A DNA stretch of 64,000 bases from Oscillatoriales cyanobacterium RM2_1_1. GTDB taxonomy: Bacteria; Cyanobacteriota; Cyanobacteriia; Cyanobacteriales; Microcoleaceae. The notes under the pieces were generated by a model that worked only from the letters and a program-made list of their open reading frames with translations, made no database searches and had not been told where the DNA came from. Below are positions 1 through 64,000 of the stretch, piece after piece (positions within the stretch are counted from its first letter, which is position 1; every line of letters begins with the position of its first letter). The position numbers and the translations under genes were made by a program. The stretch covers positions 1 to 64,000 of the forward strand of contig JAAURB010000003.1 in assembly GCA_012033335.1 (NCBI GenBank). The letters run 5' to 3'.

Positions 1-260
1 GTTCCATCATTTAGTGAATCACGACCCTGTTTGATAACTTTCTGGCTCTGACAATGAGGACATTCCATTGCTTCACAATCCATACACTGTAGTCATTCTA
101 ACTGACTTCTCTTAAAGAACCAGTGCCGTGTATCTAGAACCACACAATCCTCTTTTCCGAGTCAATCGGCTACATCACAGGATATTCCTGAACTTTTAAC
201 TGTTTCAATCTGCCCAAACTTCAGAGAGCCACCCCACCAAAACCTGAAGCTAAGATTTGT
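1..260. other. intergenic, nothing recognised
   Basis: No convincing reading frame, RNA or repeat is visible here. The stretch lies downstream of the minus-strand porin gene and would hold its 3' UTR, but no clear hairpin followed by a T-run was found. Confidence 0.4.
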
Positions 261-2213
261 CTAGAACTGAAACGTACCCCGCAGTACCCCCACAAAGTCA
301 TCCCCATTGCTAGTGTCTTGGTTTGGAGCAGTGAGCCAGACAATGCCTGGAGTCAGGGAAATATTCGGAGTGAACTGAAAACGATAGTAGGCTTCGATGT
401 GCAGGGGAATATCGACTTCAAAGTCCGAGGGGTTGCCGTCTTCATAGCGGGTCAGATAGGGTTCTGCCCCAACCACGACTCCCAAAAAGTTGCCCTCTTT
501 CCCCAGATCGGGAAACCCAAAGTTGAGGGCATAGGTGAGAATCTCCCCATCCCCATCTCCAATCAGGCGGGCATAGGTCGCAGCAAACCAGCCGGTAATC
601 ACAAAGTAGGGACTGGGTTGAAAGAAAGCTTGCACCCCATAGGAATTGGCAATCACCGCCCCCCGATCCAGGAGAATATCGCCTCCCAATAGGGTCTGTC
701 CAGCCAAGGTGTTGGCAACGGCGGTTCCAGTCAGGGCGAGGCCAAAGTTGTTGTAGCCAAAGCGACCGGGAGCAAAATAGCTATTGGTATAAGTTGCGCC
801 AATCCCAAAGGCTGGGCTGGGTTTCCAGGTGATCTGCCCCAGGGCTGAATAGGTTCCAGCAAAAAAGCCATTAACTGGGTCAAAAGCTCCATTGATCGTT
901 GAAGTCAAATAGGTTCCGGTCAAAGTCAGATCTGGAGTCAAGACATAGTTGAAGCCAATTCCTGGGCCACCTCCCCCCAAACGATAGATCGGATTGCGCT
1001 GCCCAAAGGCAGTGATCGCGCCAGTACCGCCATCCGCGTCGTCAAAATAGGGATTCAAGGTGGGGGCAATCTGGTTGTGGACTTCGCTACCCAACCCAAT
1101 ATAGGCTCGCAATCTTGAGGTGACAGGAAACTGATATTCCAGGGTTGTCAGATTCAATTCATTGTCAAACACTGCCCCGTATTGACTGGCAAGGGTGGCT
1201 TCCGCCGAGGGCACTGTAAAAGAGTTCCCCAAGGGCAGACCAACCTCTGTCCCGGGTAGACTCAGACCAAACCGGGAGCCCCCTAGACCCGGTGCCGTTG
1301 CATTCCCCGTTTTGATGCCAGTAATCAGCAGATCTTGACCCGTAAAGCTGGTAATCAAGTTAATATCAGCCCGGTATTGCAGAACCGTATTGAAATCCTC
1401 ATCATCCGCCCCAAAAACATCCGCCAAACCAAAAATCACCTGACCCACTAGCTTTGTAGTGGTGGAAAATTGATTGGCTTCCAATTCACTGGCGCGGGCT
1501 TCAAGCACTGTGACTCGACCTCGCAAAGATGCCAGTTCAGCCGCAAATTCCTCCATCAACCGCTGCAACTTGGCCAGATCTTCTCGGGTAACCAGATTGG
1601 TCGTACTGGCACTGATGAGTTCATTAATTCGCTCTAGGCAGGCATTTACCCCGGCGGCAAATTCATAGCGGGTCAGGGCACGGTTGCCTTTGTAAGTGCC
1701 ATCGGGATATCCGGCAATACAACCATAGCGTTCGACTAAGGATTGCAACGCCTGGAATGCCCAATCTGTCGGCTGCACGTCTGAAAGCTGAGAAACTGAG
1801 GTGACTTGCTCCTTTTTTTGCCGCCCATTGTCCTCGCGACCATAACGTTGCAGTTGATCCAGGGAATTTGAGGTGGGGTTAGCTGGATTTTCTGAAGATG
1901 TAACTTGAGGTAAAGCCGGAGCGGTCTGAACCATTGTATCTAATGGAATTGAAGATTCTATAGGGGTGGAGTTCAACTCAATGGGCACGATTTCGGAAGT
2001 TTCAGTTTCAAGCTGAAGGTTCGAGGTTCGGGGGGCTGGCGAAATGGGTTCTGGAGCATTCAAACTGGGAGCATTTAAACCTGGAGATTCCAAACTGGGA
2101 GAACCTGGATTCTCCGCATAACTCGCTTCTGATAAAATCCCAGAACCCAAACCAGTTAGAGTCAATAGTAATAATCTGTAGCCAACATTAAAAGTGACAG
2201 TATTGGAGGACAT
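261..2213 (-). CDS. iron uptake porin (SLH domain, OprB-type barrel)
   Basis: Outer-membrane porin of the cyanobacterial Som/iron-uptake-porin family, 650 aa, about the family's usual length. A hydrophobic signal segment lies at residues 10-33 and a Pro/Ser-rich linker runs to about 135. An S-layer-homology domain covers about 142-198 (it contains DVQPTDWAFQAL and GYPDGTYKGNRALTRYE), and a heptad coiled coil covers about 210-247 (LAKLQRLMEEFAAELASL). From about 250 to the end there are alternating amphipathic strands ending in the aromatic LRGTFQF, typical of a beta-barrel closing strand. By family knowledge the SLH-coiled-coil part anchors to peptidoglycan and the barrel passes small solutes or ions. 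The label 'iron' comes from the family name, not from anything in this sequence. It lies on the same strand as the DUF3604 and sulfatase genes, so it may serve uptake of their substrate, which is inference. Confidence 0.88.
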   Translation of the reverse strand: MSSNTVTFNVGYRLLLLTLTGLGSGILSEASYAENPGSPSLESPGLNAPSLNAPEPISPAPRTSNLQLETETSEIVPIELNSTPIESSIPLDTMVQTAPALPQVTSSENPANPTSNSLDQLQRYGREDNGRQKKEQVTSVSQLSDVQPTDWAFQALQSLVERYGCIAGYPDGTYKGNRALTRYEFAAGVNACLERINELISASTTNLVTREDLAKLQRLMEEFAAELASLRGRVTVLEARASELEANQFSTTTKLVGQVIFGLADVFGADDEDFNTVLQYRADINLITSFTGQDLLITGIKTGNATAPGLGGSRFGLSLPGTEVGLPLGNSFTVPSAEATLASQYGAVFDNELNLTTLEYQFPVTSRLRAYIGLGSEVHNQIAPTLNPYFDDADGGTGAITAFGQRNPIYRLGGGGPGIGFNYVLTPDLTLTGTYLTSTINGAFDPVNGFFAGTYSALGQITWKPSPAFGIGATYTNSYFAPGRFGYNNFGLALTGTAVANTLAGQTLLGGDILLDRGAVIANSYGVQAFFQPSPYFVITGWFAATYARLIGDGDGEILTYALNFGFPDLGKEGNFLGVVVGAEPYLTRYEDGNPSDFEVDIPLHIEAYYRFQFTPNISLTPGIVWLTAPNQDTSNGDDFVGVLRGTFQF

Positions 2214-2292
2214 TGTTTTTTCCAGATAGATGAATCAAATTTGAAGATTGAAAGTATATTGGTTGGGGCAAGGAAACCTTGCCCTCTTCCCT

Positions 2293-2510
2293 TCAAGCAG
2301 GGCTATACCAGATCGGTGAAGTATAAGTTCGCTCCTGAAGCGTCAAGGGAATATTGTCAGGCAAGTTTTCCTTGAAAAATGCCTTATCATAGTCCGTCCA
2401 GCGAGGGGTCGGAATCTCCAGCACCGCGCGTAGTAGAACGCTCTCTGAGACGGGTCAAAGTCGGGATCTGTCCAAACCGTTACCAACTCCACCGCACCAG
2501 TTGCCAGCAA
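2293..2510 (-). pseudogene. 3'-terminal remnant of a DUF3604 gene (frameshifted)
   Basis: Read on the minus strand this segment repeats the last ~65 codons of the intact DUF3604 gene just upstream. It starts near GAVEL and runs through [18 protein letters not shown], then after a one-base loss continues as [17 protein letters not shown] and ends in [11 protein letters not shown] plus stop at 2293-2295. The intact gene has GCGCGGGTGCTGG where this copy has GCGCGGTGCTGG, so one G of a GGG run is missing. Outside this segment no similarity is visible, so it is a decayed paralogue tail left by tandem duplication or partial deletion. It is unlikely to be expressed as a functional protein. Confidence 0.85.
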
Positions 2511-2579
2511 AGCTAAACCGATGTTCGTAAGCCGGGGCAAAAATTAAACTCCGTCCCCCTCTGTACGTATTCCGAACGT

Positions 2580-2601
2580 AGGGGCGAGGTTGCCTCGCCC
2601 T
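2580..2601. terminator. GC-rich inverted repeat, possible terminator
   Basis: The plus strand reads GGGGCGAGG-TTG-CCTCGCCC, a compact hairpin just downstream of the minus-strand DUF3604 gene. The same GGGCGAGG/CCTCGCCC stem recurs as a clear terminator at 20495-20513. No strong T-run follows on the minus strand here, so it may instead be a mobile small repeat. Confidence 0.35.
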
Positions 2602-2641
2602 TATTGCCTTTAAACCGAGGTTGTATAGAAAGGTTCCCCCT

Positions 2642-4636
2642 CTAAACAGGGCTATACCAAATTGGGGAAGTATAGATCCGTTCCTGGATACTGGTGGGGG
2701 ATTCCTGGGGAATATCATCCCCAAACCGTTCATGGTCATAGGTTGTCCAATGAGGTGTGGGAATTTCCAGCACCCGCGCATAGTAAAACGCCCGTTCACC
2801 CGGATCAAAATCAGGATCCGTCCAAACCCCAGACAACTCCACTGCACCAATCGTGTTGCTCCAGATCGCCTTGTCAACATTCACCGTGTTACCAACGGCA
2901 GGCAACTTACCATTGGCTCCAGGTTTCCGATTCCCAGACCAAACCACATCGTAGACTTTTTCCTGGGGTTCACCGTCATCCCCCAACCAGCCTTTGATGA
3001 TTTGAATTCGGTCAATATTGCCTTTGATTGGATCCTTCAGGGCCGCAACCAGGAATGTAGGCGCTTTACCAGCGGGCCCAACGGTCAGGTTACTCCCCAT
3101 GGGAACGCCTTTTTCATAGCCCACGTCACCGGGATTGCGACTCACCGCATCCTCTGGGGCAAAGTTCCAGCCGCCGAAGAACCGCACCAGCATCCGGGGC
3201 CCGGTGGTAGCATAGACCTCCCGCCGACGGAAGGCATCCCAGATCGCTTCCCGGGTATTTTCTCGGGCCCAAACCCCAGCAAAACCGGCTGCATTGACTT
3301 CCCAACCAATAATTTTGGTTTGGCCATCGGGGCTAGTTTTGATCACCTCTGCGGATCGACCCGGATGGGGTTCCTCCGTGGCAAATTTACCGAAGTAGTT
3401 ATTTTCTTCCTCAGCCGAGATCCCCAAGTGGGAATCCGTGGAACCAATCATGCCAAACTTGAAGGGATTCTCCCCCAGTTTCTCTTCATACTTCAGACCC
3501 AATTCCAACCCGGAACGGGCATATTCATGGGGCAGCATCTCAGGGGTCTTGAGTTGGCTCAGATCCAGATTCCCTTTGTCCCAGGTTTCAAAGTCGGCAA
3601 ACTCATCCGTGGGAGAGAGCGTCGGATGGGTTTCGCCGTCCCCTTTGGTTTGGGTGGCTTCGTAGACCGGTTCCCAATATTGTCTGAGCTTGGCATACTC
3701 CGTAGTCAGGGGCGCGCCGCTGAGGGTGGTGTCAGCAAACATCAAGCCATTACTCAGGTTGCCATTGTGAGGAATCGCCAGAACTCTGCCACCTGTCTGG
3801 TCTTCATAGTTCTGCATCCAGGCCCACAGGGTTTCGGGGTCTTTGCTGTCGGCGGTTGTCTTTGGTACAAGTTGCTTGGCTTTGTCGCCATTGTCCCGAT
3901 AGATGACCACCCGGTGCAGGTTGTCCCCCGTCACCAGGGATGTCCATTCATAGCCGATTAACGCCGTAAATAGACCGGGAACGTTGTACTTTTCAGCCGT
4001 GTCCACTTCGTATTCCCAGTAAGATTTGTATTCCTCTGGGGTAGGAAATAATTCTGGAGGAGTTGTCCCCTGGGAAAAACTTCCAATGATCTCATGGGTG
4101 GCCTTGGCTGCAGCCGCGCCCCCTTGATTGACTGCATCATGCCATGCTTTCGCCTGGGGATCCGCCATAATTTCAGGGGTGCCTTCCAGCAGCTTACTGA
4201 ACGCTCCTAAACCGTCAGTGTGATCGGAAACCACCAGAAAATCAAAGGGCCGAGAGATCTTGATTTGCTGCCCGGTATTGGTTTTGACTTCCTCTCCCCG
4301 AGCAAAGCGGTAGGAATCTTCTGGAGTCAATCGAGCTCCTGCGGCTCCAGCATCAAAGGAATAGATTGTATGCAAATGGGTATCCCCCCAGAATACCCGC
4401 TGCGGAAAGTCCCGGCCCCCGGCATAGGGAGAATAGCCATAGTCGGGCCGTTGCTGCCAGCCCTGCTCAATATTGGCGGGAAAGTCATCGGCATCTAGGC
4501 TCTGGGCCTGAGCCACTTGAACTTCCTCAGAAACAGCCTGTCCGGAGGTAAGGGCGATCGCCCCCGCTAGGGAAAGAATACAAACCGCAGTCAGCAATAA
4601 TCTGCGAATCCAGGGCTGGGAAAATATTTGGGTCAT
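2642..4636 (-). CDS. DUF3604 domain-containing protein (PHP-like metal-binding)
   Basis: 664-aa exported protein of the DUF3604 family. Residues 10-37 form a signal peptide ending near the Ala-rich TSGQAVSEEVQVAQAQ. The family core begins with FWGDTHLHTIYSFDAG (residues 82-97). Its GDxHxHT motif, followed by FLVVSDHTDGLG and later IPHNGNLSNG and GSTDSHLG, resembles the metal ligands of PHP-type phosphoesterases. The substrate is unknown. The gene follows the arylsulfatase at 4774-7167 on the same strand with a gap of about 140 nt, and a frameshifted copy of its own 3' end lies just downstream. Co-occurrence of the sulfatase, this protein and a porin suggests periplasmic processing of a sulfated or phosphorylated organic compound; that link is inference. 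Confidence 0.85.
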   Translation of the reverse strand: MTQIFSQPWIRRLLLTAVCILSLAGAIALTSGQAVSEEVQVAQAQSLDADDFPANIEQGWQQRPDYGYSPYAGGRDFPQRVFWGDTHLHTIYSFDAGAAGARLTPEDSYRFARGEEVKTNTGQQIKISRPFDFLVVSDHTDGLGAFSKLLEGTPEIMADPQAKAWHDAVNQGGAAAAKATHEIIGSFSQGTTPPELFPTPEEYKSYWEYEVDTAEKYNVPGLFTALIGYEWTSLVTGDNLHRVVIYRDNGDKAKQLVPKTTADSKDPETLWAWMQNYEDQTGGRVLAIPHNGNLSNGLMFADTTLSGAPLTTEYAKLRQYWEPVYEATQTKGDGETHPTLSPTDEFADFETWDKGNLDLSQLKTPEMLPHEYARSGLELGLKYEEKLGENPFKFGMIGSTDSHLGISAEEENNYFGKFATEEPHPGRSAEVIKTSPDGQTKIIGWEVNAAGFAGVWARENTREAIWDAFRRREVYATTGPRMLVRFFGGWNFAPEDAVSRNPGDVGYEKGVPMGSNLTVGPAGKAPTFLVAALKDPIKGNIDRIQIIKGWLGDDGEPQEKVYDVVWSGNRKPGANGKLPAVGNTVNVDKAIWSNTIGAVELSGVWTDPDFDPGERAFYYARVLEIPTPHWTTYDHERFGDDIPQESPTSIQERIYTSPIWYSPV

Positions 4637-4773
4637 GGAGTTTATGCTTTAGTTACAAGATGATCAGGATTAAGTGGTTGGGAACTGACATCTCAAAAAA
4701 GGGGGTAAGGTTAACAGAACTGGCAAAATCAGAGCCACTGCCGGAGGTATCATCCCATACCCGTGCCATGATT

Positions 4774-7167
4774 TTATTTCATCGCGATCTTCACCTGGTC
4801 AATCTTGCCATTGAAGACAAAGGGGCGACGTTCAGCATAGTCCGTTGAAACGGGAGAACCCAGGTCAATTCCCACATCAAAGGTCTCGCTCGCGGTAAAC
4901 GCAGCGGGAACCGTTCGCGCCACATTAACCTTGGCGGCTTCCTGACCATCCACCCGAATCACCACATCGGCAGGGGCCATGGGTTGGGGGGATTGAAACG
5001 TCGTTTCTACCTCAATCTTGTGTTTACCCGCCGGGATTTTATTGGTTTGGGTTTTGTACCGTTCGATCAGTTCCATGTTGTACTCGTACTTGATCTGACC
5101 CTGATCCATGAACAGAGTTAGACCTCCACCAGCCCCACCCAGGGCATAGAGCACCCCAGTGGCATTGTTATCCAGTTCAGCATCAATGGTGACCCGGTTA
5201 CTGGCTCGGCCCAGACCCGGAGCGGTAAATTCTGGCATCCGTCTCGTTGTACTATCAAATGTCCAACTGGTATAGGGAGTTTTGATCCGGTCTTCCGGGT
5301 GAAGCCGTGTCCACAAATCTCCCCCAATCGGAAAGACATTGTTCTTTTTGGCTTCTTCCAGGAACAGCTTTTTCATCGCCTCTAAGCGCTGGGGTTCTTG
5401 GGCCGCCAGATCGTTCATCTGGGTGAAATCCTGGCTCAGGTCATACAATTCCCAGACATCCTGGCTGGAATCCCAGTTTGGTAATGTCGCCGTTGAGCCC
5501 GCCGTATCCCAGGGAACCAGAGGGCCAAAGGTACAGGCATACCAGCCATCGGCATAGATTCCTCGGCTGCCATTGGTATGAAAGTATTGAACTTGCTTGC
5601 GGGTGGGTGCCTGGGGATTGTCAAAGGTGTACGCCAGACTAATGCCATCCAGGGGCTCTTGCTTGATCCCATTGAGTACCTCTGGGGGAGTGATCCCAAG
5701 AATTTCATAGAGGGTGGGGGCAATGTCATTCACATGATGGAACTGATTGCGGGGAATTTTGTCTGGTTTAATTCGCTTGGGCCAAGAGATGATCATCGGG
5801 TTGCGAGTGCCGCCAAAGTGGGAAGCCACCAGCTTGGTATAACGGAACGGCGTATCCCCCGCCCAGGCCCAACCGGCATGGTACATATTGTCGGTTTTGG
5901 GAGTCCCCAGAACTTCGATACCCCCCAGTTCGTCCAAGGCCGCAAGTTGCTGGTCAATGGTGTTGGGAATATTGTTTTGAGCCAACAATTCACTAATGGA
6001 ACCCTCGATGCCCTCAGCGCTGGAGCCATTGTCTCCCCAGATGAAGAAAACCAAGGTATTATCCCGAATCCCCAAGGTATCAAGCTCATCGATCAACCGA
6101 CCAATCTGGGCATCGGTATACTCAGCAAATCCCGCAAAGATCTCCATTAACCTCCGCTGGAAAGGACGCTGAGATTCAGGAATACTCTCCCAAGAAGCCA
6201 GGTTATCAGGTCGAGGGGTAAGCTCAGCATTGGCAGGAATCCAACCCATTTGTTTCTGGCGAGCAAAAACCCTTTCGCGATAGGCATCCCAGCCATCATC
6301 AAATTTGCCCTTGTATTTATCGGCCCATTCTTTGAAAATATGGTGCGGCCCATGGGTCGCCCCAGGAACCCAATACATCAGGAAGGGTTTGTCCGGGGTA
6401 AAGGCCCGATGGTTTCGCATCCACTGAATGGCTTTGTCTGCCAGATCTTTGGACAGATGGTAGGTCTCATCGACGGGAGCTTCCACCGCACTGGTATTCT
6501 CAAACAGTTGGGGTTCATATTGGGAGGTCTCTCCGGCAATGAAGCCATAAAAATAGTCGAACCCATGGCCAGTGGGCCACCGATCAAATGGCCCCATGGC
6601 CGTGGTTTTGTCAGATGGGGTGTTGTGCCATTTGCCAAAGGCCGAGGTTTTGTAGCCATACTCTCGCAGAACTTCTGCGATGGTGTCTGTGGTTTTGGGG
6701 ATCGTGCCCAGGTAACCATCCCAATCCACCCCCCGTTCGGCAATCGTCCCGAAGTGTGTTCGGTGGTGGTTGCGTCCGGTTAACAACGCCGCCCGGGTGG
6801 GAGAACAAATCGAGGTGGTGTGGAAAGTATTGTAACTAATGCCCTCGTCTCGGATGCGGCTCAGGGTAGGGCTATGAATTTCCCCCCCAAAAGTATCTGC
6901 TGTTCCAAAACCAATATCATCCATCATGATGATCAAGATATTGGGGGTATCGGCGGAGAGATGATCCGGTTGCGATCGCCGGGTCATGGTGGAGTCCTGC
7001 AAGGTTGGCTTGGCAACACTAGCGGAAGGAACCACCGGGAAGGGCAGTACAGCGCCATTTGTTACCTGCTGAGCCATAGATACGGCAGGCAAGGTCAAGA
7101 CTGCTATTACAATCAACGCAGGGAATAAACGCCGGGAAAACCGTTTAAACCAGGGAGGGAATTTCAT
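4774..7167 (-). CDS. arylsulfatase (Cys-type, FGE-dependent)
   Basis: Sulfatase-family hydrolase that would release sulfate from organic sulfate esters, probably in the periplasm. Counted from the ATG at 7167 it is about 797 aa. An arginine-rich start and a hydrophobic core (ALIVIAVLTLPAVSMAQQ) make a signal peptide. The N-terminal metal motif is PNILIIMMDDIGFG (Asp83, Asp84). The formylglycine motif is CSPTR-AALLTGR with Cys121, so an FGE-type maturase is needed. FFIWGDNGSS is the second metal site. The C-terminal ~200 aa form a lectin-like beta-sandwich often seen in large bacterial arylsulfatases. The alternative TTG start at 7200 adds 11 residues that do not look like a signal peptide, so the ATG is preferred. 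A divergent AraC regulator lies 146 bp upstream. Confidence 0.9.
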   Translation of the reverse strand: MKFPPWFKRFSRRLFPALIVIAVLTLPAVSMAQQVTNGAVLPFPVVPSASVAKPTLQDSTMTRRSQPDHLSADTPNILIIMMDDIGFGTADTFGGEIHSPTLSRIRDEGISYNTFHTTSICSPTRAALLTGRNHHRTHFGTIAERGVDWDGYLGTIPKTTDTIAEVLREYGYKTSAFGKWHNTPSDKTTAMGPFDRWPTGHGFDYFYGFIAGETSQYEPQLFENTSAVEAPVDETYHLSKDLADKAIQWMRNHRAFTPDKPFLMYWVPGATHGPHHIFKEWADKYKGKFDDGWDAYRERVFARQKQMGWIPANAELTPRPDNLASWESIPESQRPFQRRLMEIFAGFAEYTDAQIGRLIDELDTLGIRDNTLVFFIWGDNGSSAEGIEGSISELLAQNNIPNTIDQQLAALDELGGIEVLGTPKTDNMYHAGWAWAGDTPFRYTKLVASHFGGTRNPMIISWPKRIKPDKIPRNQFHHVNDIAPTLYEILGITPPEVLNGIKQEPLDGISLAYTFDNPQAPTRKQVQYFHTNGSRGIYADGWYACTFGPLVPWDTAGSTATLPNWDSSQDVWELYDLSQDFTQMNDLAAQEPQRLEAMKKLFLEEAKKNNVFPIGGDLWTRLHPEDRIKTPYTSWTFDSTTRRMPEFTAPGLGRASNRVTIDAELDNNATGVLYALGGAGGGLTLFMDQGQIKYEYNMELIERYKTQTNKIPAGKHKIEVETTFQSPQPMAPADVVIRVDGQEAAKVNVARTVPAAFTASETFDVGIDLGSPVSTDYAERRPFVFNGKIDQVKIAMK

Positions 7168-7313
7168 ATAAATTGATATACATTTTATACACTCTGCCAA
7201 GCATTATCAGAGCTTGAGCAGCGCTTTAACATTCAAAAACTGCACAAAGCCAATTAAAGCTGCGATTTTTGTATAGAATCTCTTTGGGATCTTGTAGTGG
7301 GGTGTTAGTAAGG
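7168..7313. promoter_or_regulatory. divergent promoter region, sulfatase/AraC regulator
   Basis: This 146-bp interval separates the sulfatase start (minus) from the AraC-family start (plus). AraC-type regulators often bind between themselves and a divergent target gene, so operator sites are expected here. No specific direct repeat could be assigned by eye. On the minus strand TATAAAAT, about 20 nt before the sulfatase ATG, could be a -10 box. Confidence 0.4.
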
Positions 7314-8333
7314 ATGAAAAAGTTAAGCTCTAGCCGCCTAATCCAATGTTGTTTTACTGATATTGATCACCTGGCTGTAGCACTGAATACCCGGCGAAAT
7401 CTTCAATTGACCCAACTCAGCACTCAAAAATTTAGAGCCGATCTTGTCTTGGTCACTTTCGATGAAGTCCTATTTTCTTTCGCCAAGGCTTCCTGCCCCG
7501 TGTACAACCTGGGTGAAAAAGCTAAAGATTACCTGGATTTTTCCTGTGTCTTAGAGCCTGATGATCATCAGGCTGGCATTGTATCCCATAACCAAAAGCT
7601 CTCCCGTGGTCATCTGTTTGGGTTTGACTCCAGTCGGGGTATAAAGCTAGTTGTGCCTGCCAACTTGAAGTTCTGCACTGTGCAGATTCGTCGAGATATC
7701 TTTCAAGATTGTCTAGAGGCAATGGAGCGACCAGATATTGATCAGCGGTTTTTGATGACTAATCATATCCTGATCCCAGCAACCCTACCCGTGATTCAAG
7801 CCTATCTGGCAGAGTTGCTCAAGCTCAGCCAGAAACAAGCTGAGTTGCTCAACCTCCCTCAACTGAAGCAATTGATTTTGGAAGATTTTGTGCCGTTGCT
7901 GATTAGTACGATTCCACCCTGTTCTCAAAAGCTGGCTAAACCGCTCCGCCCGATGAGACACGCTGCCTTGGTGCAGCGGTTGGAGGACTATATGCTAGCG
8001 AACCTGGATCAACCTCTGACCTTGAAGGATCTGTGCCGTTCAGTGAATACAAGCAGTCGCTCTATTTTCTATGGCTTTCAAGCAATATTTGGGATGAGCC
8101 CCATGGCTTATTTGAAAGTCCAGCGACTCCATGGCGTACGACGGAGGCTGCAGGTGGCGGATCCAGAGGCGAGCAATATTACCGCGATCTCCAATCAATT
8201 TGGCTTCTGGAGTGCGGGACATTTCGCCCGGGATTACAAAAAGATGTTTGGTGAGCTTCCTTCCCAGACGAAGTTACAATCTAGAGTTCCTCATATCAAA
8301 GGCGTTGAGCCGAGGATCCGCCAGTGGTCATAA
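7314..8333 (+). CDS. AraC-family transcriptional regulator
   Basis: DNA-binding regulator of about 339 aa from the ATG at 7314; an in-frame TTG at 7269 would add 15 residues. The first ~220 residues resemble the ligand-sensing half of AraC_binding_2-type regulators but show no diagnostic motif. The C-terminal ~105 residues are the double helix-turn-helix domain: LEDYMLANLDQPLTLKDLC begins the first HTH, and ISNQFGFWSAGHFARDYKKMFG is the highly conserved second HTH signature. It is divergent from the arylsulfatase gene, so control of the sulfatase/DUF3604 genes is likely but inferred. The effector cannot be read from sequence. Confidence 0.9.
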   Translation: MKKLSSSRLIQCCFTDIDHLAVALNTRRNLQLTQLSTQKFRADLVLVTFDEVLFSFAKASCPVYNLGEKAKDYLDFSCVLEPDDHQAGIVSHNQKLSRGHLFGFDSSRGIKLVVPANLKFCTVQIRRDIFQDCLEAMERPDIDQRFLMTNHILIPATLPVIQAYLAELLKLSQKQAELLNLPQLKQLILEDFVPLLISTIPPCSQKLAKPLRPMRHAALVQRLEDYMLANLDQPLTLKDLCRSVNTSSRSIFYGFQAIFGMSPMAYLKVQRLHGVRRRLQVADPEASNITAISNQFGFWSAGHFARDYKKMFGELPSQTKLQSRVPHIKGVEPRIRQWS

Positions 8334-8506
8334 CAGTAAATCACTCTAAACACTTTCGTCTGTGATCTGGGGGATGTTTTGCTAAAACCTTGGGTGGCGG
8401 GGCTCTTGATCAAGATCACCCAGGGAATATCAATAGAGTTGACATAATTTGATCAACGCGCTGGTTCCCTAGCCGATAAAGTGAATAGACCGCTATTAAA
8501 CTAACG
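8334..8506. other. intergenic, nothing recognised
   Basis: Short gap between the AraC-family gene and a convergent broken small gene. No reading frame or clear terminator was identified. Confidence 0.4.
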
Positions 8507-8730
8507 TTAATAGGCCAGGGTTTCCAGGGTCTCCCGCAGATAAATTTTCACCTGACGATCCAAGGTCAGCTCGATCAGGGACTCAGCTTGCTCATGGTCT
8601 TGTTGCCAGCGTTGAAATCCAGAACTGGCGCGATCGCCTGTTTGAGACTCTGCCAGATCTGAGAATCCCCGGGCAATTCAGGGGCTTGGATTGTTGAATC
8701 AAATTGGGAGGCTGAAGTCAGGTTTGTCAT
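8507..8730 (-). pseudogene. small cyanobacterial hypothetical protein, frameshifted
   Basis: On the minus strand an ATG at 8730 opens MTNLTSASQFDSTIQAPEL and runs to ...WQSLKQAIA. The frame must then shift to continue as SGFQRWQQDHEQ...SLIELTLDRQ, and it ends LRETLETLAY plus stop at 8507-8509. The span is 224 nt, one base short of 75 codons, and the missing base lies within or next to the HIP1-like GCGATCGCGCC. The LDRQVKIYLRETLETLAY ending looks like a short conserved cyanobacterial family recalled from memory and not verified. It is either a true pseudogene or an assembly deletion. Function is unknown. Confidence 0.6.
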
Positions 8731-8995
8731 TATAGTGGTAGTGCTCAACACGTAACATTTACACGATACTGTAGTGTAGTTTCTAGCCTGCTGGAGTCAG
8801 AAACCCGACTACGGTCACAGTTCAGATAGGATGGCTCTATTTCAGTTCTATCCAGGTATTCAAGCTCTGCATCATGATTTCATTCTGACAAATCTCAACC
8901 GGAGTGTCTGTAGCTGTCAGTACGCTTCAGTTGGTTTAACCTGAATTTAGGGGCTTTGGTATGCTAGCACCATTAGATCATCAGCAAAATTTTAA
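8731..8995. other. intergenic, upstream region of the FHA-ABC gene
   Basis: The 265 bp between the divergent broken small gene and the FHA-ABC gene must hold the promoter of the latter. No conserved operator or RNA element was recognised. Confidence 0.35.
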
Positions 8996-11389
8996 ATGAC
9001 GGGGAAATTTGGGGTCAAGCGGTCAAATCCAAGTCCACGACCATATCTGGAGCTCAACAATCAAGGGGAGATTCTTCACTTTGATCTGACCCAAAATCAG
9101 CATATTTTAGGGCGCGATCGCCAGTTTGCTGACCTGATTGTGCCGGAGGATTGGCGGGTGGTTTCCAGTGCCCAGGGGATTTTTCGCCGGGTTGGTCAGG
9201 ATTACTTGCTATTTGATGGCAATGGTATTGAGCCCAGTACCAATGGTTTATTTTTGAACCACACTCGGATTACCGTGGACTCTGGCTATTCCCTCTACAG
9301 TGGTATTGAGATCAAGATCGGCCAGAACCCTAAAAATCTGATTCGTCTGCGGTACTTCAACCCCGAAAATCCGGGTGCACCTCCCCTATTTCTGAATCAG
9401 TCTATAGGTTTGGGAGATACCGCCATTTTGCTGGGGCGCGATCCCGAAGCTGACCTGCGCTTGGATGCTCCCCTGGTGTCTCGTCGTCATGGGGTGATTC
9501 AGCCCGATGGTCATGGGGGCTATGTGCTGCGGGATCTGAGTAAATCTGGAATATTTGTCAATCGCAAGCGGGTGCCTCAGTTACTCCGATTGCCCGATCC
9601 GGCCCTGATTCGGATTGGCCCCTTTACTCTGCTGCGGCGCGATCGCACCCTGGAGATGATTGACTCAGGCAACCAAATCCGCCTGGATGTCCAGCGGTTA
9701 TTGCGGTTGGTGAAGGATCGGGGAGGCCGCTCAAAAGTCCTGCTCAACGATCTGTCCTTTGCCATTGAACCGGGGCAGTTTGTCGGGTTCGTGGGGGGGA
9801 GCGGGGCTGGCAAGTCTACCTTGATGAGAACCCTGCTGGGGATTAGTCCGGTGACGAAGGGGAAAGTTTACATTAATGGCGACAACCTCTCCCGGAATTT
9901 CCCTCTCTACCGCAGTCAGATTGGTTATGTGCCCCAGGATGATATTATCCATAGCCATCTTACGGTGCTGGAGGTTTTAACCTATGGGGCTCGCCTGCGG
10001 TTGCCCCCGGAGAGCGAGATTGAGGACATTATCCAGAAAACTCTGTTTGAAATCGAAATGCTGGATCGCCAGGACATCCTGGTGAAGGATTTGAGTGGAG
10101 GTCAGCGCAAGCGGGTCAGTATTGGGGTAGAACTGCTAACAGATCCCAAACTGTTTTTCCTGGATGAACCCACCTCAGGTTTGGATCCGGGTCTGGACAA
10201 AAAGATGATGCAATTGTTGCGTAAGCTAGCGGATCAGGGACGCACCGTCATCCTAGTCACCCATGCCACTGCTAATATCAAACAGTGCGATCGCATTGTT
10301 TTTTTGGGCAGGGGGGGACGATTGTGTTACTTCGGCCCCCCGGTTAAAGCCTTTGAATTCTTCCAGATCGAGAGCCAGGACTTTGCCGATATTTATAATT
10401 TGCTCGAAACCGGGGAAGCCATTGCCCAATCCTGGGCTACCCAATTTCAACGGTCAGGAGATTTCCAGCGTTATGTGGCCAATCACCTGAGTATTGGAGA
10501 GCAACTTCAGGCTACCACCCTGACCCCGCCCGTCCCTAAACAGGCTTCCTTCCGAGAGCAGTTAGTGATTCTCAGTCAGCGGTATTTTAAGTTAACTCGG
10601 CGGGATCCAGTGAATCTGGGGTTGAGTCTGCTGACAGCGCCCCTGGGCATTCTCCTGATCTGGCTAGCCATACCGAACCGAGATCCATTTGTGGGGGAAC
10701 CTGATCTAGCCCTGGCATCCCTGGCTAAGCAGGTCTTGTTTGTATTTACCTGTGCGGCCCTGTGGGTGGGACTGTCGAGTTCCCTGCAAGAAATTATTCA
10801 GGAATCAGCCATTTATCTGCGGGAACGGTTAGTTAATTTAGGAATTATTTCCTATCTGGGGTCAAAAATTGGGATTCTTTCTGGGCTAGCCGGGTTGCAA
10901 ACCCTGTTCATCACCCTGGTGATTTTAGTGGGGTTCAAATGGCCAGAATCCCCCTTAATGGCTTGGCCCCTGGGTTTAGGGATGACGACGGTTTTGACCC
11001 TACTCAGTTGTATGGGTTTGGGGTTGATGATTTCGGCGGCGGTGAAGAATAATTCCCAGGCTAGCAGCGCTTTGCCCCTGATTTTGTTGCCCCAAATCAT
11101 CTTTTCAGGGGTACTGTTTAAGATGGAGGGAATCGGTCGGGTTTTATCCTGGCTAATGCTCAGTCGTTGGTCGATGGGGGCTTACGGAGCATTGGTGGAT
11201 CTGAATCAGTTCATTCCTCCGCCAGTGCAGTTACCGGATGGTACAACCCTGGAGCAATTTCTGGAATCTACTCCGGTTTACACCTCGACCTGGGAGAACT
11301 TAGGGCTGAATTGGGGAATGTTGTTGCTGCATCTGGTTATCTACCTGGGGATAACTTGGGGATTGCAAAAACGCAAGGATATATTTTGA
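8996..11389 (+). CDS. FHA-FHA-ABC transporter fusion (ABCG-like)
   Basis: 797-aa single-chain exporter half. Two forkhead-associated domains occupy about residues 15-115 and 130-215; the second has the canonical LLGRDPEADLRL, SRRHG and SGIFVNRKRV blocks that bind phosphothreonine. The ABC ATPase follows: Walker A GGSGAGKST at 267-275, Q-loop near YVPQDD, signature LSGGQRKRVS from 366, Walker B LFFLDEPTSGLD at 386-397 and H-loop THAT. From about 555 the C-terminus has six or so hydrophobic segments of ABC2-membrane type, so the order is ATPase then membrane as in ABCG. The FHA domains suggest gating or recruitment by Ser/Thr kinases; no kinase gene is nearby. The cargo is unknown. A hairpin at 11396-11414, seven bases after the stop, probably ends transcription. 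Confidence 0.93.
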   Translation: MTGKFGVKRSNPSPRPYLELNNQGEILHFDLTQNQHILGRDRQFADLIVPEDWRVVSSAQGIFRRVGQDYLLFDGNGIEPSTNGLFLNHTRITVDSGYSLYSGIEIKIGQNPKNLIRLRYFNPENPGAPPLFLNQSIGLGDTAILLGRDPEADLRLDAPLVSRRHGVIQPDGHGGYVLRDLSKSGIFVNRKRVPQLLRLPDPALIRIGPFTLLRRDRTLEMIDSGNQIRLDVQRLLRLVKDRGGRSKVLLNDLSFAIEPGQFVGFVGGSGAGKSTLMRTLLGISPVTKGKVYINGDNLSRNFPLYRSQIGYVPQDDIIHSHLTVLEVLTYGARLRLPPESEIEDIIQKTLFEIEMLDRQDILVKDLSGGQRKRVSIGVELLTDPKLFFLDEPTSGLDPGLDKKMMQLLRKLADQGRTVILVTHATANIKQCDRIVFLGRGGRLCYFGPPVKAFEFFQIESQDFADIYNLLETGEAIAQSWATQFQRSGDFQRYVANHLSIGEQLQATTLTPPVPKQASFREQLVILSQRYFKLTRRDPVNLGLSLLTAPLGILLIWLAIPNRDPFVGEPDLALASLAKQVLFVFTCAALWVGLSSSLQEIIQESAIYLRERLVNLGIISYLGSKIGILSGLAGLQTLFITLVILVGFKWPESPLMAWPLGLGMTTVLTLLSCMGLGLMISAAVKNNSQASSALPLILLPQIIFSGVLFKMEGIGRVLSWLMLSRWSMGAYGALVDLNQFIPPPVQLPDGTTLEQFLESTPVYTSTWENLGLNWGMLLLHLVIYLGITWGLQKRKDIF

Positions 11390-11395
11390 TTGTGG

Positions 11396-11414
11396 AACAG
11401 CCGTCTCGGCTGTT
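11396..11414 (+). terminator. intrinsic terminator-like palindrome, shared with 46037
   Basis: AACAGCCG-TCT-CGGCTGTT is an 8-bp perfect stem with a 3-nt loop, followed by TT, directly after the FHA-ABC stop codon. The inverted form of the same palindrome, with its flanking TCCAC, occurs at 46037-46055, so it also belongs to a dispersed repeat family. Confidence 0.6.
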
Positions 11415-11803
11415 TTCCAGCAGGATTTTCCAGCAGGCAAGATGGCTGCACCACAACATTTGCAGCTCGTTTGATGGACGTTCCTGGGCTGGAGCGAGTT
11501 GAATCTGAACAAAATCTAACTGTAGAGGAGAAATACTCAGGCAGGAACTCGAGGGCTAGAAGATTGGTTGGCAGTTGCGTTTGCCAGTTCGCTTAAAGAT
11601 CTGATCCCGAGGGAATGGAGTAATGGGAATGGAATACGGGGAGTTGGGTAATTTTAGAGATTAGGGTGCGAGGAGTAGAACATGGGATCGCCCAGATACT
11701 GATCGATATCGGCTAGAATCACCCCAGTAAAGCTATTCTGAACTACACCCACCTCAAATGATACTCAAGAATTACGGTCGAGAATTGCACTCAAGAATTA
11801 CAG
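11415..11803. other. intergenic, nothing recognised
   Basis: About 390 bp between convergent genes. Short AGCAGGATTTTCC-type repeats lie at its left end. A reading frame through the left part has no RBS and resembles translated repeat sequence, so it is not called. Confidence 0.4.
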
Positions 11804-12337
11804 TCAAAATTCACTGGCTAATGAATCAGTTGGCACTTGAGCGGAATCGTCCTCGGAATCGCCATTAGAATCTTGATCAAAATTGTCAATGGAATCCCCA
11901 TCAGAATTCTGATCAGAGTTCTGTAATTGACCAAAGGAAGTTTCCTGACCGCTGAGATCTCGAATCAACTCAACCAATCCACTAGCAATTCGAACGGCAA
12001 CAACTGTCCCATCAAACTCAAACTCGGGTTGTCCCAAGGCTTCCACCAGCATTTGTTTGCCGACTTCCGTCATGGAGACGACCGGAACCTGGTTTTCTTT
12101 TTCGATCCGAATGGCCCCTGCAATTCTCAGTTCATCGTATAAGCCCTGATAGACCCCTACTTTCTTACCCTGACGTTTTTGTTTGACCTTGCTGGTAAGC
12201 TCACTCTTTTTGATCCGGGTGGCAATTCCCCCTAGGGCCCATAGAGTCAGCAATAGGCGGGCCTTAGCGTTGACATCTGCTTTACCCTTGATGGAATTAG
12301 GGGATTCATCATACGCAACTGTTGACATAGCAATCAT
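11804..12337 (-). CDS. conserved hypothetical, possible winged-helix protein
   Basis: 177-aa protein not recognised as a named family. Residues ~20-100 are helix-rich and basic (ARLLLTLWALGGIATRIKKSELTSKV, VGVYQGLYDELRIAGAI, VVSMTEVGKQMLVEAL). This pattern resembles a winged-helix DNA-binding fold, and its SMTEVGKQ is like the 'LTxxG' turn of such domains. The last ~45 residues are an acidic Asn/Asp/Ser-rich tail (NSDQNSDGDSIDNFDQ) that is probably disordered. The start may be the first ATG (12337) or the second at 12328. No signal peptide or membrane segment is visible. A regulatory role is inference from fold impression only. Confidence 0.6.
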   Translation of the reverse strand: MIAMSTVAYDESPNSIKGKADVNAKARLLLTLWALGGIATRIKKSELTSKVKQKRQGKKVGVYQGLYDELRIAGAIRIEKENQVPVVSMTEVGKQMLVEALGQPEFEFDGTVVAVRIASGLVELIRDLSGQETSFGQLQNSDQNSDGDSIDNFDQDSNGDSEDDSAQVPTDSLASEF

Positions 12338-12739
12338 TTTAGGGTGTTAAAAATTACCCTCAGATTGTACAAACTCTCCGAAGAATTGTACATTCTGAAT
12401 TGAAATCCGAGCGCCATCAACTCTTGATTCTGTCCCCCTGACCCCCGGGTCAGACCATAACCTGGTCAGGCTGATGCTGAGTATCAAAACGTTCATTCTT
12501 CAGGGATGACTGTCCTGATCCCTTGAAATTTTTATGGCCTTTATATATAGATTCCCTGCAACAAACCGATCTGGATAAAGTCAGTATATTGAGACACTGT
12601 TCTGGTTTCGGTGTGGGATGAGAAAATTTGGATTTGGGGCTACAAGTCAGGGGGCTGAGGGTGTAAAATCCAGGATAAGTCAGGAAGCAAAATTTTTTAT
12701 AGTTATGGTAGTTATCATTGGAATTCAGGTTTAGCTCCT
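12338..12739. promoter_or_regulatory. divergent intergenic region with 16-bp palindrome
   Basis: About 400 bp between divergent genes, so it holds two promoters. CTGACCC-CC-GGGTCAG at 12438-12453 is a perfect 7-bp inverted repeat with a 2-bp centre, the shape of a dimeric regulator site. It lies about 100 bp upstream of the possible winged-helix gene at 11804-12337. Nothing else was recognised. Confidence 0.35.
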
Positions 12740-13702
12740 ATGCATATTCGAAGTGCTATCACTGCTGGTTTAATGGCGCTGCTGCTACCCGGTTTGTCTT
12801 TTAAGGCGATCGCCACTTCAACGGTTTCCGAAAATGGAGACCTTGAAGCCCCGGAAGCCCCGAAAGCCCCGGCAGCCGTCAGCTTGAAGGACATTTTATT
12901 TCCGACCAATTTATTTCCCACCCAAAAGTCTATCCGCCCATCTCAACCTCCAGAACCCCAATCTGGAATCTTTTCTGAGCCTTTTTATCAGGGAACCGAG
13001 CGACCGATTCGGGTCAGGGTTCTAGAAAAAGGGAACAACGGGGAACAGGTCAAAGAGTTGCAGAAGCTGTTGCTAGCCCATGGTTTTGACCCTGGCAAAC
13101 CAGATGGTGTGTTTGGAGCGCGTACCGAACAGGCTGTTCAGGAGTTTCAGAGTGCCCAGGGTCTGGAGATTGATGGTCTAGTCAGTCGAGCCACCTGGCA
13201 AGCTTTGCAGGCAGGCCCGGAGGTTGCTCAAGACCTGGAAGAGAGACCAGAGATAACACATATACCAGAAACTAGAGCGAACCTGCAAGTCGATCCAGAA
13301 ATCAACCTGAAGATTGACTCAGAGAACGGTTTTGGGATTGAGTCTCCTGATTCTGAGGATTTTATTGCTGAAGCTGAGCGTTCTGAAGCGGATTCTAGAA
13401 TCGGGGCCCAGGTTGATTCCGATGCTAACGTCACATCCAGTGATATTGGTTCAGAATTGGGCTCAGAAACAACCCCAGTCACCCCTGACATTCCGGCGAT
13501 CACCCGAGGCGATCGCGGGTCTCAAGTCAGAACCCTGCAAACTCGGTTGGAGGTTCAGGGGTATGAACCAGGCCCCGTAGACGGGATCTTTGGCCCTCGA
13601 ACTGAAGCCGCTGTGGTGGCTTATCAGGAAGCCAGAGGAATGGATCCAGATGGGGTCGTAGATGAACGGACATGGATTGCCCTGAGTCGAGAATGGTTAT
13701 AA
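12740..13702 (+). CDS. exported protein with two peptidoglycan-binding domains
   Basis: 320-aa protein with a signal peptide (residues 1-26, LMALLLPGLSFKAIA) and two PG_binding_1 domains. The first spans about 92-158 (KGNNGEQVKELQKLL, PDGVFGARTEQAVQEFQ, LVSRATWQAL) and the second about 252-318 (GDRGSQVRTLQTRLE, VDGIFGPRTEAAVVAYQ, VDERTWIAL). A ~90-residue acidic Glu/Asp/Ser linker joins them. No hydrolase domain is present, so the protein probably tethers to the cell wall or targets a partner rather than cutting peptidoglycan. It appears monocistronic with its own upstream region. No clear terminator was seen downstream. Confidence 0.88.
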   Translation: MHIRSAITAGLMALLLPGLSFKAIATSTVSENGDLEAPEAPKAPAAVSLKDILFPTNLFPTQKSIRPSQPPEPQSGIFSEPFYQGTERPIRVRVLEKGNNGEQVKELQKLLLAHGFDPGKPDGVFGARTEQAVQEFQSAQGLEIDGLVSRATWQALQAGPEVAQDLEERPEITHIPETRANLQVDPEINLKIDSENGFGIESPDSEDFIAEAERSEADSRIGAQVDSDANVTSSDIGSELGSETTPVTPDIPAITRGDRGSQVRTLQTRLEVQGYEPGPVDGIFGPRTEAAVVAYQEARGMDPDGVVDERTWIALSREWL

Positions 13703-14182
13703 TAAATGCCCTTGGAGAACAACCCCAACTCAATCGGCTACAAATTTTCCAGCTCTATACTGTAAATCATAAAACTGCGCCTTTTCCGGTCAAATTTTAG
13801 TTAAATTAAGTTAAAAAATTCTGAGAATTTCCCTGAAATGAGTATCAATTGTGATATGTGACAGTTGGAATTGCGGAATAGGAGTTAATATTCTGCAATT
13901 GTAGCCATGATAGATTTTAATTGTCGGGTAGAAGTTAGTTGAAAATCTGATAACGGTTATTTAACTCTCTCTACCATCCGGGTGCTAAATAAAGGGCAAC
14001 AATTGTCGCAAGGTAGTTGTTGCCTTTTCCAATTTTTTCCAATTGTCATCTTGCAGAAACGATTTTCCAGTTGTAATCCTGAGATGTCATAGTAAATTTT
14101 GTTTACAAGTGTGTCTGGGTTTTAATTGGGGACAGAGTATGATTTGATCACGATTGACATCAAATTTTAATCTGTATTCACA
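13703..14182. other. intergenic with hairpin and possible small transcript
   Basis: 480 bp without a gene. It contains the terminator-like hairpin at 13995-14028 about 290 bp after the preceding stop, and a second upstream region for the secreted protein at 14183. No coding potential was seen. Confidence 0.4.
13995..14028 (+). terminator. intrinsic terminator-like hairpin
   Basis: GGCAACAA at 13995-14002 pairs with TTGTTGCC at 14017-14024 and is followed by TTTT. It lies about 290 bp beyond the peptidoglycan-binding gene, so it could end that transcript or a small RNA from the preceding region. Confidence 0.55.
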
Positions 14183-14968
14183 ATGACTTTTCAGAAGAAA
14201 TTGTTTCAAGTTTTGGGGGTTATGGTGCTGTTGCCAATTCTCTTGACTGCTCTACTGACCCTACCCCAAGCCGTTCTGGCAGACGAATTGCCCACTGTTG
14301 CAACAGTTCAGAAATTGGTCATGGGCGATCGCGCCTGCTATGTTGATCTCACCGACACTAACGGTCAAACCTCGACCCAGTATGCAGCATTTGAGATCTG
14401 TCAACAGGATCTGGTGGGCAAACAGGTACAGCTTACCTATAAGCCAGGGAGAATTACCGCCGCATCCTGTCAGGGAAATCCTGAATGTGGAGAAACGGAA
14501 GAGGTGATGCTGATTACTGAAGCTAAGGTCTTATCCTCCCCCAGTACCACTGATAGTTCAAAGGTTCAGGGTTTAGCCAATGGAAACTACCGCTATTGGA
14601 ATGGTTCATCCGGTCAGACTATTGTTACTGATCAAGAATTACTCAAGCAGGGAGGCGTATTGTTTCGGTTCCGCAAAACAGCTAGCAATATCATTGGTGT
14701 TTTTGCTTATGTTGACGGGGAGGCTATCTGCGTTTCAGGTCAAATCAATGGGGATACGGTAACCGGTATTGCCGTTCAAAACCTCGCTCCTCCTGTAGTT
14801 TTGAGCAATGATGATACCTTCGTCAATTTTGGCCCTAGCGGTCTATTAAAAGTTCGACGAGGCCGCCAGATTAGTCCCCAAAAAGTTCGGTATGATAGCG
14901 CTTTGCTCGATTTGAAGGGTCTCAATCGGATTAATGCTGGAGCCGTTGCACCCCCTGATGCCTGCTGA
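14183..14968 (+). CDS. secreted hypothetical protein
   Basis: 261 aa, family not recognised. Residues 1-33 form a strong signal peptide (VLGVMVLLPILLTALLTLPQAVLADE). The mature part begins with a ~75-residue segment on binding-type beta strands containing paired cysteines (DRACYVDLTD, FEICQQD, ASCQGNPECGE). After a Ser/Thr linker a second ~120-residue region follows (LANGNYRYWNGSS, VLFRFRKTASNIIGVFAYVDGE), rich in beta structure, and the protein ends with Cys. It is followed after 32 nt by a membrane protein gene on the same strand, so the two may be co-transcribed. Cell-surface or periplasmic location is likely; function is unknown. Confidence 0.7.
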   Translation: MTFQKKLFQVLGVMVLLPILLTALLTLPQAVLADELPTVATVQKLVMGDRACYVDLTDTNGQTSTQYAAFEICQQDLVGKQVQLTYKPGRITAASCQGNPECGETEEVMLITEAKVLSSPSTTDSSKVQGLANGNYRYWNGSSGQTIVTDQELLKQGGVLFRFRKTASNIIGVFAYVDGEAICVSGQINGDTVTGIAVQNLAPPVVLSNDDTFVNFGPSGLLKVRRGRQISPQKVRYDSALLDLKGLNRINAGAVAPPDAC

Positions 14969-15000
14969 ATTCAGGAGCCGCACCCCCTCAAATAAAAAAA

Positions 15001-15747
15001 ATGAAGAAAAAACTCTCATTGCCTTTTGTTCTCACCGTTCTCTTGGTGGGTACTTTGATTCCGGCTTCATTGACTCCCAGTCTTTTCGTGCTCAAGCCTT
15101 TTGGCTGGGAGGATGTGGGACAGTTATTGACCTTCCTGATTTTGGTGGCTCTATTTTTAGAGCGGGCTCTAGAGGTCTTTATTACCACCTGGAGACGACC
15201 GGGGGAAGAAATATTCGACAATAGGATTCAAGCCTGTGAACGCAAAATTGCCGAACTCAAAAATCAAATTGACGCAAAAGTTGCCCACTCTAAAACTGTA
15301 GCCGTTTCAGAAAACTTTCCCAGCAACGATCCGATGATGCCAGAACAACGGGTAGAAGTCACCCAAACACCAGGGGATGTCAGTGAACTGCAAAATTGGC
15401 TGGGTAAAAAGTTAATTGATTTAGAGGGAATTAATGCAAATCGGCGGGAATATAAATCCCAGACTCGAAAAGTGGCCCTCTGGACAGCGTTATTTGTTGG
15501 TGTTTTGCTCAGTGGCGTTGGTATTCGAGCCCTGGAAACCCTGGTTGTACTGAAGGATTTTCCCAATGGCGACCAACCTATTTTCTATAATCAGCAAATG
15601 GGAATCTTTCGGGTGCTAGATACTATCCTGACAGGAGGATTGATTGCGGGGGGAAGTGAAGGAATTCATAAGATTACCCAGGTTTTTACCACATTTTTGG
15701 AACAAACCAGAAATCAGATGCAAGACAGACCAAAACTCAATTACTAG
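15001..15747 (+). CDS. membrane protein with central coiled coil, unknown function
   Basis: 248 aa, not recognised as a named family. Hydrophobic segments lie at about residues 8-28 (FVLTVLLVGTLIPASLT), 40-62 (LLTFLILVALFLERALEVFI), 155-175 (ALWTALFVGVLLSGVGI) and 205-222 (ILTGGLIAGGSEGIHKI). Between the second and third is a charged helical region (CERKIAELKNQIDAKV and later LIDLEGINANRREYKSQT) that could be a soluble coiled coil. The AAAAAA stretch before the ATG gives no clear Shine-Dalgarno. The gene starts 32 nt after the preceding secreted protein. Similar 'LTGGLIAGGSEGIH' endings are typical of small cyanobacterial membrane proteins; this is recollection, not a search. Confidence 0.7.
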   Translation: MKKKLSLPFVLTVLLVGTLIPASLTPSLFVLKPFGWEDVGQLLTFLILVALFLERALEVFITTWRRPGEEIFDNRIQACERKIAELKNQIDAKVAHSKTVAVSENFPSNDPMMPEQRVEVTQTPGDVSELQNWLGKKLIDLEGINANRREYKSQTRKVALWTALFVGVLLSGVGIRALETLVVLKDFPNGDQPIFYNQQMGIFRVLDTILTGGLIAGGSEGIHKITQVFTTFLEQTRNQMQDRPKLNY

Positions 15748-15929
15748 TCCCCTCTGTCGTAACCCCAAACAATTTGTGAAATGGATAAAGGGGTCACCAG
15801 AACTCTAAAAATTCATCTAAAGTTGAGTAGAAATCTGGGGATTAGATTGATACTAATCCCTCTTTAGTATTGACCAATCCCGACCAAGATTGAGAATGAT
15901 AAGAATAGCATTCTCTTGAAATGGTCAAT

Positions 15930-16460
15930 TTAAGAATTGCTCCGGCATCTCACCCGCTGTCTTTCTAGCTCAGCATTGCGTTCAATAGTGGATAGGTCTA
16001 TCCCGGGTTGATAAATCGTTCGGGCATCCCAAAGCTTTGCCCCCTCAAGATTGGCATCCGTGAGAACAGTGGTTTGATCAACAATTGCCCCACTTAAATC
16101 AGTTCTGCTCAGATCGGCTCCTTGTAAGTTTGCCCCCCGCAAATCGGCATCCACAAAGTTGGCAAAGGGGAATTTGGCATTCGATAAATCGGCTTTTGCC
16201 AGATTAGCACAGGTAAAGAATGCTCCTTCAAAATAACCATTACTAAGATTGGCTTCGCTCAAGTTGGCTTGGCGCAGTTGAGCATTAACCCGTCGGCTGT
16301 TGCTCAGGTCAACTCCTCGTAAATCACATCCCTGGCAGGAACGGGATTTACCATTTAAAAAGGCTGTCGGATCAATAGAATTAGACTGGGCAATCACCGT
16401 AGAAGCGCCCAATATTAATGAGGTGAATGTTAGGGTAATTCCTAAAGCTTTGTACTGCAT
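15930..16460 (-). CDS. exported pentapeptide-repeat protein
   Basis: 176 aa with a signal peptide (residues 1-24, ALGITLTFTSLILGASTVIAQ). The mature protein contains about 16 tandem pentapeptides of A(D/N)LxX type (QANLSEANLSNGYFEGAFF, CANLAKADLSNAKFPFANF, DADLRGANLQGADLSRTDL), predicted to form a right-handed quadrilateral beta-helix. A CQGCDL motif precedes the repeats and is common in cyanobacterial members. Such proteins have no known enzymatic activity and probably act in binding or as scaffolds in the periplasm or thylakoid lumen. It is divergently or independently transcribed relative to its neighbours. Confidence 0.88.
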   Translation of the reverse strand: MQYKALGITLTFTSLILGASTVIAQSNSIDPTAFLNGKSRSCQGCDLRGVDLSNSRRVNAQLRQANLSEANLSNGYFEGAFFTCANLAKADLSNAKFPFANFVDADLRGANLQGADLSRTDLSGAIVDQTTVLTDANLEGAKLWDARTIYQPGIDLSTIERNAELERQRVRCRSNS

Positions 16461-16538
16461 TTAACTCCTCTATGACAATCAATCTTTTAAGCACAACGAT
16501 GCCTCAAAGTGTTGAGCCCCCCTATCATAAAAAGACGT

Positions 16539-17740
16539 TTAATTTTGCTTTTGGGTTCCATAAATCCGCCGTTGCCAGTATTGATAGGCAGAATAAGCCA
16601 GGGTTACTACCCCGGTTAAAATTGCTGATTCATCTGCTTTAAACCGGGGATGGTGCAGGGGATAATTTGTCCTGTCGTGACATCCCACCCCCAGGCGAAA
16701 CATCATGCCGGGGGCATGGTTTAAGTAGACCGAGAAGTCTTCCGCCCCCAAGGAGGGTTCCGGCAACATCCAGATGCTCTCTCTACCCCATGCGGCCTGA
16801 ACGGCCTCCGCCACCAAGGCGGTTAACTCTGGATCATTCTGCACAGAGGGAACACCCCGCTGGTAGTTCATCGCGTAGTGAGCGCCATACATCTGACAGG
16901 TATTGGCCACAATTTTTTCAACCCAGTCCGGTAGAATTTCATGGGTTTCCGGATGGAGCGATCGCACGGTTCCCAGCAGTTTGACCTGATCCGCAATAAT
17001 ATTTGGGGCTCGACCTCCAGAAATTTGCCCAATGGTCAATACCACAGGTCGCAGGGGATTGTGGGTGCGGCTGATGGCCTGTTGCAGGGTGGTAATCACC
17101 TGGGCGGCAATCCAGATGGCATCTTTGGCTTCGTGGGGGCGAGCTCCATGGCCAGATTCTCCAATGATGGTCAATTCCAGGTTATCCGCCGCCGCCGTTA
17201 GGGCTCCCTGACGAATCCCCACACAGCCCGCCGGAATGCTGGGAAACACATGCACTCCCAAAATACCGGCGACATCCTCCATGACATGGTCTGCCACCAT
17301 CCAGTTCGCTCCCTGGGCAATTTCCTCAGCCGGTTGGAATAGGAATCGCACAGAACCCTCTAGGGGTTGAGTCAGTTGAGATAAGACCATCGCCGTTCCC
17401 AATCCTACGGTGGTGTGAAGATCATGACCACAGGCGTGCATCACACCTGTGTGCCGAGAGGCATAATCCAGGCTCGTTAGTTCATTGATCGGTAGCCCAT
17501 CCATATCAGTGCGAATGGCTAGCCAGGTGGAGCGATCCACTGACCCCTTGAGTTCACCAATCACTCCAGTTCTACCAATGGCTTCTCTGACATGGAGCCC
17601 ACAGGACGACAAAACTCCGGCAACATAGGCAGCAGTTTGATACTCTTCACCGCTGAGTTCCGGATGGGCATGAAGGTGACGGTGGATTTCAATCAGTCGC
17701 GGGCCAGGGCAGTCGCTACGGTTTTGATTTCGTCTAACAT
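16539..17740 (-). pseudogene. M20-family amidohydrolase, N-terminal frameshift
   Basis: Metal-dependent amidohydrolase of the M20D type (IAA-amino acid hydrolase, hippurate hydrolase, N-acyl-amino-acid deacetylases). The natural start is an ATG at 17740 (MLDEIKTVATALAR). The frame must shift between about 17697 and 17708 to continue as RLIEIHRHLHAHPELSGEEY, and the total of 1202 nt is one base short of 401 codons, a normal length. An internal TTG at 17612 keeps a 357-codon frame open but would lose the IHRHLHAHPE signature. Metal motifs remain: GVMHACGHDLHTT and FLFQPAEEIAQGA, and near the C-terminus PSLGAEDFSVYL. It is the last gene of a cluster with a racemase-like and a DUF1611 gene, so it may deacylate an N-acyl amino acid. 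Either decayed or an assembly deletion. Confidence 0.8.
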
Positions 17741-17905
17741 CAACCAGGGGAACCTAAAGTGCTTTACTGGCTTTTAGCTTAACTAAGATTCTGATCCCAG
17801 GACACTCAAGCCAGAGATCTGGCTCTGTTCACCCTCTTCCAGCCAGGGTCTGACGAGTCCAGTGGATTCAATATCAATACTAGTCCGATAGATTAGCCTT
17901 GAGGT

Positions 17906-18976
17906 TCAGGTGCCATTGACGAACTGCTTGCGAATAAATGGGGAAGTCATGGCAGCAAGTAGACCGCCATAATCCAGGCCAAAGTTCACTTCATCTCCAA
18001 CCTGTAAATCATAGTGGTGACCGTCAAGAATAATATGATCACTGCTAGATCCAAGTATTTCTAGCCTGGAGTTGGATCTCAGGCCAGAGATTAGCATATC
18101 CTGGCGGCCCAAGGCAATGATCGCCCTCTGGCAAACTCCTCGATCCCGGAAATACGGCACATTCCCAAAGGCATCTTGACCGATCTCGCCCCAGGGCAGA
18201 GATGGCTTTCTTTTAGACTCAATCACTTCAGCAACAACTTGAAAGGCGCTAGTGTACAAACCGGGAATCGCTTTTCGGCCCACAGTTTCACACCCCAAAA
18301 GGATGGATTCACCCAACCGTAGATTGTTGACTTTGCCAATATTCTGGGTAGATTCGTACCAATTATAGTTTGCTGAATTTCCCCCCGAAACTATTTCTAA
18401 GGTAATCTGAAATTCTTTTTCAATTCGCTGAGCAAGTTTCGATAGTTCGTGCATATTTCTACTATCTGGCTTGACTCCACCATAGCAAGCCAGATTACAA
18501 CCAATTCCAACAAGAGTGATATGGGATAGAGCCAGAGTTTCCCTGACCAATTGAGATAGATCCTCAGGAAGTATTCCCTCTCGCAAATCACCCAGTTCTA
18601 CCATCAGAATAATCTGATGCTCTTGATGATGTATTTTTGCATAGTAGGACAGTTGCTTCAGAGTTTCGATCTCTGTATTGAGACTGATGTCTACACTTTT
18701 GACTACCGCTTCAGCCTGACTTAATGCCGTGCGGAGGAGAACAAATTGGGCTGATAGGCCAGCGTTTCTCATTTTTTGAATAGTTTCAAGCCGGGAGTCA
18801 GCAATAAATTTGACTCCCCCTTGAATCATCGCCTCAATGATAGCAGGCTCTCCGAGCACCGCCTTAGAAACCCCCATCAAAGAGATCCCCTTTTGCCCAT
18901 AAAGTTCGCAGAGCATTCGGGCATTATCTCGTATTTGAGACAGGGTGATTTCTATTCTGGGCATGAAGGGTTTCAT
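17906..18976 (-). CDS. alanine-racemase-fold PLP enzyme (amino acid racemase family)
   Basis: 356-aa PLP-dependent enzyme with the fold type III N-terminal barrel of alanine racemase; closest remembered relatives are the alanine/ornithine racemase and YhfX-type groups. The PLP lysine is in LMGVSKAVLG (Lys38). Other family blocks are FIADSRLETIQKMR, MVELGDLREGI, GIGCNLACYGGVKP and VSGGNSANYNW, followed by LRLGESILLG. The C-terminal domain differs from classic Alr and ends GDEVNFGLDYGGLLAAMTSPF. It starts 22 nt after the DUF1611 gene, strongly suggesting an operon. Substrate is not readable from sequence; racemisation of an amino acid other than alanine is likely from the subfamily. Confidence 0.82.
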   Translation of the reverse strand: MKPFMPRIEITLSQIRDNARMLCELYGQKGISLMGVSKAVLGEPAIIEAMIQGGVKFIADSRLETIQKMRNAGLSAQFVLLRTALSQAEAVVKSVDISLNTEIETLKQLSYYAKIHHQEHQIILMVELGDLREGILPEDLSQLVRETLALSHITLVGIGCNLACYGGVKPDSRNMHELSKLAQRIEKEFQITLEIVSGGNSANYNWYESTQNIGKVNNLRLGESILLGCETVGRKAIPGLYTSAFQVVAEVIESKRKPSLPWGEIGQDAFGNVPYFRDRGVCQRAIIALGRQDMLISGLRSNSRLEILGSSSDHIILDGHHYDLQVGDEVNFGLDYGGLLAAMTSPFIRKQFVNGT

Positions 18977-18998
18977 TGATACTATTTGATAGATGAAT

Positions 18999-20119
18999 CT
19001 ATCTCATTTCCAGGACAGGAATTTTTTCTAACTGCTGCTGCTTGATTTTTTGATTCAGCTTAGGAAAATGATTAACTAAGACTTGAACAAGCTTCTGGCA
19101 GCCCTGCTTCAATACATCCATTGTGGGCAATTGCAACTGCTTCTCATAATCCTCTATGATTTTCAAAACTTCTTCGTCTGTCAAATTTTCATGGCTTAAT
19201 GTAATTGCCATTACACTGGCTTGAGAAATGGCTTCAATCAGCTTAATTTCACTCTCAATCATCGGCATTGCCAGATGCGGAAAATCACATCGGAATTTCC
19301 GGGCTGGTGGATGTTGCAGGATCACACCGTCGGGCATACTTCCCTTCAAAATGCCAAGGGAACTCATAAAAGCAGGATGGCCCACGGCACTCTGCCCCTC
19401 CACCAAAATAATGTCAGGGTTTTCATAGTTGAATGCTTGAACAATAGAATGTTCTATTTCTCCAATCACAAATTGAGAAATCAGGGCATCAATGGACACA
19501 CCATACATCGCTCCCTGCATCAAGCTCGTTTGACCGGTAGCGACGAGGACTGACTTGATCCCAAGATGATTCAGGGCTTGGTTGAGTTCTATGGCAGTGG
19601 TCATTTTCCGCAGGCACAATCAGTGCCCAACATGGCAATCACCGGAATATTTACGGCAGAGATTTGACCGGTAAAGACATGCAAATCTTTCAATTGGGGA
19701 GGTTTTCTAATGTCTTTAATCTCGACATTACTCCGGGTTGCCATAGCAACAAATTCTTGATCGTCGGAGAAGAATTGATGAAGACCATTAATGATATCCA
19801 TGCCTTTCTCCATGGCTTCTAAAATTAGAATCCTTTCGTCAGGAGATAGACAAGCGTCTAGGGGAGCCTTCCCATAAATATAACAGTCTGGTACAACTGA
19901 AAGGTGATTCAACGCATCAGCCAAGCTGGCAAAGATAGGAATGTATTTCTTGCCATCTCCCAGTTCTTCCCCAGCATCCTTACCCGCTAATGAACTATCA
20001 ATAATCCCAACAATAGTATAGATCTCAGAGTGTCGAACCAATCCTGTAGCAGTTTTTCCGTCCACTAGGCCAAATTGATTTTCGCAGTAGACCAAAGCCG
20101 TTTTTTTTATGGTTGCCAT
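18999..20119 (-). pseudogene. DUF1611 / DgcN-like protein, frameshifted
   Basis: DUF1611 protein in two overlapping frames. The first (20119-19601) has the N-terminal Rossmann-like half (TALVYCENQFGLVDGKTATGL, YTIVGIIDSSLAGKDAGE, ILEAMEKGMDIINGLHQFF) and stops right after VIAMLGTDCACGK. The second (19619-18999) starts with KMTTAIELNQAL and holds the rest (VLVATGQTSLMQGAMYG, DIILVEGQSAVGHPAFMS, LQHPPARKFRCDFPHL). Restoring one A in the AAAA run joins them at the P-loop GTDCxxGKMTT. The span of 1121 nt is one base short of 374 codons. By family knowledge DUF1611 includes DgcN, a D-glutamate N-acetyltransferase. The break is at the nucleotide-binding loop, so if real it would abolish function. 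Confidence 0.8.
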
Positions 20120-20489
20120 TCAATTTTTTCCTTCGATAGATTTCAATCCTGCAAGAGATATTGAGCGGCTGCACAAAATCTCTAAAGCATAAAGCTCGAG
20201 AAATGCAAGGCAAACCCTCGTAAATCTTGCCTGATTTGAAACCTGTGATTTCTCTACATTCACTGAAAGACTACGCAGCAACAGCTACCTCATCTAGTCA
20301 ATTCTTTAAAAAGCCTAAGTAATATTCGATCTGTAACGAAAAGCTCAAGCCTTAATTGAGTCTTGGTTGAAACTTAGCTTACGGTAATAGTAGCACAGAT
20401 TACTTTTTTGCGTTTTCCTGGATTCAATCCTTCGATACGGTTCAGCCAGTCATCGCCTTGATGATTTAAAATTATGACAAATCATCATC
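20120..20489. other. intergenic upstream of the DUF1611 cluster
   Basis: About 370 bp that should contain the promoter of the DUF1611-racemase-M20 cluster. No operator, riboswitch or reading frame was recognised. Confidence 0.35.
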
Positions 20490-20515
20490 AAAAAGGGCGA
20501 GGTGACCTCGCCCTT
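20490..20515 (-). terminator. intrinsic terminator of the RTX/VCBS gene
   Basis: On the minus strand GGGCGAGG (pairing 20506-20513 with 20495-20502) forms an 8-bp G+C stem, extendable by AA/TT, and is followed by TTTTT (20494-20490). It lies about 45 bp after the stop of the large RTX gene. Confidence 0.85.
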
Positions 20516-20558
20516 GCGGACAATCAAAAATGGCAATCAGGAATTGATAAATTCAGAC

Positions 20559-23500
20559 TTAGACGAAACTACCGGAAAGATCGCCCACTTGAGTACCTTG
20601 AACCACCGCTAGCACTTCATCAGTTTCCAGCAAACTAATCCGAACGCCATTGCTCTGTTGAGTCAGTTCCAACTGGGTAACAGTTAAGCTGTCGAGTTTC
20701 AAGAAATCAATCCCCACTTCAAAATCCCGGATCGAATCCCGACCATTGCCCGCCGCTAGAACAAACTGATCTGCCCCAGCCCCGCCGAACAATTGATCGT
20801 TGCCCAGGCCACCATCAAGGATATCATCGCCCTCATCCCCAAACAAACGATCATTGCCAGCTTCGCCGTAGAGTAGGTCATTTCCACTCTTGCCACCGAG
20901 ACTGTCATTTCCCAACCCACCCAGTAAGGTATCGTTGCCGCCATTAGCAACAGTCGAGGAACGGTCATTCTCATCGCCCCGCAGAATATCATCGCCGTCC
21001 CCACCGCGAATCAGATCATCTCCGCCTAGACCTGCGAGGATATCGTTTCCACTTTGACCATTGATCACATCATTGGCGTTATCAAAACCTGTAGTGGCAT
21101 TATCCAGATCATTCAGGAAGGTAACGGTTCCAGGTTGTTCTACCTGGCCAGGATTGGCGTTAGCATCAATCACATCAAAACTATCCTCAATTCTGGTTTG
21201 ACCCTCGAAGAGGATATTTCCCACCCCATTGGATTGGTTTTCCAAATTTTCCAGGTCGAAACTTCTCAAGGTAACCTGGGTGTTATCAATCCCCTGAAAG
21301 GAAACTGCCAAATCTTCCCCTGTTTGAGTCAGCAGTAAGTTTTCAGCGGTCAACCCTGCACCGAAGAAATGCAATTCATCGACACGGGCCGGAAATTCAG
21401 TGCTGTTCCCTACGCCTTGGAAACCACCGAGAATCACATTGCCATCCCCTAAGTTTACGGAAACCGGATAGTCACCCCCCTCGGCAACGGCGTTAGTGAA
21501 GTTGACCGTGCCATTGTTTCCACCAATAAAGGCATCTAGAAAACCATCGGCATTAATGTCAGCGAGAAAAGGCGTGGCATTGCTGCCCACATCTGGTAAA
21601 GCTTCTGGCAACTGAATCGGTAAATTAGAAGAGCCAATAGGATTTCCAAAGCCCCCTGATGCAAGGTTGATGAACAGCGGATTAGTGGGGGAGCCTGTGT
21701 TGAGGAGATAGGTCGTTGTGCCGCTCGATGAACCGATAAAAGCATCGAAATCACCGTCGTTTTCCACGTCAACAAAGTTTGGTGCAGCCGCCCCTATCAC
21801 TGGATTTAATCCAAAGGGATTGTTGTCTCCCCGCACAAAGTTGGGATTTGTGCGACTGCCGGTATTACGGAAGAATATAACGGTTCCGGTCGCAGTTCCC
21901 ACGAACAAATCTTCATCTCCATCCCCATCGATGTCAACAAAGTCAGGACGGGCTAAGCCGCCTCTGCCCTGAATTCCAAAGGGGTTAATCACAGGGGGAG
22001 CAAAGCTGGCACCATTCACGCTGCCCCGATTGCGATAGTAGTGAATTCGACCAAAGGTATCCCCAGCAAATAAATCCTGATCGCCATCCCCATCAATGTC
22101 AACAAAGGTGGGAGCGCTCCCATTACCCACATCTCGAATCACGATGGGAGGGTTAAAGTTTGGCTCAGTGGGTGTGCCTCGATTATGGGCAACAGCAATG
22201 GTTCCGTCGCTGGCTCCAATGAACAGATCTAAATCGCCATCACCATTTTCATCAACGAAGGTTGGAGTGCTCTCAGATCCAACATCAAGGTTTGCCAGGG
22301 GATTGTCTTGATTTTGAGGTTCAGGGGGCTGGAATTGAACTATACCAAAAGTGTTAGGGTTATCAGTCGTGAATAGATTAGGGCCATCCAGGTTAGTGAT
22401 GTTCTCCCCATCAGTTGCTGTGTTTCCCGAAAAACGAATATTGGCATTGTCGAAGAAATCTCGTCCAGCAATCACCAATTCAGCATCCGTTCCTTCCTGG
22501 ATAAAAATTGCTCCGCCTTTACCCTGTCCATTTTCAAATCCAGTTCCGCCGCTGGCAGAGTTATTCTCAAAGACAATCCCCTCCACTAAAGTGAGTGAAC
22601 CATCACGGATAAAGACAGCACCCCCCAGACCGGCACCGCCACCGCCCTGGCCCCCCAGACCTCCGGCTCCACCTGCTCTTAAATTGACTCTTTCACCATC
22701 TTCGCCAGCTTCAGCTCCGCCAGCAAAAGCTCCACCAGAGCCGGCCTGACCTCCGATGCCCGCCAGGACGGTTGGATTTAACGCTTCAGTAGCGCCGCCG
22801 CCACCGCCGCCACCGCCGCCACCGGCACCAAATCCACCACTGCCGCCATCACCGGCATCAGCACCATTACCGCCCTGACCACCTGAACCGCCGCCGCCAC
22901 CGCCGCCGCCACCTGAACCGCCGCCTGAACCAAAATCACCATTGCTGCCATCACTGCCCGGTTCACCGTTATCCCGCTGAACACCAAAACCAGCTCCTTC
23001 ACCTCCCGCTCCGCCAGTGCCAGCGGAACCCGCACCACCAATTCCGATGAGAGCTAGCTCGTTGCTGTTAAAGCCATTGAAGATTCCACCTGTGCCCCCA
23101 GGAAAACCATTTTGTCCGTCCCCTCCGGAACTGAGACCATTGGTGTTGTTGCCCGCTCGTCCTCCATCACCGCGTCCAATGGCTGCATTACCCCCAATGG
23201 CCTGGTTGTTGATGAGCCAGACATTATCTAGAACAACATCTCCATTATTAATGAACAGGGCACCGCCAGCACCCAAACCACCACCCGCACCCCGCAGTCC
23301 TAAGCCTCCCTGGGCGGTTCCTTCTCTCAAGGTCAAGCTATCAAATCGAACCTCTGCACCATTGATTACGAAAAGGGAGGTTTGATTGTTTCCATCAATT
23401 TCGGTGAAGCGACCTCCACCGTTGATCGTGAGATCATTCCCTTCATTCAAAAACAATGGACGGGTCAGAAAAACAGAAGTATTAAGATTAATGGTGTCTT

Positions 23501-23603
23501 GTCCCGGAATATTTTCTGCTGCTACAATCGCTTCTCGTAAGCTTAGAAGGTTATCATTGGGATCAACAGTATCACTAACAGTATTAACATTGAAAGTCTG
23601 CAT
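20559..23603 (-). CDS. CSLREA / FG-GAP / RTX calcium-binding surface protein
   Basis: 1014-aa secreted protein without a classical signal peptide. The N-terminus (TVSDTVDPNDNLLSLREAIVAAE) matches the CSLREA-type start of polymorphic beta-helix surface proteins. Residues ~135-325 are extremely glycine-rich (GSGGGGGGGGGSGGQGGNG). Five FG-GAP/VCBS blade motifs follow at about 445-720 (DGDLDLFIGASDG, DGDQDLFAGDTFG, DGDEDLFVGTATG, DGDFDAFIGSSSG, DGFLDAFIGGNNG), each an EF-hand-like calcium loop. From ~865 there are RTX nonapeptides (GLGGDDLIRGGDGDDILRGD, GNDRLFGDEGDDILDGG). The C-terminal ~85 residues are shared with the next gene. RTX proteins usually leave by type I secretion; no such transporter is nearby. 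Likely an extracellular matrix or adhesion component. Confidence 0.85.
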   Translation of the reverse strand: MQTFNVNTVSDTVDPNDNLLSLREAIVAAENIPGQDTINLNTSVFLTRPLFLNEGNDLTINGGGRFTEIDGNNQTSLFVINGAEVRFDSLTLREGTAQGGLGLRGAGGGLGAGGALFINNGDVVLDNVWLINNQAIGGNAAIGRGDGGRAGNNTNGLSSGGDGQNGFPGGTGGIFNGFNSNELALIGIGGAGSAGTGGAGGEGAGFGVQRDNGEPGSDGSNGDFGSGGGSGGGGGGGGGSGGQGGNGADAGDGGSGGFGAGGGGGGGGGGATEALNPTVLAGIGGQAGSGGAFAGGAEAGEDGERVNLRAGGAGGLGGQGGGGAGLGGAVFIRDGSLTLVEGIVFENNSASGGTGFENGQGKGGAIFIQEGTDAELVIAGRDFFDNANIRFSGNTATDGENITNLDGPNLFTTDNPNTFGIVQFQPPEPQNQDNPLANLDVGSESTPTFVDENGDGDLDLFIGASDGTIAVAHNRGTPTEPNFNPPIVIRDVGNGSAPTFVDIDGDGDQDLFAGDTFGRIHYYRNRGSVNGASFAPPVINPFGIQGRGGLARPDFVDIDGDGDEDLFVGTATGTVIFFRNTGSRTNPNFVRGDNNPFGLNPVIGAAAPNFVDVENDGDFDAFIGSSSGTTTYLLNTGSPTNPLFINLASGGFGNPIGSSNLPIQLPEALPDVGSNATPFLADINADGFLDAFIGGNNGTVNFTNAVAEGGDYPVSVNLGDGNVILGGFQGVGNSTEFPARVDELHFFGAGLTAENLLLTQTGEDLAVSFQGIDNTQVTLRSFDLENLENQSNGVGNILFEGQTRIEDSFDVIDANANPGQVEQPGTVTFLNDLDNATTGFDNANDVINGQSGNDILAGLGGDDLIRGGDGDDILRGDENDRSSTVANGGNDTLLGGLGNDSLGGKSGNDLLYGEAGNDRLFGDEGDDILDGGLGNDQLFGGAGADQFVLAAGNGRDSIRDFEVGIDFLKLDSLTVTQLELTQQSNGVRISLLETDEVLAVVQGTQVGDLSGSFV
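20637..20894 (-). repeat. 258-bp segment nearly identical to 23852-24109
   Basis: The DNA encoding the last RTX repeats and the C-terminal cap differs at only three positions from the same part of the neighbouring RTX gene, by direct comparison. The flanking coding DNA diverges on both sides. Confidence 0.92.
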
Positions 23604-23773
23604 GGTTATTCTCCTGCAAAGTAAATGAGATAACGTAAAATCTTGTTTTAGAGGTTATGGCGATTATTGTTGATAATCTCTTGAATCTCTCCCAGGCAGA
23701 CACTCATCAATGTCTGCTTTGGGAAAGGTTCTCAGTCAGTCCATCAAGCCTTTTCTAAACCTATAAAACTGGG

Positions 23774-25498
23774 CTAGAAAAAACTATTTGTCAGGTCATC
23801 AACCTGAACGTTCTGAATAATGGCTAGAACTTCGTTAGTTTCGATGAATTCAATCCGAACGCCATTGCTCTGTTGAGTCAGTTCCAACTGGGTAACAGTT
23901 AAGCTGTCGAGTTTCAAGAAATCAATCCCCACTTCAAAATCCCGGATCGAATCCCGACCATTGCCCGCCGCTAGAACAAACTGATCTGCCCCAGCCCCGC
24001 CGAACAATTGATCATTGCCCAGGCCACCATCAAGGATGTCATCGCCCTCATCCCCAAACAAACGATCATTGCCAGCTTCGCCGTAGAGTAGGTCATTTCC
24101 ACCCTTGCCTCCAATCCGATCATTGCCAGCTCCACCCAAGAGCGTATCGTTGCCCCCATCTGGACTAGAGGAACGCAGGTTTTCATCACCCCGCAGCAGA
24201 TCATTACCAATGCTGCCTGAGATTAGATCATCACCTGAGCCCCCAGCAACGGTATCATTGCCTGCACCCCCTCCAATCGAATCATTATCATCACCCCCCA
24301 CAATCTCATCCGCTCCGCTGAGGTCTCCAGCTTGCAGTTGACCCCGAATTGCCCCGCCCGGGAACTCCTCCGTGTGAATATTCCAGTACAGTCCAATGTC
24401 GTCACCAAATTCAGCATCCTGAATTTCATCCACAAATTCGCTCAGGGGAATTAATGCCGGATCGGTTTCTTCCCAGATTCCGGATAGAGTGACGGAGCCA
24501 TCAGGATTTTCAACCACAATCAGGTCATCAGCATCTTGACCGCCTACTTCCGGCGCTACTAGATCAAATAATCCAAAGGCAACCGGGCCATTCTCACCCC
24601 GAACATTGTCATGGAGATGAATTCGAGTAACATCATCTCCAGTATCGGGGGTTTTGGGTTCGGTGCCGAGCAATTGCCAGAAGTCCAGACCAGACACCGT
24701 TAAGTCATACTCTAGGGCATCTCCCATTTCGTTTAAGGTTAAGGCAGACATGCCAATCGCCGGGGAATTTGTCCCTTGTGGAACTTCCTGATCCCCGGTG
24801 AGTACTGAAGAGAGTTCAACTGGCTCTTCCACATTGTCCTCAATAAACACCCGAATCCGAGCCACCTGATAGTCGGGGGCAGTGTAGTCAGCGTTGGCAA
24901 AGCGAGGATCGCTGAGAATATTACCCCCGGGAATAAATCCACCCCCAATCTGAACTACTCCATTTTCATCCTCTCCAGTGTTCGGGGCTTGCTGACCGAA
25001 GAAAGCGGTGTTGGCAGGAATTTCATCATTGACTTCGACTCCGGCATCGAGCACGTTGCTACCCGCCACAATGAAGTCTGCCCCAATAAAGTTGCCATCC
25101 TGATCAAAAATGGGGTGGAGCCGTTCGTTACCATTGGCAATGAAGAAATCATTGCTGGGAATCACCATGGAAGCGTAGTTGAAAAACGCACTTTGGGGAT
25201 CGCTGAAGTCAAGGTCAACGGTAAATGTGGCTGTTTCACCAGGGTCAATCGGGCCGGGAGTGTCCTCCAAGCCAAGAATTGTGCCTTGAACTGTGCCAAA
25301 TCCAGCCAAATCAAATTCCTGGGAAATCAGTTCCGTGGCTCCGTCCTCCGCCAGGCTTTCCAAGCCTGGAGAAACCGGTCGTCCCCGGTCATAGGTGTCA
25401 AAAGTGCCATCATGAAACCCGAACCAGAGGGGAGTCAGAAACGTGCCATTTTCAGGGGCCAGGTTTTCGATAGAAACGGTAACTTGTTGCGTAGTCAT
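23774..25498 (-). CDS. spondin-CHRD-RTX calcium-binding protein
   Basis: 574-aa secreted-type protein with three modules. Residues ~1-220 are a bacterial spondin domain (VSIENLAPENGTFLTPLWFG, SMVIPSNDFFIANGNERLHP, IFDQDGNF). Residues ~230-390 are a CHRD domain (LTGDQEVPQGTNSPAIGMSA, DVTRIHLHDNVRGENGPVAF, YWNIHTEEFPGGAIRGQL). Residues ~400-490 are RTX nonapeptides, and the rest is the conserved C-terminal cap found in the neighbouring RTX gene. There is no classical signal peptide, so export by a type I system through the C-terminus is expected. The ATG at 25498 has a good RBS (AGGAG at 25511-25507). A 15-bp tandem repeat lies just upstream. Role in matrix or adhesion is inference. Confidence 0.88.
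   Translation of the reverse strand: MTTQQVTVSIENLAPENGTFLTPLWFGFHDGTFDTYDRGRPVSPGLESLAEDGATELISQEFDLAGFGTVQGTILGLEDTPGPIDPGETATFTVDLDFSDPQSAFFNYASMVIPSNDFFIANGNERLHPIFDQDGNFIGADFIVAGSNVLDAGVEVNDEIPANTAFFGQQAPNTGEDENGVVQIGGGFIPGGNILSDPRFANADYTAPDYQVARIRVFIEDNVEEPVELSSVLTGDQEVPQGTNSPAIGMSALTLNEMGDALEYDLTVSGLDFWQLLGTEPKTPDTGDDVTRIHLHDNVRGENGPVAFGLFDLVAPEVGGQDADDLIVVENPDGSVTLSGIWEETDPALIPLSEFVDEIQDAEFGDDIGLYWNIHTEEFPGGAIRGQLQAGDLSGADEIVGGDDNDSIGGGAGNDTVAGGSGDDLISGSIGNDLLRGDENLRSSSPDGGNDTLLGGAGNDRIGGKGGNDLLYGEAGNDRLFGDEGDDILDGGLGNDQLFGGAGADQFVLAAGNGRDSIRDFEVGIDFLKLDSLTVTQLELTQQSNGVRIEFIETNEVLAIIQNVQVDDLTNSFF
23852..24109 (-). repeat. 258-bp segment nearly identical to 20637-20894
   Basis: Second copy of the RTX/C-terminal-cap DNA. 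The three differences seen are in gatcRttgcc, aggatRtcatc and acYcttgcc contexts. Such closeness in otherwise diverged genes points to recent duplication or gene conversion. Confidence 0.92.
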
Positions 25499-25519
25499 GA
25501 TTGAATCTCCTGAGTTGAA

Positions 25520-25636
25520 AAGAATTGGATTGAGAAGAATTGGATTGAGAAGAATTGGATTGAGAAGAATTGGATTGAGAAGAATTGGATTGAGAAGAAT
25601 TGGATTGAGAAGAATTGGATTGAGAAGAATTGAATG
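25520..25636. repeat. 15-bp tandem repeat, seven copies plus a partial
   Basis: GAATTGGATTGAGAA begins at 25522, 25537, 25552, 25567, 25582, 25597 and 25612, with a degenerate copy from 25627. The copies appear identical. The tract ends about 20 bp upstream of the spondin-CHRD-RTX start codon, so it is in the 5' leader or promoter. In the gene's direction the unit lacks stops in all three frames. One frame (codons L-N-P-I-L) runs into the gene without a stop but has no start codon of its own. Confidence 0.97.
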
Positions 25637-25802
25637 GTGCCAAAGTGTCTACAAGCGAGCAGATTGAAAAAGCCAAGCTTCAAACTCGTTCTGCTAGAAT
25701 ACAAAACCTGCTTGGAAAAAACTTGCCAATTTATCAGTTGGCCACCAGAGTATCTCTCTGGCTGATCCCAATCAAAAATAAAGTTTTTCAACAAGAATGA
25801 TT

Positions 25803-26069
25803 TCAAGAAACAAGCTTAAACTCAGTGCAACTTGGCTCGAAAGTTGTAGAAATGGATTGAGAATTTGGGATCCGAAACATTTCTGACCAATGATGAACTC
25901 CCCGATAAGTTAACTGATGAGCCGATTGATTTTGGATTTTCTCAATCAGTGCAATGCTGTTTTGTTTCCAGTAACTAGTCCCCCGGTATTTCCCCTTAAA
26001 TTGAGTAGAACTGATAGGGGGTTGAGCTGGGGAAAGTTGGTAAGCAATACCCCGATAGACTAAAACCAT
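25803..26069 (-). CDS. DUF4278 domain-containing small protein
   Basis: 88-aa protein. It opens with MVLVYRGIAYQL and has the repeat KGKYRGTSYW and later LTYRGVHHW, the YRG-x-x-Y signature of the cyanobacterial DUF4278 family. The start at 26069 is supported by a strong Shine-Dalgarno (AGGAGG on the minus strand, about 9 nt upstream). The C-terminal ~25 residues are not conserved-looking. No membrane segment or enzyme motif is present, and the family's role is unknown. It lies upstream of the spondin-RTX gene on the same strand with a gap of about 300 bp including the tandem repeat, so co-transcription is possible but unproven. Confidence 0.8.
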   Translation of the reverse strand: MVLVYRGIAYQLSPAQPPISSTQFKGKYRGTSYWKQNSIALIEKIQNQSAHQLTYRGVHHWSEMFRIPNSQSISTTFEPSCTEFKLVS

Positions 26070-26551
26070 AATTGATATTCCTCCTGGATAGTATGATGGA
26101 GTAAATTCAATCTAGAGTTAACGGATTGAACTTATTGACTTCAATATAGTTTTCTTATGAATTTCACACAATATGAAAATGTTTGGAAACATATAGAGTT
26201 TTCAGATAAACATATTCAACTCGAATCTGAGCTGAGGATTATCCGAGTCTGAGAAAATCCTGAGAAAGTTCTGAGAGATCACAGGCCAATTCTGCAAAAG
26301 TCACATTAAGCCGTGATGAGAATTGTCGAATAAACCGGATGATTTCACTGCAAACTCCTGGCTTTCCTGGTTTAGTAAAGCCATAGGGACTGATTCACTG
26401 ATCCATCTAACATTTTGATAAAGAGTTCTGACATCCGCTTGACAGGATCGGAAAATGTTTGAAAATATATGATTGTGTATGATTATGTGAAAAAGTTGGG
26501 TCATCGTTAGAAAGGGCAAATTAACTTATTTCATTGGGGTACAGATGAACC
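26070..26551. other. divergent intergenic region
   Basis: About 480 bp between the DUF4278 gene and the divergent NB-ARC/WD40 gene; it must contain both promoters. It is AT-rich. No operator palindrome or RNA element was recognised, and short minus-strand frames here lack an RBS. Confidence 0.4.
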
Positions 26552-29500
26552 ATGGCTCAAGATTTAGCAATCAATGGTGTTGAGGCTGCCTTGACAACGG
26601 CTGATGATTTGGTACTAGCTAAAACGGGGAAACACTTAACCACTCTACAAGCTGCTATTTTTCGAGGTTCCTGGTCAGGTCAAAAATATGAACAAATTGC
26701 CCAGGACTATTACTGTTCAGACACCCATGTCCGAATTGTCGGGGCAGAACTCTGGGATTTGCTCTCCCAAGCCCTGGGAGAAAAAGTTACAAAAAAGACC
26801 TTTCGGGCTGCTCTAGAACGACATCGGGATACTCAAAGTCTAGGTCATCGAGTCCCAGATGAACCCAATTCCATGGAGCTAGTTGCCCAGGAAAACCCGA
26901 TCAACCTTGAGCTCTCCAGAATTTCTGATCAACCGGCAATTCAACCGGCTTCAAGATTCAATTCAAGTTCAAATTCAACCTTAAACTCAAATTCAAATTC
27001 AAACATTCTAACGGCAAGCTCGAAACAGGATTGGGGTGAGGCCCCTGATGTCGCGGTGTTCTACGGACGTACCCAAGAGCAGGAACTTTTGGAGCACTGG
27101 ATTCTACGAGAGCATTGTCGGTTAATCACCCTATTGGGTATGGGGGGAATTGGCAAAACCGCCTTAACGGCAAAATTGAGTCAGGATCTGGCGCACCAAT
27201 TTGAATTTGTCATCTGGAGGAGTTTACGGAACGCCCCAACTGTAGATGAAATCCTGGGGGATCTGATTCAATTTCTCAGCAATCATCAGGAAAATTGCCT
27301 GCCGGATTCCCTAGATGGCAAGATTCGCAAATTAATTGATCAGGTGCGTCACCAACGCTGTCTGATCATTCTGGACAATGTGGAATCGATTTTGCAGGGG
27401 GGTGATCGCACCGGGCGATATCGCTCAGGATTGGAAGGGTATGGGCAACTGTTCAAGTGCTTAGGGGAGGCCCGCCATCAAAGCTGTCTGATCCTGACTT
27501 CCCGGGAGAAACCTGCGCAGTTATCCGCCCTTGAGGGGGAGGCTCGACCGGTACGGTGCTTGAATCTGGTCGGGTTATTGCCCCAGGATGGAAGAGCTAT
27601 TTTCCAAACCAAGGGATTATTTACCGGAACGGAAACCGATTGGCAAGCATTGAATCATCGCTATGCCGGAAATCCCCTGGCCTTGAACATCGTGTCTTCC
27701 GCAATTCAGGACTTTTTAATGGCAGTCTGGCAGAATTTCTCCAGGTTTTTCAGCAGGGTGCGTTTATTTTAGATGACATTCGGGAGCTCCTAGCTGGTCA
27801 ATTTGAGCGTTTGACAGCTCTAGAACAGGGCATCATGTACTGGTTGGCTATCAATCGAGAGCCCCTGACCATTCAAAATTTACAGGCGGATTTTGTCTGT
27901 GGAACCTCTTTTAAAGAGACATTGAATGCGATCGCCTCACTTCAGCGCCGTTCTTTAGTTGAAAAAGTAGAAAACTCCCTGACCCAACAACCTGTTGTGA
28001 TGGAATTTGTCACGGATCATTTAATCGAGCAAGCCTGTGAAGAAATCAGCAGCCAAACCCCAAAATCTCTGAAAACCTATGCTTTGGTAAAAGCACAGAC
28101 TCAGGATTATATTCAGGATATTCAAATTCGATTAATTCTCCAACCGATTGCGGAGCGGCTAATTGAACAGTTCAGTTCCCTGGAGCTAATTGCAGCTCAA
28201 CTGACAAAAATTTTGGTGGATCAACAACAGCAACCTCGGCGAGAAATCAATTACATTGCGGGGAACTTGCTAAATCTTTTTCGTCAGTTAAAGATTGACA
28301 TTACTGGCTATGATTTCTCTGGTTTGACCATCTGGCAGGCCAATTTACAGGATATGCCATTACATCAGGTGAATTTTGCCGATTCTGACCTGACCCAATC
28401 CACTTTTACAGAAACTTTAGGCAATATTTTATCAGCCAACTTCAGCCCCGATGGTTTACTGCTAGCCACCTGTGACACAGACTGTAATGTTCGGTTGTGG
28501 GAGGTCAAAACCGGTAAATTATTGGCAATTTGTCAAGGCCATACCAATTGGGTGAGAACAGTTGTTTTCAGCCCGGATAGTACTGTGTTAGCCAGTGCTG
28601 GGGCAGATTGCCGAATCAGATTCTGGAATGTGGAAGATGGTGCTTGCCTGAGAACCTGTACGGGACACACTAATGAAATCTTCTCCATTGCCTTTAGCCC
28701 CGACGGTCAACACCTAGCCAGCAGTAGTGGTGACTCTACCCTGAGGCTGTGGGAATTGGATACTGCCTACTGTCTGCAAACCTTTGAGGGCCATAGCAGT
28801 TGGGTACGCTCCGTGGCCTTCAGTCCCGATGGTCAGACCTTAGCCAGCGGCAGTGACGATAAAACGATTCGCCTGTGGAATTGTACAACCGGAAAATGCC
28901 TGAAGGTATTGACGGATCACACTAGTTGGACGCGGGTTGCCTTCAGTCCTAACGGTCAAATTCTAGCCAGCAGTAGCGGGGATCAGACCGTTAAACTGTG
29001 GCAGGTGGAAACGGGGGAATGCCTGAGAACCCTAATTGGTCATCGGGGCAGTATTTATTCGGTGGCCTTTCATCCCACCACTCCTGCAATTCTGGCCAGT
29101 GGCAGCGGCGACAATACGATTAAACTTTGGGATTGGGAGAGGGGGGAATCTATTAAAACCCTCCAGGGCCATACCAATCAGGTGGTCTCTGTGGCCTTTA
29201 GTCCCAATGGTGGCACCTTGGTGTGCGTTAGTCTGGATCAAACGGTGCGGCTCTGGGATTGGCGCACGGGGCACTGTCTAAAAACCTGGTATGGCCATAC
29301 GGATTGGGCGTTGCCAATTGCCTTTAGCGACGACGGTCAATTTCTCGCTAGCGGCAGCAGCGACAAGAGTATAAAAATTTGGCAGGGGTCAACTGACACT
29401 TGTGTAAGAGTTCTACAGGGACATAAAGATTTTATCTATACCGTTGCCTTCCAACCTGGGGCTAGTCGGGTTCTGGCCAGTGGTAGCACCGATCAAACCG

Positions 29501-30294
29501 TTCGTCTGTGGGATTTAGAGAGCGGTCAATGTTTTCAAATCTTGCAGGGCCACACCGATTGGGTTTTTACCCTGGCTTTCAGTCCTGATGGCCGAACCCT
29601 GGTAACCGGAAGTGCTGACAATACAATAAAGCTCTGGGATTTGCCCACGGGGCAATGTATCAATACCTTGACGGGACATCGCGAAAAAATTTTTGGGGTG
29701 GCTGTTTCTCCCGAGGGTCGAATGATAGCTAGTGCTTCTAGTGATAAAACCATTAAGCTCTGGGATAGGCAAACGGGTGAGTGTTTAAAAACCCTGGTCG
29801 GGCATGGGAATCGGGTCTATTCTGTAGATTTTGTCCGCTCCTCAAGTTCTGCTTTTGAGGGTTTGCTGTTACTTGCCAGTGGCAGTACCGACAAAACCAT
29901 CAAGCTCTGGAATGCTGAAACGGGCGAGTGTCTCAACACATTCAGGGGTCATAGTAACTGGGTCTTTTCAGTGGCGTTTAGTCCGGATGGTCAAAGGTTA
30001 ATCAGTGGTTCCCATGACCAGACAGCCAGGGTTTGGAGCGTAGAAACCGGGAAGTGTCAGCAGGTATTGATGGGGCATGAACATTTAGTGTCGGCGGTGG
30101 CCTTTCATCCTCAGGGGGAACTGATGGCTACGGGTTCTCAGGATCAAACGGTGCGTTGGTGGCAGGTTGAAACGGGGAGGTGTCTCCAGGTATTGCGGGC
30201 AGATCGGCTGTATGAAGGGCTGAATATTTCTGGGGCGACTGGTTTGACGGAGGCTCAAAAATTGACGTTGAGGGCTTTGGGGGCGGTAGACTAG
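26552..30294 (+). pseudogene. vMAP-HTH / NB-ARC / 14xWD40 protein, frameshifted
   Basis: One gene read in two frames; 3743 nt is one base short of 1248 codons. The first part has an N-terminal HTH of the vWA-MoxR-associated (vMAP) type (residues ~1-90, LTTLQAAIFRGSWSGQKYEQ), an Asn/Ser linker, then an NB-ARC NTPase: P-loop GMGGIGKTA 196-204, CLIILDNVES Walker B, CLILTSREKP sensor, GNPLALNIVSSAI. The frame breaks between 27700 and 27720 near a TTTTT run. It resumes with LFNGSLAEFLQ, winged-helix-like LEQGIMYWLAINREPLT, a short pentapeptide-like stretch, and 14 WD40 repeats, enough for two seven-bladed propellers. By family knowledge these are STAND sensors: the propellers bind a signal and the NB-ARC switches state. 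No effector domain is fused or adjacent. Confidence 0.85.
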
Positions 30295-30561
30295 ACGGAG
30301 GGGATTAGGGAAAAAACCCTGGAGACCCGGAGAATAAAGAAGTTATGGGCTGTGAGTACTATTTATTAAAAAATTCTTAACCCTTTTTGCCACAATATGT
30401 ACTTTAATTAAGTTGGTTAAGATACTAAATGTTGAAAGAGAATTTCCGCAAGGATCGTCTGGCAAATGCCTGGGGTTATGGTGTTTGATTGGCTTTGCCA
30501 GGTAATCTCTCTAGAGAATCTCTTTCACAATTAACCAGATGTCCCACTTCAATCTTGGATA

Positions 30562-31038
30562 ATGAACCTACTTAAGCCATTAATCGCGATTTTGCTGGCA
30601 TTCAGCGTTAGTATTGCCACTGCTCTACCAGTTTTTGCGGCGGATATTGTGGATACTGCCGTTTCCGCAGGCTCCTTTGATACCTTGGTGGCCGCCGTCA
30701 AAGCAGCGGGTCTAGTCGATACCCTCAAGGGTGCTGGCCCTTTTACCGTGTTTGCTCCTACGGATGAAGCCTTTGCTGACTTACCCGATGGTACTGTAGA
30801 CAATCTGCTCAAGCCAGAGAATAAGGAAAAACTCTCCAATGTTCTGCTTTACCATGTGGTCAAAGGTAAGGTCACTTCTGGCCAACTCAAGTCTGGTTCC
30901 GTTACCACAGTCCAAGGCGAACCGCTGAAAGTATCTGTTGGGAAAGAAGTTCAGGTGAATGATGCCGTTGTGATTAAGGCAGATATTTCAACGGACAACG
31001 GTGTAATTCATGTAATTGATAAGGTGCTGATTCCTTAG
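30562..31038 (+). CDS. secreted fasciclin (FAS1) domain protein
   Basis: 158 aa. A signal peptide covers residues 1-26 ([22 protein letters not shown]) and a single FAS1 domain fills the rest. The two family motifs are visible: [15 protein letters not shown] (H1) and, near the end, [17 protein letters not shown] (H2), with the YHVV between them. Length is typical of single-domain bacterial fasciclins. These proteins act in adhesion or matrix interaction outside the cytoplasmic membrane; the ligand is not known. The gene seems monocistronic: about 270 bp upstream is free of genes and a good intrinsic terminator follows at 31081-31107. Confidence 0.93.
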
Positions 31039-31080
31039 AATTCAAGCCTGTTTCGACATGATTTGTCACGATTTATCATC

Positions 31081-31107
31081 AGCCTAGGAATCATTCCTGG
31101 GCTTTTT
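31081..31107 (+). terminator. intrinsic terminator of the fasciclin gene
   Basis: AGCCTAGGAAT pairs with ATTCCTGGGCT (one G-T wobble) around a single C, so the real loop is a few bases larger, and is followed by TTTTT. It sits 43 bp after the stop codon. Confidence 0.85.
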
Positions 31108-31142
31108 ATTCATTATTCATACTTAAAATATCTAATCTTAAA

Positions 31143-31886
31143 ATGTCTAATCTCAAAACATCCCCAATTCAACTGGTTGTGTTCGATATGGCGGGCACAA
31201 CAGTCAAAGACAGCAACGAAGTTCAGGGTTGTTTTTTTGCTGCCGCCGAAGCCACTGGTTTGTCAGCAGCACCGGAACGAATTATTGCCATGATGGGCTG
31301 GACAAAGAAATTAGTCTTTCAAACCCTCTGGGCTGAGCAAATTGGCCTTAAACATCCAGACTACCCTCAAAATGTTGAGGCTTCCTATACTAAGTTCAAG
31401 GAAGTTCTCGAAAATCACTATCGGACTCAACCCGTAGAACCCACCGACGGCTGTCTGGAACTGTTTGAATGGCTCAAATCCCAGGATATTAAAATTGGTT
31501 TAAATACAGGGTTTTACCGAGAAGTAACTGATATTATTTTGGAGCGTTTGGGATGGTATCAAGACCTGGATCAAAACTACGTGGGTTCAAGCTCTTCCAT
31601 CATTCAAGTCTCGGTTACTCCCTCAGAAATTTATCAGAATGAAGGCCGACCCGCCCCTTACATGATTCAAAAAGCTATGTATAAGTTGGGGATCAAAAAT
31701 TCCCAGCAGGTGATTACAATTGGAGATACCCCGGCGGATATTGAGGCTGGAACTAATGCCGGGTGCTGCCTATCTTTGGGTGTTACCAATGGAACTCATA
31801 CCAGGGAACAATTGGAACAGTATGCTCACGATGGATTAATCAATTCAATTAATGAATTAAAAGCAAGAATAGAGTCAGAACGTTAA
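31143..31886 (+). CDS. phosphonatase-like HAD hydrolase (TIGR03351 type)
   Basis: 247-aa haloacid-dehalogenase superfamily hydrolase. The nucleophile motif is VVFDMAGTTV (Asp15 and the unusual Ala at the general-acid position, as in phosphonoacetaldehyde hydrolase PhnX). MMGWTKKLVF corresponds to the cap region with the Schiff-base lysine of PhnX. IGLNTGFYREV is motif II, and VITIGDTPADIEAG is the terminal acidic motif. By family knowledge TIGR03351 enzymes are PhnX-like and sit next to an FAD oxidoreductase, exactly as here. The likely role is C-P bond cleavage of a phosphonate breakdown product. The real substrate is unproven. The next gene starts 47 nt downstream. Confidence 0.85.
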   Translation: MSNLKTSPIQLVVFDMAGTTVKDSNEVQGCFFAAAEATGLSAAPERIIAMMGWTKKLVFQTLWAEQIGLKHPDYPQNVEASYTKFKEVLENHYRTQPVEPTDGCLELFEWLKSQDIKIGLNTGFYREVTDIILERLGWYQDLDQNYVGSSSSIIQVSVTPSEIYQNEGRPAPYMIQKAMYKLGIKNSQQVITIGDTPADIEAGTNAGCCLSLGVTNGTHTREQLEQYAHDGLINSINELKARIESER

Positions 31887-31933
31887 AGAAAAATTAGAGA
31901 AAAAGTTAAAGAAAACCAAAAAAACAAATAGTC

Positions 31934-33061
31934 GTGATCAATCAAACAGATGTTGCCATCATTGGGGCCGGAATTGTGGGTCTAGCCCATGCCCTGGTTG
32001 CCGCCCGACGAGGATCAAAAGTAACCGTTTTTGAGCGCCATCCCCAAGTCGTTGGGGCTTCGATTCGCAATTTTGGTATGGTCTGGCCCGTGGGCCAACC
32101 CCTTGGGCAGATGCGCGATCGCGCCCTGCGCTCCCGGGAAATCTGGCTTGAAATGGGGGCAAACGCTGGATTTGCCACCGATCCCTGCGGTTCCCTGCAT
32201 GTGGCTTACCGAGAGGATGAAATGGCAGTCATTAAGGAGTTTGTGGCCACGGTGGGGCCACAAACTCAAACCGTGGCTTGGCTTACCCCGGATCAGGTTG
32301 CTAAAAAAAGCCCGGCGGTGAGGCTAGAGGGCTTACAGGGAGCCCTATGGAGTTCAACGGAGGTGATTGTGGATCCCCGGGAGGCGATCGCCAAATTGCC
32401 AGCTTTTTTGGCTTCGGAGTATGGGATTGAGTTTAAATTTGGTACGGTGGTCACCGAGATTGATCCACCCAAATTGCTGGCGGGGGGGGAACCATGGCGG
32501 GCCAATCAAATCTTGGTCTGTAGCGGAGCAGATTTTGAAACCTTGTATCCAGAAGTTTATGCCAATAGCGGCATCACTAAAGTGAAGCTGCAAATGATGC
32601 GAACTAGCCCCCAACCCGATCAATTTCGGATTGGGGCAGCCCTCTGCGGCGGCCTAACCCTGACCCACTACGCTTCGTTTGCCCATTGTCACTCCTTAGC
32701 CGGATTAAAAACGAGAATTCAAACTGAAACGCCTTGGTTCCCAAAGTGGGGAATTCATGTCATGGTTTCCCAGAATTCTGCGGGGGAATTAATCATTGGA
32801 GATTCCCATGAGTATGGGTTAAATCCTGATCCATTTGATCGCGCAGATTTGAATCGGTATATCCTCGATTATCTGAAAATATTTGCTCAATTCCCATCCT
32901 TTGACATTGCGGAAACCTGGCATGGAATCTATGCCAAATGGGTTGGAAAAACTGAATTGATTCTCCATCCTCAACCCGGTGTAACGATTGTGAATGGATT
33001 GAGTGGGGCAGGTATGACCCTTGCCTTTGGACTGGCGGAAGAAGTGATGGGTTCAATCTAA
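31934..33061 (+). CDS. FAD-dependent oxidoreductase (TIGR03364 / HpnW-like)
   Basis: 375-aa DAO-type flavoenzyme starting with GTG. The dinucleotide-binding motif is VAIIGAGIVGLAHALVAARRG (residues ~6-26) and the C-terminal FAD block is VNGLSGAGMTLAFGLAEE. ASIRNFGMVWPVGQPLGQM is the family's FAD/substrate stretch. TIGR03364 enzymes are described as syntenic partners of TIGR03351 HADs and are proposed to oxidatively deaminate an aminophosphonate related to 2-aminoethylphosphonate, giving the aldehyde that the HAD cleaves. Both genes are present here in that order, forming a two-gene operon. No phosphonate transporter is in the window. Confidence 0.85.
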   Translation: MINQTDVAIIGAGIVGLAHALVAARRGSKVTVFERHPQVVGASIRNFGMVWPVGQPLGQMRDRALRSREIWLEMGANAGFATDPCGSLHVAYREDEMAVIKEFVATVGPQTQTVAWLTPDQVAKKSPAVRLEGLQGALWSSTEVIVDPREAIAKLPAFLASEYGIEFKFGTVVTEIDPPKLLAGGEPWRANQILVCSGADFETLYPEVYANSGITKVKLQMMRTSPQPDQFRIGAALCGGLTLTHYASFAHCHSLAGLKTRIQTETPWFPKWGIHVMVSQNSAGELIIGDSHEYGLNPDPFDRADLNRYILDYLKIFAQFPSFDIAETWHGIYAKWVGKTELILHPQPGVTIVNGLSGAGMTLAFGLAEEVMGSI

Positions 33062-33128
33062 TTCAAGGCAATCTAATTTAAACTAACCCAACTTTAAACT
33101 AACCCAACTCAAACTAATCCAATTTAAA

Positions 33129-36100
33129 CTAATCCTGGACTTGAGCCAGGAACTGACCGAGCTTTTGAGCTAGTTCCTGAACATGGGGTTCTAAGATAAA
33201 GGAATAATGATCCCCAGGAATATTAATTACTTCAATTTCTACAGCATCCAGGATTGAGAATAACTCTACCCAGACAAGCTGGGGATCGGCAGCCATAATA
33301 TGTTTTTCCCGGGCTCGAAAGACCGTGACTTTACCGGAATAGGGTTGACGTTGGTAGTCATAGGTTGCTTTCAACGTTCCCACCAGAACATTTAAAATTC
33401 TATGATTTTGTTGGTGCTCGACCTCAGGGGGGAAAATGCCAACCTGCCGGGATTTTTCAATGATAAAGTTAAGTTTTTCTGTCGTTGTTAAATCTTGTAA
33501 TTCCTCAGGAGTGACTAAATTATCTAGACCAAACATTCCCCCAAATACCCGAGACAAAACACCCACCAGGTAAGTGTCATCAATTTGCTTGTTTTTGTCT
33601 AACAAAATAGGGACATAGGAATCCAAAATTGCCAAATGGCTAACAGTTTGCCCCTGTTGAGCGAGTTGTTGAGCTACTTCGTAGGCAACCACTCCTCCAA
33701 ATGACCAACCCCCAATCTGATAGGGCCCTTCCGGTTTAAACTGGCGAATCGCATTGACATACAAATTAGCCATCGCTTCAACGGTTTCTAAAACTATTTC
33801 TCCCGCCGCAAAACCTTGAGCTTGTAGACCATAAAAGGGTTGACTATTTCCCAGATAACGAGCCAGGTTCACATAGCAAAGTACATGACCCCCAGCCGGA
33901 TGAATGCAAAAGAAAGGCTCCTGTTGTCCCTGGGGTTGAATTGAAACCAAAGGAGAATTGGCCATAGAATGGGGAGAATTTTTCAGCAGATTTGCTAATG
34001 CTTCAACGGTAGGATGGGTCAACAAATTAGTTAAAGCTAGGGAACAATTCAGATGTTGTTGAATTTTTCCCAGGAGCTGAATTGCCAGTAAAGAATGGCC
34101 ACCCAACTCAAAAAAGTTGTCTTTGATGCTAACAGGATTGACATTCAATAGGTCTTGCCAGATTCTTACTAATTGCACTTCAAGATGATTTCGAGGCGGA
34201 ATCAATTGAGGTTGAGTCCGGAAATGAATCACAGTAGGTTGAGGTAAGGCTTGGCGATTAACTTTTCCATTGGACGTTAGAGGGATGGCATCTAAAATAA
34301 CAAAGGCCGAGGGAACAATGTAGTCTGGAAGTTGATGCCGCAGAAAATTCCGTAACTCTTCAGGGGTGAGAGATTCAGACTGTTGATCTTGAGTTTTCAA
34401 GTCTCGAACTGGCACTAAATAAGCGACTAACTGCTTTTCAGCAGATGGATTATTTTGGGCGATGACGATGGCCTCTCGAATTTGAGGATGCTGGGTTAAG
34501 CTGTGTTCGATCTCACCTAATTCAATCCGAAAGCCCCGAATTTTAACCTGATAATCAAGCCGATTTAAATACTCAATATTCCCATCGGGTAAATACCTGA
34601 CTAAGTCTCCAGTTTTATAGAGAAACCCAGAGGTATAAGGATTAGCAATAAACCTTTCTGCAGTAAGTTCTGGTCTATTTAAATAGCCTTGTGCCACCTG
34701 TATTCCGCCAATGTATAGTTCTCCTGAAACTCCAAGAGGAACAGGTTGCAAACCAGAATTTAAAATATAAATCTGTGTATTCGCAATCGGTTTTCCAATG
34801 GGTACACAGGACAATGTGCTGTTGGCTTGACAGTGCCAGGCGGTAACATCAATGGCGGCTTCTGTGGGGCCATAAAGATTATAAAGCTGACAATTTAACC
34901 GCTGAAAAAATTGAGCTTGTAAGCTCAGACTCAGGGCTTCTCCACTACAAATTACTCGTCTTAGGCTCTGACATGCCGTTAGATCTTCTTCTAGTAGATC
35001 TTCTTCTAGAAAAATCTGTAACATTGAGGGGACAAAGTGTAGGGTTGTGATTTGCTGCTCCACAATAATCTCAGTCAGATAACGACTATCTTTGTGGCCT
35101 TGTGGTTTAGCAATTACTAAACAGGCTCCTGAGATTAACGGCCAGAAAATTTCCCATACTGAAACATCAAAACTATAGGGTGTTTTTTGTAATATCCTAT
35201 CTGTTGGATCAAGTTGATAGGTTTCCTGCATCCAGAATAAACGGTTACAGATTCCCTGGTGAGTATTCATTACTCCCTTGGGTTTTCCTGTTGAACCTGA
35301 AGTATAAATTACATAAGCCAGACTTTGAGGCATTGTTTTGAAACCTGGATTGTCTTCAGGTTCTGACCTGATTTTCTGCCAGATTTCATTCCAATCAATT
35401 ATTCTTGTCTGATCCTGAGGGAATAGACGACTCAGCGGTTTACCAACAAGCACCAAAGGAACCTGGGTATCTTTTTCCTGCATATCTTCTAAGACATAGG
35501 CTAGCCGTTCAGGAGGATGCTCTGGATCAAGTGGAACATAAGCGGCTCCTGCTTTTAGAATCCCCAACAAACTGACAACCATTTCAACAGAACGTTCAAT
35601 GCAAACCCCTACAAGGGTCTCTGATTTAACACCTGATTTAGTTAAATAATGGGCTAGTTGATTTGCTAATTGATTGAGTTGAGAATAGGTTAGAGTTTGA
35701 TTTCTAAAGATCAGCGCGGTGGCATTTGGAGTATTTTTGGCCTGAAGCTCAAACCAGTATTGTAGAGGTTTAGATAGGTCATAATCCCGTGCAGTTTGAT
35801 TCCATTCGACTAAAATGGTTTGCTTTTCAGCTTCACTCAAAATCGATAGTTGATCAATTGGTTTCTGAGGGTTTTCACACACAGATCGAAGTAAGTTTTG
35901 AAAATGTTGGGAGAATTTTTGAGCGGTCTGAGCTGGAATTGAATCCTGATTATATTTGAAGTAGACTAGTAGACGATCTGAGAATGGGATAAATTCTAAA
36001 CTGAAGTCAAACTCCAGCTTTTGTGTGGGTAGTTCTAAATATTTGAATTCCAGGGATTGATCACCTTCAAACAACTGAAATACATACCCTAAACTTGAAA

Positions 36101-37211
36101 TATCAGAGTAGGCAAAAGCTCCTTGGCAGAGGGAAGAACGTTCTATTTGGGACAAATTTTGGGATGAAATTTGGAGAGATTGATGGGTTTGAACTAGCTT
36201 GGAAAAGGGATAATTCTGATAGGGTAAGGATTCTCGTAAGGTTTGACTGACTTGAGCTAGAATCCCCTCAAAGCTCATATCTCCACTCACCCAATCCCGC
36301 AATAAAATAGCATTGAGAAAGTTGCCTATCAGTTTCTCAGACTGACCAATTTTACCTGAAATTAATCGGCCGACAATAATATCTTCTTCCCTGGTATATA
36401 GATGAAGCAGAACTTTATATATTGCCAGGAGTAGGACTTCAAGATCAATGTTATAGCGACTTGAAAGATGTCTGAGGTTTTCGGTTAATTCCTGATCAAT
36501 TAGAAATTGATAACTTGAACCATTATAAGTTCTTAAAGCAGTAGATAAAGTAAAAGGTAATCGCAATCCTGGAAGCTCACCAGTCAATTTTTGTCTCCAG
36601 TAAATCTCACTTTCAGTAAAATTAAGAGATGCTATTGAGCTGAGTTGTCGGTCGATCTGCTCCCTGTAGTTTCTATCGGACTGCATGAAATCAAAATTCT
36701 GAAAATCAATTTCAGGTTCTTCCAGACTAGAATGATAAAGTGTCAGAAATTCATCAGTTAAAATTAATAAAGATTCCCAATCTCCTGCAAGCTGATGCAG
36801 GGTAATTAGCAAGACGGGAAATTGCCCAGAACAATGAAGGAGTTGAACTCGGAATGGATAATTTTCTGACAATTGAAACGGCTGCTCAATTAGTATTGAG
36901 ATGGCATTTTCAAGTTCTACCTGGCTTAAATCAGAAAAATTGATTTCTTGAAAGTTAAGGGCGATTTGGGGCTGAATCACCTGAATCACCTGATTATCTT
37001 GCTCTCGATACATCGTTCTTAGACTGGGATGACGACTCACGAGAATCTGAAAAACTTGCCTGATTTTTTTCTGATCAATTTGGCTTAAAGCTTGTAGGGC
37101 TAGAGCTAGTTTATCCCTAATTCCTCTAGGGGAAAGTTGATACAAAAACCAGTTACTTTGTTGAATTGGCGTTAAAGGCAGAGAAATTGAAGGGAACAGG
37201 GATTGAGTCAT
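33129..37211 (-). CDS. mysE: MysE-type NRPS with extra condensation domain (C-A-T-TE)
   Basis: 1360-aa non-ribosomal peptide synthetase, predicted last enzyme of a shinorine-type pathway. Domains: condensation (~10-440), adenylation (~485-1000, core YTSGSTGKPKG near 637), carrier (FFELGGHSLLAIQLL near 1035) and thioesterase (GGWSFGGVVAYE near 1170). Reading the specificity pocket against GrsA gives D-V-W-H-I-S-L-I-D-K, almost the classic serine code. The A, T and TE parts closely resemble remembered Anabaena MysE, which is A-T-TE only; the condensation domain is extra. Its HHxxxDG motif reads LHQLAGD: the second His is kept, the first His and Asp are not. The EntF-like order C-A(Ser)-T-TE is an alternative reading, but mysB and mysC next door favour MAA synthesis. 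Confidence 0.85.
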   Translation of the reverse strand: MTQSLFPSISLPLTPIQQSNWFLYQLSPRGIRDKLALALQALSQIDQKKIRQVFQILVSRHPSLRTMYREQDNQVIQVIQPQIALNFQEINFSDLSQVELENAISILIEQPFQLSENYPFRVQLLHCSGQFPVLLITLHQLAGDWESLLILTDEFLTLYHSSLEEPEIDFQNFDFMQSDRNYREQIDRQLSSIASLNFTESEIYWRQKLTGELPGLRLPFTLSTALRTYNGSSYQFLIDQELTENLRHLSSRYNIDLEVLLLAIYKVLLHLYTREEDIIVGRLISGKIGQSEKLIGNFLNAILLRDWVSGDMSFEGILAQVSQTLRESLPYQNYPFSKLVQTHQSLQISSQNLSQIERSSLCQGAFAYSDISSLGYVFQLFEGDQSLEFKYLELPTQKLEFDFSLEFIPFSDRLLVYFKYNQDSIPAQTAQKFSQHFQNLLRSVCENPQKPIDQLSILSEAEKQTILVEWNQTARDYDLSKPLQYWFELQAKNTPNATALIFRNQTLTYSQLNQLANQLAHYLTKSGVKSETLVGVCIERSVEMVVSLLGILKAGAAYVPLDPEHPPERLAYVLEDMQEKDTQVPLVLVGKPLSRLFPQDQTRIIDWNEIWQKIRSEPEDNPGFKTMPQSLAYVIYTSGSTGKPKGVMNTHQGICNRLFWMQETYQLDPTDRILQKTPYSFDVSVWEIFWPLISGACLVIAKPQGHKDSRYLTEIIVEQQITTLHFVPSMLQIFLEEDLLEEDLTACQSLRRVICSGEALSLSLQAQFFQRLNCQLYNLYGPTEAAIDVTAWHCQANSTLSCVPIGKPIANTQIYILNSGLQPVPLGVSGELYIGGIQVAQGYLNRPELTAERFIANPYTSGFLYKTGDLVRYLPDGNIEYLNRLDYQVKIRGFRIELGEIEHSLTQHPQIREAIVIAQNNPSAEKQLVAYLVPVRDLKTQDQQSESLTPEELRNFLRHQLPDYIVPSAFVILDAIPLTSNGKVNRQALPQPTVIHFRTQPQLIPPRNHLEVQLVRIWQDLLNVNPVSIKDNFFELGGHSLLAIQLLGKIQQHLNCSLALTNLLTHPTVEALANLLKNSPHSMANSPLVSIQPQGQQEPFFCIHPAGGHVLCYVNLARYLGNSQPFYGLQAQGFAAGEIVLETVEAMANLYVNAIRQFKPEGPYQIGGWSFGGVVAYEVAQQLAQQGQTVSHLAILDSYVPILLDKNKQIDDTYLVGVLSRVFGGMFGLDNLVTPEELQDLTTTEKLNFIIEKSRQVGIFPPEVEHQQNHRILNVLVGTLKATYDYQRQPYSGKVTVFRAREKHIMAADPQLVWVELFSILDAVEIEVINIPGDHYSFILEPHVQELAQKLGQFLAQVQD

Positions 37212-37229
37212 AGTTTTTAGGCTAAGGTT

Positions 37230-38660
37230 CTATACTTCAGAATCAGATTCGGAGCCGAGCATATTTAAATGATGACCGATCAAATAAACACAGGTTCCAG
37301 ATAACATTCCAGGCAAAACTTCATAAACTGCACCGGATAATCCCAGTCCCAAATTCCAAATAAAAGCCATCAGGATTCCACTCAACATCATGGCGATCGC
37401 GATCCCTGTTGTTACTGGTTTTTGTAAAACTCTTACAATTAGTAAAGGCCCCAAACCAGCAGCTAAAGCTGACCAGGAAAACGTGATTAATGAGAAGACA
37501 CTATTATTGTCAATCAGGGCAATCGCCAGTACAATTGCTGTTACAGTTAAGGTTCCAATCTTGATCCATCGATAGGACTTTGCCCCTTGAGGAAATATAT
37601 CCTGAGTCAGGGCAGCAGAACAGGAAAGGATTTGGGAATCCGCTGTTGAGATAGTCGCAGAAAATAGCCCAGCCATCATCAGTCCAACCAGGAATCCAGG
37701 CAATAACTCCAGGGATAAATAGGGGAGTGCCAGTTCTGGATCTCCTGTGTTGAGTAAGTCAGGTAAGAGTACCCGAGCGGCTATTCCAATGACAATAGCA
37801 CAACAGGAATTTACTGTGGCTAATAGTAACTTTAAATCCCGAGCAAATGCAATATTCTGACTGGAATTAATTGCCATTGCTCTGACAACAATATGGGGCT
37901 GACCGACAACCCCAAACCCAGCCCCAATCCAGCCCAGAAAGAAAGGAATGAAGCCAAATTGTAGACTTTCAGGATTCCAATTGATTAGATCTGAATCAAT
38001 TGCCATGAGTTGTATCCAGAGGGATTGAAATCCACCACAATTGACCAGGGCAACAGTAGATAAAATCAGCAATGAAATCATCATAATAATAGCTTGAATT
38101 GCATCTGTCCAGATTGATGCTCGAATACCTCCTGAAAAGCAATAAACAGCAACAACGACTGCACCAATGATGACTCCAGAAGAATAATCCCAGCCAAATA
38201 CTGAATTTAGCGCTTTACTTCCTGCTACCAATTGTGCCGCCGCATAGGTACCCAGGAAAGTAATGGTAATTATTGCTGAAACCAGGGTAATTAAACGGTA
38301 CTTTCCTGATGCCTGACCCAAAAACTCTGAAACCGTTTCTGAATTTTTAGCCTCTGAGACTTCTCGAAGTCGCCGAAAGATCAACCACCAGGCTATATAG
38401 TCCCCAATTGCCCAACCAATTGTCAACCACAAAGCAGAAATTCCAACCTTGTAGGCAAATCCAACCTGACCAATAAAAAGCAGACCACTTTGCCCTGTTG
38501 CCAGGGCTGACAAGGCAGTTAACCAGGGATTAACATTGCGACTGGCTAATAGATAATCAGTAGTTGTAGCCTGTTTCTGAGTGGCAGAATAAACTCCCAC
38601 AATAATAAATAAAATGAGAAAACTGATAAAGGTGACTGCAATCCAGAATTGATCCGTCAT
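37230..38660 (-). CDS. sodium:solute symporter (SSS/PutP-like)
   Basis: 476-aa polytopic membrane protein of the solute:sodium symporter family with about 13 hydrophobic segments. Recognisable blocks are TTDYLLASRNVNPWLTALSA, ATGQSGLLFIGQVGFAYKVG and FSGGIRASIWTDAIQAIIMM, as in PutP-type carriers. GLFSATISTADSQILSCSA is the conserved region around the second sodium site. The stop is 18 nt before the NRPS start and it follows mysC by 68 nt, so it is part of the MAA operon. The substrate could be glycine, serine or another precursor, or the MAA itself, by context only. SSS carriers are not usual members of MAA clusters as I know them. Confidence 0.88.
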   Translation of the reverse strand: MTDQFWIAVTFISFLILFIIVGVYSATQKQATTTDYLLASRNVNPWLTALSALATGQSGLLFIGQVGFAYKVGISALWLTIGWAIGDYIAWWLIFRRLREVSEAKNSETVSEFLGQASGKYRLITLVSAIITITFLGTYAAAQLVAGSKALNSVFGWDYSSGVIIGAVVVAVYCFSGGIRASIWTDAIQAIIMMISLLILSTVALVNCGGFQSLWIQLMAIDSDLINWNPESLQFGFIPFFLGWIGAGFGVVGQPHIVVRAMAINSSQNIAFARDLKLLLATVNSCCAIVIGIAARVLLPDLLNTGDPELALPYLSLELLPGFLVGLMMAGLFSATISTADSQILSCSAALTQDIFPQGAKSYRWIKIGTLTVTAIVLAIALIDNNSVFSLITFSWSALAAGLGPLLIVRVLQKPVTTGIAIAMMLSGILMAFIWNLGLGLSGAVYEVLPGMLSGTCVYLIGHHLNMLGSESDSEV

Positions 38661-38728
38661 AATTAAAACTTAAGCTAGCTCATGAACCAAGATAGCCAAA
38701 AATCATTTTTGATTGCCGTAGTAGACGA

Positions 38729-40120
38729 TTAGTCTCCTCCTGGCTCAACTAATTTACCAATATTAAAATCAATCCGAATCCATCCTTTAAGCTGACGTAA
38801 ATTTTTCAGTAAAAGTAGAGGAATATGCCAGTGATGTACCATTAAAAAAGGCAGTGGATCATTGATTTGAAAAATTGCATCTTTTCCGTGATTGATAGTT
38901 TGCCACCACTGTTGTAATTTCTCCCAAGAATTGACCTTAGTTAACCGCCACAGCTCATGATAGAGCCAATAGGTGGGCTGACTACTTTTCAAGGGGGTAA
39001 TTGGTAGTTCATTGTTTTGAGCATCTTTTAAGTAAACTTCAGCCACTCCAGGATGATTGTAAAACATTGTAATCGCTGAATGAGTTCTGGGATTACACTC
39101 TATAGGATAGACTGTACCATCAGGGGCTTGAATAAAATCAAAAGAGATCTGGCCCGTCAAATTCAGTGCTTGTACAAAAGTTTCAACCCAACGATAGATT
39201 TCCAGATTCTCAATCTGTTGATAATTGACCTGGAATGGTGAAGATTTACTACAGCAATGTAATCGAATTATTCCCTGTCGGACAGTACTATGGGTGCAGT
39301 ATTCTTGACCCCTGATAAATTCCTGCATAATCCAGGGACTAACCTCACTAATTGGTAGGGATTTAACAAACTCTTCCAGGTCGGCTTTTGACGGGAGTGG
39401 CAGTTTAGTTAAATCTAGTCGATGAACTGAATCATAGGGAATACTTTTGAGAATATATTGTCGATTTTCCTGGGAAAAATCAAAGTCCAAAATTTGTTTT
39501 GAGTGGGTAATTAAATAAGATTTTGGAACTGACAACCCAATTGTTTCTGCCTTCTGAATAAATGTGAATTTATTATCCAAAAGCTGGGTAATTTCAGGAT
39601 CAAAATGAATCATTTCACAATGAGGCGACAGCAAAGGCTTGACCACAGAATAGTAGTAACTTTCTACAGGACTAGTGACGGGAATCAAAACATTAATCTT
39701 TTCATTCCGGACAATTTCTAGTAAATCCTGGGAGAATTTTTCTAGATTTTCCTGGGGAGATGTTACGGTATAAAACCGCTGAACTGCCCTAGAAAAATGG
39801 TGTCCAGTCAGCCAGTATTTGTGGGTTTCAACTAGAAAAACAGTATGACCCGCGTCGTTAAAAGAGCGTGCTAGCTGTAGGGCTTTAGTCATTTTCCCAC
39901 CCGTGATCAAAATCTTTTGAGGATTTGAATTGATAACCGGGGGGGAAAAAAGATCTCGAATTGATTGAACGACTATGGCCATTAAAACTAGGACAAGATT
40001 AAAGGGTAAGGCTAATGCGAGTAAACTCAATGTGCCGATGTTTTGAAGAATTGCAAAGGCTCGGTGGGGCCGAACAAATAAAACTTGAGACATAGTTATG
40101 GGTTTATCATTATTGATCAT
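38729..40120 (-). CDS. mysC: ATP-grasp mycosporine-glycine synthase
   Basis: 463 aa. The protein matches remembered Anabaena MysC almost block by block: NPQKILITGGKMTKALQLAR, ETHKYWLTGHHFSRAVQRFY, DNKFTFIQKAETIGLSVPKSY, LKSIPYDSVHRLDLTKLPLP, WIMQEFIRGQEYCTHSTVR, FDFIQAPDGTVYPIECNPRT and the C-terminal GWIRIDFNIGKLVEPGGD. Two hydrophobic segments at about residues 25-50 suggest membrane association. By known biochemistry it ligates glycine to 4-deoxygadusol using ATP. The internal ATG at 40093 is an alternative start. mysB ends 46 nt upstream. Confidence 0.93.
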   Translation of the reverse strand: MINNDKPITMSQVLFVRPHRAFAILQNIGTLSLLALALPFNLVLVLMAIVVQSIRDLFSPPVINSNPQKILITGGKMTKALQLARSFNDAGHTVFLVETHKYWLTGHHFSRAVQRFYTVTSPQENLEKFSQDLLEIVRNEKINVLIPVTSPVESYYYSVVKPLLSPHCEMIHFDPEITQLLDNKFTFIQKAETIGLSVPKSYLITHSKQILDFDFSQENRQYILKSIPYDSVHRLDLTKLPLPSKADLEEFVKSLPISEVSPWIMQEFIRGQEYCTHSTVRQGIIRLHCCSKSSPFQVNYQQIENLEIYRWVETFVQALNLTGQISFDFIQAPDGTVYPIECNPRTHSAITMFYNHPGVAEVYLKDAQNNELPITPLKSSQPTYWLYHELWRLTKVNSWEKLQQWWQTINHGKDAIFQINDPLPFLMVHHWHIPLLLLKNLRQLKGWIRIDFNIGKLVEPGGD

Positions 40121-40166
40121 TCGTGATTAGTCAATCATTCAGAGACAACAAATTATAGACAACAAA

Positions 40167-40997
40167 CTATAGACAACGAATTAAAGTCAAGCCATCCCGG
40201 AGCGGTAATAAGACCTGTTCTACCCTTGGATCATTGGCAACAACCTGATTAAACTTGGCGATCGCCCGACCATTTTCGGTTTGGTATTCAGCGGGTAAAT
40301 AGGGTTGACCCTGAAAGAGAGTATTATCCACACAAATAACCGCATTAGGCATCAGCAAATTGCTTTCAAGGAGCCGATTGAAGTATTCAATGTATTCTTT
40401 TTTATCAGCATCAATGAATACAAAATCAAACTGCTCTCCCAATTCTGCCAAGTATGACATAGTCACCAATGCAGGGGCAACTTTTACAATGATTTTTTCG
40501 CCATGGGGTGAGATAGCAAAACAATTGAGAGCAAATTTTGCCACATATTCATCAACCTCACAGGCAATTAATTCTCCATCAATTGGTAATCCCTCGGCGA
40601 TCGCTAATGCCGAATATCCGGTGAACAGACCAATCTCTAAAACTCGTCTAGCTCCCATCATTTGAACCAGCAATTTTAAAGTTTGTCCCTCAATATGTCC
40701 AGACAGCATTTCCTGCTCTAAATGACGGATTGTTTCTCCATCAGAAAAACGTTGATTCCAGGGTTCCTGTCGAGTTTTTTTAGCCAGTAATGCCAGGGCT
40801 GCCGATTCTTGAGTAGTTGCATGTTCCAGATAGGGATCTAAACCTGCCGCCAGTTGATACGCTTGATCAATCAGGTCTGAAATCTCTATAGGAATTTCAG
40901 TTTTCTCGATCAGATGAACCGCTTGTTCTAGTTTTTCTGCCAGAATTCCTAAGGGTGTAACAGGTCGAGGGGGAAAGGAATATGTTGTGGAAATCAT
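40167..40997 (-). CDS. mysB: O-methyltransferase of MAA synthesis
   Basis: About 276-aa SAM-dependent O-methyltransferase that would convert demethyl-4-deoxygadusol to 4-deoxygadusol. The start is taken at the ATG at 40997; an upstream in-frame start at 41066 adds 23 residues unlike the family. The SAM motif is VLEIGLFTGYSALAIAEG, with LIACEVDEYV and FDFVFIDADKKEYIEYFN (metal/SAM-binding Asp), and the C-terminus has DPRVEQVLLPLRDGLTLIRC. These and FSDGETIRHLEQEMLSGHIE resemble remembered Anabaena MysB very closely. It is the first gene of the cluster in this window; the usual upstream partner mysA is not found in the 1.9 kb beyond it. Confidence 0.93.
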   Translation of the reverse strand: MISTTYSFPPRPVTPLGILAEKLEQAVHLIEKTEIPIEISDLIDQAYQLAAGLDPYLEHATTQESAALALLAKKTRQEPWNQRFSDGETIRHLEQEMLSGHIEGQTLKLLVQMMGARRVLEIGLFTGYSALAIAEGLPIDGELIACEVDEYVAKFALNCFAISPHGEKIIVKVAPALVTMSYLAELGEQFDFVFIDADKKEYIEYFNRLLESNLLMPNAVICVDNTLFQGQPYLPAEYQTENGRAIAKFNQVVANDPRVEQVLLPLRDGLTLIRCL

Positions 40998-42430
40998 ACT
41001 TGTGTTTGTGGATTGTTTGTAGAGAAATAGGCTCAATGAAATTCTGCCGCAGCCTGACTGCGTCAATTTGCGTCAATTTACATCAATTGTTGAATCAGAA
41101 TATTGGTAAACAGTTCTAGTGAGCTGTCAGGTTTACCTGGTTGTTGACTTGTTATTGAGTCGAAGTCAATTCTGATGAATCAGAAAACCTGATTATCGAA
41201 TTAATTTTTTCACTGCTACAGAGATGATTTGTGTCGATATAGACCCATCTGTATTCGTTGGTTTTGTCACTTTCTACAGGGAATTGAGGGATAGTTATTC
41301 TCAGCTTGACTTGAGTTTGGCTCATGCAGTTTGACCTCGATTAGGAACAATGAAATAGACGGCCTCGCACTAACATCCCATAATTAAGTAGGCTAGCTTT
41401 TAAAAGCTTGCTAATGGCACTCAGGAAATAACAAACAGCATTTAAAAGCAATAAATAGTATCAGAACCATTCATTGACCAACAATATGCTGTTTCCCAAT
41501 TCGCAATGAATGAGGAGATATTGATCTCATGGCCTGAGCAGAGTTTGAAAAGTCGGATTTGGTTATCCGATAGATTGAGCCGGTAAAATCAGTAGGTGAT
41601 TCTATGGTCATTATCGAACCCTATTGATTTTGAAGCACAACGTAGTAGCCGAAATCTGCCAATAGATATAGATAGAGTATAGAAAAATCCCTAACCGACT
41701 TTTGGGAAATTTCTATTAGCTCAGATCAATCATTTAGACAATAGTAAAATTGCTTTTGCCGACCTGGGATGATTTCAACCTGGAGCGTTGCTATTCAGCA
41801 AAAATTCCAGTTGCATCAGGTTCCCCAATCTTGATCAAAATAAATAATCAGTGGAGTATGGCTTGAGAAAAGTCTGTCCCCTGAACAGTGGTTGAGTAGA
41901 AAGGAGAACACTCTCTTCGTGCCCCAGTTTCCATTTGAGGTTGCAACCAAAATTAACTTGCTGATCTGGACTGGCCAGTTTTTCAGCTAAGACAATTTGC
42001 AGTAGCAATCCAGTTTGAAAATTATTCACGAATTTCCCAAGGGCTAAACCCCTGCCTGACCGAATTAGCTCTCGTTTGATAGTGTAGCGCTAAGTGTTTC
42101 GATTTAGACAAAACCCCCATTAACTTTCGTTAAAGATTTTATCTAAATTGCTAAGGTTTGAAATAACATTTCACTTGCATTTTTTTGAGAAACATTGATG
42201 CTTTCAGGCTAATACCCTTGATCCCCTCTATTCTCTCGGATAGGCGATCGCCCATTATCAAACAGGAAATCCAGGAAAGTGCCCTACACGGGCCAGCATT
42301 CCTGTCAGAGCTTGAGAGGGAATTGGAGTCAAAGTCCTTTAGAATGGGTTGATTGAGGGGGCTAATGCAAAAATCTATGAATTGCTCAGAAATTCTCTGG
42401 CAAAATCCCAATCAGATCTTGAAAGAACCT
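40998..42430. other. gene-free region upstream of mysB
   Basis: About 1.4 kb with no credible reading frame on either strand, the longest gene-poor stretch in the window. It must contain the mysB promoter. I looked for remains of a sedoheptulose-7-phosphate cyclase (mysA) on the minus strand and saw none. The short minus-strand frames at 41835-42029 and 42151-42411 have no recognisable motifs. Confidence 0.45.
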
Positions 42431-42560
42431 CGTAGATAAGTAGATGGTTGTAATTAATTATCAAACAGAAGGGGGTCTGGGGCTTTGCCCCAGGAAGGGG
42501 GCTTTGTCCCCTTCAACCCCCTACATGTATCTTCTAATTAATTGTGCCTAGCTACTTACA
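42431..42560. repeat. MITE-like element, copy A
   Basis: About 125 bp with imperfect terminal inverted repeats: ATAAGTAGATGG...AATTAATTA at the left and AATTAATTG...CTAGCTACTTAC at the right. The interior has GGGGTCTGGGGC and TGCCCC stem-forming runs. Copy B at 44554-44662 is in inverted orientation and matches both the ends and the interior. Confidence 0.75.
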
Positions 42561-42954
42561 CGATTTTTAATACCTTGAGGTCAGGATTCGTAAAAAGTTT
42601 TATAAAAATTTCTACAAGCTCAATTTCCTAGTCAACAGGGCTTTGAATGATTTTGTCCCTGCCTGTGATCCGGCGCAACCGGAGAATTTTTGGGCAAATT
42701 CCCCCTAAAACTGCATAAGCTCCCCTAGCTCAGACATAGATTAGATCAAAGGGTTCCAAGTCAGTCCGTAGAGATCATGTCACGCATTCTTCGACTTGTG
42801 GAAGAATGCTTTCTTTTGGCCCTTTTTTGGGCTTTTCAGGCCAGGATTCTCGCTAAGGGTTTCAAAGTTTTAAATCAAAGATGGTAACCCCGACCCCAAC
42901 CCGCAAGCCTACCAATAAACAAGGTCGGCATGGGGCCAACCTTGAATCATCAAT
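42561..42954. other. intergenic with possible small-RNA region
   Basis: About 390 bp downstream of rpmF (which reads left on the minus strand). No reading frame. It ends, on the plus strand, in the terminator-like hairpin at 42784-42817, which fits no annotated plus-strand gene. Confidence 0.4.
42784..42817 (+). terminator. orphan intrinsic terminator
   Basis: GCATTCTTC (42784-42792) pairs with GAAGAATGC (42801-42809) and TTTCTTTT follows. The nearest upstream plus-strand sequence is non-coding, so this may end an unannotated small RNA of about 100-200 nt. Confidence 0.6.
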
Positions 42955-43137
42955 CTACCCTTCGTCGTCTTCGTCAGTTTCTTCATTTGCTGGATAATAA
43001 AACCCTGCAGCCCGACCTGATAAAATTGATCTGCCCAAAGAGAGGGCTTTTTGAGCTTCAAAGTATGCTTGACGCTTCCAAACCGCTTGTCGGCTTTTGC
43101 GCTTAGATTTAGAGGTTCGTTTCTTTGGAACAGCCAT
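42955..43137 (-). CDS. rpmF: 50S ribosomal protein L32
   Basis: 60-aa basic protein beginning [18 protein letters not shown], the near-invariant N-terminus of bL32, followed by [20 protein letters not shown] as in cyanobacterial forms. It lacks the zinc-binding cysteine pairs of C+ type L32, as expected for cyanobacteria and plastids. The C-terminal acidic tail [10 protein letters not shown] is unusual but not unknown. It is a structural component of the large ribosomal subunit. It stands alone, with about 400 bp of non-coding sequence before it. Confidence 0.95.
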
Positions 43138-43546
43138 TGAAAATAAATGCCTAGAATTTTATTGACTTGACAAACCTATATCTTACACTACTTTTCAGGC
43201 GATCGCCATATTTTTCTCAGCGCTCAGGAATATGCACCTTTCCAAAAAAAGTGTTAAGGCTGTTATCAATAGTAAGATCGCTTCACCAGGTGTTAAAGTG
43301 GGGCTAAGAAATTTTCGGCTTTTAGGGAGAAAAGTTCCTGAAGTTGCCGTCTTCAAGGATTATCTGGGGGAATTCTCACGGGGTCAAATCAGTAGCGACC
43401 TGCAAAGCTTTTGAGGTCACTGTCAAGACGTTATTTTTCTGGGCTTTCTCAGAATTATTCAGAACTAGTGAATCATCAATTGAGTTTCCATAGAGAAGAT
43501 TCGCAGTTGAGTCGATGTCGATCAGAGGTTAAACCAAAAAATTATC
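43138..43546. other. divergent intergenic region rpmF / Tic22
   Basis: About 410 bp holding the rpmF promoter and the Tic22 promoter. A HIP1 octamer lies at 43199. A 60-codon plus-strand frame at 43232-43414 has no RBS or recognisable motif and is not called. Confidence 0.4.
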
Positions 43547-44323
43547 ATGATGAAGCAATTCCTAATTCGGTTAGGTGCCTGTCTGGGCATCATCAGTGCC
43601 AGCTTGTTTTTCAGCCCGAATCTGTCCTCAAGCTCTGTGAGTGTTTTCTCGTTGCGACCTCCGGCAGCAATCGCCTTAACTCAAGATAAAATTCTAGAAA
43701 AATTATCGGCTGTCCCGGTGTTTGCCGTAACAGATGCCCAAGGCGCTCCCCTAGTACGATCCACAGGCAGTGGTCAAAATGCTGTGGCTATTTTTCAAGT
43801 GTTTATTAGCCGGAGAGATGCCCTGGGTTTTATTGAGGAGCTCAAGAAGCAAGATCCAAACCTGGGTTCAACGGTTCAGTTGGCGACGGTGCCCCTGGGG
43901 AAAGTCTATGAAATTGTTCAGCAGAATCGGGATTCAAATCGACTCCGGGTGGCGTTTGTCCCGACTCAACAGCAGGTTGATTCCGCCCGGGCTGTATTGA
44001 AGGCGAGTGGACAGCCAGAAGGTGAGTTTCGGGGCGTACCGCTGTTTTTAGCCAAAGCTGGAGACGATGATCGGGTACTAACGTTACAGCAAGGGAATGA
44101 TCAGGCCATTCCATTTTTCTTTACCCGGGAAGATTTGCAGGGAATGCTCGATCAGTTTAAAACTCAAGAACCTGAATTATTGCGGTCAGTCAAAATTGAA
44201 GTGATTCCTTTAGAATCTCTGCTTGAGGCGTTTCGGACGGATGATGATCAGTTCTTAGATAAGGTGATTTTGATCCCACCCCGGGAGACAGTGGAGTTCA
44301 TTCAGCAAAGTCAGCCCAAATAG
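43547..44323 (+). CDS. Tic22 family protein
   Basis: 258-aa homologue of the chloroplast Tic22 protein. A signal peptide occupies about residues 1-45 (GACLGIISASLFFSPNLSSS, then LRPPAAIALTQDK). The mature part has two copies of the Tic22 unit: LEKLSAVPVFAVTDAQGAPL with ISRRDALGFIEELKKQDPNLG, and FRGVPLFLAKAGDDDRVLTL with FFTREDLQGMLDQFKTQEPE. In cyanobacteria Tic22 is a periplasmic protein thought to act as a chaperone-like factor in outer-membrane biogenesis, working with Omp85; that is family knowledge. The second ATG (43550) is an equally possible start. A hairpin follows at 44384-44412. Confidence 0.92.
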   Translation: MMKQFLIRLGACLGIISASLFFSPNLSSSSVSVFSLRPPAAIALTQDKILEKLSAVPVFAVTDAQGAPLVRSTGSGQNAVAIFQVFISRRDALGFIEELKKQDPNLGSTVQLATVPLGKVYEIVQQNRDSNRLRVAFVPTQQQVDSARAVLKASGQPEGEFRGVPLFLAKAGDDDRVLTLQQGNDQAIPFFFTREDLQGMLDQFKTQEPELLRSVKIEVIPLESLLEAFRTDDDQFLDKVILIPPRETVEFIQQSQPK

Positions 44324-44383
44324 CAAACCGATAATCAATCAGCGTTCTCGCCTGAGGACGGTTGAATGGGACAGGTTTCATAG

Positions 44384-44412
44384 GACAGGGAGAGGTTACG
44401 CCTCCCCCTGTC
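44384..44412 (+). terminator. hairpin after Tic22 gene
   Basis: GACAGGGAGAGG pairs with CCTCCCCCTGTC with one A-C mismatch. No T-run follows, so it is only a possible terminator or 3'-end stabiliser. Confidence 0.4.
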
Positions 44413-44462
44413 TGGCTTGAAATAAATACCCATCAATCAAGTCATTAATCATAAGTTATTAA

Positions 44463-44553
44463 TATAGCGATTCCTAATCACGTGAGGTACAGATTTGAGA
44501 GGTGGCGGCGCGGTGCGCCGCCACCTCTCGTACTCCAGCATGGAAACGCTGTA
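44463..44553 (+). repeat. dispersed palindromic repeat, copy 1
   Basis: A ~95-bp unit: conserved left arm (GATTCCTAATCACGTGAGGT then ACAGATTTGA), a perfect 14-bp stem GAGAGGTGGCGGCG / CGCCGCCACCTCTC at 44497-44529 with loop CGGTG, then a right arm ending TGGAAACGCTGTA. Two more copies lie at 47441-47535 and, inverted, at 60850-60945. It ends directly beside MITE-like copy B. Confidence 0.9.
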
Positions 44554-44662
44554 ACAAGTAACTTGACGCAATTGACTAGAAGATTGATCTGGGGGTGAAG
44601 GGGGCAGTGCCCCAGACCCCCTTCCATTTCACAATTAATTACAACCATCTATTTAGACGGTA
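44554..44662. repeat. MITE-like element, copy B (inverted)
   Basis: Reverse-complement relative of 42431-42560: it has AACAAGTAACTTGACGCAAT at one end and AATTAATTACAACCATCTAT at the other, with CAGTGCCCCAGACCCCCTTC inside. It abuts dispersed repeat copy 1 and ends 20 bp before the MFS start codon. Confidence 0.75.
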
Positions 44663-44681
44663 CTCATCAAACACTACATTA

Positions 44682-45881
44682 ATGCCCAATCCAAATACCT
44701 GGATAACCAAGCTGACGCTGCTTTTGGCCAGTAGTCTGACGGTAATGGCAGGGGCGACTGTTGCTCCGGCTTTGCCGGCTATGAGCAAACATTTTGCTGA
44801 AGAGATCGCTAATCCTGATGTCCTGGCCACCCTGGTCAAATTGATTATTACGATGCCAGCGTTGTTTATTGTGATTGGTTCGCCGATCGCGGGGTTCGTG
44901 GTTGATGCGGTCGGGCGTAAGTTTTTACTGTTATCCGCGACTGTTGCCTATGGTCTGGCAGGGTGTTCAGGGCTGTTTCTGAGGGATTTAACTGGAATTC
45001 TAGTCGGGCGTGCCTGTCTCGGTTTAGCGGTTGCCGGGGTCATGGTCAGTGCCACGACTTTAATTGCTGATTACTACACGGGCAGTGATCGGGCCGCCTT
45101 CATGGGTCTCCAGGCAGGATTTATGGGTCTGGGTGGAGTTGTATTTTTGACCTTGGGTGGTGTTCTGGCCCAACAAAGCTGGCGGTTTCCCTTCTTTATT
45201 TATCTGTTTGCCTGGTTGATTGTGCCGATGATTGCGCGGTTTATTACTGAGCCCAATCGCCAGCTTTTGATGGATGAAAACTTATCAGCCAATCCCCCAT
45301 TTCAACCTCTACCTGTTGCAGTTCTGGTAATTATTTACGGCCTGACAGTGATTAGTCAGGTCGCTTTTTATCTAATTCCTGTACAGTTGCCTTTTTTCCT
45401 GGAGAATCTCTTCCAAGCCCAACCAACCCAAAGTGGGATGGCGATCGCCCTGTGTACTCTATTTAGTGCGATCGCTTCGGTCAATTACGGTCGGTTAAAG
45501 CGGCGGATTAATTATGTTGGGTTTCTGCCGATTATGTTGGGTTTGATGGGAATTGGCTATTTAATTATTGGGCAAAGTTCTACCTGGGCGCAAGTTCTGG
45601 TTGGTTTGGTGATCTTCGGGATGGGTTTAGGAATCCTGATGCCTAATATGAATGTCTGGATTAGTAATGCGGTATCTGATCGGTTTCGGGGCAGAGCATT
45701 GAGCGGTATATCTACATCTTTGTTTTTGGGACAGTTTCTATCACCCCTGGTGTCTCAGCCTATTGCCAGGTCTTTTGGTTTAGGGGCGGTGTATGTGATT
45801 ACTGGGATTGGTTTGACCTGTTTAGCGCTATTATTTGCTGTTTTGAAGTCTAAAGTTCGCTATCTGACTGTCAATAGATAG
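44682..45881 (+). CDS. MFS transporter
   Basis: 399-aa major-facilitator protein with about 12 hydrophobic segments. Start chosen at the ATG 44682 (MPNPNTWITKLTLLLASSLT); the longer frame from 44595 only translates the MITE-like repeat. Family blocks: AGFVVDAVGRKFLLLSATVA is the loop 2-3 motif A (G-x-x-x-D-x-x-G-R-K/R), and LVGRACLGLAVAGVMVSATT follows as motif B-like. GMGLGILMPNMNVWISNAVS and RGRALSGISTSLFLGQFLSP are in the second half. It resembles drug/metabolite efflux carriers of the DHA type. The substrate is not readable. The insertion of a repeat just upstream could affect its expression. Confidence 0.9.
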   Translation: MPNPNTWITKLTLLLASSLTVMAGATVAPALPAMSKHFAEEIANPDVLATLVKLIITMPALFIVIGSPIAGFVVDAVGRKFLLLSATVAYGLAGCSGLFLRDLTGILVGRACLGLAVAGVMVSATTLIADYYTGSDRAAFMGLQAGFMGLGGVVFLTLGGVLAQQSWRFPFFIYLFAWLIVPMIARFITEPNRQLLMDENLSANPPFQPLPVAVLVIIYGLTVISQVAFYLIPVQLPFFLENLFQAQPTQSGMAIALCTLFSAIASVNYGRLKRRINYVGFLPIMLGLMGIGYLIIGQSSTWAQVLVGLVIFGMGLGILMPNMNVWISNAVSDRFRGRALSGISTSLFLGQFLSPLVSQPIARSFGLGAVYVITGIGLTCLALLFAVLKSKVRYLTVNR

Positions 45882-45932
45882 GGCCAATTACCGACTCAGA
45901 AAGTATTTAAAATCCTCAGAAATACCTACACA

Positions 45933-46010
45933 AATAAGACCGAATAAGACCGAATAAGACCGAATTAAGATTAAAAAAATTAAGATTAAAAAAATTAAGA
46001 TTAAAATTCT
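45933..46010. repeat. AT-rich short tandem repeats
   Basis: Three exact 10-bp copies of AATAAGACCG (45933-45962) are followed by three copies of about 15 bp based on AATTAAGATTAAAAA. The tract lies between the MFS gene and the next gene and probably arose by slippage. Confidence 0.9.
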
Positions 46011-46036
46011 GGGGTGTAGACATTTTGTTGCTGACA

Positions 46037-46055
46037 AACAGCCGAGACGGCTGTT
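46037..46055. repeat. palindrome shared with 11396-11414
   Basis: AACAGCCGAGACGGCTGTT is the reverse complement of the terminator-like palindrome after the FHA-ABC gene, and the flanking TCCAC is also shared. It overlaps the apparent 5' end of the following reading frame, which argues for a later start. Confidence 0.8.
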
Positions 46056-46117
46056 CCACCGGTGAGCCTCAGGAATTCGCTAGAATCAAAGGCAACTGTT
46101 GCGCTGGTGAACGGCTT

Positions 46118-47352
46118 GTGGCTCCTGACCCTCAACAAAATTCTGTACCGGATCATTCGAGCTCACCTCCCTCCCTTGAGGGCTTGGATGGGGATTTGAA
46201 CGATTCCCCAGACCAGTCCATCGCTCAAAAATCTCCACCTGGAACCTACAGTGAAAAAACCAATCGAATTTTAGCCTGGGTACAACTGCTGCGTTCTATT
46301 GCCCCAGTCATTTGGGCATTGGTGGTTTTGGTGGTGATTGTCCCCTTGATTGGCCAGATTTTCATTCACCAGGCGTTTTCATCGGCTCAGTTAAAATCGA
46401 ATCTGTCAAAATCACCGGTTCAGACGGTGGTAGTTCAGCCTGGAATAGATTGGACAACGGTCAATGGCGCGATCGCCCAGTCCTTGCAAACGGCCCATGA
46501 GTCTGCTGAAGCCTATGCCTCAGCGGAGTTGGATCAATGGGTAGGGGAGCTAATGGATCGGGTAGATCAGAGCTTTCTAGATTGGTATTTTAGTTATTTC
46601 AATCAGAAAACAGTCGAGTTTAAAGGCGTATTCGTTCAGCTCACGGCAGGGGTCGCCAATTTAATCAACCCAGACTGGCCCAGCGCCTCTGAGCGGGTAG
46701 CAGAAACCCTGACCCGAGATTTTCAGTCTGAATTCGCCAAGCGGGTGCTCAAGCCTCAAATCGCCCAGCTAAAATTAGAACGTCTGACCCAGGCCACTGT
46801 GCAGCAATACTTAAGCGAGTTGAGTGCGAGTTTGACGGCGGTTCCGGTGACCTATCAAATCCCCCAAGCCGATTGGGATCGGTATCTCAATGACATCGCC
46901 ATCAGTATTCGAGACACGGAGGGTAATATTTCGACCCTTTCCCTCAAAGTTTTGATGGGGGAGGGGCTTATCTGGCGGTGAAGCCCCTGGTAGCTCCCCT
47001 GATGTTGAAAGTGGGGAGCAATATGGTGGCTAAGTTTGCCGGGAAAGCCGGGGCAAAAATCGCCGTGAAAACCGGGGCAAGTCTGGCGGGAAAAGTGGCA
47101 GCGGGTTTGTTAGATTCTGCTGTCGGGGTCGGCATATTGATCTGGGATGTTTGGGACACCCATCACACTGCAACCCTGGAAAAACCAATTCTCCGACAAA
47201 CCCTCTTGGATTACCTGGAGCAGGTCAAAGCCTCAATTCTGGACAACCCTGAAACCGGAATCATGGGTGCGATCAACCAGATCGAGCATCGGATTGTAGA
47301 TTCTCTGAATGCCCCTGAACTGGCAATCAAACCCGATGAAATCTGGGATTAG
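46118..47352 (+). pseudogene. membrane protein of unknown function, frameshifted
   Basis: Two frames make one protein: the first ends ...TLSLKVLMGEG then LIWR stop at 46981. Restoring one base in GGGGAGGGG lets it continue as AYLAVKPLVAPLMLKVGSNM to 47352. Measured from the TTG at 46025 the frame is 1328 nt, one base short of 443 codons. That start translates a dispersed palindrome, so the GTG at 46118 is chosen provisionally. A single membrane segment (SIAPVIWALVVLVVIVPLIG) follows a Ser/Pro-rich N-terminus. A helical periplasmic or cytoplasmic region follows, and then a Gly/Ala-rich part (KFAGKAGAKIAVKTGASLAG) that could form a glycine-zipper-type hydrophobic helix. Family not recognised. 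Confidence 0.65.
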
Positions 47353-48187
47353 CTCGAATGTTGAAGTGATGCAGACCTCTAACCTGCTGGGCAACCTCCG
47401 AGATAGCAATTCCACGGTATCCACTCTAGAGTTAACTGTTCTATGGCAATTCCTAATCACATAAGGTACAGATTTGAGAAGTGGCGGCACGGTGCCGCCA
47501 CTTCTCGTACTCTAGCAGCGTTGGAAACGCTGTAATCCGAAAATCCAATCCCGAAAAATTGATAAAAGTTAACACAGAAGCAAAAACCTGAGATTTTAAG
47601 AGTTGAGTTGAGACCACAAGCCCTACACCCAGTAACGTCATTCAAGGTTTGATCATCTGATCAATCTGATCAATCTGGTCAAATCCGACTAACTTGCCTC
47701 AGACCCTTTGGTGATGCACCATGCCACCTGTGCCCAAATCCATACCTTCAGGGATTGATTAACCCTGGGGATCCCATCTAAAGGTTCCCACAGGTTAGGA
47801 ATCTCCATGGACGGTTCAAGTCAGATTGCTCCCGGATCTCCTCTCCAATCCCTCCCCAGGACAAACTATCAGAGCCAGAGTTATGGCTTTTTGTTTTTGT
47901 AACTCTTTTTATAAAAAATGTTTTATAAAACACTTTAGTCAGTTTTGAAAGCCTTTCAGTTAGATTCAAGAGGCTTTAGAGCATTCAGAGTCTGATTCAA
48001 TTTCAATGATCACTGCTCAAACCTTTTTTCATTCTTAAGCCCCCTTTCTTTTCCCCCCAACTCAGACCATAATGCCTAACATGAGGAAATCAAGGGTTTC
48101 TCCTCAATAGGACTATTGGCTAAGCCTTCCCTGGAGTTTTTGCCAATAGGGCTCTAGACCCGAGCACAATCAATCAGTGAAAAGAAT
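47353..48187. promoter_or_regulatory. chlL: upstream region of chlL with dispersed repeat
   Basis: About 830 bp without a gene. It contains dispersed repeat copy 2 (47441-47535) and, nearer chlL, an AT-rich stretch (47890-47935) that could hold a promoter. The long leader is notable for a gene that is usually strongly light/oxygen regulated, but no operator could be assigned. Confidence 0.4.
47441..47535 (+). repeat. dispersed palindromic repeat, copy 2
   Basis: Same arms as copy 1. The stem is GAGAAGTGGCGGCA / TGCCGCCACTTCTC (47476-47506) with loop CGG: compared with copy 1 two positions changed and both changes are compensated on the other side. Confidence 0.9.
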
Positions 48188-49054
48188 ATGAAGCTCTCTG
48201 TATACGGAAAAGGTGGAATTGGTAAATCAACCACAAGCTGCAATATCTCCGTTGCCCTGGCAAAACGAGGCAAAAAAGTTCTACAAATTGGCTGCGATCC
48301 AAAGCATGACAGTACTTTCACCCTAACTGGATTTTTGATTCCGACCATCATTGACACCCTCCAGGAAAAGGACTATCACTATGAAGACATCTGGCCTGAG
48401 GATGTGATTTACAAAGGCTACGGCGGAGTGGACTGTGTAGAAGCAGGTGGCCCTCCGGCTGGAGCAGGCTGCGGTGGCTACGTGGTTGGAGAAACCGTCA
48501 AATTGCTTAAGGAACTCAACGCCTTTGATGAATATGACATCATCCTGTTTGATGTGCTAGGAGACGTGGTTTGTGGAGGCTTTGCCGCCCCGTTGAACTA
48601 TTCCAACTACTGCATGATTGTCACCGACAATGGATTTGATGCCTTATTTGCCGCCAATCGGATTGCCGCCTCTGTTCGGGAAAAAGCCCGCACCCATCCC
48701 CTGCGTTTGGCGGGATTGATTGGTAACCGGACTTCTAAGCGAGATTTGATTGACAAGTATGTAGATACCGTTCCCATGCCTGTTCTAGAAGTCTTGCCTT
48801 TGATTGAAGATATTCGGGTGTCTCGGGTCAAGGGAAAAACCTTGTTTGAGATGGCAGAAACTGATCCGTCTTTAAATTATGTCTGTGACTACTACCTGAG
48901 TATTGCCGATCAAGTTCTGGCGATGCCGGAAGGAATCGTGCCTAATGAGTCTCCAGATCGAGAATTATTCAGCTTATTGTCAGATTTTTATCTGAATCCT
49001 GCCCCAACCCCTAGTAAAAATCCCGAAGATGAGCTAGACATGATGATGGTTTAA
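48188..49054 (+). CDS. chlL: light-independent protochlorophyllide reductase, ChlL
   Basis: 288-aa nitrogenase-iron-protein-like ATPase. It forms a homodimer that bridges one 4Fe-4S cluster and passes electrons to ChlN-ChlB for reduction of protochlorophyllide to chlorophyllide in the dark. The P-loop is [10 protein letters not shown] (residues 8-17), the switch region [11 protein letters not shown], and the cluster ligands Cys95 (GAGCGGYVV) and Cys129 ([10 protein letters not shown]). [20 protein letters not shown] is highly conserved. Length and sequence are typical for cyanobacteria. It is the first gene of chlL-DUF5331-chlN; the DUF5331 gene starts 35 nt downstream. Because the enzyme is oxygen-sensitive, expression is usually tied to dark or low-oxygen conditions. 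Confidence 0.97.
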
Positions 49055-49089
49055 TATGTCTATCTGCTCAGGATGAGGTAATTGAGGTT

Positions 49090-49815
49090 ATGGCATTTTT
49101 CAAAGACTTTACTGTTTCTCTCAGAGACAAATGGCTGAATTATTACAAAGCCAATAGAGATTGGTTGGTAGTCCAGGTGGATCTCAATCCAATCAAAACT
49201 CCTGACGGGGGCCGCAGACCTTCCTCTGCCCTCATTTTGGGCATCATTAATGCGCTGGAGCCTGAAGCGGCTCAGCTCATGCTGCCTTTTTCGCAACTCA
49301 ATCCCGATCCGGAAAAGTTGGTTGAGGTCTTAGGGTTGAATTTTGATCCTGATCTGGCTCTGGGGTCGGGAGGTAGCAATTCTGCTCTCAAATCTGTCCA
49401 GCCGGTTCCAGTAGCTGCTGTTTCTACAGCCGTTGTTCCAGTCAGTTCATCGGCTCTAGCCATGGATGATGACCTGGATATGGGCCTGGATGCTGGGGAT
49501 GACCTGGCTATGGACGATGACCTGGATATGGGTCTGGATGCCGGGGATGACCTGGCCATGGACGATGACCTGAATATGAGCCTGGATGATGAGGGTGATT
49601 TCAATCTGGATGATTCTGAGTCAGATGAACTCGGAGACTTAGATTTAGGGGATTTAGGAGAGGGTGAGTTGGGGGAGCTATCGTCCGATGATCTCGATGA
49701 GCTGAGCCTGGATGATTTGGGTGAAGTGACAACCGGAGATCTCGATGATATTGATTTGTCAGGGCTGACTGATTCTCCTGATGAGGATGATGATCTATCT
49801 CTAGACTTGAGATAG
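49090..49815 (+). CDS. DUF5331 protein with acidic repeats
   Basis: 241 aa. The N-terminal ~95 residues are the DUF5331 domain (MAFFKDFTVSLRDKWLNYYK, DGGRRPSSALILGIINALEP), a family that in cyanobacteria sits between chlL and chlN. After a Val/Ala/Ser linker the C-terminal half is very acidic. Three 16-residue repeats of AMDDDLDMGLDAGDDL type (49459-49602) are followed by LGDLDLGDLGEGELGELSSD-like runs. No catalytic motif is seen. Function is unknown; conserved position suggests a role in making or controlling the dark reductase. The third repeat is diverged, so the array likely grew by duplication. Confidence 0.88.
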   Translation: MAFFKDFTVSLRDKWLNYYKANRDWLVVQVDLNPIKTPDGGRRPSSALILGIINALEPEAAQLMLPFSQLNPDPEKLVEVLGLNFDPDLALGSGGSNSALKSVQPVPVAAVSTAVVPVSSSALAMDDDLDMGLDAGDDLAMDDDLDMGLDAGDDLAMDDDLNMSLDDEGDFNLDDSESDELGDLDLGDLGEGELGELSSDDLDELSLDDLGEVTTGDLDDIDLSGLTDSPDEDDDLSLDLR

Positions 49816-50041
49816 ATAGGTCGCAACCGTGGAAGAGTTCGGTCAAATCCTTGTTAGTTTCCGTATTTCTCAGTCGGGTGCTTTGCCCAAGCCATTATCC
49901 TGGAATGGGCAAAAATCCTGATTGTCCCCTGGCATCACTAATCACTAATTGTTCTCAGATGGGGCTAACAAATATTGTAAAAAGCCTTTCGAAAGAACTG
50001 TTGAAAGAACTAGATGAAACTTGATGATAAGGAGACCTTAG

Positions 50042-51439
<1,398 letters not shown>

Positions 51440-51636
51440 TTTTATCGGTTGGGTGATTTTAGAGGACAGTTTAAGGGCATCCAAACGGGTATCCAGCCCC
51501 ACAGAACCTTAAATTTGCAGCAAACCGGAAAAGTTAATGTCAGGTTAAAAGTGATTTGAAAAGCCTCAGGTCACTTTTTTCTTTGACTAATCCTGCCAAT
51601 AACTATTGATTCATCAGATCTGATATAAACAGGAGC

Positions 51637-52509
51637 ATGGAAATGAGTGATCGCTTTGCAGAAATGGATAACTGGACTAGTGAACAGGTAGCTCAGTTCA
51701 AAGAGTCCGGGCGGCTGAAAATGTATCAAACCTCAGAACGGGCAGTTTCATTGCAGGCTAATGGCCCTGGGATTTTGATGGCCGAGGGAGATTCCTGGTT
51801 TGATTACCTGCCGGGAACCGATATCATTGATTGTCTGCGTCAATACTACGATTATTTAATCGAAAATTACGCCCAGGCCGGCGATACCTTAGAGAACATG
51901 ATCTATGGAACTCGGGTGAATCGGGATTTTGAGCCCGTGAGCCCAACCATTGATCGGGTGCTGCAACGCTTAGGAGAGCTACAACCCCCAGTATTTCTAT
52001 TTTCAGGGGGGGGAAATGATGTGGCCGGAGAGAGCTTTGAATCTTACCTGAACCACAAGGATTCAGGTTTGCCGGTGCTGCGAGAATCCTTTCTCGAGGA
52101 CATGATTAACGTCGTCTATCGCAAATATTTAGAAGATCTGATTGCCAAAGTAGCGGCAGTGGCCCCTAATACCCATATTATTACCCATGGCTATGGTTAC
52201 ACCCTACCCACGGGGATTGGGGTGAGTGTATTGTTTGTTACCTTCAGCGGGCCATGGTTAAAGCCAGCATTAGCCCGGAAAGACATCTTAGATCCGGAGG
52301 AGCAACGACAAATTATCTTCAAGATTATCAGTAAATATAATGAAATGATGATGAGCTTAGAGCAGAAGTACGAAAAATTCCATTACCTGGATTTGCGGTT
52401 GAGAATTGACCCTCAACAGGATTGGGTAGATGAGTTACACCTGCGCAATAGCGCCTATGCTCGCGTTGCAGAGCAAATTCATACCAAAATTCAAGCCCTC
52501 ATGGGATAA
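51637..52509 (+). CDS. SGNH/GDSL-type hydrolase
   Basis: 290-aa esterase/acylhydrolase-fold protein. Block I is LMAEGDSWFDYLPG with the nucleophilic Ser, block III is FSGGGNDVAGES with the oxyanion Asn, and block V is DWVDELHLRNSAYARVAEQI with the catalytic Asp and His. No signal peptide is present, so it is probably cytoplasmic, or non-classical. The substrate (acyl or acetyl group on lipid or sugar) is unknown. An acyltransferase_3-type gene follows closely (about 22 nt), so the pair might add and remove O-acyl groups; this is inference. Start ATG at 51637, with a second ATG two codons later. Confidence 0.88.
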   Translation: MEMSDRFAEMDNWTSEQVAQFKESGRLKMYQTSERAVSLQANGPGILMAEGDSWFDYLPGTDIIDCLRQYYDYLIENYAQAGDTLENMIYGTRVNRDFEPVSPTIDRVLQRLGELQPPVFLFSGGGNDVAGESFESYLNHKDSGLPVLRESFLEDMINVVYRKYLEDLIAKVAAVAPNTHIITHGYGYTLPTGIGVSVLFVTFSGPWLKPALARKDILDPEEQRQIIFKIISKYNEMMMSLEQKYEKFHYLDLRLRIDPQQDWVDELHLRNSAYARVAEQIHTKIQALMG

Positions 52510-52531
52510 TTGTGGAATAAATTGGGTTTTA

Positions 52532-53443
52532 GTGGGGGTTAAAGTAAACCAATTTCATCAACACAGACAGTGTCGTGAAAAAATTCGACAAGATATCGAA
52601 GTACTGAGACTAATCAGCGCATTAGGGATAGTTTGGTATCATTCAGGAGCGAGAGGTGCAAATATTGGATATTCAGGATTGATTTTTTTTGTTATCTTAT
52701 CGGTTTTCCTAGTTAGTCACAAAAAAATATCGATTCAGAAAAGAGCCCGAAGATTACTCTTGCCCTGGCTAATATGGTTTGTATTTTACGGGGTCTTAAA
52801 TAAGATTACGGATGAGCCTTTCGTCAATCTCAAAAATGGATTTTTACCCGGGATCCTTGCGGGTTCATTGATTCACCTTTGGTACTTACCATTCATCTTT
52901 ATCGTCTTAGTGACTATTGATGTCATAAAGAACATATTCTCTTCATCGACGCTTGCACATACTGGAGCTATTTTAGCAATTATCTTACTCATATTCTCTG
53001 ATCAATGGCGTGAGCCAACTATTGCCCTGGGCTATCCTTGGGAACAGTATGCCCACGCAACACCGGCGGTTTTAATTGGACTTTTCTTTCGTGGTTTTGA
53101 TCAGATTGGTACAAAGCTTCGCACGTTTTTGCTGTTACTCATCTTGTTTGCATCTATCCATAGCACTGTATTCTCGAGTGTAGGTATACCCTATACAATT
53201 GGAGCGATCGCTTTCTCTTCTATCTTACTGTATCCTCTGCCGATACCAGAGAGATTCAATATTATTAATATGTCAAAACTTTCACTTGGAATTTACTTGA
53301 TTCACCCCTTCTTATTGATGGTGGCACATAAGCTCAGTCTCCATCCTGGAATATTGCTTTCTATAATCATTTTCTTGGCCAGCAGTCTTCTTATCTGGAT
53401 ATTAACGAAAAGTCTTCCCAACATATCAAAGTATGCTTTTTAG
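52532..53443 (+). CDS. acyltransferase_3-like membrane protein
   Basis: About 303 aa from GTG 52532; the frame is open further upstream into the previous gene, so the start is uncertain. About 9-10 hydrophobic segments are visible. The first contains the family signature RQDIEVLRLISALGIVWYHS, with the conserved catalytic-type His, and the PWLIWFVFYGVLNK and HLWYLPFIFIVLVTI segments are typical of the inner part. Such enzymes O-acylate surface sugars, lipid or peptidoglycan at the cytoplasmic membrane. It is a little short of the usual ~340 aa, so a truncated or minimal member is possible. Its location next to polysaccharide genes fits exopolysaccharide decoration. Confidence 0.82.
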   Translation: MGVKVNQFHQHRQCREKIRQDIEVLRLISALGIVWYHSGARGANIGYSGLIFFVILSVFLVSHKKISIQKRARRLLLPWLIWFVFYGVLNKITDEPFVNLKNGFLPGILAGSLIHLWYLPFIFIVLVTIDVIKNIFSSSTLAHTGAILAIILLIFSDQWREPTIALGYPWEQYAHATPAVLIGLFFRGFDQIGTKLRTFLLLLILFASIHSTVFSSVGIPYTIGAIAFSSILLYPLPIPERFNIINMSKLSLGIYLIHPFLLMVAHKLSLHPGILLSIIIFLASSLLIWILTKSLPNISKYAF

Positions 53444-54058
53444 TGATTAAATCATTAATTTTTTCAATTCTATCCATTAATATGTGGCTCAATCTTTCAG
53501 GTAGCAAATCCAACTCAAGTACTCCTGAAACACTTCTGTCATTTCTTGCTCCAGAACAACAATATTTGTTGTCATGCTATGATATCTATTTTTTCTGTGA
53601 TGAAATCTGTCGTCAATGTCGTCCCACACAAATACAACAAAACTGAAGGATGGCAGCAAGGGAGTAGTAAAAAGGAACGACACCATATCCATAAAATAGT
53701 TCAACGGAATCGGATTAATGAGCAATACCTCCGCGTTAGCACCCATAGTGTCATTGCCATACAAACTTATGCCAAAATTTAGACTGTCATAGCTAAATAT
53801 CTTGAATGATTTTATTAGGAAAACAATAGAATAGCTGAACTATCGATCAATTTTTGCTAAGTGCCTATCATCGAGCAATGTGGTTTATTTGAGGAAATGC
53901 TTTGCTTTTGAGGTAATATGGTGTACAATCCTAACCGTCTCATTATAAGTTATTCTTCAAGTCATTATTTGCCTTTTGTCAGTACCAGGATTAAAGAAAA
54001 CCCTCCAGATAGAAGTCGGTGCTGACCGATTGAGCTTAATTGATTATCAATTTTAATA
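53444..54058. other. intergenic, nothing recognised
   Basis: About 615 bp with no credible gene on either strand. Short frames here lack an RBS and conserved motifs. AT content rises towards the polysaccharide genes, which may reflect a more foreign origin. Confidence 0.4.
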
Positions 54059-54961
54059 ATGAATTCAACTTCTTACAGCTTTGATTCGCAGTCTAGAGAA
54101 TATACATTCTGCTTGATTACACCTAGTTATGCGCCGGATTTTGAAAGGTGTAAGCTTTTATCCTCTAGCATAGAAAAGTTCCTTCCTATTTCCGTAAGGC
54201 ACTATATTATTGTTGACAGACGAGATGTTGCGCTTTTTAAATCACTAGAAAATAATCGGACGGAGATTCTGATTGTAGAAGATGTTATTCCCTGGTGGAT
54301 TAAAAGAATCCCCTTGATGAAGAATGGGTGGTTTAGCCTGAAAACACCTCCTATCCGTAATTGGCTGCTTCAGCAAATTATTAAGTTGTCAGTTGCTAAA
54401 TTTGTTGCGGAAGATGTCTTAATGTTCGTAGATTCAGATGTAGTTTTTGTCCGCCCCTTGAACCCACAGCAGCGATTTATTCAAGATGGAAAAGTTCGCT
54501 TTTATCGAGAGCCAAATTCAATTCCTAGCGCTTGGGAAGGTCATTATAGTTGGTATCAAACTTCTAGCAAATTGTTGGTTGCACCAATGGTGGATTTTCC
54601 AGCGCCAAACTACATCGGCGACCTGATCACCTGGAACAAAGACAATGTTTTAAAGTTACATGATCATCTGGAAAAGGTGTCAGGACGTTCCTGGGTTGAA
54701 ACTATTGCTAGCACGTGGAATTTGTCTGAGTATATTCTTTATGGAATGTTTGTAGACTATGTACTTAAAGATGAAGCCAATCATTTTATTGATGAGAAAT
54801 ATCCGGGCTTGCAATACTTTCACACTGCTCAAATGTCCGAGCAGGAGATTAAGAACTTTCTATCTGGAATAGAGTCCCACCACGTTACTGTGATGATTTC
54901 AGCAAAGGCAAAGATTCCAATTCAGCGCTATGAAAAGCTACTTGAGCAGATCGATAAATAA
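54059..54961 (+). CDS. DUF6492-type glycosyltransferase-like protein
   Basis: 300-aa protein of the GT-A-like DUF6492 group. The N-terminus has YTFCLITPSYAPDFERCKLL, a typical nucleotide-sugar-binding start. The acidic motif is LMFVDSDVVFVRPL (Asp-Ser-Asp, a DxD equivalent). Later blocks are SSKLLVAPMVDFPAPNYIGD and STWNLSEYILYGMFVDYVLK. It has no signal peptide or membrane segment. It likely transfers a sugar during exopolysaccharide synthesis; donor and acceptor are unknown. It is followed about 155 nt later by a GT2 gene on the same strand. Confidence 0.75.
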   Translation: MNSTSYSFDSQSREYTFCLITPSYAPDFERCKLLSSSIEKFLPISVRHYIIVDRRDVALFKSLENNRTEILIVEDVIPWWIKRIPLMKNGWFSLKTPPIRNWLLQQIIKLSVAKFVAEDVLMFVDSDVVFVRPLNPQQRFIQDGKVRFYREPNSIPSAWEGHYSWYQTSSKLLVAPMVDFPAPNYIGDLITWNKDNVLKLHDHLEKVSGRSWVETIASTWNLSEYILYGMFVDYVLKDEANHFIDEKYPGLQYFHTAQMSEQEIKNFLSGIESHHVTVMISAKAKIPIQRYEKLLEQIDK

Positions 54962-55115
54962 TGAGAAAGCTAAATATTTAATCTAATTTTTTAGAATGAG
55001 TTTCTCTTGCCAATTATCTATATAGAGAATTAAGATCAAAGTGAGTAAAATTAATCAATCTAGCTCTGAATTAAGCCATACGGTTAGACTCTGTAGTTAA
55101 ATTAGTTAGGACAAA

Positions 55116-56030
55116 TTGATGATGTTAGTATCTATTTGTATCGCAACATATAAGCGACCTGATCAACTTAAATGTTTATTAGAAGGCCTGAATAGACTCA
55201 CATTTGGGAAGATTGAGATTCCTGACATTGAGCTCATTATTGTTGATAATGATTTCTCGGGTTCGGCTCAGCAATTGTGTGAGGAATTTGAAGCAAAGTT
55301 TGCAGGGCGCTTGAGATACGATATAGAGATAGAGAAGGGGGTTACCTATGCCCGCAATCGAACGATTAAAAATATTTCTCAGGACTCAGATTTTATTGCA
55401 ATCATGGATGATGACGAAGTACCTGATCCATCCTGGCTTGAAGAACTTTTAGCTGTTCAAAGTCAGTACAATGCCGATATTGTAACGGGGCCTGTTATTC
55501 CTCAATTTGAGGATAAAAGTACTCCCGACTGGGTCACGAAAGGAAAGTTCTTTGAGCCCTTGTCTCAAGCTACAGGTTCTCCAATGAATGTCGCTTTTAC
55601 AAATAACGTCCTTGTTCGGAGCAAAATATTGCAGCAACTTGATCCAGTATTTGATAATCGCCTTGCGAGTAAAGCTGCAGAGGACACTCACTTATTTATG
55701 CGACTTTATAAATCAGGGTATCGTATTGTTTGGGCAAATGAAGCGATTGTTCGAGAGTGGATCCCTGAATCTCGCACCAATGTTAAGTGGTTGATGGAAC
55801 GAGCATATTGGGGGTGGAGTTCATATAGTCTATTTGAACGAGAACTATATCCCTCAGTAAAAGTTCAGGCAGTTCGCCTCATAAAAGGTTGCGGTTTGAT
55901 CGCTGTGGGAATTCTACGTAGTGTACCAGCCATGCTTCAGGGAAAGCATAGTTTTGTCCAAGAACTTTTAAATATTTATCGGGGTCTAGGAACGCTTTCA
56001 GGAGTGTTTGGCATTCAAGGAAAATGGTAA
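55116..56030 (+). CDS. family 2 glycosyltransferase
   Basis: 304 aa. The N-terminal GT-A domain begins LVSICIATYKRPDQLKCLLE, has ELIIVDNDFSGSAQQLCEEF as the UDP-binding Asp region, AIMDDDEVPDPSWLEELL as the DxD-type metal site, and later AAEDTHLFMRLYKSGYRIVW as the ED motif of the catalytic base. The C-terminal ~60 residues contain one or two hydrophobic stretches (VQAVRLIKGCGLIAVGILRS), suggesting membrane attachment. It would add one sugar to a lipid-linked polysaccharide unit. The frame opens with ATG-ATG, so the second is a possible start. Confidence 0.9.
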   Translation: MMMLVSICIATYKRPDQLKCLLEGLNRLTFGKIEIPDIELIIVDNDFSGSAQQLCEEFEAKFAGRLRYDIEIEKGVTYARNRTIKNISQDSDFIAIMDDDEVPDPSWLEELLAVQSQYNADIVTGPVIPQFEDKSTPDWVTKGKFFEPLSQATGSPMNVAFTNNVLVRSKILQQLDPVFDNRLASKAAEDTHLFMRLYKSGYRIVWANEAIVREWIPESRTNVKWLMERAYWGWSSYSLFERELYPSVKVQAVRLIKGCGLIAVGILRSVPAMLQGKHSFVQELLNIYRGLGTLSGVFGIQGKW

Positions 56031-57164
56031 TAAAATCCAAGTCAAAAGTAGAAAATATAGACAATGCTAGTCAGATTTTATGATTGAATGCATTACGATT
56101 TGGCTTTCAGCTAAGAGTATGGTGAAAAAAGTATGGTGAAAAAAGTTGCTCTTAGTAAAAACTTTTTGGGATGTCAGATATTGGTGCTTCCTGGTACTCA
56201 TCTTATTTGACCGTGTAAGTGGTGGAGATGATTTAAATGTAGGATCAGTTACCCTCTCACTCAACTATTCTGCATTGATTTGCTATTGAAGAACCGAACT
56301 TATACTTTAGCCTAATCTACCTGAGACTTATCTTCAGTTATGCTTTACTATTTATCAGACAAGTTCACTCTGCCCGTAGTTTTTCCTCAGGAAAATTCGT
56401 TAACTATGTTACAAATTTTTTTGAAAGAGTGTACTATTGTATAGTTGAAAAGTTTCGATTTATCAGAGTGCTTCTATGTTGATTGATTTTTACTTTGTTC
56501 CAATACATTCCTCATATTTATTTTTCCTCTGTTCTTCCGGAGTAAAATCTGAATACACTTGTAAAAGTCAACTTAAAATGGTATCATCAATGTAATTTTG
56601 TTAATCACGATCAGGCACACTGAAAGAGGTGAAAAGTAGGGGGAATGATTGAGTTCCTGACTGTGATTGATGAAGCATTTATGTATTTTTCAGAAGGCCT
56701 CAAATTTCTGAGCATCAACAATTTTAGCAACTGGTTCTGCCTTTCTTAGTTCGCTAGATAGTTTGGAAATTCGCCTTATCCTTGTCTCAAGAAAACGAGT
56801 GATATCTATCAGATGAAGATAACTGATCTTCATCTGATAGATAGGGGTTCCGGGACTCACATCTCTTCTTTTCTAGGAATGCCCGAAATTATGGTCACTA
56901 GTGCAATTGCCAGGTTAACCTTGAACAGGTTTGTCTCGTGGGTCTGTGGACAAATTATGGGGTATCCCTAACTTGGCTGCCGATTCTATGGTTCGCAAAT
57001 TTCTAGCCGGGTATTCTCAATATACAGCTCATTTTGATTGTAAGTCACAAGTAAACGGATTCTTAAAGCCTGTCTTTTCATACGCAGTACTTTTGAATTA
57101 AACGTGCTGTAAATTATCTGGCTTTTAGTCCCTATTCTGGTGTATTTAGTGCATCGAAAAAACC
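56031..57164. other. long intergenic region with strong inverted repeat
   Basis: About 1.1 kb without a credible gene. It contains a 14-bp direct repeat of GTATGGTGAAAAAA (56117-56144) and the 17-bp perfect inverted repeat at 56804-56842. Base composition is AT-rich. Minus-strand frames here have no recognisable motifs. Confidence 0.5.
56804..56842. repeat. 17-bp perfect inverted repeat (hairpin)
   Basis: ATCTATCAGATGAAGAT (56804-56820) is exactly reverse-complementary to ATCTTCATCTGATAGAT (56826-56842) with a 5-bp centre. No T-run follows on either strand, so it is not an ordinary terminator. Confidence 0.95.
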
Positions 57165-58172
57165 ATGTCAATTCTAAACACAGCATCTGAGAGAAAGCTT
57201 GAAACTGCCAATCATTTTTACGACTTGACTGCTGATGCAACCCCAATAGCTCTCCGTAATTTTCTCTATTGGGCTAAAAGAACTGCTGGAGCAGATCTTT
57301 TTATGCGCCAGGAATCTGCTGAAAAAGGCTTTCAAAAGTTATCTGAAAGTAGTTTGTCGATTCGTACAGTTTTGTCATCTATCAGCCCAAACTTGAAAGC
57401 TCCTCTTTTTGTTGTGGGTGCGCCCCGATCAGGAACCACGTTTCTAGGGGATTGTATCAATGTATTGCCCGAGTACTCTTACCATTTTGAGCCTGTTGCA
57501 ACGGTTGCTGCCAGTCGATACCTTTATCATAACAAGTGGAGTTTTCAACACGCTTGCTTCTTCTATCGTCTGGTTTACAAATGGCTGATGAGAATTCACC
57601 TGGAAGGTAACTTAAGGTTCACCGAAAAAAGCCCTGATAATTGTTTCTTGATACCTTTTCTTCATCAATGTTTTCCTGACGCAAAGTTCATTCATATTAT
57701 CCGCGATGGTCGAGATTCGGCCCTCTCTAACACCAAGAAACCCTGGTTAAGTTCATTCTCTAATGGTTCTGGTCTCAGGGAACCTAGTGGCTATTTATTT
57801 GGTTCGCGACCCCGTTACTGGGTTGAGCCTGATCGCGCTCTTGAGTTTCAGAATACAAGCGATATCCATCGATGTATTTGGTGCTGGCGGCGACATGTGG
57901 AAGCGGCCTTGAATCATAGCAGTTTCCTCCCTTCCAACCAATTTTTTGAAGTTCGCTATGAATCTTTAGTCACATATCCAGAGCTAAATGCTGATGAGAT
58001 CCTGGATTTCTTGGAAATTGATGAACCGAAATCTAAAGCGATTTTTCGATCCATCGCATCTAAGGCCAATATAAACTCAATTGGAACCTGGAAGCGAGAG
58101 CTCTCTAGTCAACAGAAGAAAATAGTTGAACAAGAAGCTGGTGCTCTCCTGGAAAGCTTAGGTTATCAGTAA
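57165..58172 (+). CDS. sulfotransferase family protein
   Basis: 335-aa PAPS-dependent sulfotransferase. The 5'-phosphosulfate-binding loop is FVVGAPRSGTTFLGDCINVL (near residue 85) and the 3'-phosphate-binding motif is FIHIIRDGRDSALSNTKKPW. EVRYESLVTYPE and the C-terminal SIGTWKRELSSQQKKIVEQE are also family-typical. No signal peptide is present, as expected for an enzyme using cytoplasmic PAPS. In this locus the likely acceptor is a sugar of the exopolysaccharide or a lipid-linked precursor, by context. The next gene is convergent, ending 24 nt away. Confidence 0.9.
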   Translation: MSILNTASERKLETANHFYDLTADATPIALRNFLYWAKRTAGADLFMRQESAEKGFQKLSESSLSIRTVLSSISPNLKAPLFVVGAPRSGTTFLGDCINVLPEYSYHFEPVATVAASRYLYHNKWSFQHACFFYRLVYKWLMRIHLEGNLRFTEKSPDNCFLIPFLHQCFPDAKFIHIIRDGRDSALSNTKKPWLSSFSNGSGLREPSGYLFGSRPRYWVEPDRALEFQNTSDIHRCIWCWRRHVEAALNHSSFLPSNQFFEVRYESLVTYPELNADEILDFLEIDEPKSKAIFRSIASKANINSIGTWKRELSSQQKKIVEQEAGALLESLGYQ

Positions 58173-58196
58173 TACCGCAGGTTATTCTCGTCGCAT

Positions 58197-59237
58197 CTAG
58201 GCAGAGATGAGGGGATAACCTTCTGAGGCTAGCCATTCTTTTGTGCGATCGCAGGCTTCTTCAAAAGAGACGATGGGAGAGTAATTTAACTGTTCTTGGG
58301 CCTTCTGATGGGGAAGTTTGTATTGGCACTGATATAGCCAGATCATTTCCTGGTTGAGAGCAGGTTGCTGAGGAAATTGTAAATGTTGCTTTCGTTGACT
58401 GGATAGAAAGTGTAAAAGACTTCCCAGTAAGTTTGAATTTTTCAAACCTTCCCGCAGCTGTTCCTTCCAAGTGGGTGTGAACTCAGGGCAGTTAATATTG
58501 GTCAGTTGGGACAGATCAGTCCCCAAGGAGTGAGCAATGGGTTGGTATAAATCAGCCCATGTTACCGTTTCAGCATCTCCCACCAAAAAAGCTTGACGGT
58601 TCACATCGGAGGCGGTCAAAGCGAGGCGCATGGCATGAACAAGATTATCAATGTAAATACTATTACAGATTCCCTGGCCTTGATCGACTAAGTAAGCCGT
58701 TCCAGAGAGCAGGGAATTGGCAAATCCAGTAATCCAGGTTGAACCCGGCCCTACTACAATTCCTGGTCGGAGCATAACAACTTCTGTTGTGCCTTTCTCA
58801 CTCAGTTGAAGTAGTTTTCGTTCAACCCAAACCTTGGCATTATTGTAAGCAATAAACTGACGATCATTTAAGGGACTACTTTCATTAGTTCCTACTGGCG
58901 GAGCTTGCCCATGAACCACAGCAGTGCTTAGATAAATTAAACGCCTAACCCTGGCTTTTTCTGCTGCTTTATAAGTAGAGACTGCAGTTTGTTTGAGAAA
59001 CCAAGGACTACCTGCAGCACAATATATTGCCATATCACAATCCGCTAGGGCATTTTCTAAAGAAGTTGTATCTAGAGCATCTGCCACACAACTTTCTAAA
59101 TTGGTATGAGCCAAATGGGAAAGGCTAGACGATGATCGAGCAATAGCTTTAACCTGGGCAATATTTTCAACACAAAAAATTTCTCTTGTTCGGCTACCAA
59201 TAAATCCACTTGCACCAATAATTCCAACTTTCAGCAT
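58197..59237 (-). CDS. NAD(P)-dependent epimerase/dehydratase
   Basis: 346-aa extended short-chain dehydrogenase/reductase. The Rossmann motif is VGIIGASGFIGSRT (GxxGxxG). The active site is QFIAYNNAKVWVERKL with the Tyr-xxx-Lys pair, preceded by RLIYLSTAVVHGQAPP carrying the Ser/Thr. The C-terminal third is less conserved and holds the sugar specificity, so the substrate is unknown; a nucleotide sugar for surface polysaccharide is the likely choice from context. It reads on the minus strand, away from the flippase gene by about 120 nt, and both are on the same strand, so they may be co-transcribed. Confidence 0.88.
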   Translation of the reverse strand: MLKVGIIGASGFIGSRTREIFCVENIAQVKAIARSSSSLSHLAHTNLESCVADALDTTSLENALADCDMAIYCAAGSPWFLKQTAVSTYKAAEKARVRRLIYLSTAVVHGQAPPVGTNESSPLNDRQFIAYNNAKVWVERKLLQLSEKGTTEVVMLRPGIVVGPGSTWITGFANSLLSGTAYLVDQGQGICNSIYIDNLVHAMRLALTASDVNRQAFLVGDAETVTWADLYQPIAHSLGTDLSQLTNINCPEFTPTWKEQLREGLKNSNLLGSLLHFLSSQRKQHLQFPQQPALNQEMIWLYQCQYKLPHQKAQEQLNYSPIVSFEEACDRTKEWLASEGYPLISA

Positions 59238-59357
59238 CCCTAATACTCTCTACGCTAAGGTTATTCCTAGTTTAACTTAATGTGTAACTCAACTTGGATT
59301 TCTATTGAGATAAATTCTTGAGTGGGTTAATCATCAGTAATTATCAGAAAATTCTTA

Positions 59358-60665
59358 TCAAGGCTCACCTGATCTTTTTGCTTGCTGCTTGTAGATTACA
59401 TAAACAATAATCCACAGGAAGATTAACTTGAAAGTTTCAGAAGATAAAGTTGCCCAAATTGCTCCTTTCCAGGAATACAGAGGAATTAGAATCAGATTGA
59501 GTCCAACATTGAGGACTGCTGCACCCGTTTGTACAATACTGCGGGATCTTTGTAATCCTGCTCCAGTGAGCGCATCTGCCGCCATATACTGTAAGCCAAT
59601 AAACAAAGGAATCGGTGCCAACCAGCGTAAAATTTCAACTGTCCCTTCATATTCTTGACCCAGAATATAAGGTACAAATGGAGCGAAAACTAAAACCCCA
59701 ACCGTTGCTATAACTCCATAGAGTATGACACTAGGCAACAGACGTTTGGCAAAACTCAGACTTCCTTTGATGCCGGATACACCATGTTGAAAAAACTTAG
59801 CATAAGTTGCACCTAGCATTGAAAATATAGGAATTGAGCTTACATCAATAGCGCGATAAGCTGCTGCATATATCCCTGCTACCTCTGCCGTTGCAAGGCT
59901 AACAAGCATTGTTTTGTCTATATTGGCATTAATAGTACCGGCAGACTCACTAATCGCAAAGTATAGCCCCTGGACTAATTCATCATTAAATTTTAGAGAA
60001 GAAAACGTGGGTTTTCCAAGAATCTTACAAACAAATAATATTGAGCCAAATGATGCGACTATCGTACTAATAAAGTACAAACTTGACCAAACCATAATAT
60101 CAGGGTTTGAAAACATGCTGGCCATCATTACAGCAGCCAGAAACTTAGTAATAGCTAGCATCAAACGTACGAAAGCAGATTCTTTAATCATGTCTACAGC
60201 CATAAAGGCCTTTGCAGTCACGTGAAATGTTAAAGTTATACCTAAAATATCAGCAGTTAAAATTAAAATCAAAACAACTATAGGGACAGATTTTAATATA
60301 AATAATTTAGCAAATAATACAAGTAAGATAATAATGATTGTGCTTGACGTAAAAACAGTGACAAGAGTTTTACCCCAGTATTCACTGAATCGAGAACGGT
60401 CTCTAGAAACAAATTGAATCAGAATATCTCCACTTCCTAGAACAGCAAAAGGAAGCACAATTGCTCCTAAAGCACTGACCCCCACGAATATTCCAAAGTT
60501 TTCTGCACCCAGGGAACGAGCCACTAAGATGAAAGAGGCAGTTTGTATGAATATACCAACAAACTTACTGACTAAAAGCCATAAAGTATCGCGCACTAAA
60601 GACTTTTTAAAAGTCCGATGTATCTTATTCCCTAGTCGCTGTAAGAAGCCTATAATTAAGCTCAT
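59358..60665 (-). CDS. Wzx-like oligosaccharide flippase
   Basis: 435-aa polytopic protein of the MATE/polysaccharide-transport (PST) type with about 12 hydrophobic segments. It starts with a basic helix (IIGFLQRLGNKIHRTFKKSL) and LWLLVSKFVGIFIQTASFIL. The motif ARSLGAENFGIFVGVSALGA is the family's typical first-loop sequence. Later helices such as ILRWLAPIPLFIGLQYMAAD contain the inner-cavity residues. By family knowledge it flips lipid-linked repeat units across the cytoplasmic membrane. The O-antigen-type polymerase lies about 350 bp upstream on the same strand, with dispersed repeat copy 3 between them. Confidence 0.9.
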   Translation of the reverse strand: MSLIIGFLQRLGNKIHRTFKKSLVRDTLWLLVSKFVGIFIQTASFILVARSLGAENFGIFVGVSALGAIVLPFAVLGSGDILIQFVSRDRSRFSEYWGKTLVTVFTSSTIIIILLVLFAKLFILKSVPIVVLILILTADILGITLTFHVTAKAFMAVDMIKESAFVRLMLAITKFLAAVMMASMFSNPDIMVWSSLYFISTIVASFGSILFVCKILGKPTFSSLKFNDELVQGLYFAISESAGTINANIDKTMLVSLATAEVAGIYAAAYRAIDVSSIPIFSMLGATYAKFFQHGVSGIKGSLSFAKRLLPSVILYGVIATVGVLVFAPFVPYILGQEYEGTVEILRWLAPIPLFIGLQYMAADALTGAGLQRSRSIVQTGAAVLNVGLNLILIPLYSWKGAIWATLSSETFKLIFLWIIVYVIYKQQAKRSGEP

Positions 60666-61019
60666 AATTTATAGTTTTTTTGAAGGGATAACAATTATTA
60701 ACCTGAGTTGGTGTTTGAAACGGTTATCAGGTGGCACAGACCCACTGAATTTACAACGGAAAGATAGAGATTTTAAGCGTTGCTGCCCAATCTATCGGGT
60801 CACAAAACTGACTGTTCAAACGTCCTCTAAAGCACTTTGGAATCTATCATACAGCGTTTCCAACGCTGCTGGAGTAGGAGGGGTGGCGGCGCACCGCGCC
60901 GCCACCTCTCAAATCTGTACCTCACATGATTAGAAATCGCTATATATCAATCAGACAGGATTGATGAGAAAGAGTAGGGAACAGTCCTCTGCTTGTAGGC
61001 TTCGTCTGTGGACTCCGCT
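60666..61019. other. intergenic between flippase and polymerase, with repeat copy 3
   Basis: About 355 bp, of which 60850-60945 is the inverted dispersed palindromic repeat. No gene. The repeat separates the two exopolysaccharide genes and could end or stabilise the upstream transcript. Confidence 0.5.
60850..60945 (-). repeat. dispersed palindromic repeat, copy 3 (inverted)
   Basis: In reverse complement the arms match copy 1, including GAGGTACAGATTTGA, and the right arm TGGAAACGCTGTA. The stem is the same GC-rich palindrome with a mismatch near its base (CCCCTC instead of CACCTCTC context). Confidence 0.88.
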
Positions 61020-62333
61020 TCAGTTTCCTCGTGATTGATTTGAGATCACGATATCAAGCTTGTCATCTACTGGCTTAACCATAGGAGCCCTAATATAAGA
61101 AGTGGCCACTGCCGTATACAAAACCCAAAAAAAGTTGTTTTGTCCTAGCAGTCCTCCCTCGGATAAATTAGTCATAAAGGTATATGTCAGATAAGTCAGA
61201 GGCCAAAGACCATCCAATCCTGCGCTCGTTCGTGCTAAGTAAAGCGAATACAATAAAATCACTGTGAATCCAATCCCATAGACTATTAGTCCTAGAAATC
61301 CTAAATCCAATAAAAGATCAAGTATGCCATTGTGGGAATAGGGAACATCCCAACGTGCTGCTCGAATCACATAGGCAGATGGGCCATCTAAACCATTCCA
61401 GAATGCCGTGAAGCCATAGCCCAACCAGGGACGTTTTTCAATCATCTCTCCTACCCATATCCATAGATCTGCCCGGCCTGTCAGGGATGGATCTTTTCCG
61501 ATAGCATTGAATAGTGCTTCAGAATTTTCTAGGTAGAAAAAATAGGAACCAACACCAACCGTAACAAAAAACAAAAAGACTGGAGTCATGACCAGATATC
61601 TGAGTCGAAATGTTCTATAGGCGAGTAAAGCGAATAATAGGATTGTGGCGTTAATTAAACTACTTGTTGATCTTGCTGTGGGTAAAAGTACTAAAGTTAA
61701 GCCAAAAAATATACGTAGAATCCACTTTTTGGATGGAGTAATATCTGATGCCACCAGAAACACAATTGACCCTAAAACGAGTGAACGACCAAAAACATTT
61801 TTATGAGTGAAGATACCTCGAAAGGCTCCGGCATGAACTCCATGCTCAACCCCATATCTAGGAAGAAGAACAATAAAGAAAATACTAAATAAAATGATCA
61901 GGCCATAAGCATAAGCTAATAGCTTGATTTGCTCTTTAAGCGAATAACGAGTCCCAAAGTAGAACCCAAATATAGTCGTTCCAACTAACCCGATGCAACT
62001 CCTCAAGGTTTCCGATGGATTGACTGACCAGGTTATAGATAATATGGTAAGGATTATCATGGCTGAGATAATCCGCTCTCTGGCAACAAAATAAATTGTC
62101 TTTTTCCATCGTAAGAGTAGAAAGAATGTAGCAAATAGGTAAGTCAAGAAGTAGAGAAATACATTAATCGTTAAGTTGATAGAAGAAAAATTAAAACCAT
62201 CTCCTTCACTGGCTCCCCCTGATAAAATTAATGGTAGCCAGCCTGAAATGTAGTGAATCAAGGATAAAACAATAAAAGTGACTTCGATACGCTTTAAAAG
62301 CTTTTCCATTCTAATGGGTAAATAGGAATTCAA
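61020..62333 (-). CDS. O-antigen ligase/polymerase-family (Wzy-like) protein
   Basis: 437-aa membrane protein with about 11 hydrophobic segments. The Wzy_C-type core is recognised by RGIFTHKNVFGRSLVLGSIV, LPTARSTSSLINATILLFAL and, in the large loop, WIWVGEMIEKRPWLGYGFTAFW followed by VPYSHNGILDLLLDLGFLGL. These contain the Arg and His residues typical of O-antigen polymerase and ligase. It would polymerise lipid-linked repeat units in the periplasm or transfer the chain. No catalytic assignment beyond the family can be made. The gene starts about 170 bp after the kinase stop and is in the same direction. Confidence 0.9.
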   Translation of the reverse strand: MNSYLPIRMEKLLKRIEVTFIVLSLIHYISGWLPLILSGGASEGDGFNFSSINLTINVFLYFLTYLFATFFLLLRWKKTIYFVARERIISAMIILTILSITWSVNPSETLRSCIGLVGTTIFGFYFGTRYSLKEQIKLLAYAYGLIILFSIFFIVLLPRYGVEHGVHAGAFRGIFTHKNVFGRSLVLGSIVFLVASDITPSKKWILRIFFGLTLVLLPTARSTSSLINATILLFALLAYRTFRLRYLVMTPVFLFFVTVGVGSYFFYLENSEALFNAIGKDPSLTGRADLWIWVGEMIEKRPWLGYGFTAFWNGLDGPSAYVIRAARWDVPYSHNGILDLLLDLGFLGLIVYGIGFTVILLYSLYLARTSAGLDGLWPLTYLTYTFMTNLSEGGLLGQNNFFWVLYTAVATSYIRAPMVKPVDDKLDIVISNQSRGN

Positions 62334-62503
62334 ATCCTAACTAGAGATACTGATTAAAAGTAAATTTGATTAAGTCAGGTCATCAGGGAGCACAAATGAA
62401 CGTAACTCACAATAAAAATAATGGGCTTCTGACTACACTACCCGAGCTGTTGGGTCATTAATCTGACTGTTTAAATATCTCTTAAATATCCTCTAGTAGT
62501 TTT

Positions 62504-64000
62504 TTAGGTCTTGCTCGATAACTTTTCAACATCCTGACGTTTTTTTGGCTTTCCCACCGGGAAATAACGCTTGGCGTGGTAAAAGTACTTCGCTGATTCA
62601 TTTTTGTTGATCGCATTTACAACTAACCCCAAGACCCGCTGACCTGATCTCTGCAACATTTCCTGAGCCCTTTTCGCACTATCTCGATCTAATATTCTGG
62701 GACGGGCTACCAACAAAATGCCCCCTGCCATTTGACTCAGGGTTAGGGCATCTGCTGCCAAAATTAATGGAGGGGTGTCGATGATCACAAAGTCATACTC
62801 TTCTGAAAAGTTTCGCACGAGGGAGATCATCCGTTTTGAATCCAGTAGGGCTAGAGGGTTGGGTGGGGTGACTCCAGCGGGCAGAATACTCAGATGGTCA
62901 ATACCCGGACAGATTGCGGCTTCAAGTTCAGCCTGACCCACTAAAATTTCACTCAGTCCAACTGCGTTAGTCAGTTCCCAAATGTGATGTTGGCAGGGTT
63001 GGCGCATATCCGCATCGATTAGCATAACCCGGTGCCCCAACTGAGCAATTGTTGCAGCCAGGTTAGCAGAAACAGTAGATTTTCCTTCCCGGGGTACCGA
63101 GCTCGTGACCACAATCACTTTAACCCGCTTATCTGAGCTGAGAAACTTCAGATTGGCTTGCAACATCCGATAAATCTCACTGACAAAGGAGTCTGGTGTT
63201 TCTACAACAGGGATATCTGAATTGGCCCTGTCTCGATCAAAACCAGGAAATAATCTCTGCTTCTCGAATGAAGGAATAATTCCAAGTAAAGTGTAGCTGA
63301 ACAGGTTTTTAATTTGTTCTACGGTTCTTAGACCCTTGTCACCCATTTCCAGGAGCAGCACAGCGGTTGTGGCCGCAATCACTCCCATCATTGCCCCCAA
63401 TGCTAATAACTCCATCTTGGCCGTCTTGCCATTTTTGGGAACCAGGGCAGTCTCCAGAATCCGGGCATTATTTGTACTCTTATTTTCGGCAACCTGTACC
63501 TCTTCTAAATTTTTCAGCAGGGTTTCATAGGTGAGCTGAACAACTTGAACTTTGCGTTCCAATTCTTGCTGCTGTTGCTCAAGCTGAGGCAGAACATCTG
63601 AACGCTCGGCATAGGTTCTGCGGGAATCGTACAAAGCATCCAATTGGCGGGTCAACTCTAAACGCTGACTCTCGTTATTGATAAATTGTTCAATCTGATT
63701 GTTTTTTTGCTCTCGAACCTGCAATAGGCCATTGGGAATTCGCGCCCCTGGGCCTAGAACTTGATCAATTTGCTGTTGGAGTAAAGCATTCAGGGACGCT
63801 TGCTTTTGCTTCAAACTGATAATTCGAGGATTTTTATCTCGAAATCGTCGGCGTTCATTCACCAATTCAGTTTCAACATTTTCGAGCTCAGAAAGAGTAC
63901 CTAGAACAACGGGAGACTGGCTCAACGTATTGAGAGCGATCGCATCGTTCAGACTCAGACCGACCTGCTGTTGTAAAGAGGCTGCCAGGGCATTGACCCC
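62504..64000 (-). CDS. polysaccharide tyrosine autokinase (Wzz-BY-kinase), 5' partial
   Basis: The frame is open to the right edge of the window, so the N-terminus is missing; 498 codons are visible before the stop. The visible part starts in the periplasmic Wzz coiled-coil domain (ENVETELVNERRRFRDKNPR, LLQQQIDQVLG). A second membrane segment (ELLALGAMMGVIAATTAVLL) follows, then the cytoplasmic BY-kinase: Walker A SSVPREGKSTVSANL, A' LIDADMRQP, Walker B FVIIDTPP. The C-terminal tail has Tyr in KYFYHAKRYFPVG, possible autophosphorylation sites, though a long tyrosine cluster is absent. It controls chain length in exopolysaccharide export. It is the likely first gene of the minus-strand locus with the polymerase and flippase. 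Confidence 0.92.
   Translation of the reverse strand, partial: GVNALAASLQQQVGLSLNDAIALNTLSQSPVVLGTLSELENVETELVNERRRFRDKNPRIISLKQKQASLNALLQQQIDQVLGPGARIPNGLLQVREQKNNQIEQFINNESQRLELTRQLDALYDSRRTYAERSDVLPQLEQQQQELERKVQVVQLTYETLLKNLEEVQVAENKSTNNARILETALVPKNGKTAKMELLALGAMMGVIAATTAVLLLEMGDKGLRTVEQIKNLFSYTLLGIIPSFEKQRLFPGFDRDRANSDIPVVETPDSFVSEIYRMLQANLKFLSSDKRVKVIVVTSSVPREGKSTVSANLAATIAQLGHRVMLIDADMRQPCQHHIWELTNAVGLSEILVGQAELEAAICPGIDHLSILPAGVTPPNPLALLDSKRMISLVRNFSEEYDFVIIDTPPLILAADALTLSQMAGGILLVARPRILDRDSAKRAQEMLQRSGQRVLGLVVNAINKNESAKYFYHAKRYFPVGKPKKRQDVEKLSSKT

Follow-up and report, generated by a model that had tools for sequence, protein, structure and literature searches.

Why does a MysE-type NRPS carry a condensation (C) domain, when MysE joins serine to mycosporine-glycine by an imine and not by an amide? 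This question is raised by a gene in the window, by which we mean the whole stretch of 64,000 nucleotides from Oscillatoriales cyanobacterium RM2_1_1 that was analysed (Table 1). The initial annotation read the protein as C-A-T-TE, with MysE-like A, T and TE parts and a serine pocket code, and regarded the C domain as an unusual extra with a degenerate catalytic motif that had either been retooled or was a relic. The Pfam domain order bears out this architecture (Condensation 11-467, 219.7 bits; AMP-binding 487-844; AMP-binding_C 900-983; PP-binding 1013-1076; Thioesterase 1099-1219), and the serine code was recovered by alignment. The protein has the features by which MysE was recognised here, namely intact catalytic motifs in A, T and TE, a Ser, Gly or Pro code and a gene that is encoded with mysB and mysC. 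In a tree of A-T-TE regions built with other MysE proteins, it falls inside the MysE clade (SH-aLRT 100; 57 rows). The MysE A-T-TE regions form one clade (support 100) that includes a protein of 1842 aa on a long branch (L019), and over A-T-TE the window protein has 66% identity to MysE of Coleofasciculus and 62% to that of Anabaena, which has the same serine code. We therefore assign the window protein to MysE, and predict from its sequence that it joins an amino acid to mycosporine-glycine.

Table 1. Coordinates of mysE, its domains and the adjoining MAA genes in the window.
Feature	Position	Strand	Basis
MysE-type NRPS, 1360 aa, C-A-T-TE	33129..37211	-	ORF; Pfam; MysE clade
Condensation domain, HQLAGDW replacing HHxxxDG, full C-domain fold	35811..37181	-	Pfam PF00668, PDB alignments, AlphaFold2
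Adenylation domain, serine code DVWHISLIDK	34263..35753	-	Pfam 487-983 aa; code by alignment
Thiolation (PCP) domain, GGHS intact	33984..34175	-	Pfam 1013-1076 aa
Thioesterase domain, GGWSFGG and PGDHY intact	33132..33917	-	Pfam 1099-1219 aa
SSF-family sodium:solute symporter in MAA operon	37230..38660	-	Pfam; cluster survey
mysC, ATP-grasp mycosporine-glycine synthase	38729..40120	-	NCBIfam PRK06849, 524 bits vs cut-off 406
mysB, 4-deoxygadusol O-methyltransferase (Methyltransf_3)	40167..41066	-	Pfam and cluster comparison

Upstream of mysE and on the same strand lie, in order, the SSF symporter gene at a distance of 18 bases, the mysC-like gene and the mysB-like gene. No mysA adjoins mysE, mysC or mysB in the window. 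The nearest candidate, and the only one in the genome, is a DHQ-synthase homologue encoded apart from mysBC on contig C77 (L036, 7792-9602), with 63-76% identity to long MysA from other clusters and one frameshift in a C run, which may be an assembly error. The gene downstream of this candidate also apparently shifts frame, and C77 may be an error-rich contig or one in real decay. A search of the window genome for MysD as a substitute, run without a positive control in that genome, gave no match; phosphopantetheinyl-transferase gave one, and a whole-genome search returned the window C domain as the sole condensation domain. There is neither an acyl-ligase nor an upstream carrier gene in the mysE operon. 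The SSF symporter gene adjoins mysC in many non-Nostoc MAA clusters (L041, L045, L050, L072 and others; ~60-71% identity), making its product a candidate transporter of MAA or a precursor. Beside mysE on the opposite strand (31143-33061) is a phosphonatase-like HAD hydrolase paired with an HpnW-type FAD oxidoreductase (TIGR03364), probably an aminophosphonate degradation unit.

To judge how unusual the C domain is, MAA clusters were gathered with a MysC profile from named genomes and from other genomes. Their MysE proteins occur in three states: 23 have a full C domain (full-C), 18 have the C-lobe only (half-C) and 17, which are of the Anabaena and Fischerella types, lack the domain altogether (no-C). 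The full-C state is found in Okeania, Trichodesmium, Symploca, Hormoscilla, Oscillatoria PCC 10802, Coleofasciculus, Brasilonema, Calothrix, Chlorogloeopsis and HT-58-2, among others. The same architecture, given as C-A-CP-TE, is described in published passages on Gloeothece citriformis PCC 7424, Nostocales HT-58-2 and Moorena producens (PMC10510106) and on HT-58-2 and Chlorogloeopsis PCC 6912 and PCC 9212 (PMC8073705). It is therefore already known, the domain is not the unusual extra that it was first taken for, and many MysE proteins carry it. The MysE of HT-58-2 (L060) and Chlorogloeopsis PCC 6912 (L115) resemble that of the window in architecture and MAA context, and their C domains belong to the same clade and likewise lack the second His of the catalytic motif. 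The window protein differs from the published examples in having no adjacent mysA, and its C domain is far diverged, with 30% identity over C to HT-58-2 and 33% to Chlorogloeopsis. The passages on C-A-CP-TE MysE in these two papers do not mention the catalytic motif.

In the 18 half-C proteins, C homology begins at model position 187-208 of 452, which is the start of the C-lobe (LKEYWEKQLAGELP), so that the last 55-60% of the domain is retained behind the protein's own start. No clear N-lobe remnant was seen upstream of the C-lobe in these 18 proteins; this, together with in-frame upstream stops, counters the idea that the annotation missed a start or split a gene. Several begin with a MKASF..SEL start, like that of full-length Brasilonema MysE, joined straight to the C-lobe, which points to in-frame excision. 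The half-C proteins (L201, L216, L218, L219, L230-L231 and L233-L244) are Nostocaceae MysE of 1110-1166 aa, most of them from Gly-type clusters that also encode a TauD-like dioxygenase and a second methyltransferase. In the open-access literature searched, neither C-lobe-only MysE nor loss of the motif across the family is mentioned.

HMMER alignments to solved C domains place HQLAGDW of the window opposite HHSISDG of TycC (2jgp) and HHIVSDG of Txo1, and a MAFFT alignment of 55 C domains gives the same register. Because both alignments fix the register at this point, the first His and the Asp must be counted as retained, while the second (catalytic) His is replaced by Gln and the Gly by Trp. 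The motif is thus degenerate, as initially described, but the register used then was off, and the claimed loss of the first His and the Asp was wrong. We extended the comparison to 23 full-length MysE C domains and 32 other cyanobacterial C domains. An intact HHxxxDG is present in 0/23 of the former versus 25/32 of the latter, a loss that is not due to chance, and the second His is retained in 2/23 versus 29/32. The second-His site of MysE is occupied by Gln in 12 domains, Lys, Ser and Cys in three each and His in two; the Gly is kept in 2/23, the Asp in 23/23, and the first His is fully conserved. Outside the MysE family, two NRPS of 1339 and 1334 aa encoded behind a TauD-like gene (L246 6382-10398 and L249 2418-6419) have PALYAD for HHxxxD in their first C domain, with both His lost. 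A bimodular NRPS of 2450 aa away from MAA genes (L033 8133-15482) has HQIASDS in its first C domain and a last module with 53% identity to MysE.

With HQLAGDW at this site, the window domain lacks the intact HHxxxDG of amide-forming (LCL) domains, the DxxxxD of heterocyclization (Cy) domains and the intact HHxxxDG of starter C domains, and the operon encodes no acyl donor partner for a starter type. Its AlphaFold2 model (pLDDT 74.8) predicts an ordinary two-lobe C fold, the closest solved fold being the C-A structure of Txo2 (6p1j; VIA Z 28.6, rmsd 3.9 Å, 411 residues), and its best PDB sequence matches are TycC, Txo1, Txo2 and DhbF. The model of a construct that joins half-C to A (L098) was poor overall (pLDDT 47.8), the C-lobe exceeding 75 in parts only, and was given no weight for the C-A interface. 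X-domain folds also match the window model (Z 24 to 27, rmsd 4.7 to 5.0 Å), and the X domain of glycopeptide-antibiotic NRPS (HRxxxDD) provides a precedent for a C fold with a decayed second His and without amide synthesis (PMC11546977). The X domain recruits P450s in glycopeptide synthetases, whereas the window domain has neither HRxxxDD nor, among the neighbouring genes scanned, a P450 partner, and it is N-terminal. A second precedent is the C domain of streptothricin ORF18 (HQxxxDM), which in its described motif is like that of the window, having the first His, the Asp and a Gln at the second His, and is unlike it in that peptide-bond activity has been demonstrated (PMC11546977). Loss of the second His alone is therefore no proof of inactivity.

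In the C-domain tree, the 23 MysE sequences group as a single clade (SH-aLRT 100) next to C domains from C-A-T-TE synthetases, of which some have an intact HHxxxDG, and by inspection the main subgroups match those of the A-T-TE tree. This agreement argues that the common ancestor of MysE most likely already had a C domain, which was later lost, not gained. Anabaena-type MysE (Ava_3855 type, A-T-TE), from which the domain is absent, would then be derived by C-domain loss. A single clade for all no-C rows is rejected (AU p 0.0013), as is one for all half-C rows (AU p 7e-59); the half-C state occurs at three well-separated places in the tree, namely a large Gly-type clade, L201 and L216. On these topologies, several lineages have deleted the motif-bearing N-lobe, and at least two have lost the entire domain. 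Full-C Brasilonema fall within the half-C clade, which may reflect further losses or a regain.

Selection on the domain is relaxed and still purifying. Pooled over six close MysE pairs, dN/dS falls from 0.39 (0.31-0.49) in the N-lobe to 0.27 in the C-lobe, 0.19 in A and 0.10 in T-TE, against 0.22, 0.17, 0.21 and 0.24, respectively, in four control pairs, which are few and of which two share one gene, one has dS >1 and one is without the motif Gly. The N-lobe value therefore indicates relaxed, not neutral, evolution. T-TE is the most constrained part of MysE, which would suit an active role of T-TE in ligation.

The amino-acid code does not track the state of the C domain in the Ser and Gly types, since the Ser code is common to full-C, half-C and no-C MysE and the Gly code to full-C (Brasilonema) and half-C (Nostoc) MysE. 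Conversion of mycosporine-glycine to shinorine is reported both for Chlorogloeopsis PCC 6912, in which the full C domain of MysE has Cys at the second-His site, and for C-less A. variabilis (PMC7693272). In Brasilonema, the MysE sequences of which were compared here from other strains, two strains produce palythine (PMC9918943). Marine MysE of Okeania, Trichodesmium, Hormoscilla and Symploca (L030, L045, L049, L050, L069, L075 and L101) combine full C domains with a Pro-like A code, DVQ-(V/I)AQVVK, and have mysD-like, EamA and second methyltransferase genes as neighbours.

We consider it probable (roughly 0.7) that the C domain of the window protein is a pseudo-condensation domain inherited from an ancestor, which catalysis can do without and which is kept mainly as a scaffold. 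MysE would load serine, by way of A, onto a carrier of its own (T), and the chemistry of T and/or TE would join it to mycosporine-glycine. The N-terminal C domain would have come from an ordinary amide-forming NRPS termination module ancestral to MysE; with an imine-forming free small molecule as partner, amide condensation would have become superfluous and the active site would have decayed in every sampled branch. Weak purifying selection would still preserve the fold, above all the C-lobe beside the A domain, most likely because it serves as a structural platform or aids solubility, until all but the C-lobe is trimmed away or the whole domain disappears. An N-lobe dN/dS well below 1 and a full domain in many lineages set a limit to this reading, in that the domain is no free-floating pseudogene. 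Between the two options first offered, a relic or scaffold is favoured over retooling for mycosporine-glycine or the imine because the domain is ancestral, no single residue replaces the second His, the N-lobe or the whole domain has been lost, and shinorine is reported for C-bearing Chlorogloeopsis and C-less Anabaena alike; persistent purifying selection leaves some room for a binding role.

If retooled, the domain would bind mycosporine-glycine in place of the donor, or channel it to the seryl-T thioester, and an altered active site would aid acylation or imine formation. The complete fold, the fully conserved first His and Asp, the dN/dS below 1, the activity possible in HQ-type C domains (PMC11546977) and a near-constant HQIAGD inside the Okeania/Trichodesmium/Symploca group all accord with this. 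We nevertheless think it unlikely: the second-His site is Q, K, C or H at the same serine code, several lineages have dispensed with the motif-bearing N-lobe and at least two with the entire domain, and full-C Chlorogloeopsis and C-less Anabaena reportedly yield the same product (PMC7693272). A related and quite improbable idea is that the decayed domain would be a non-catalytic site capturing mycosporine-glycine for seryl-T/TE, of which the C-lobe-only MysE of Nostoc would keep the essential half. It is more doubtful still that the window pathway itself is decaying, such that its C domain would tell us little. The frameshifted MysA homologue on C77 and the long branches of the window protein (1.21 in the C tree, 0.49 in the A-T-TE tree) fit such decay, but mysB, mysC, the SSF gene and mysE are open, the A, T and TE motifs are intact, the frameshift is possibly an assembly error and intact clusters throughout the family show the loss of the motif. 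Least probable of all is a C domain whose atypical active site still forms an amide or ester and would yield a modified MAA, for instance one with an acylated serine: a passage in PMC8073705 raises the possibility that the product is affected by the additional domain and ORF18 shows a workable non-canonical motif (PMC11546977), but neither a carrier upstream nor an acyl-ligase partner is encoded in the operon, this is the sole C domain of the genome, and Chlorogloeopsis is reported to produce shinorine itself (PMC7693272).

What seemed an add-on is thus recast, if the pseudo-condensation reading is right, as one stage of a domain-decay series that runs from a full C domain with a broken site through the C-lobe only to no C domain, with common downstream machinery and in some cases an identical product. 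Half-C proteins are probably missed by domain-detection pipelines; published MysE are mostly listed as A-CP in passages of PMC10510106. Full-C, half-C and no-C MysE are natural constructs for testing what imine formation needs, and the series lets one ask whether the platform of C-lobe and A domain has a non-catalytic structural role.
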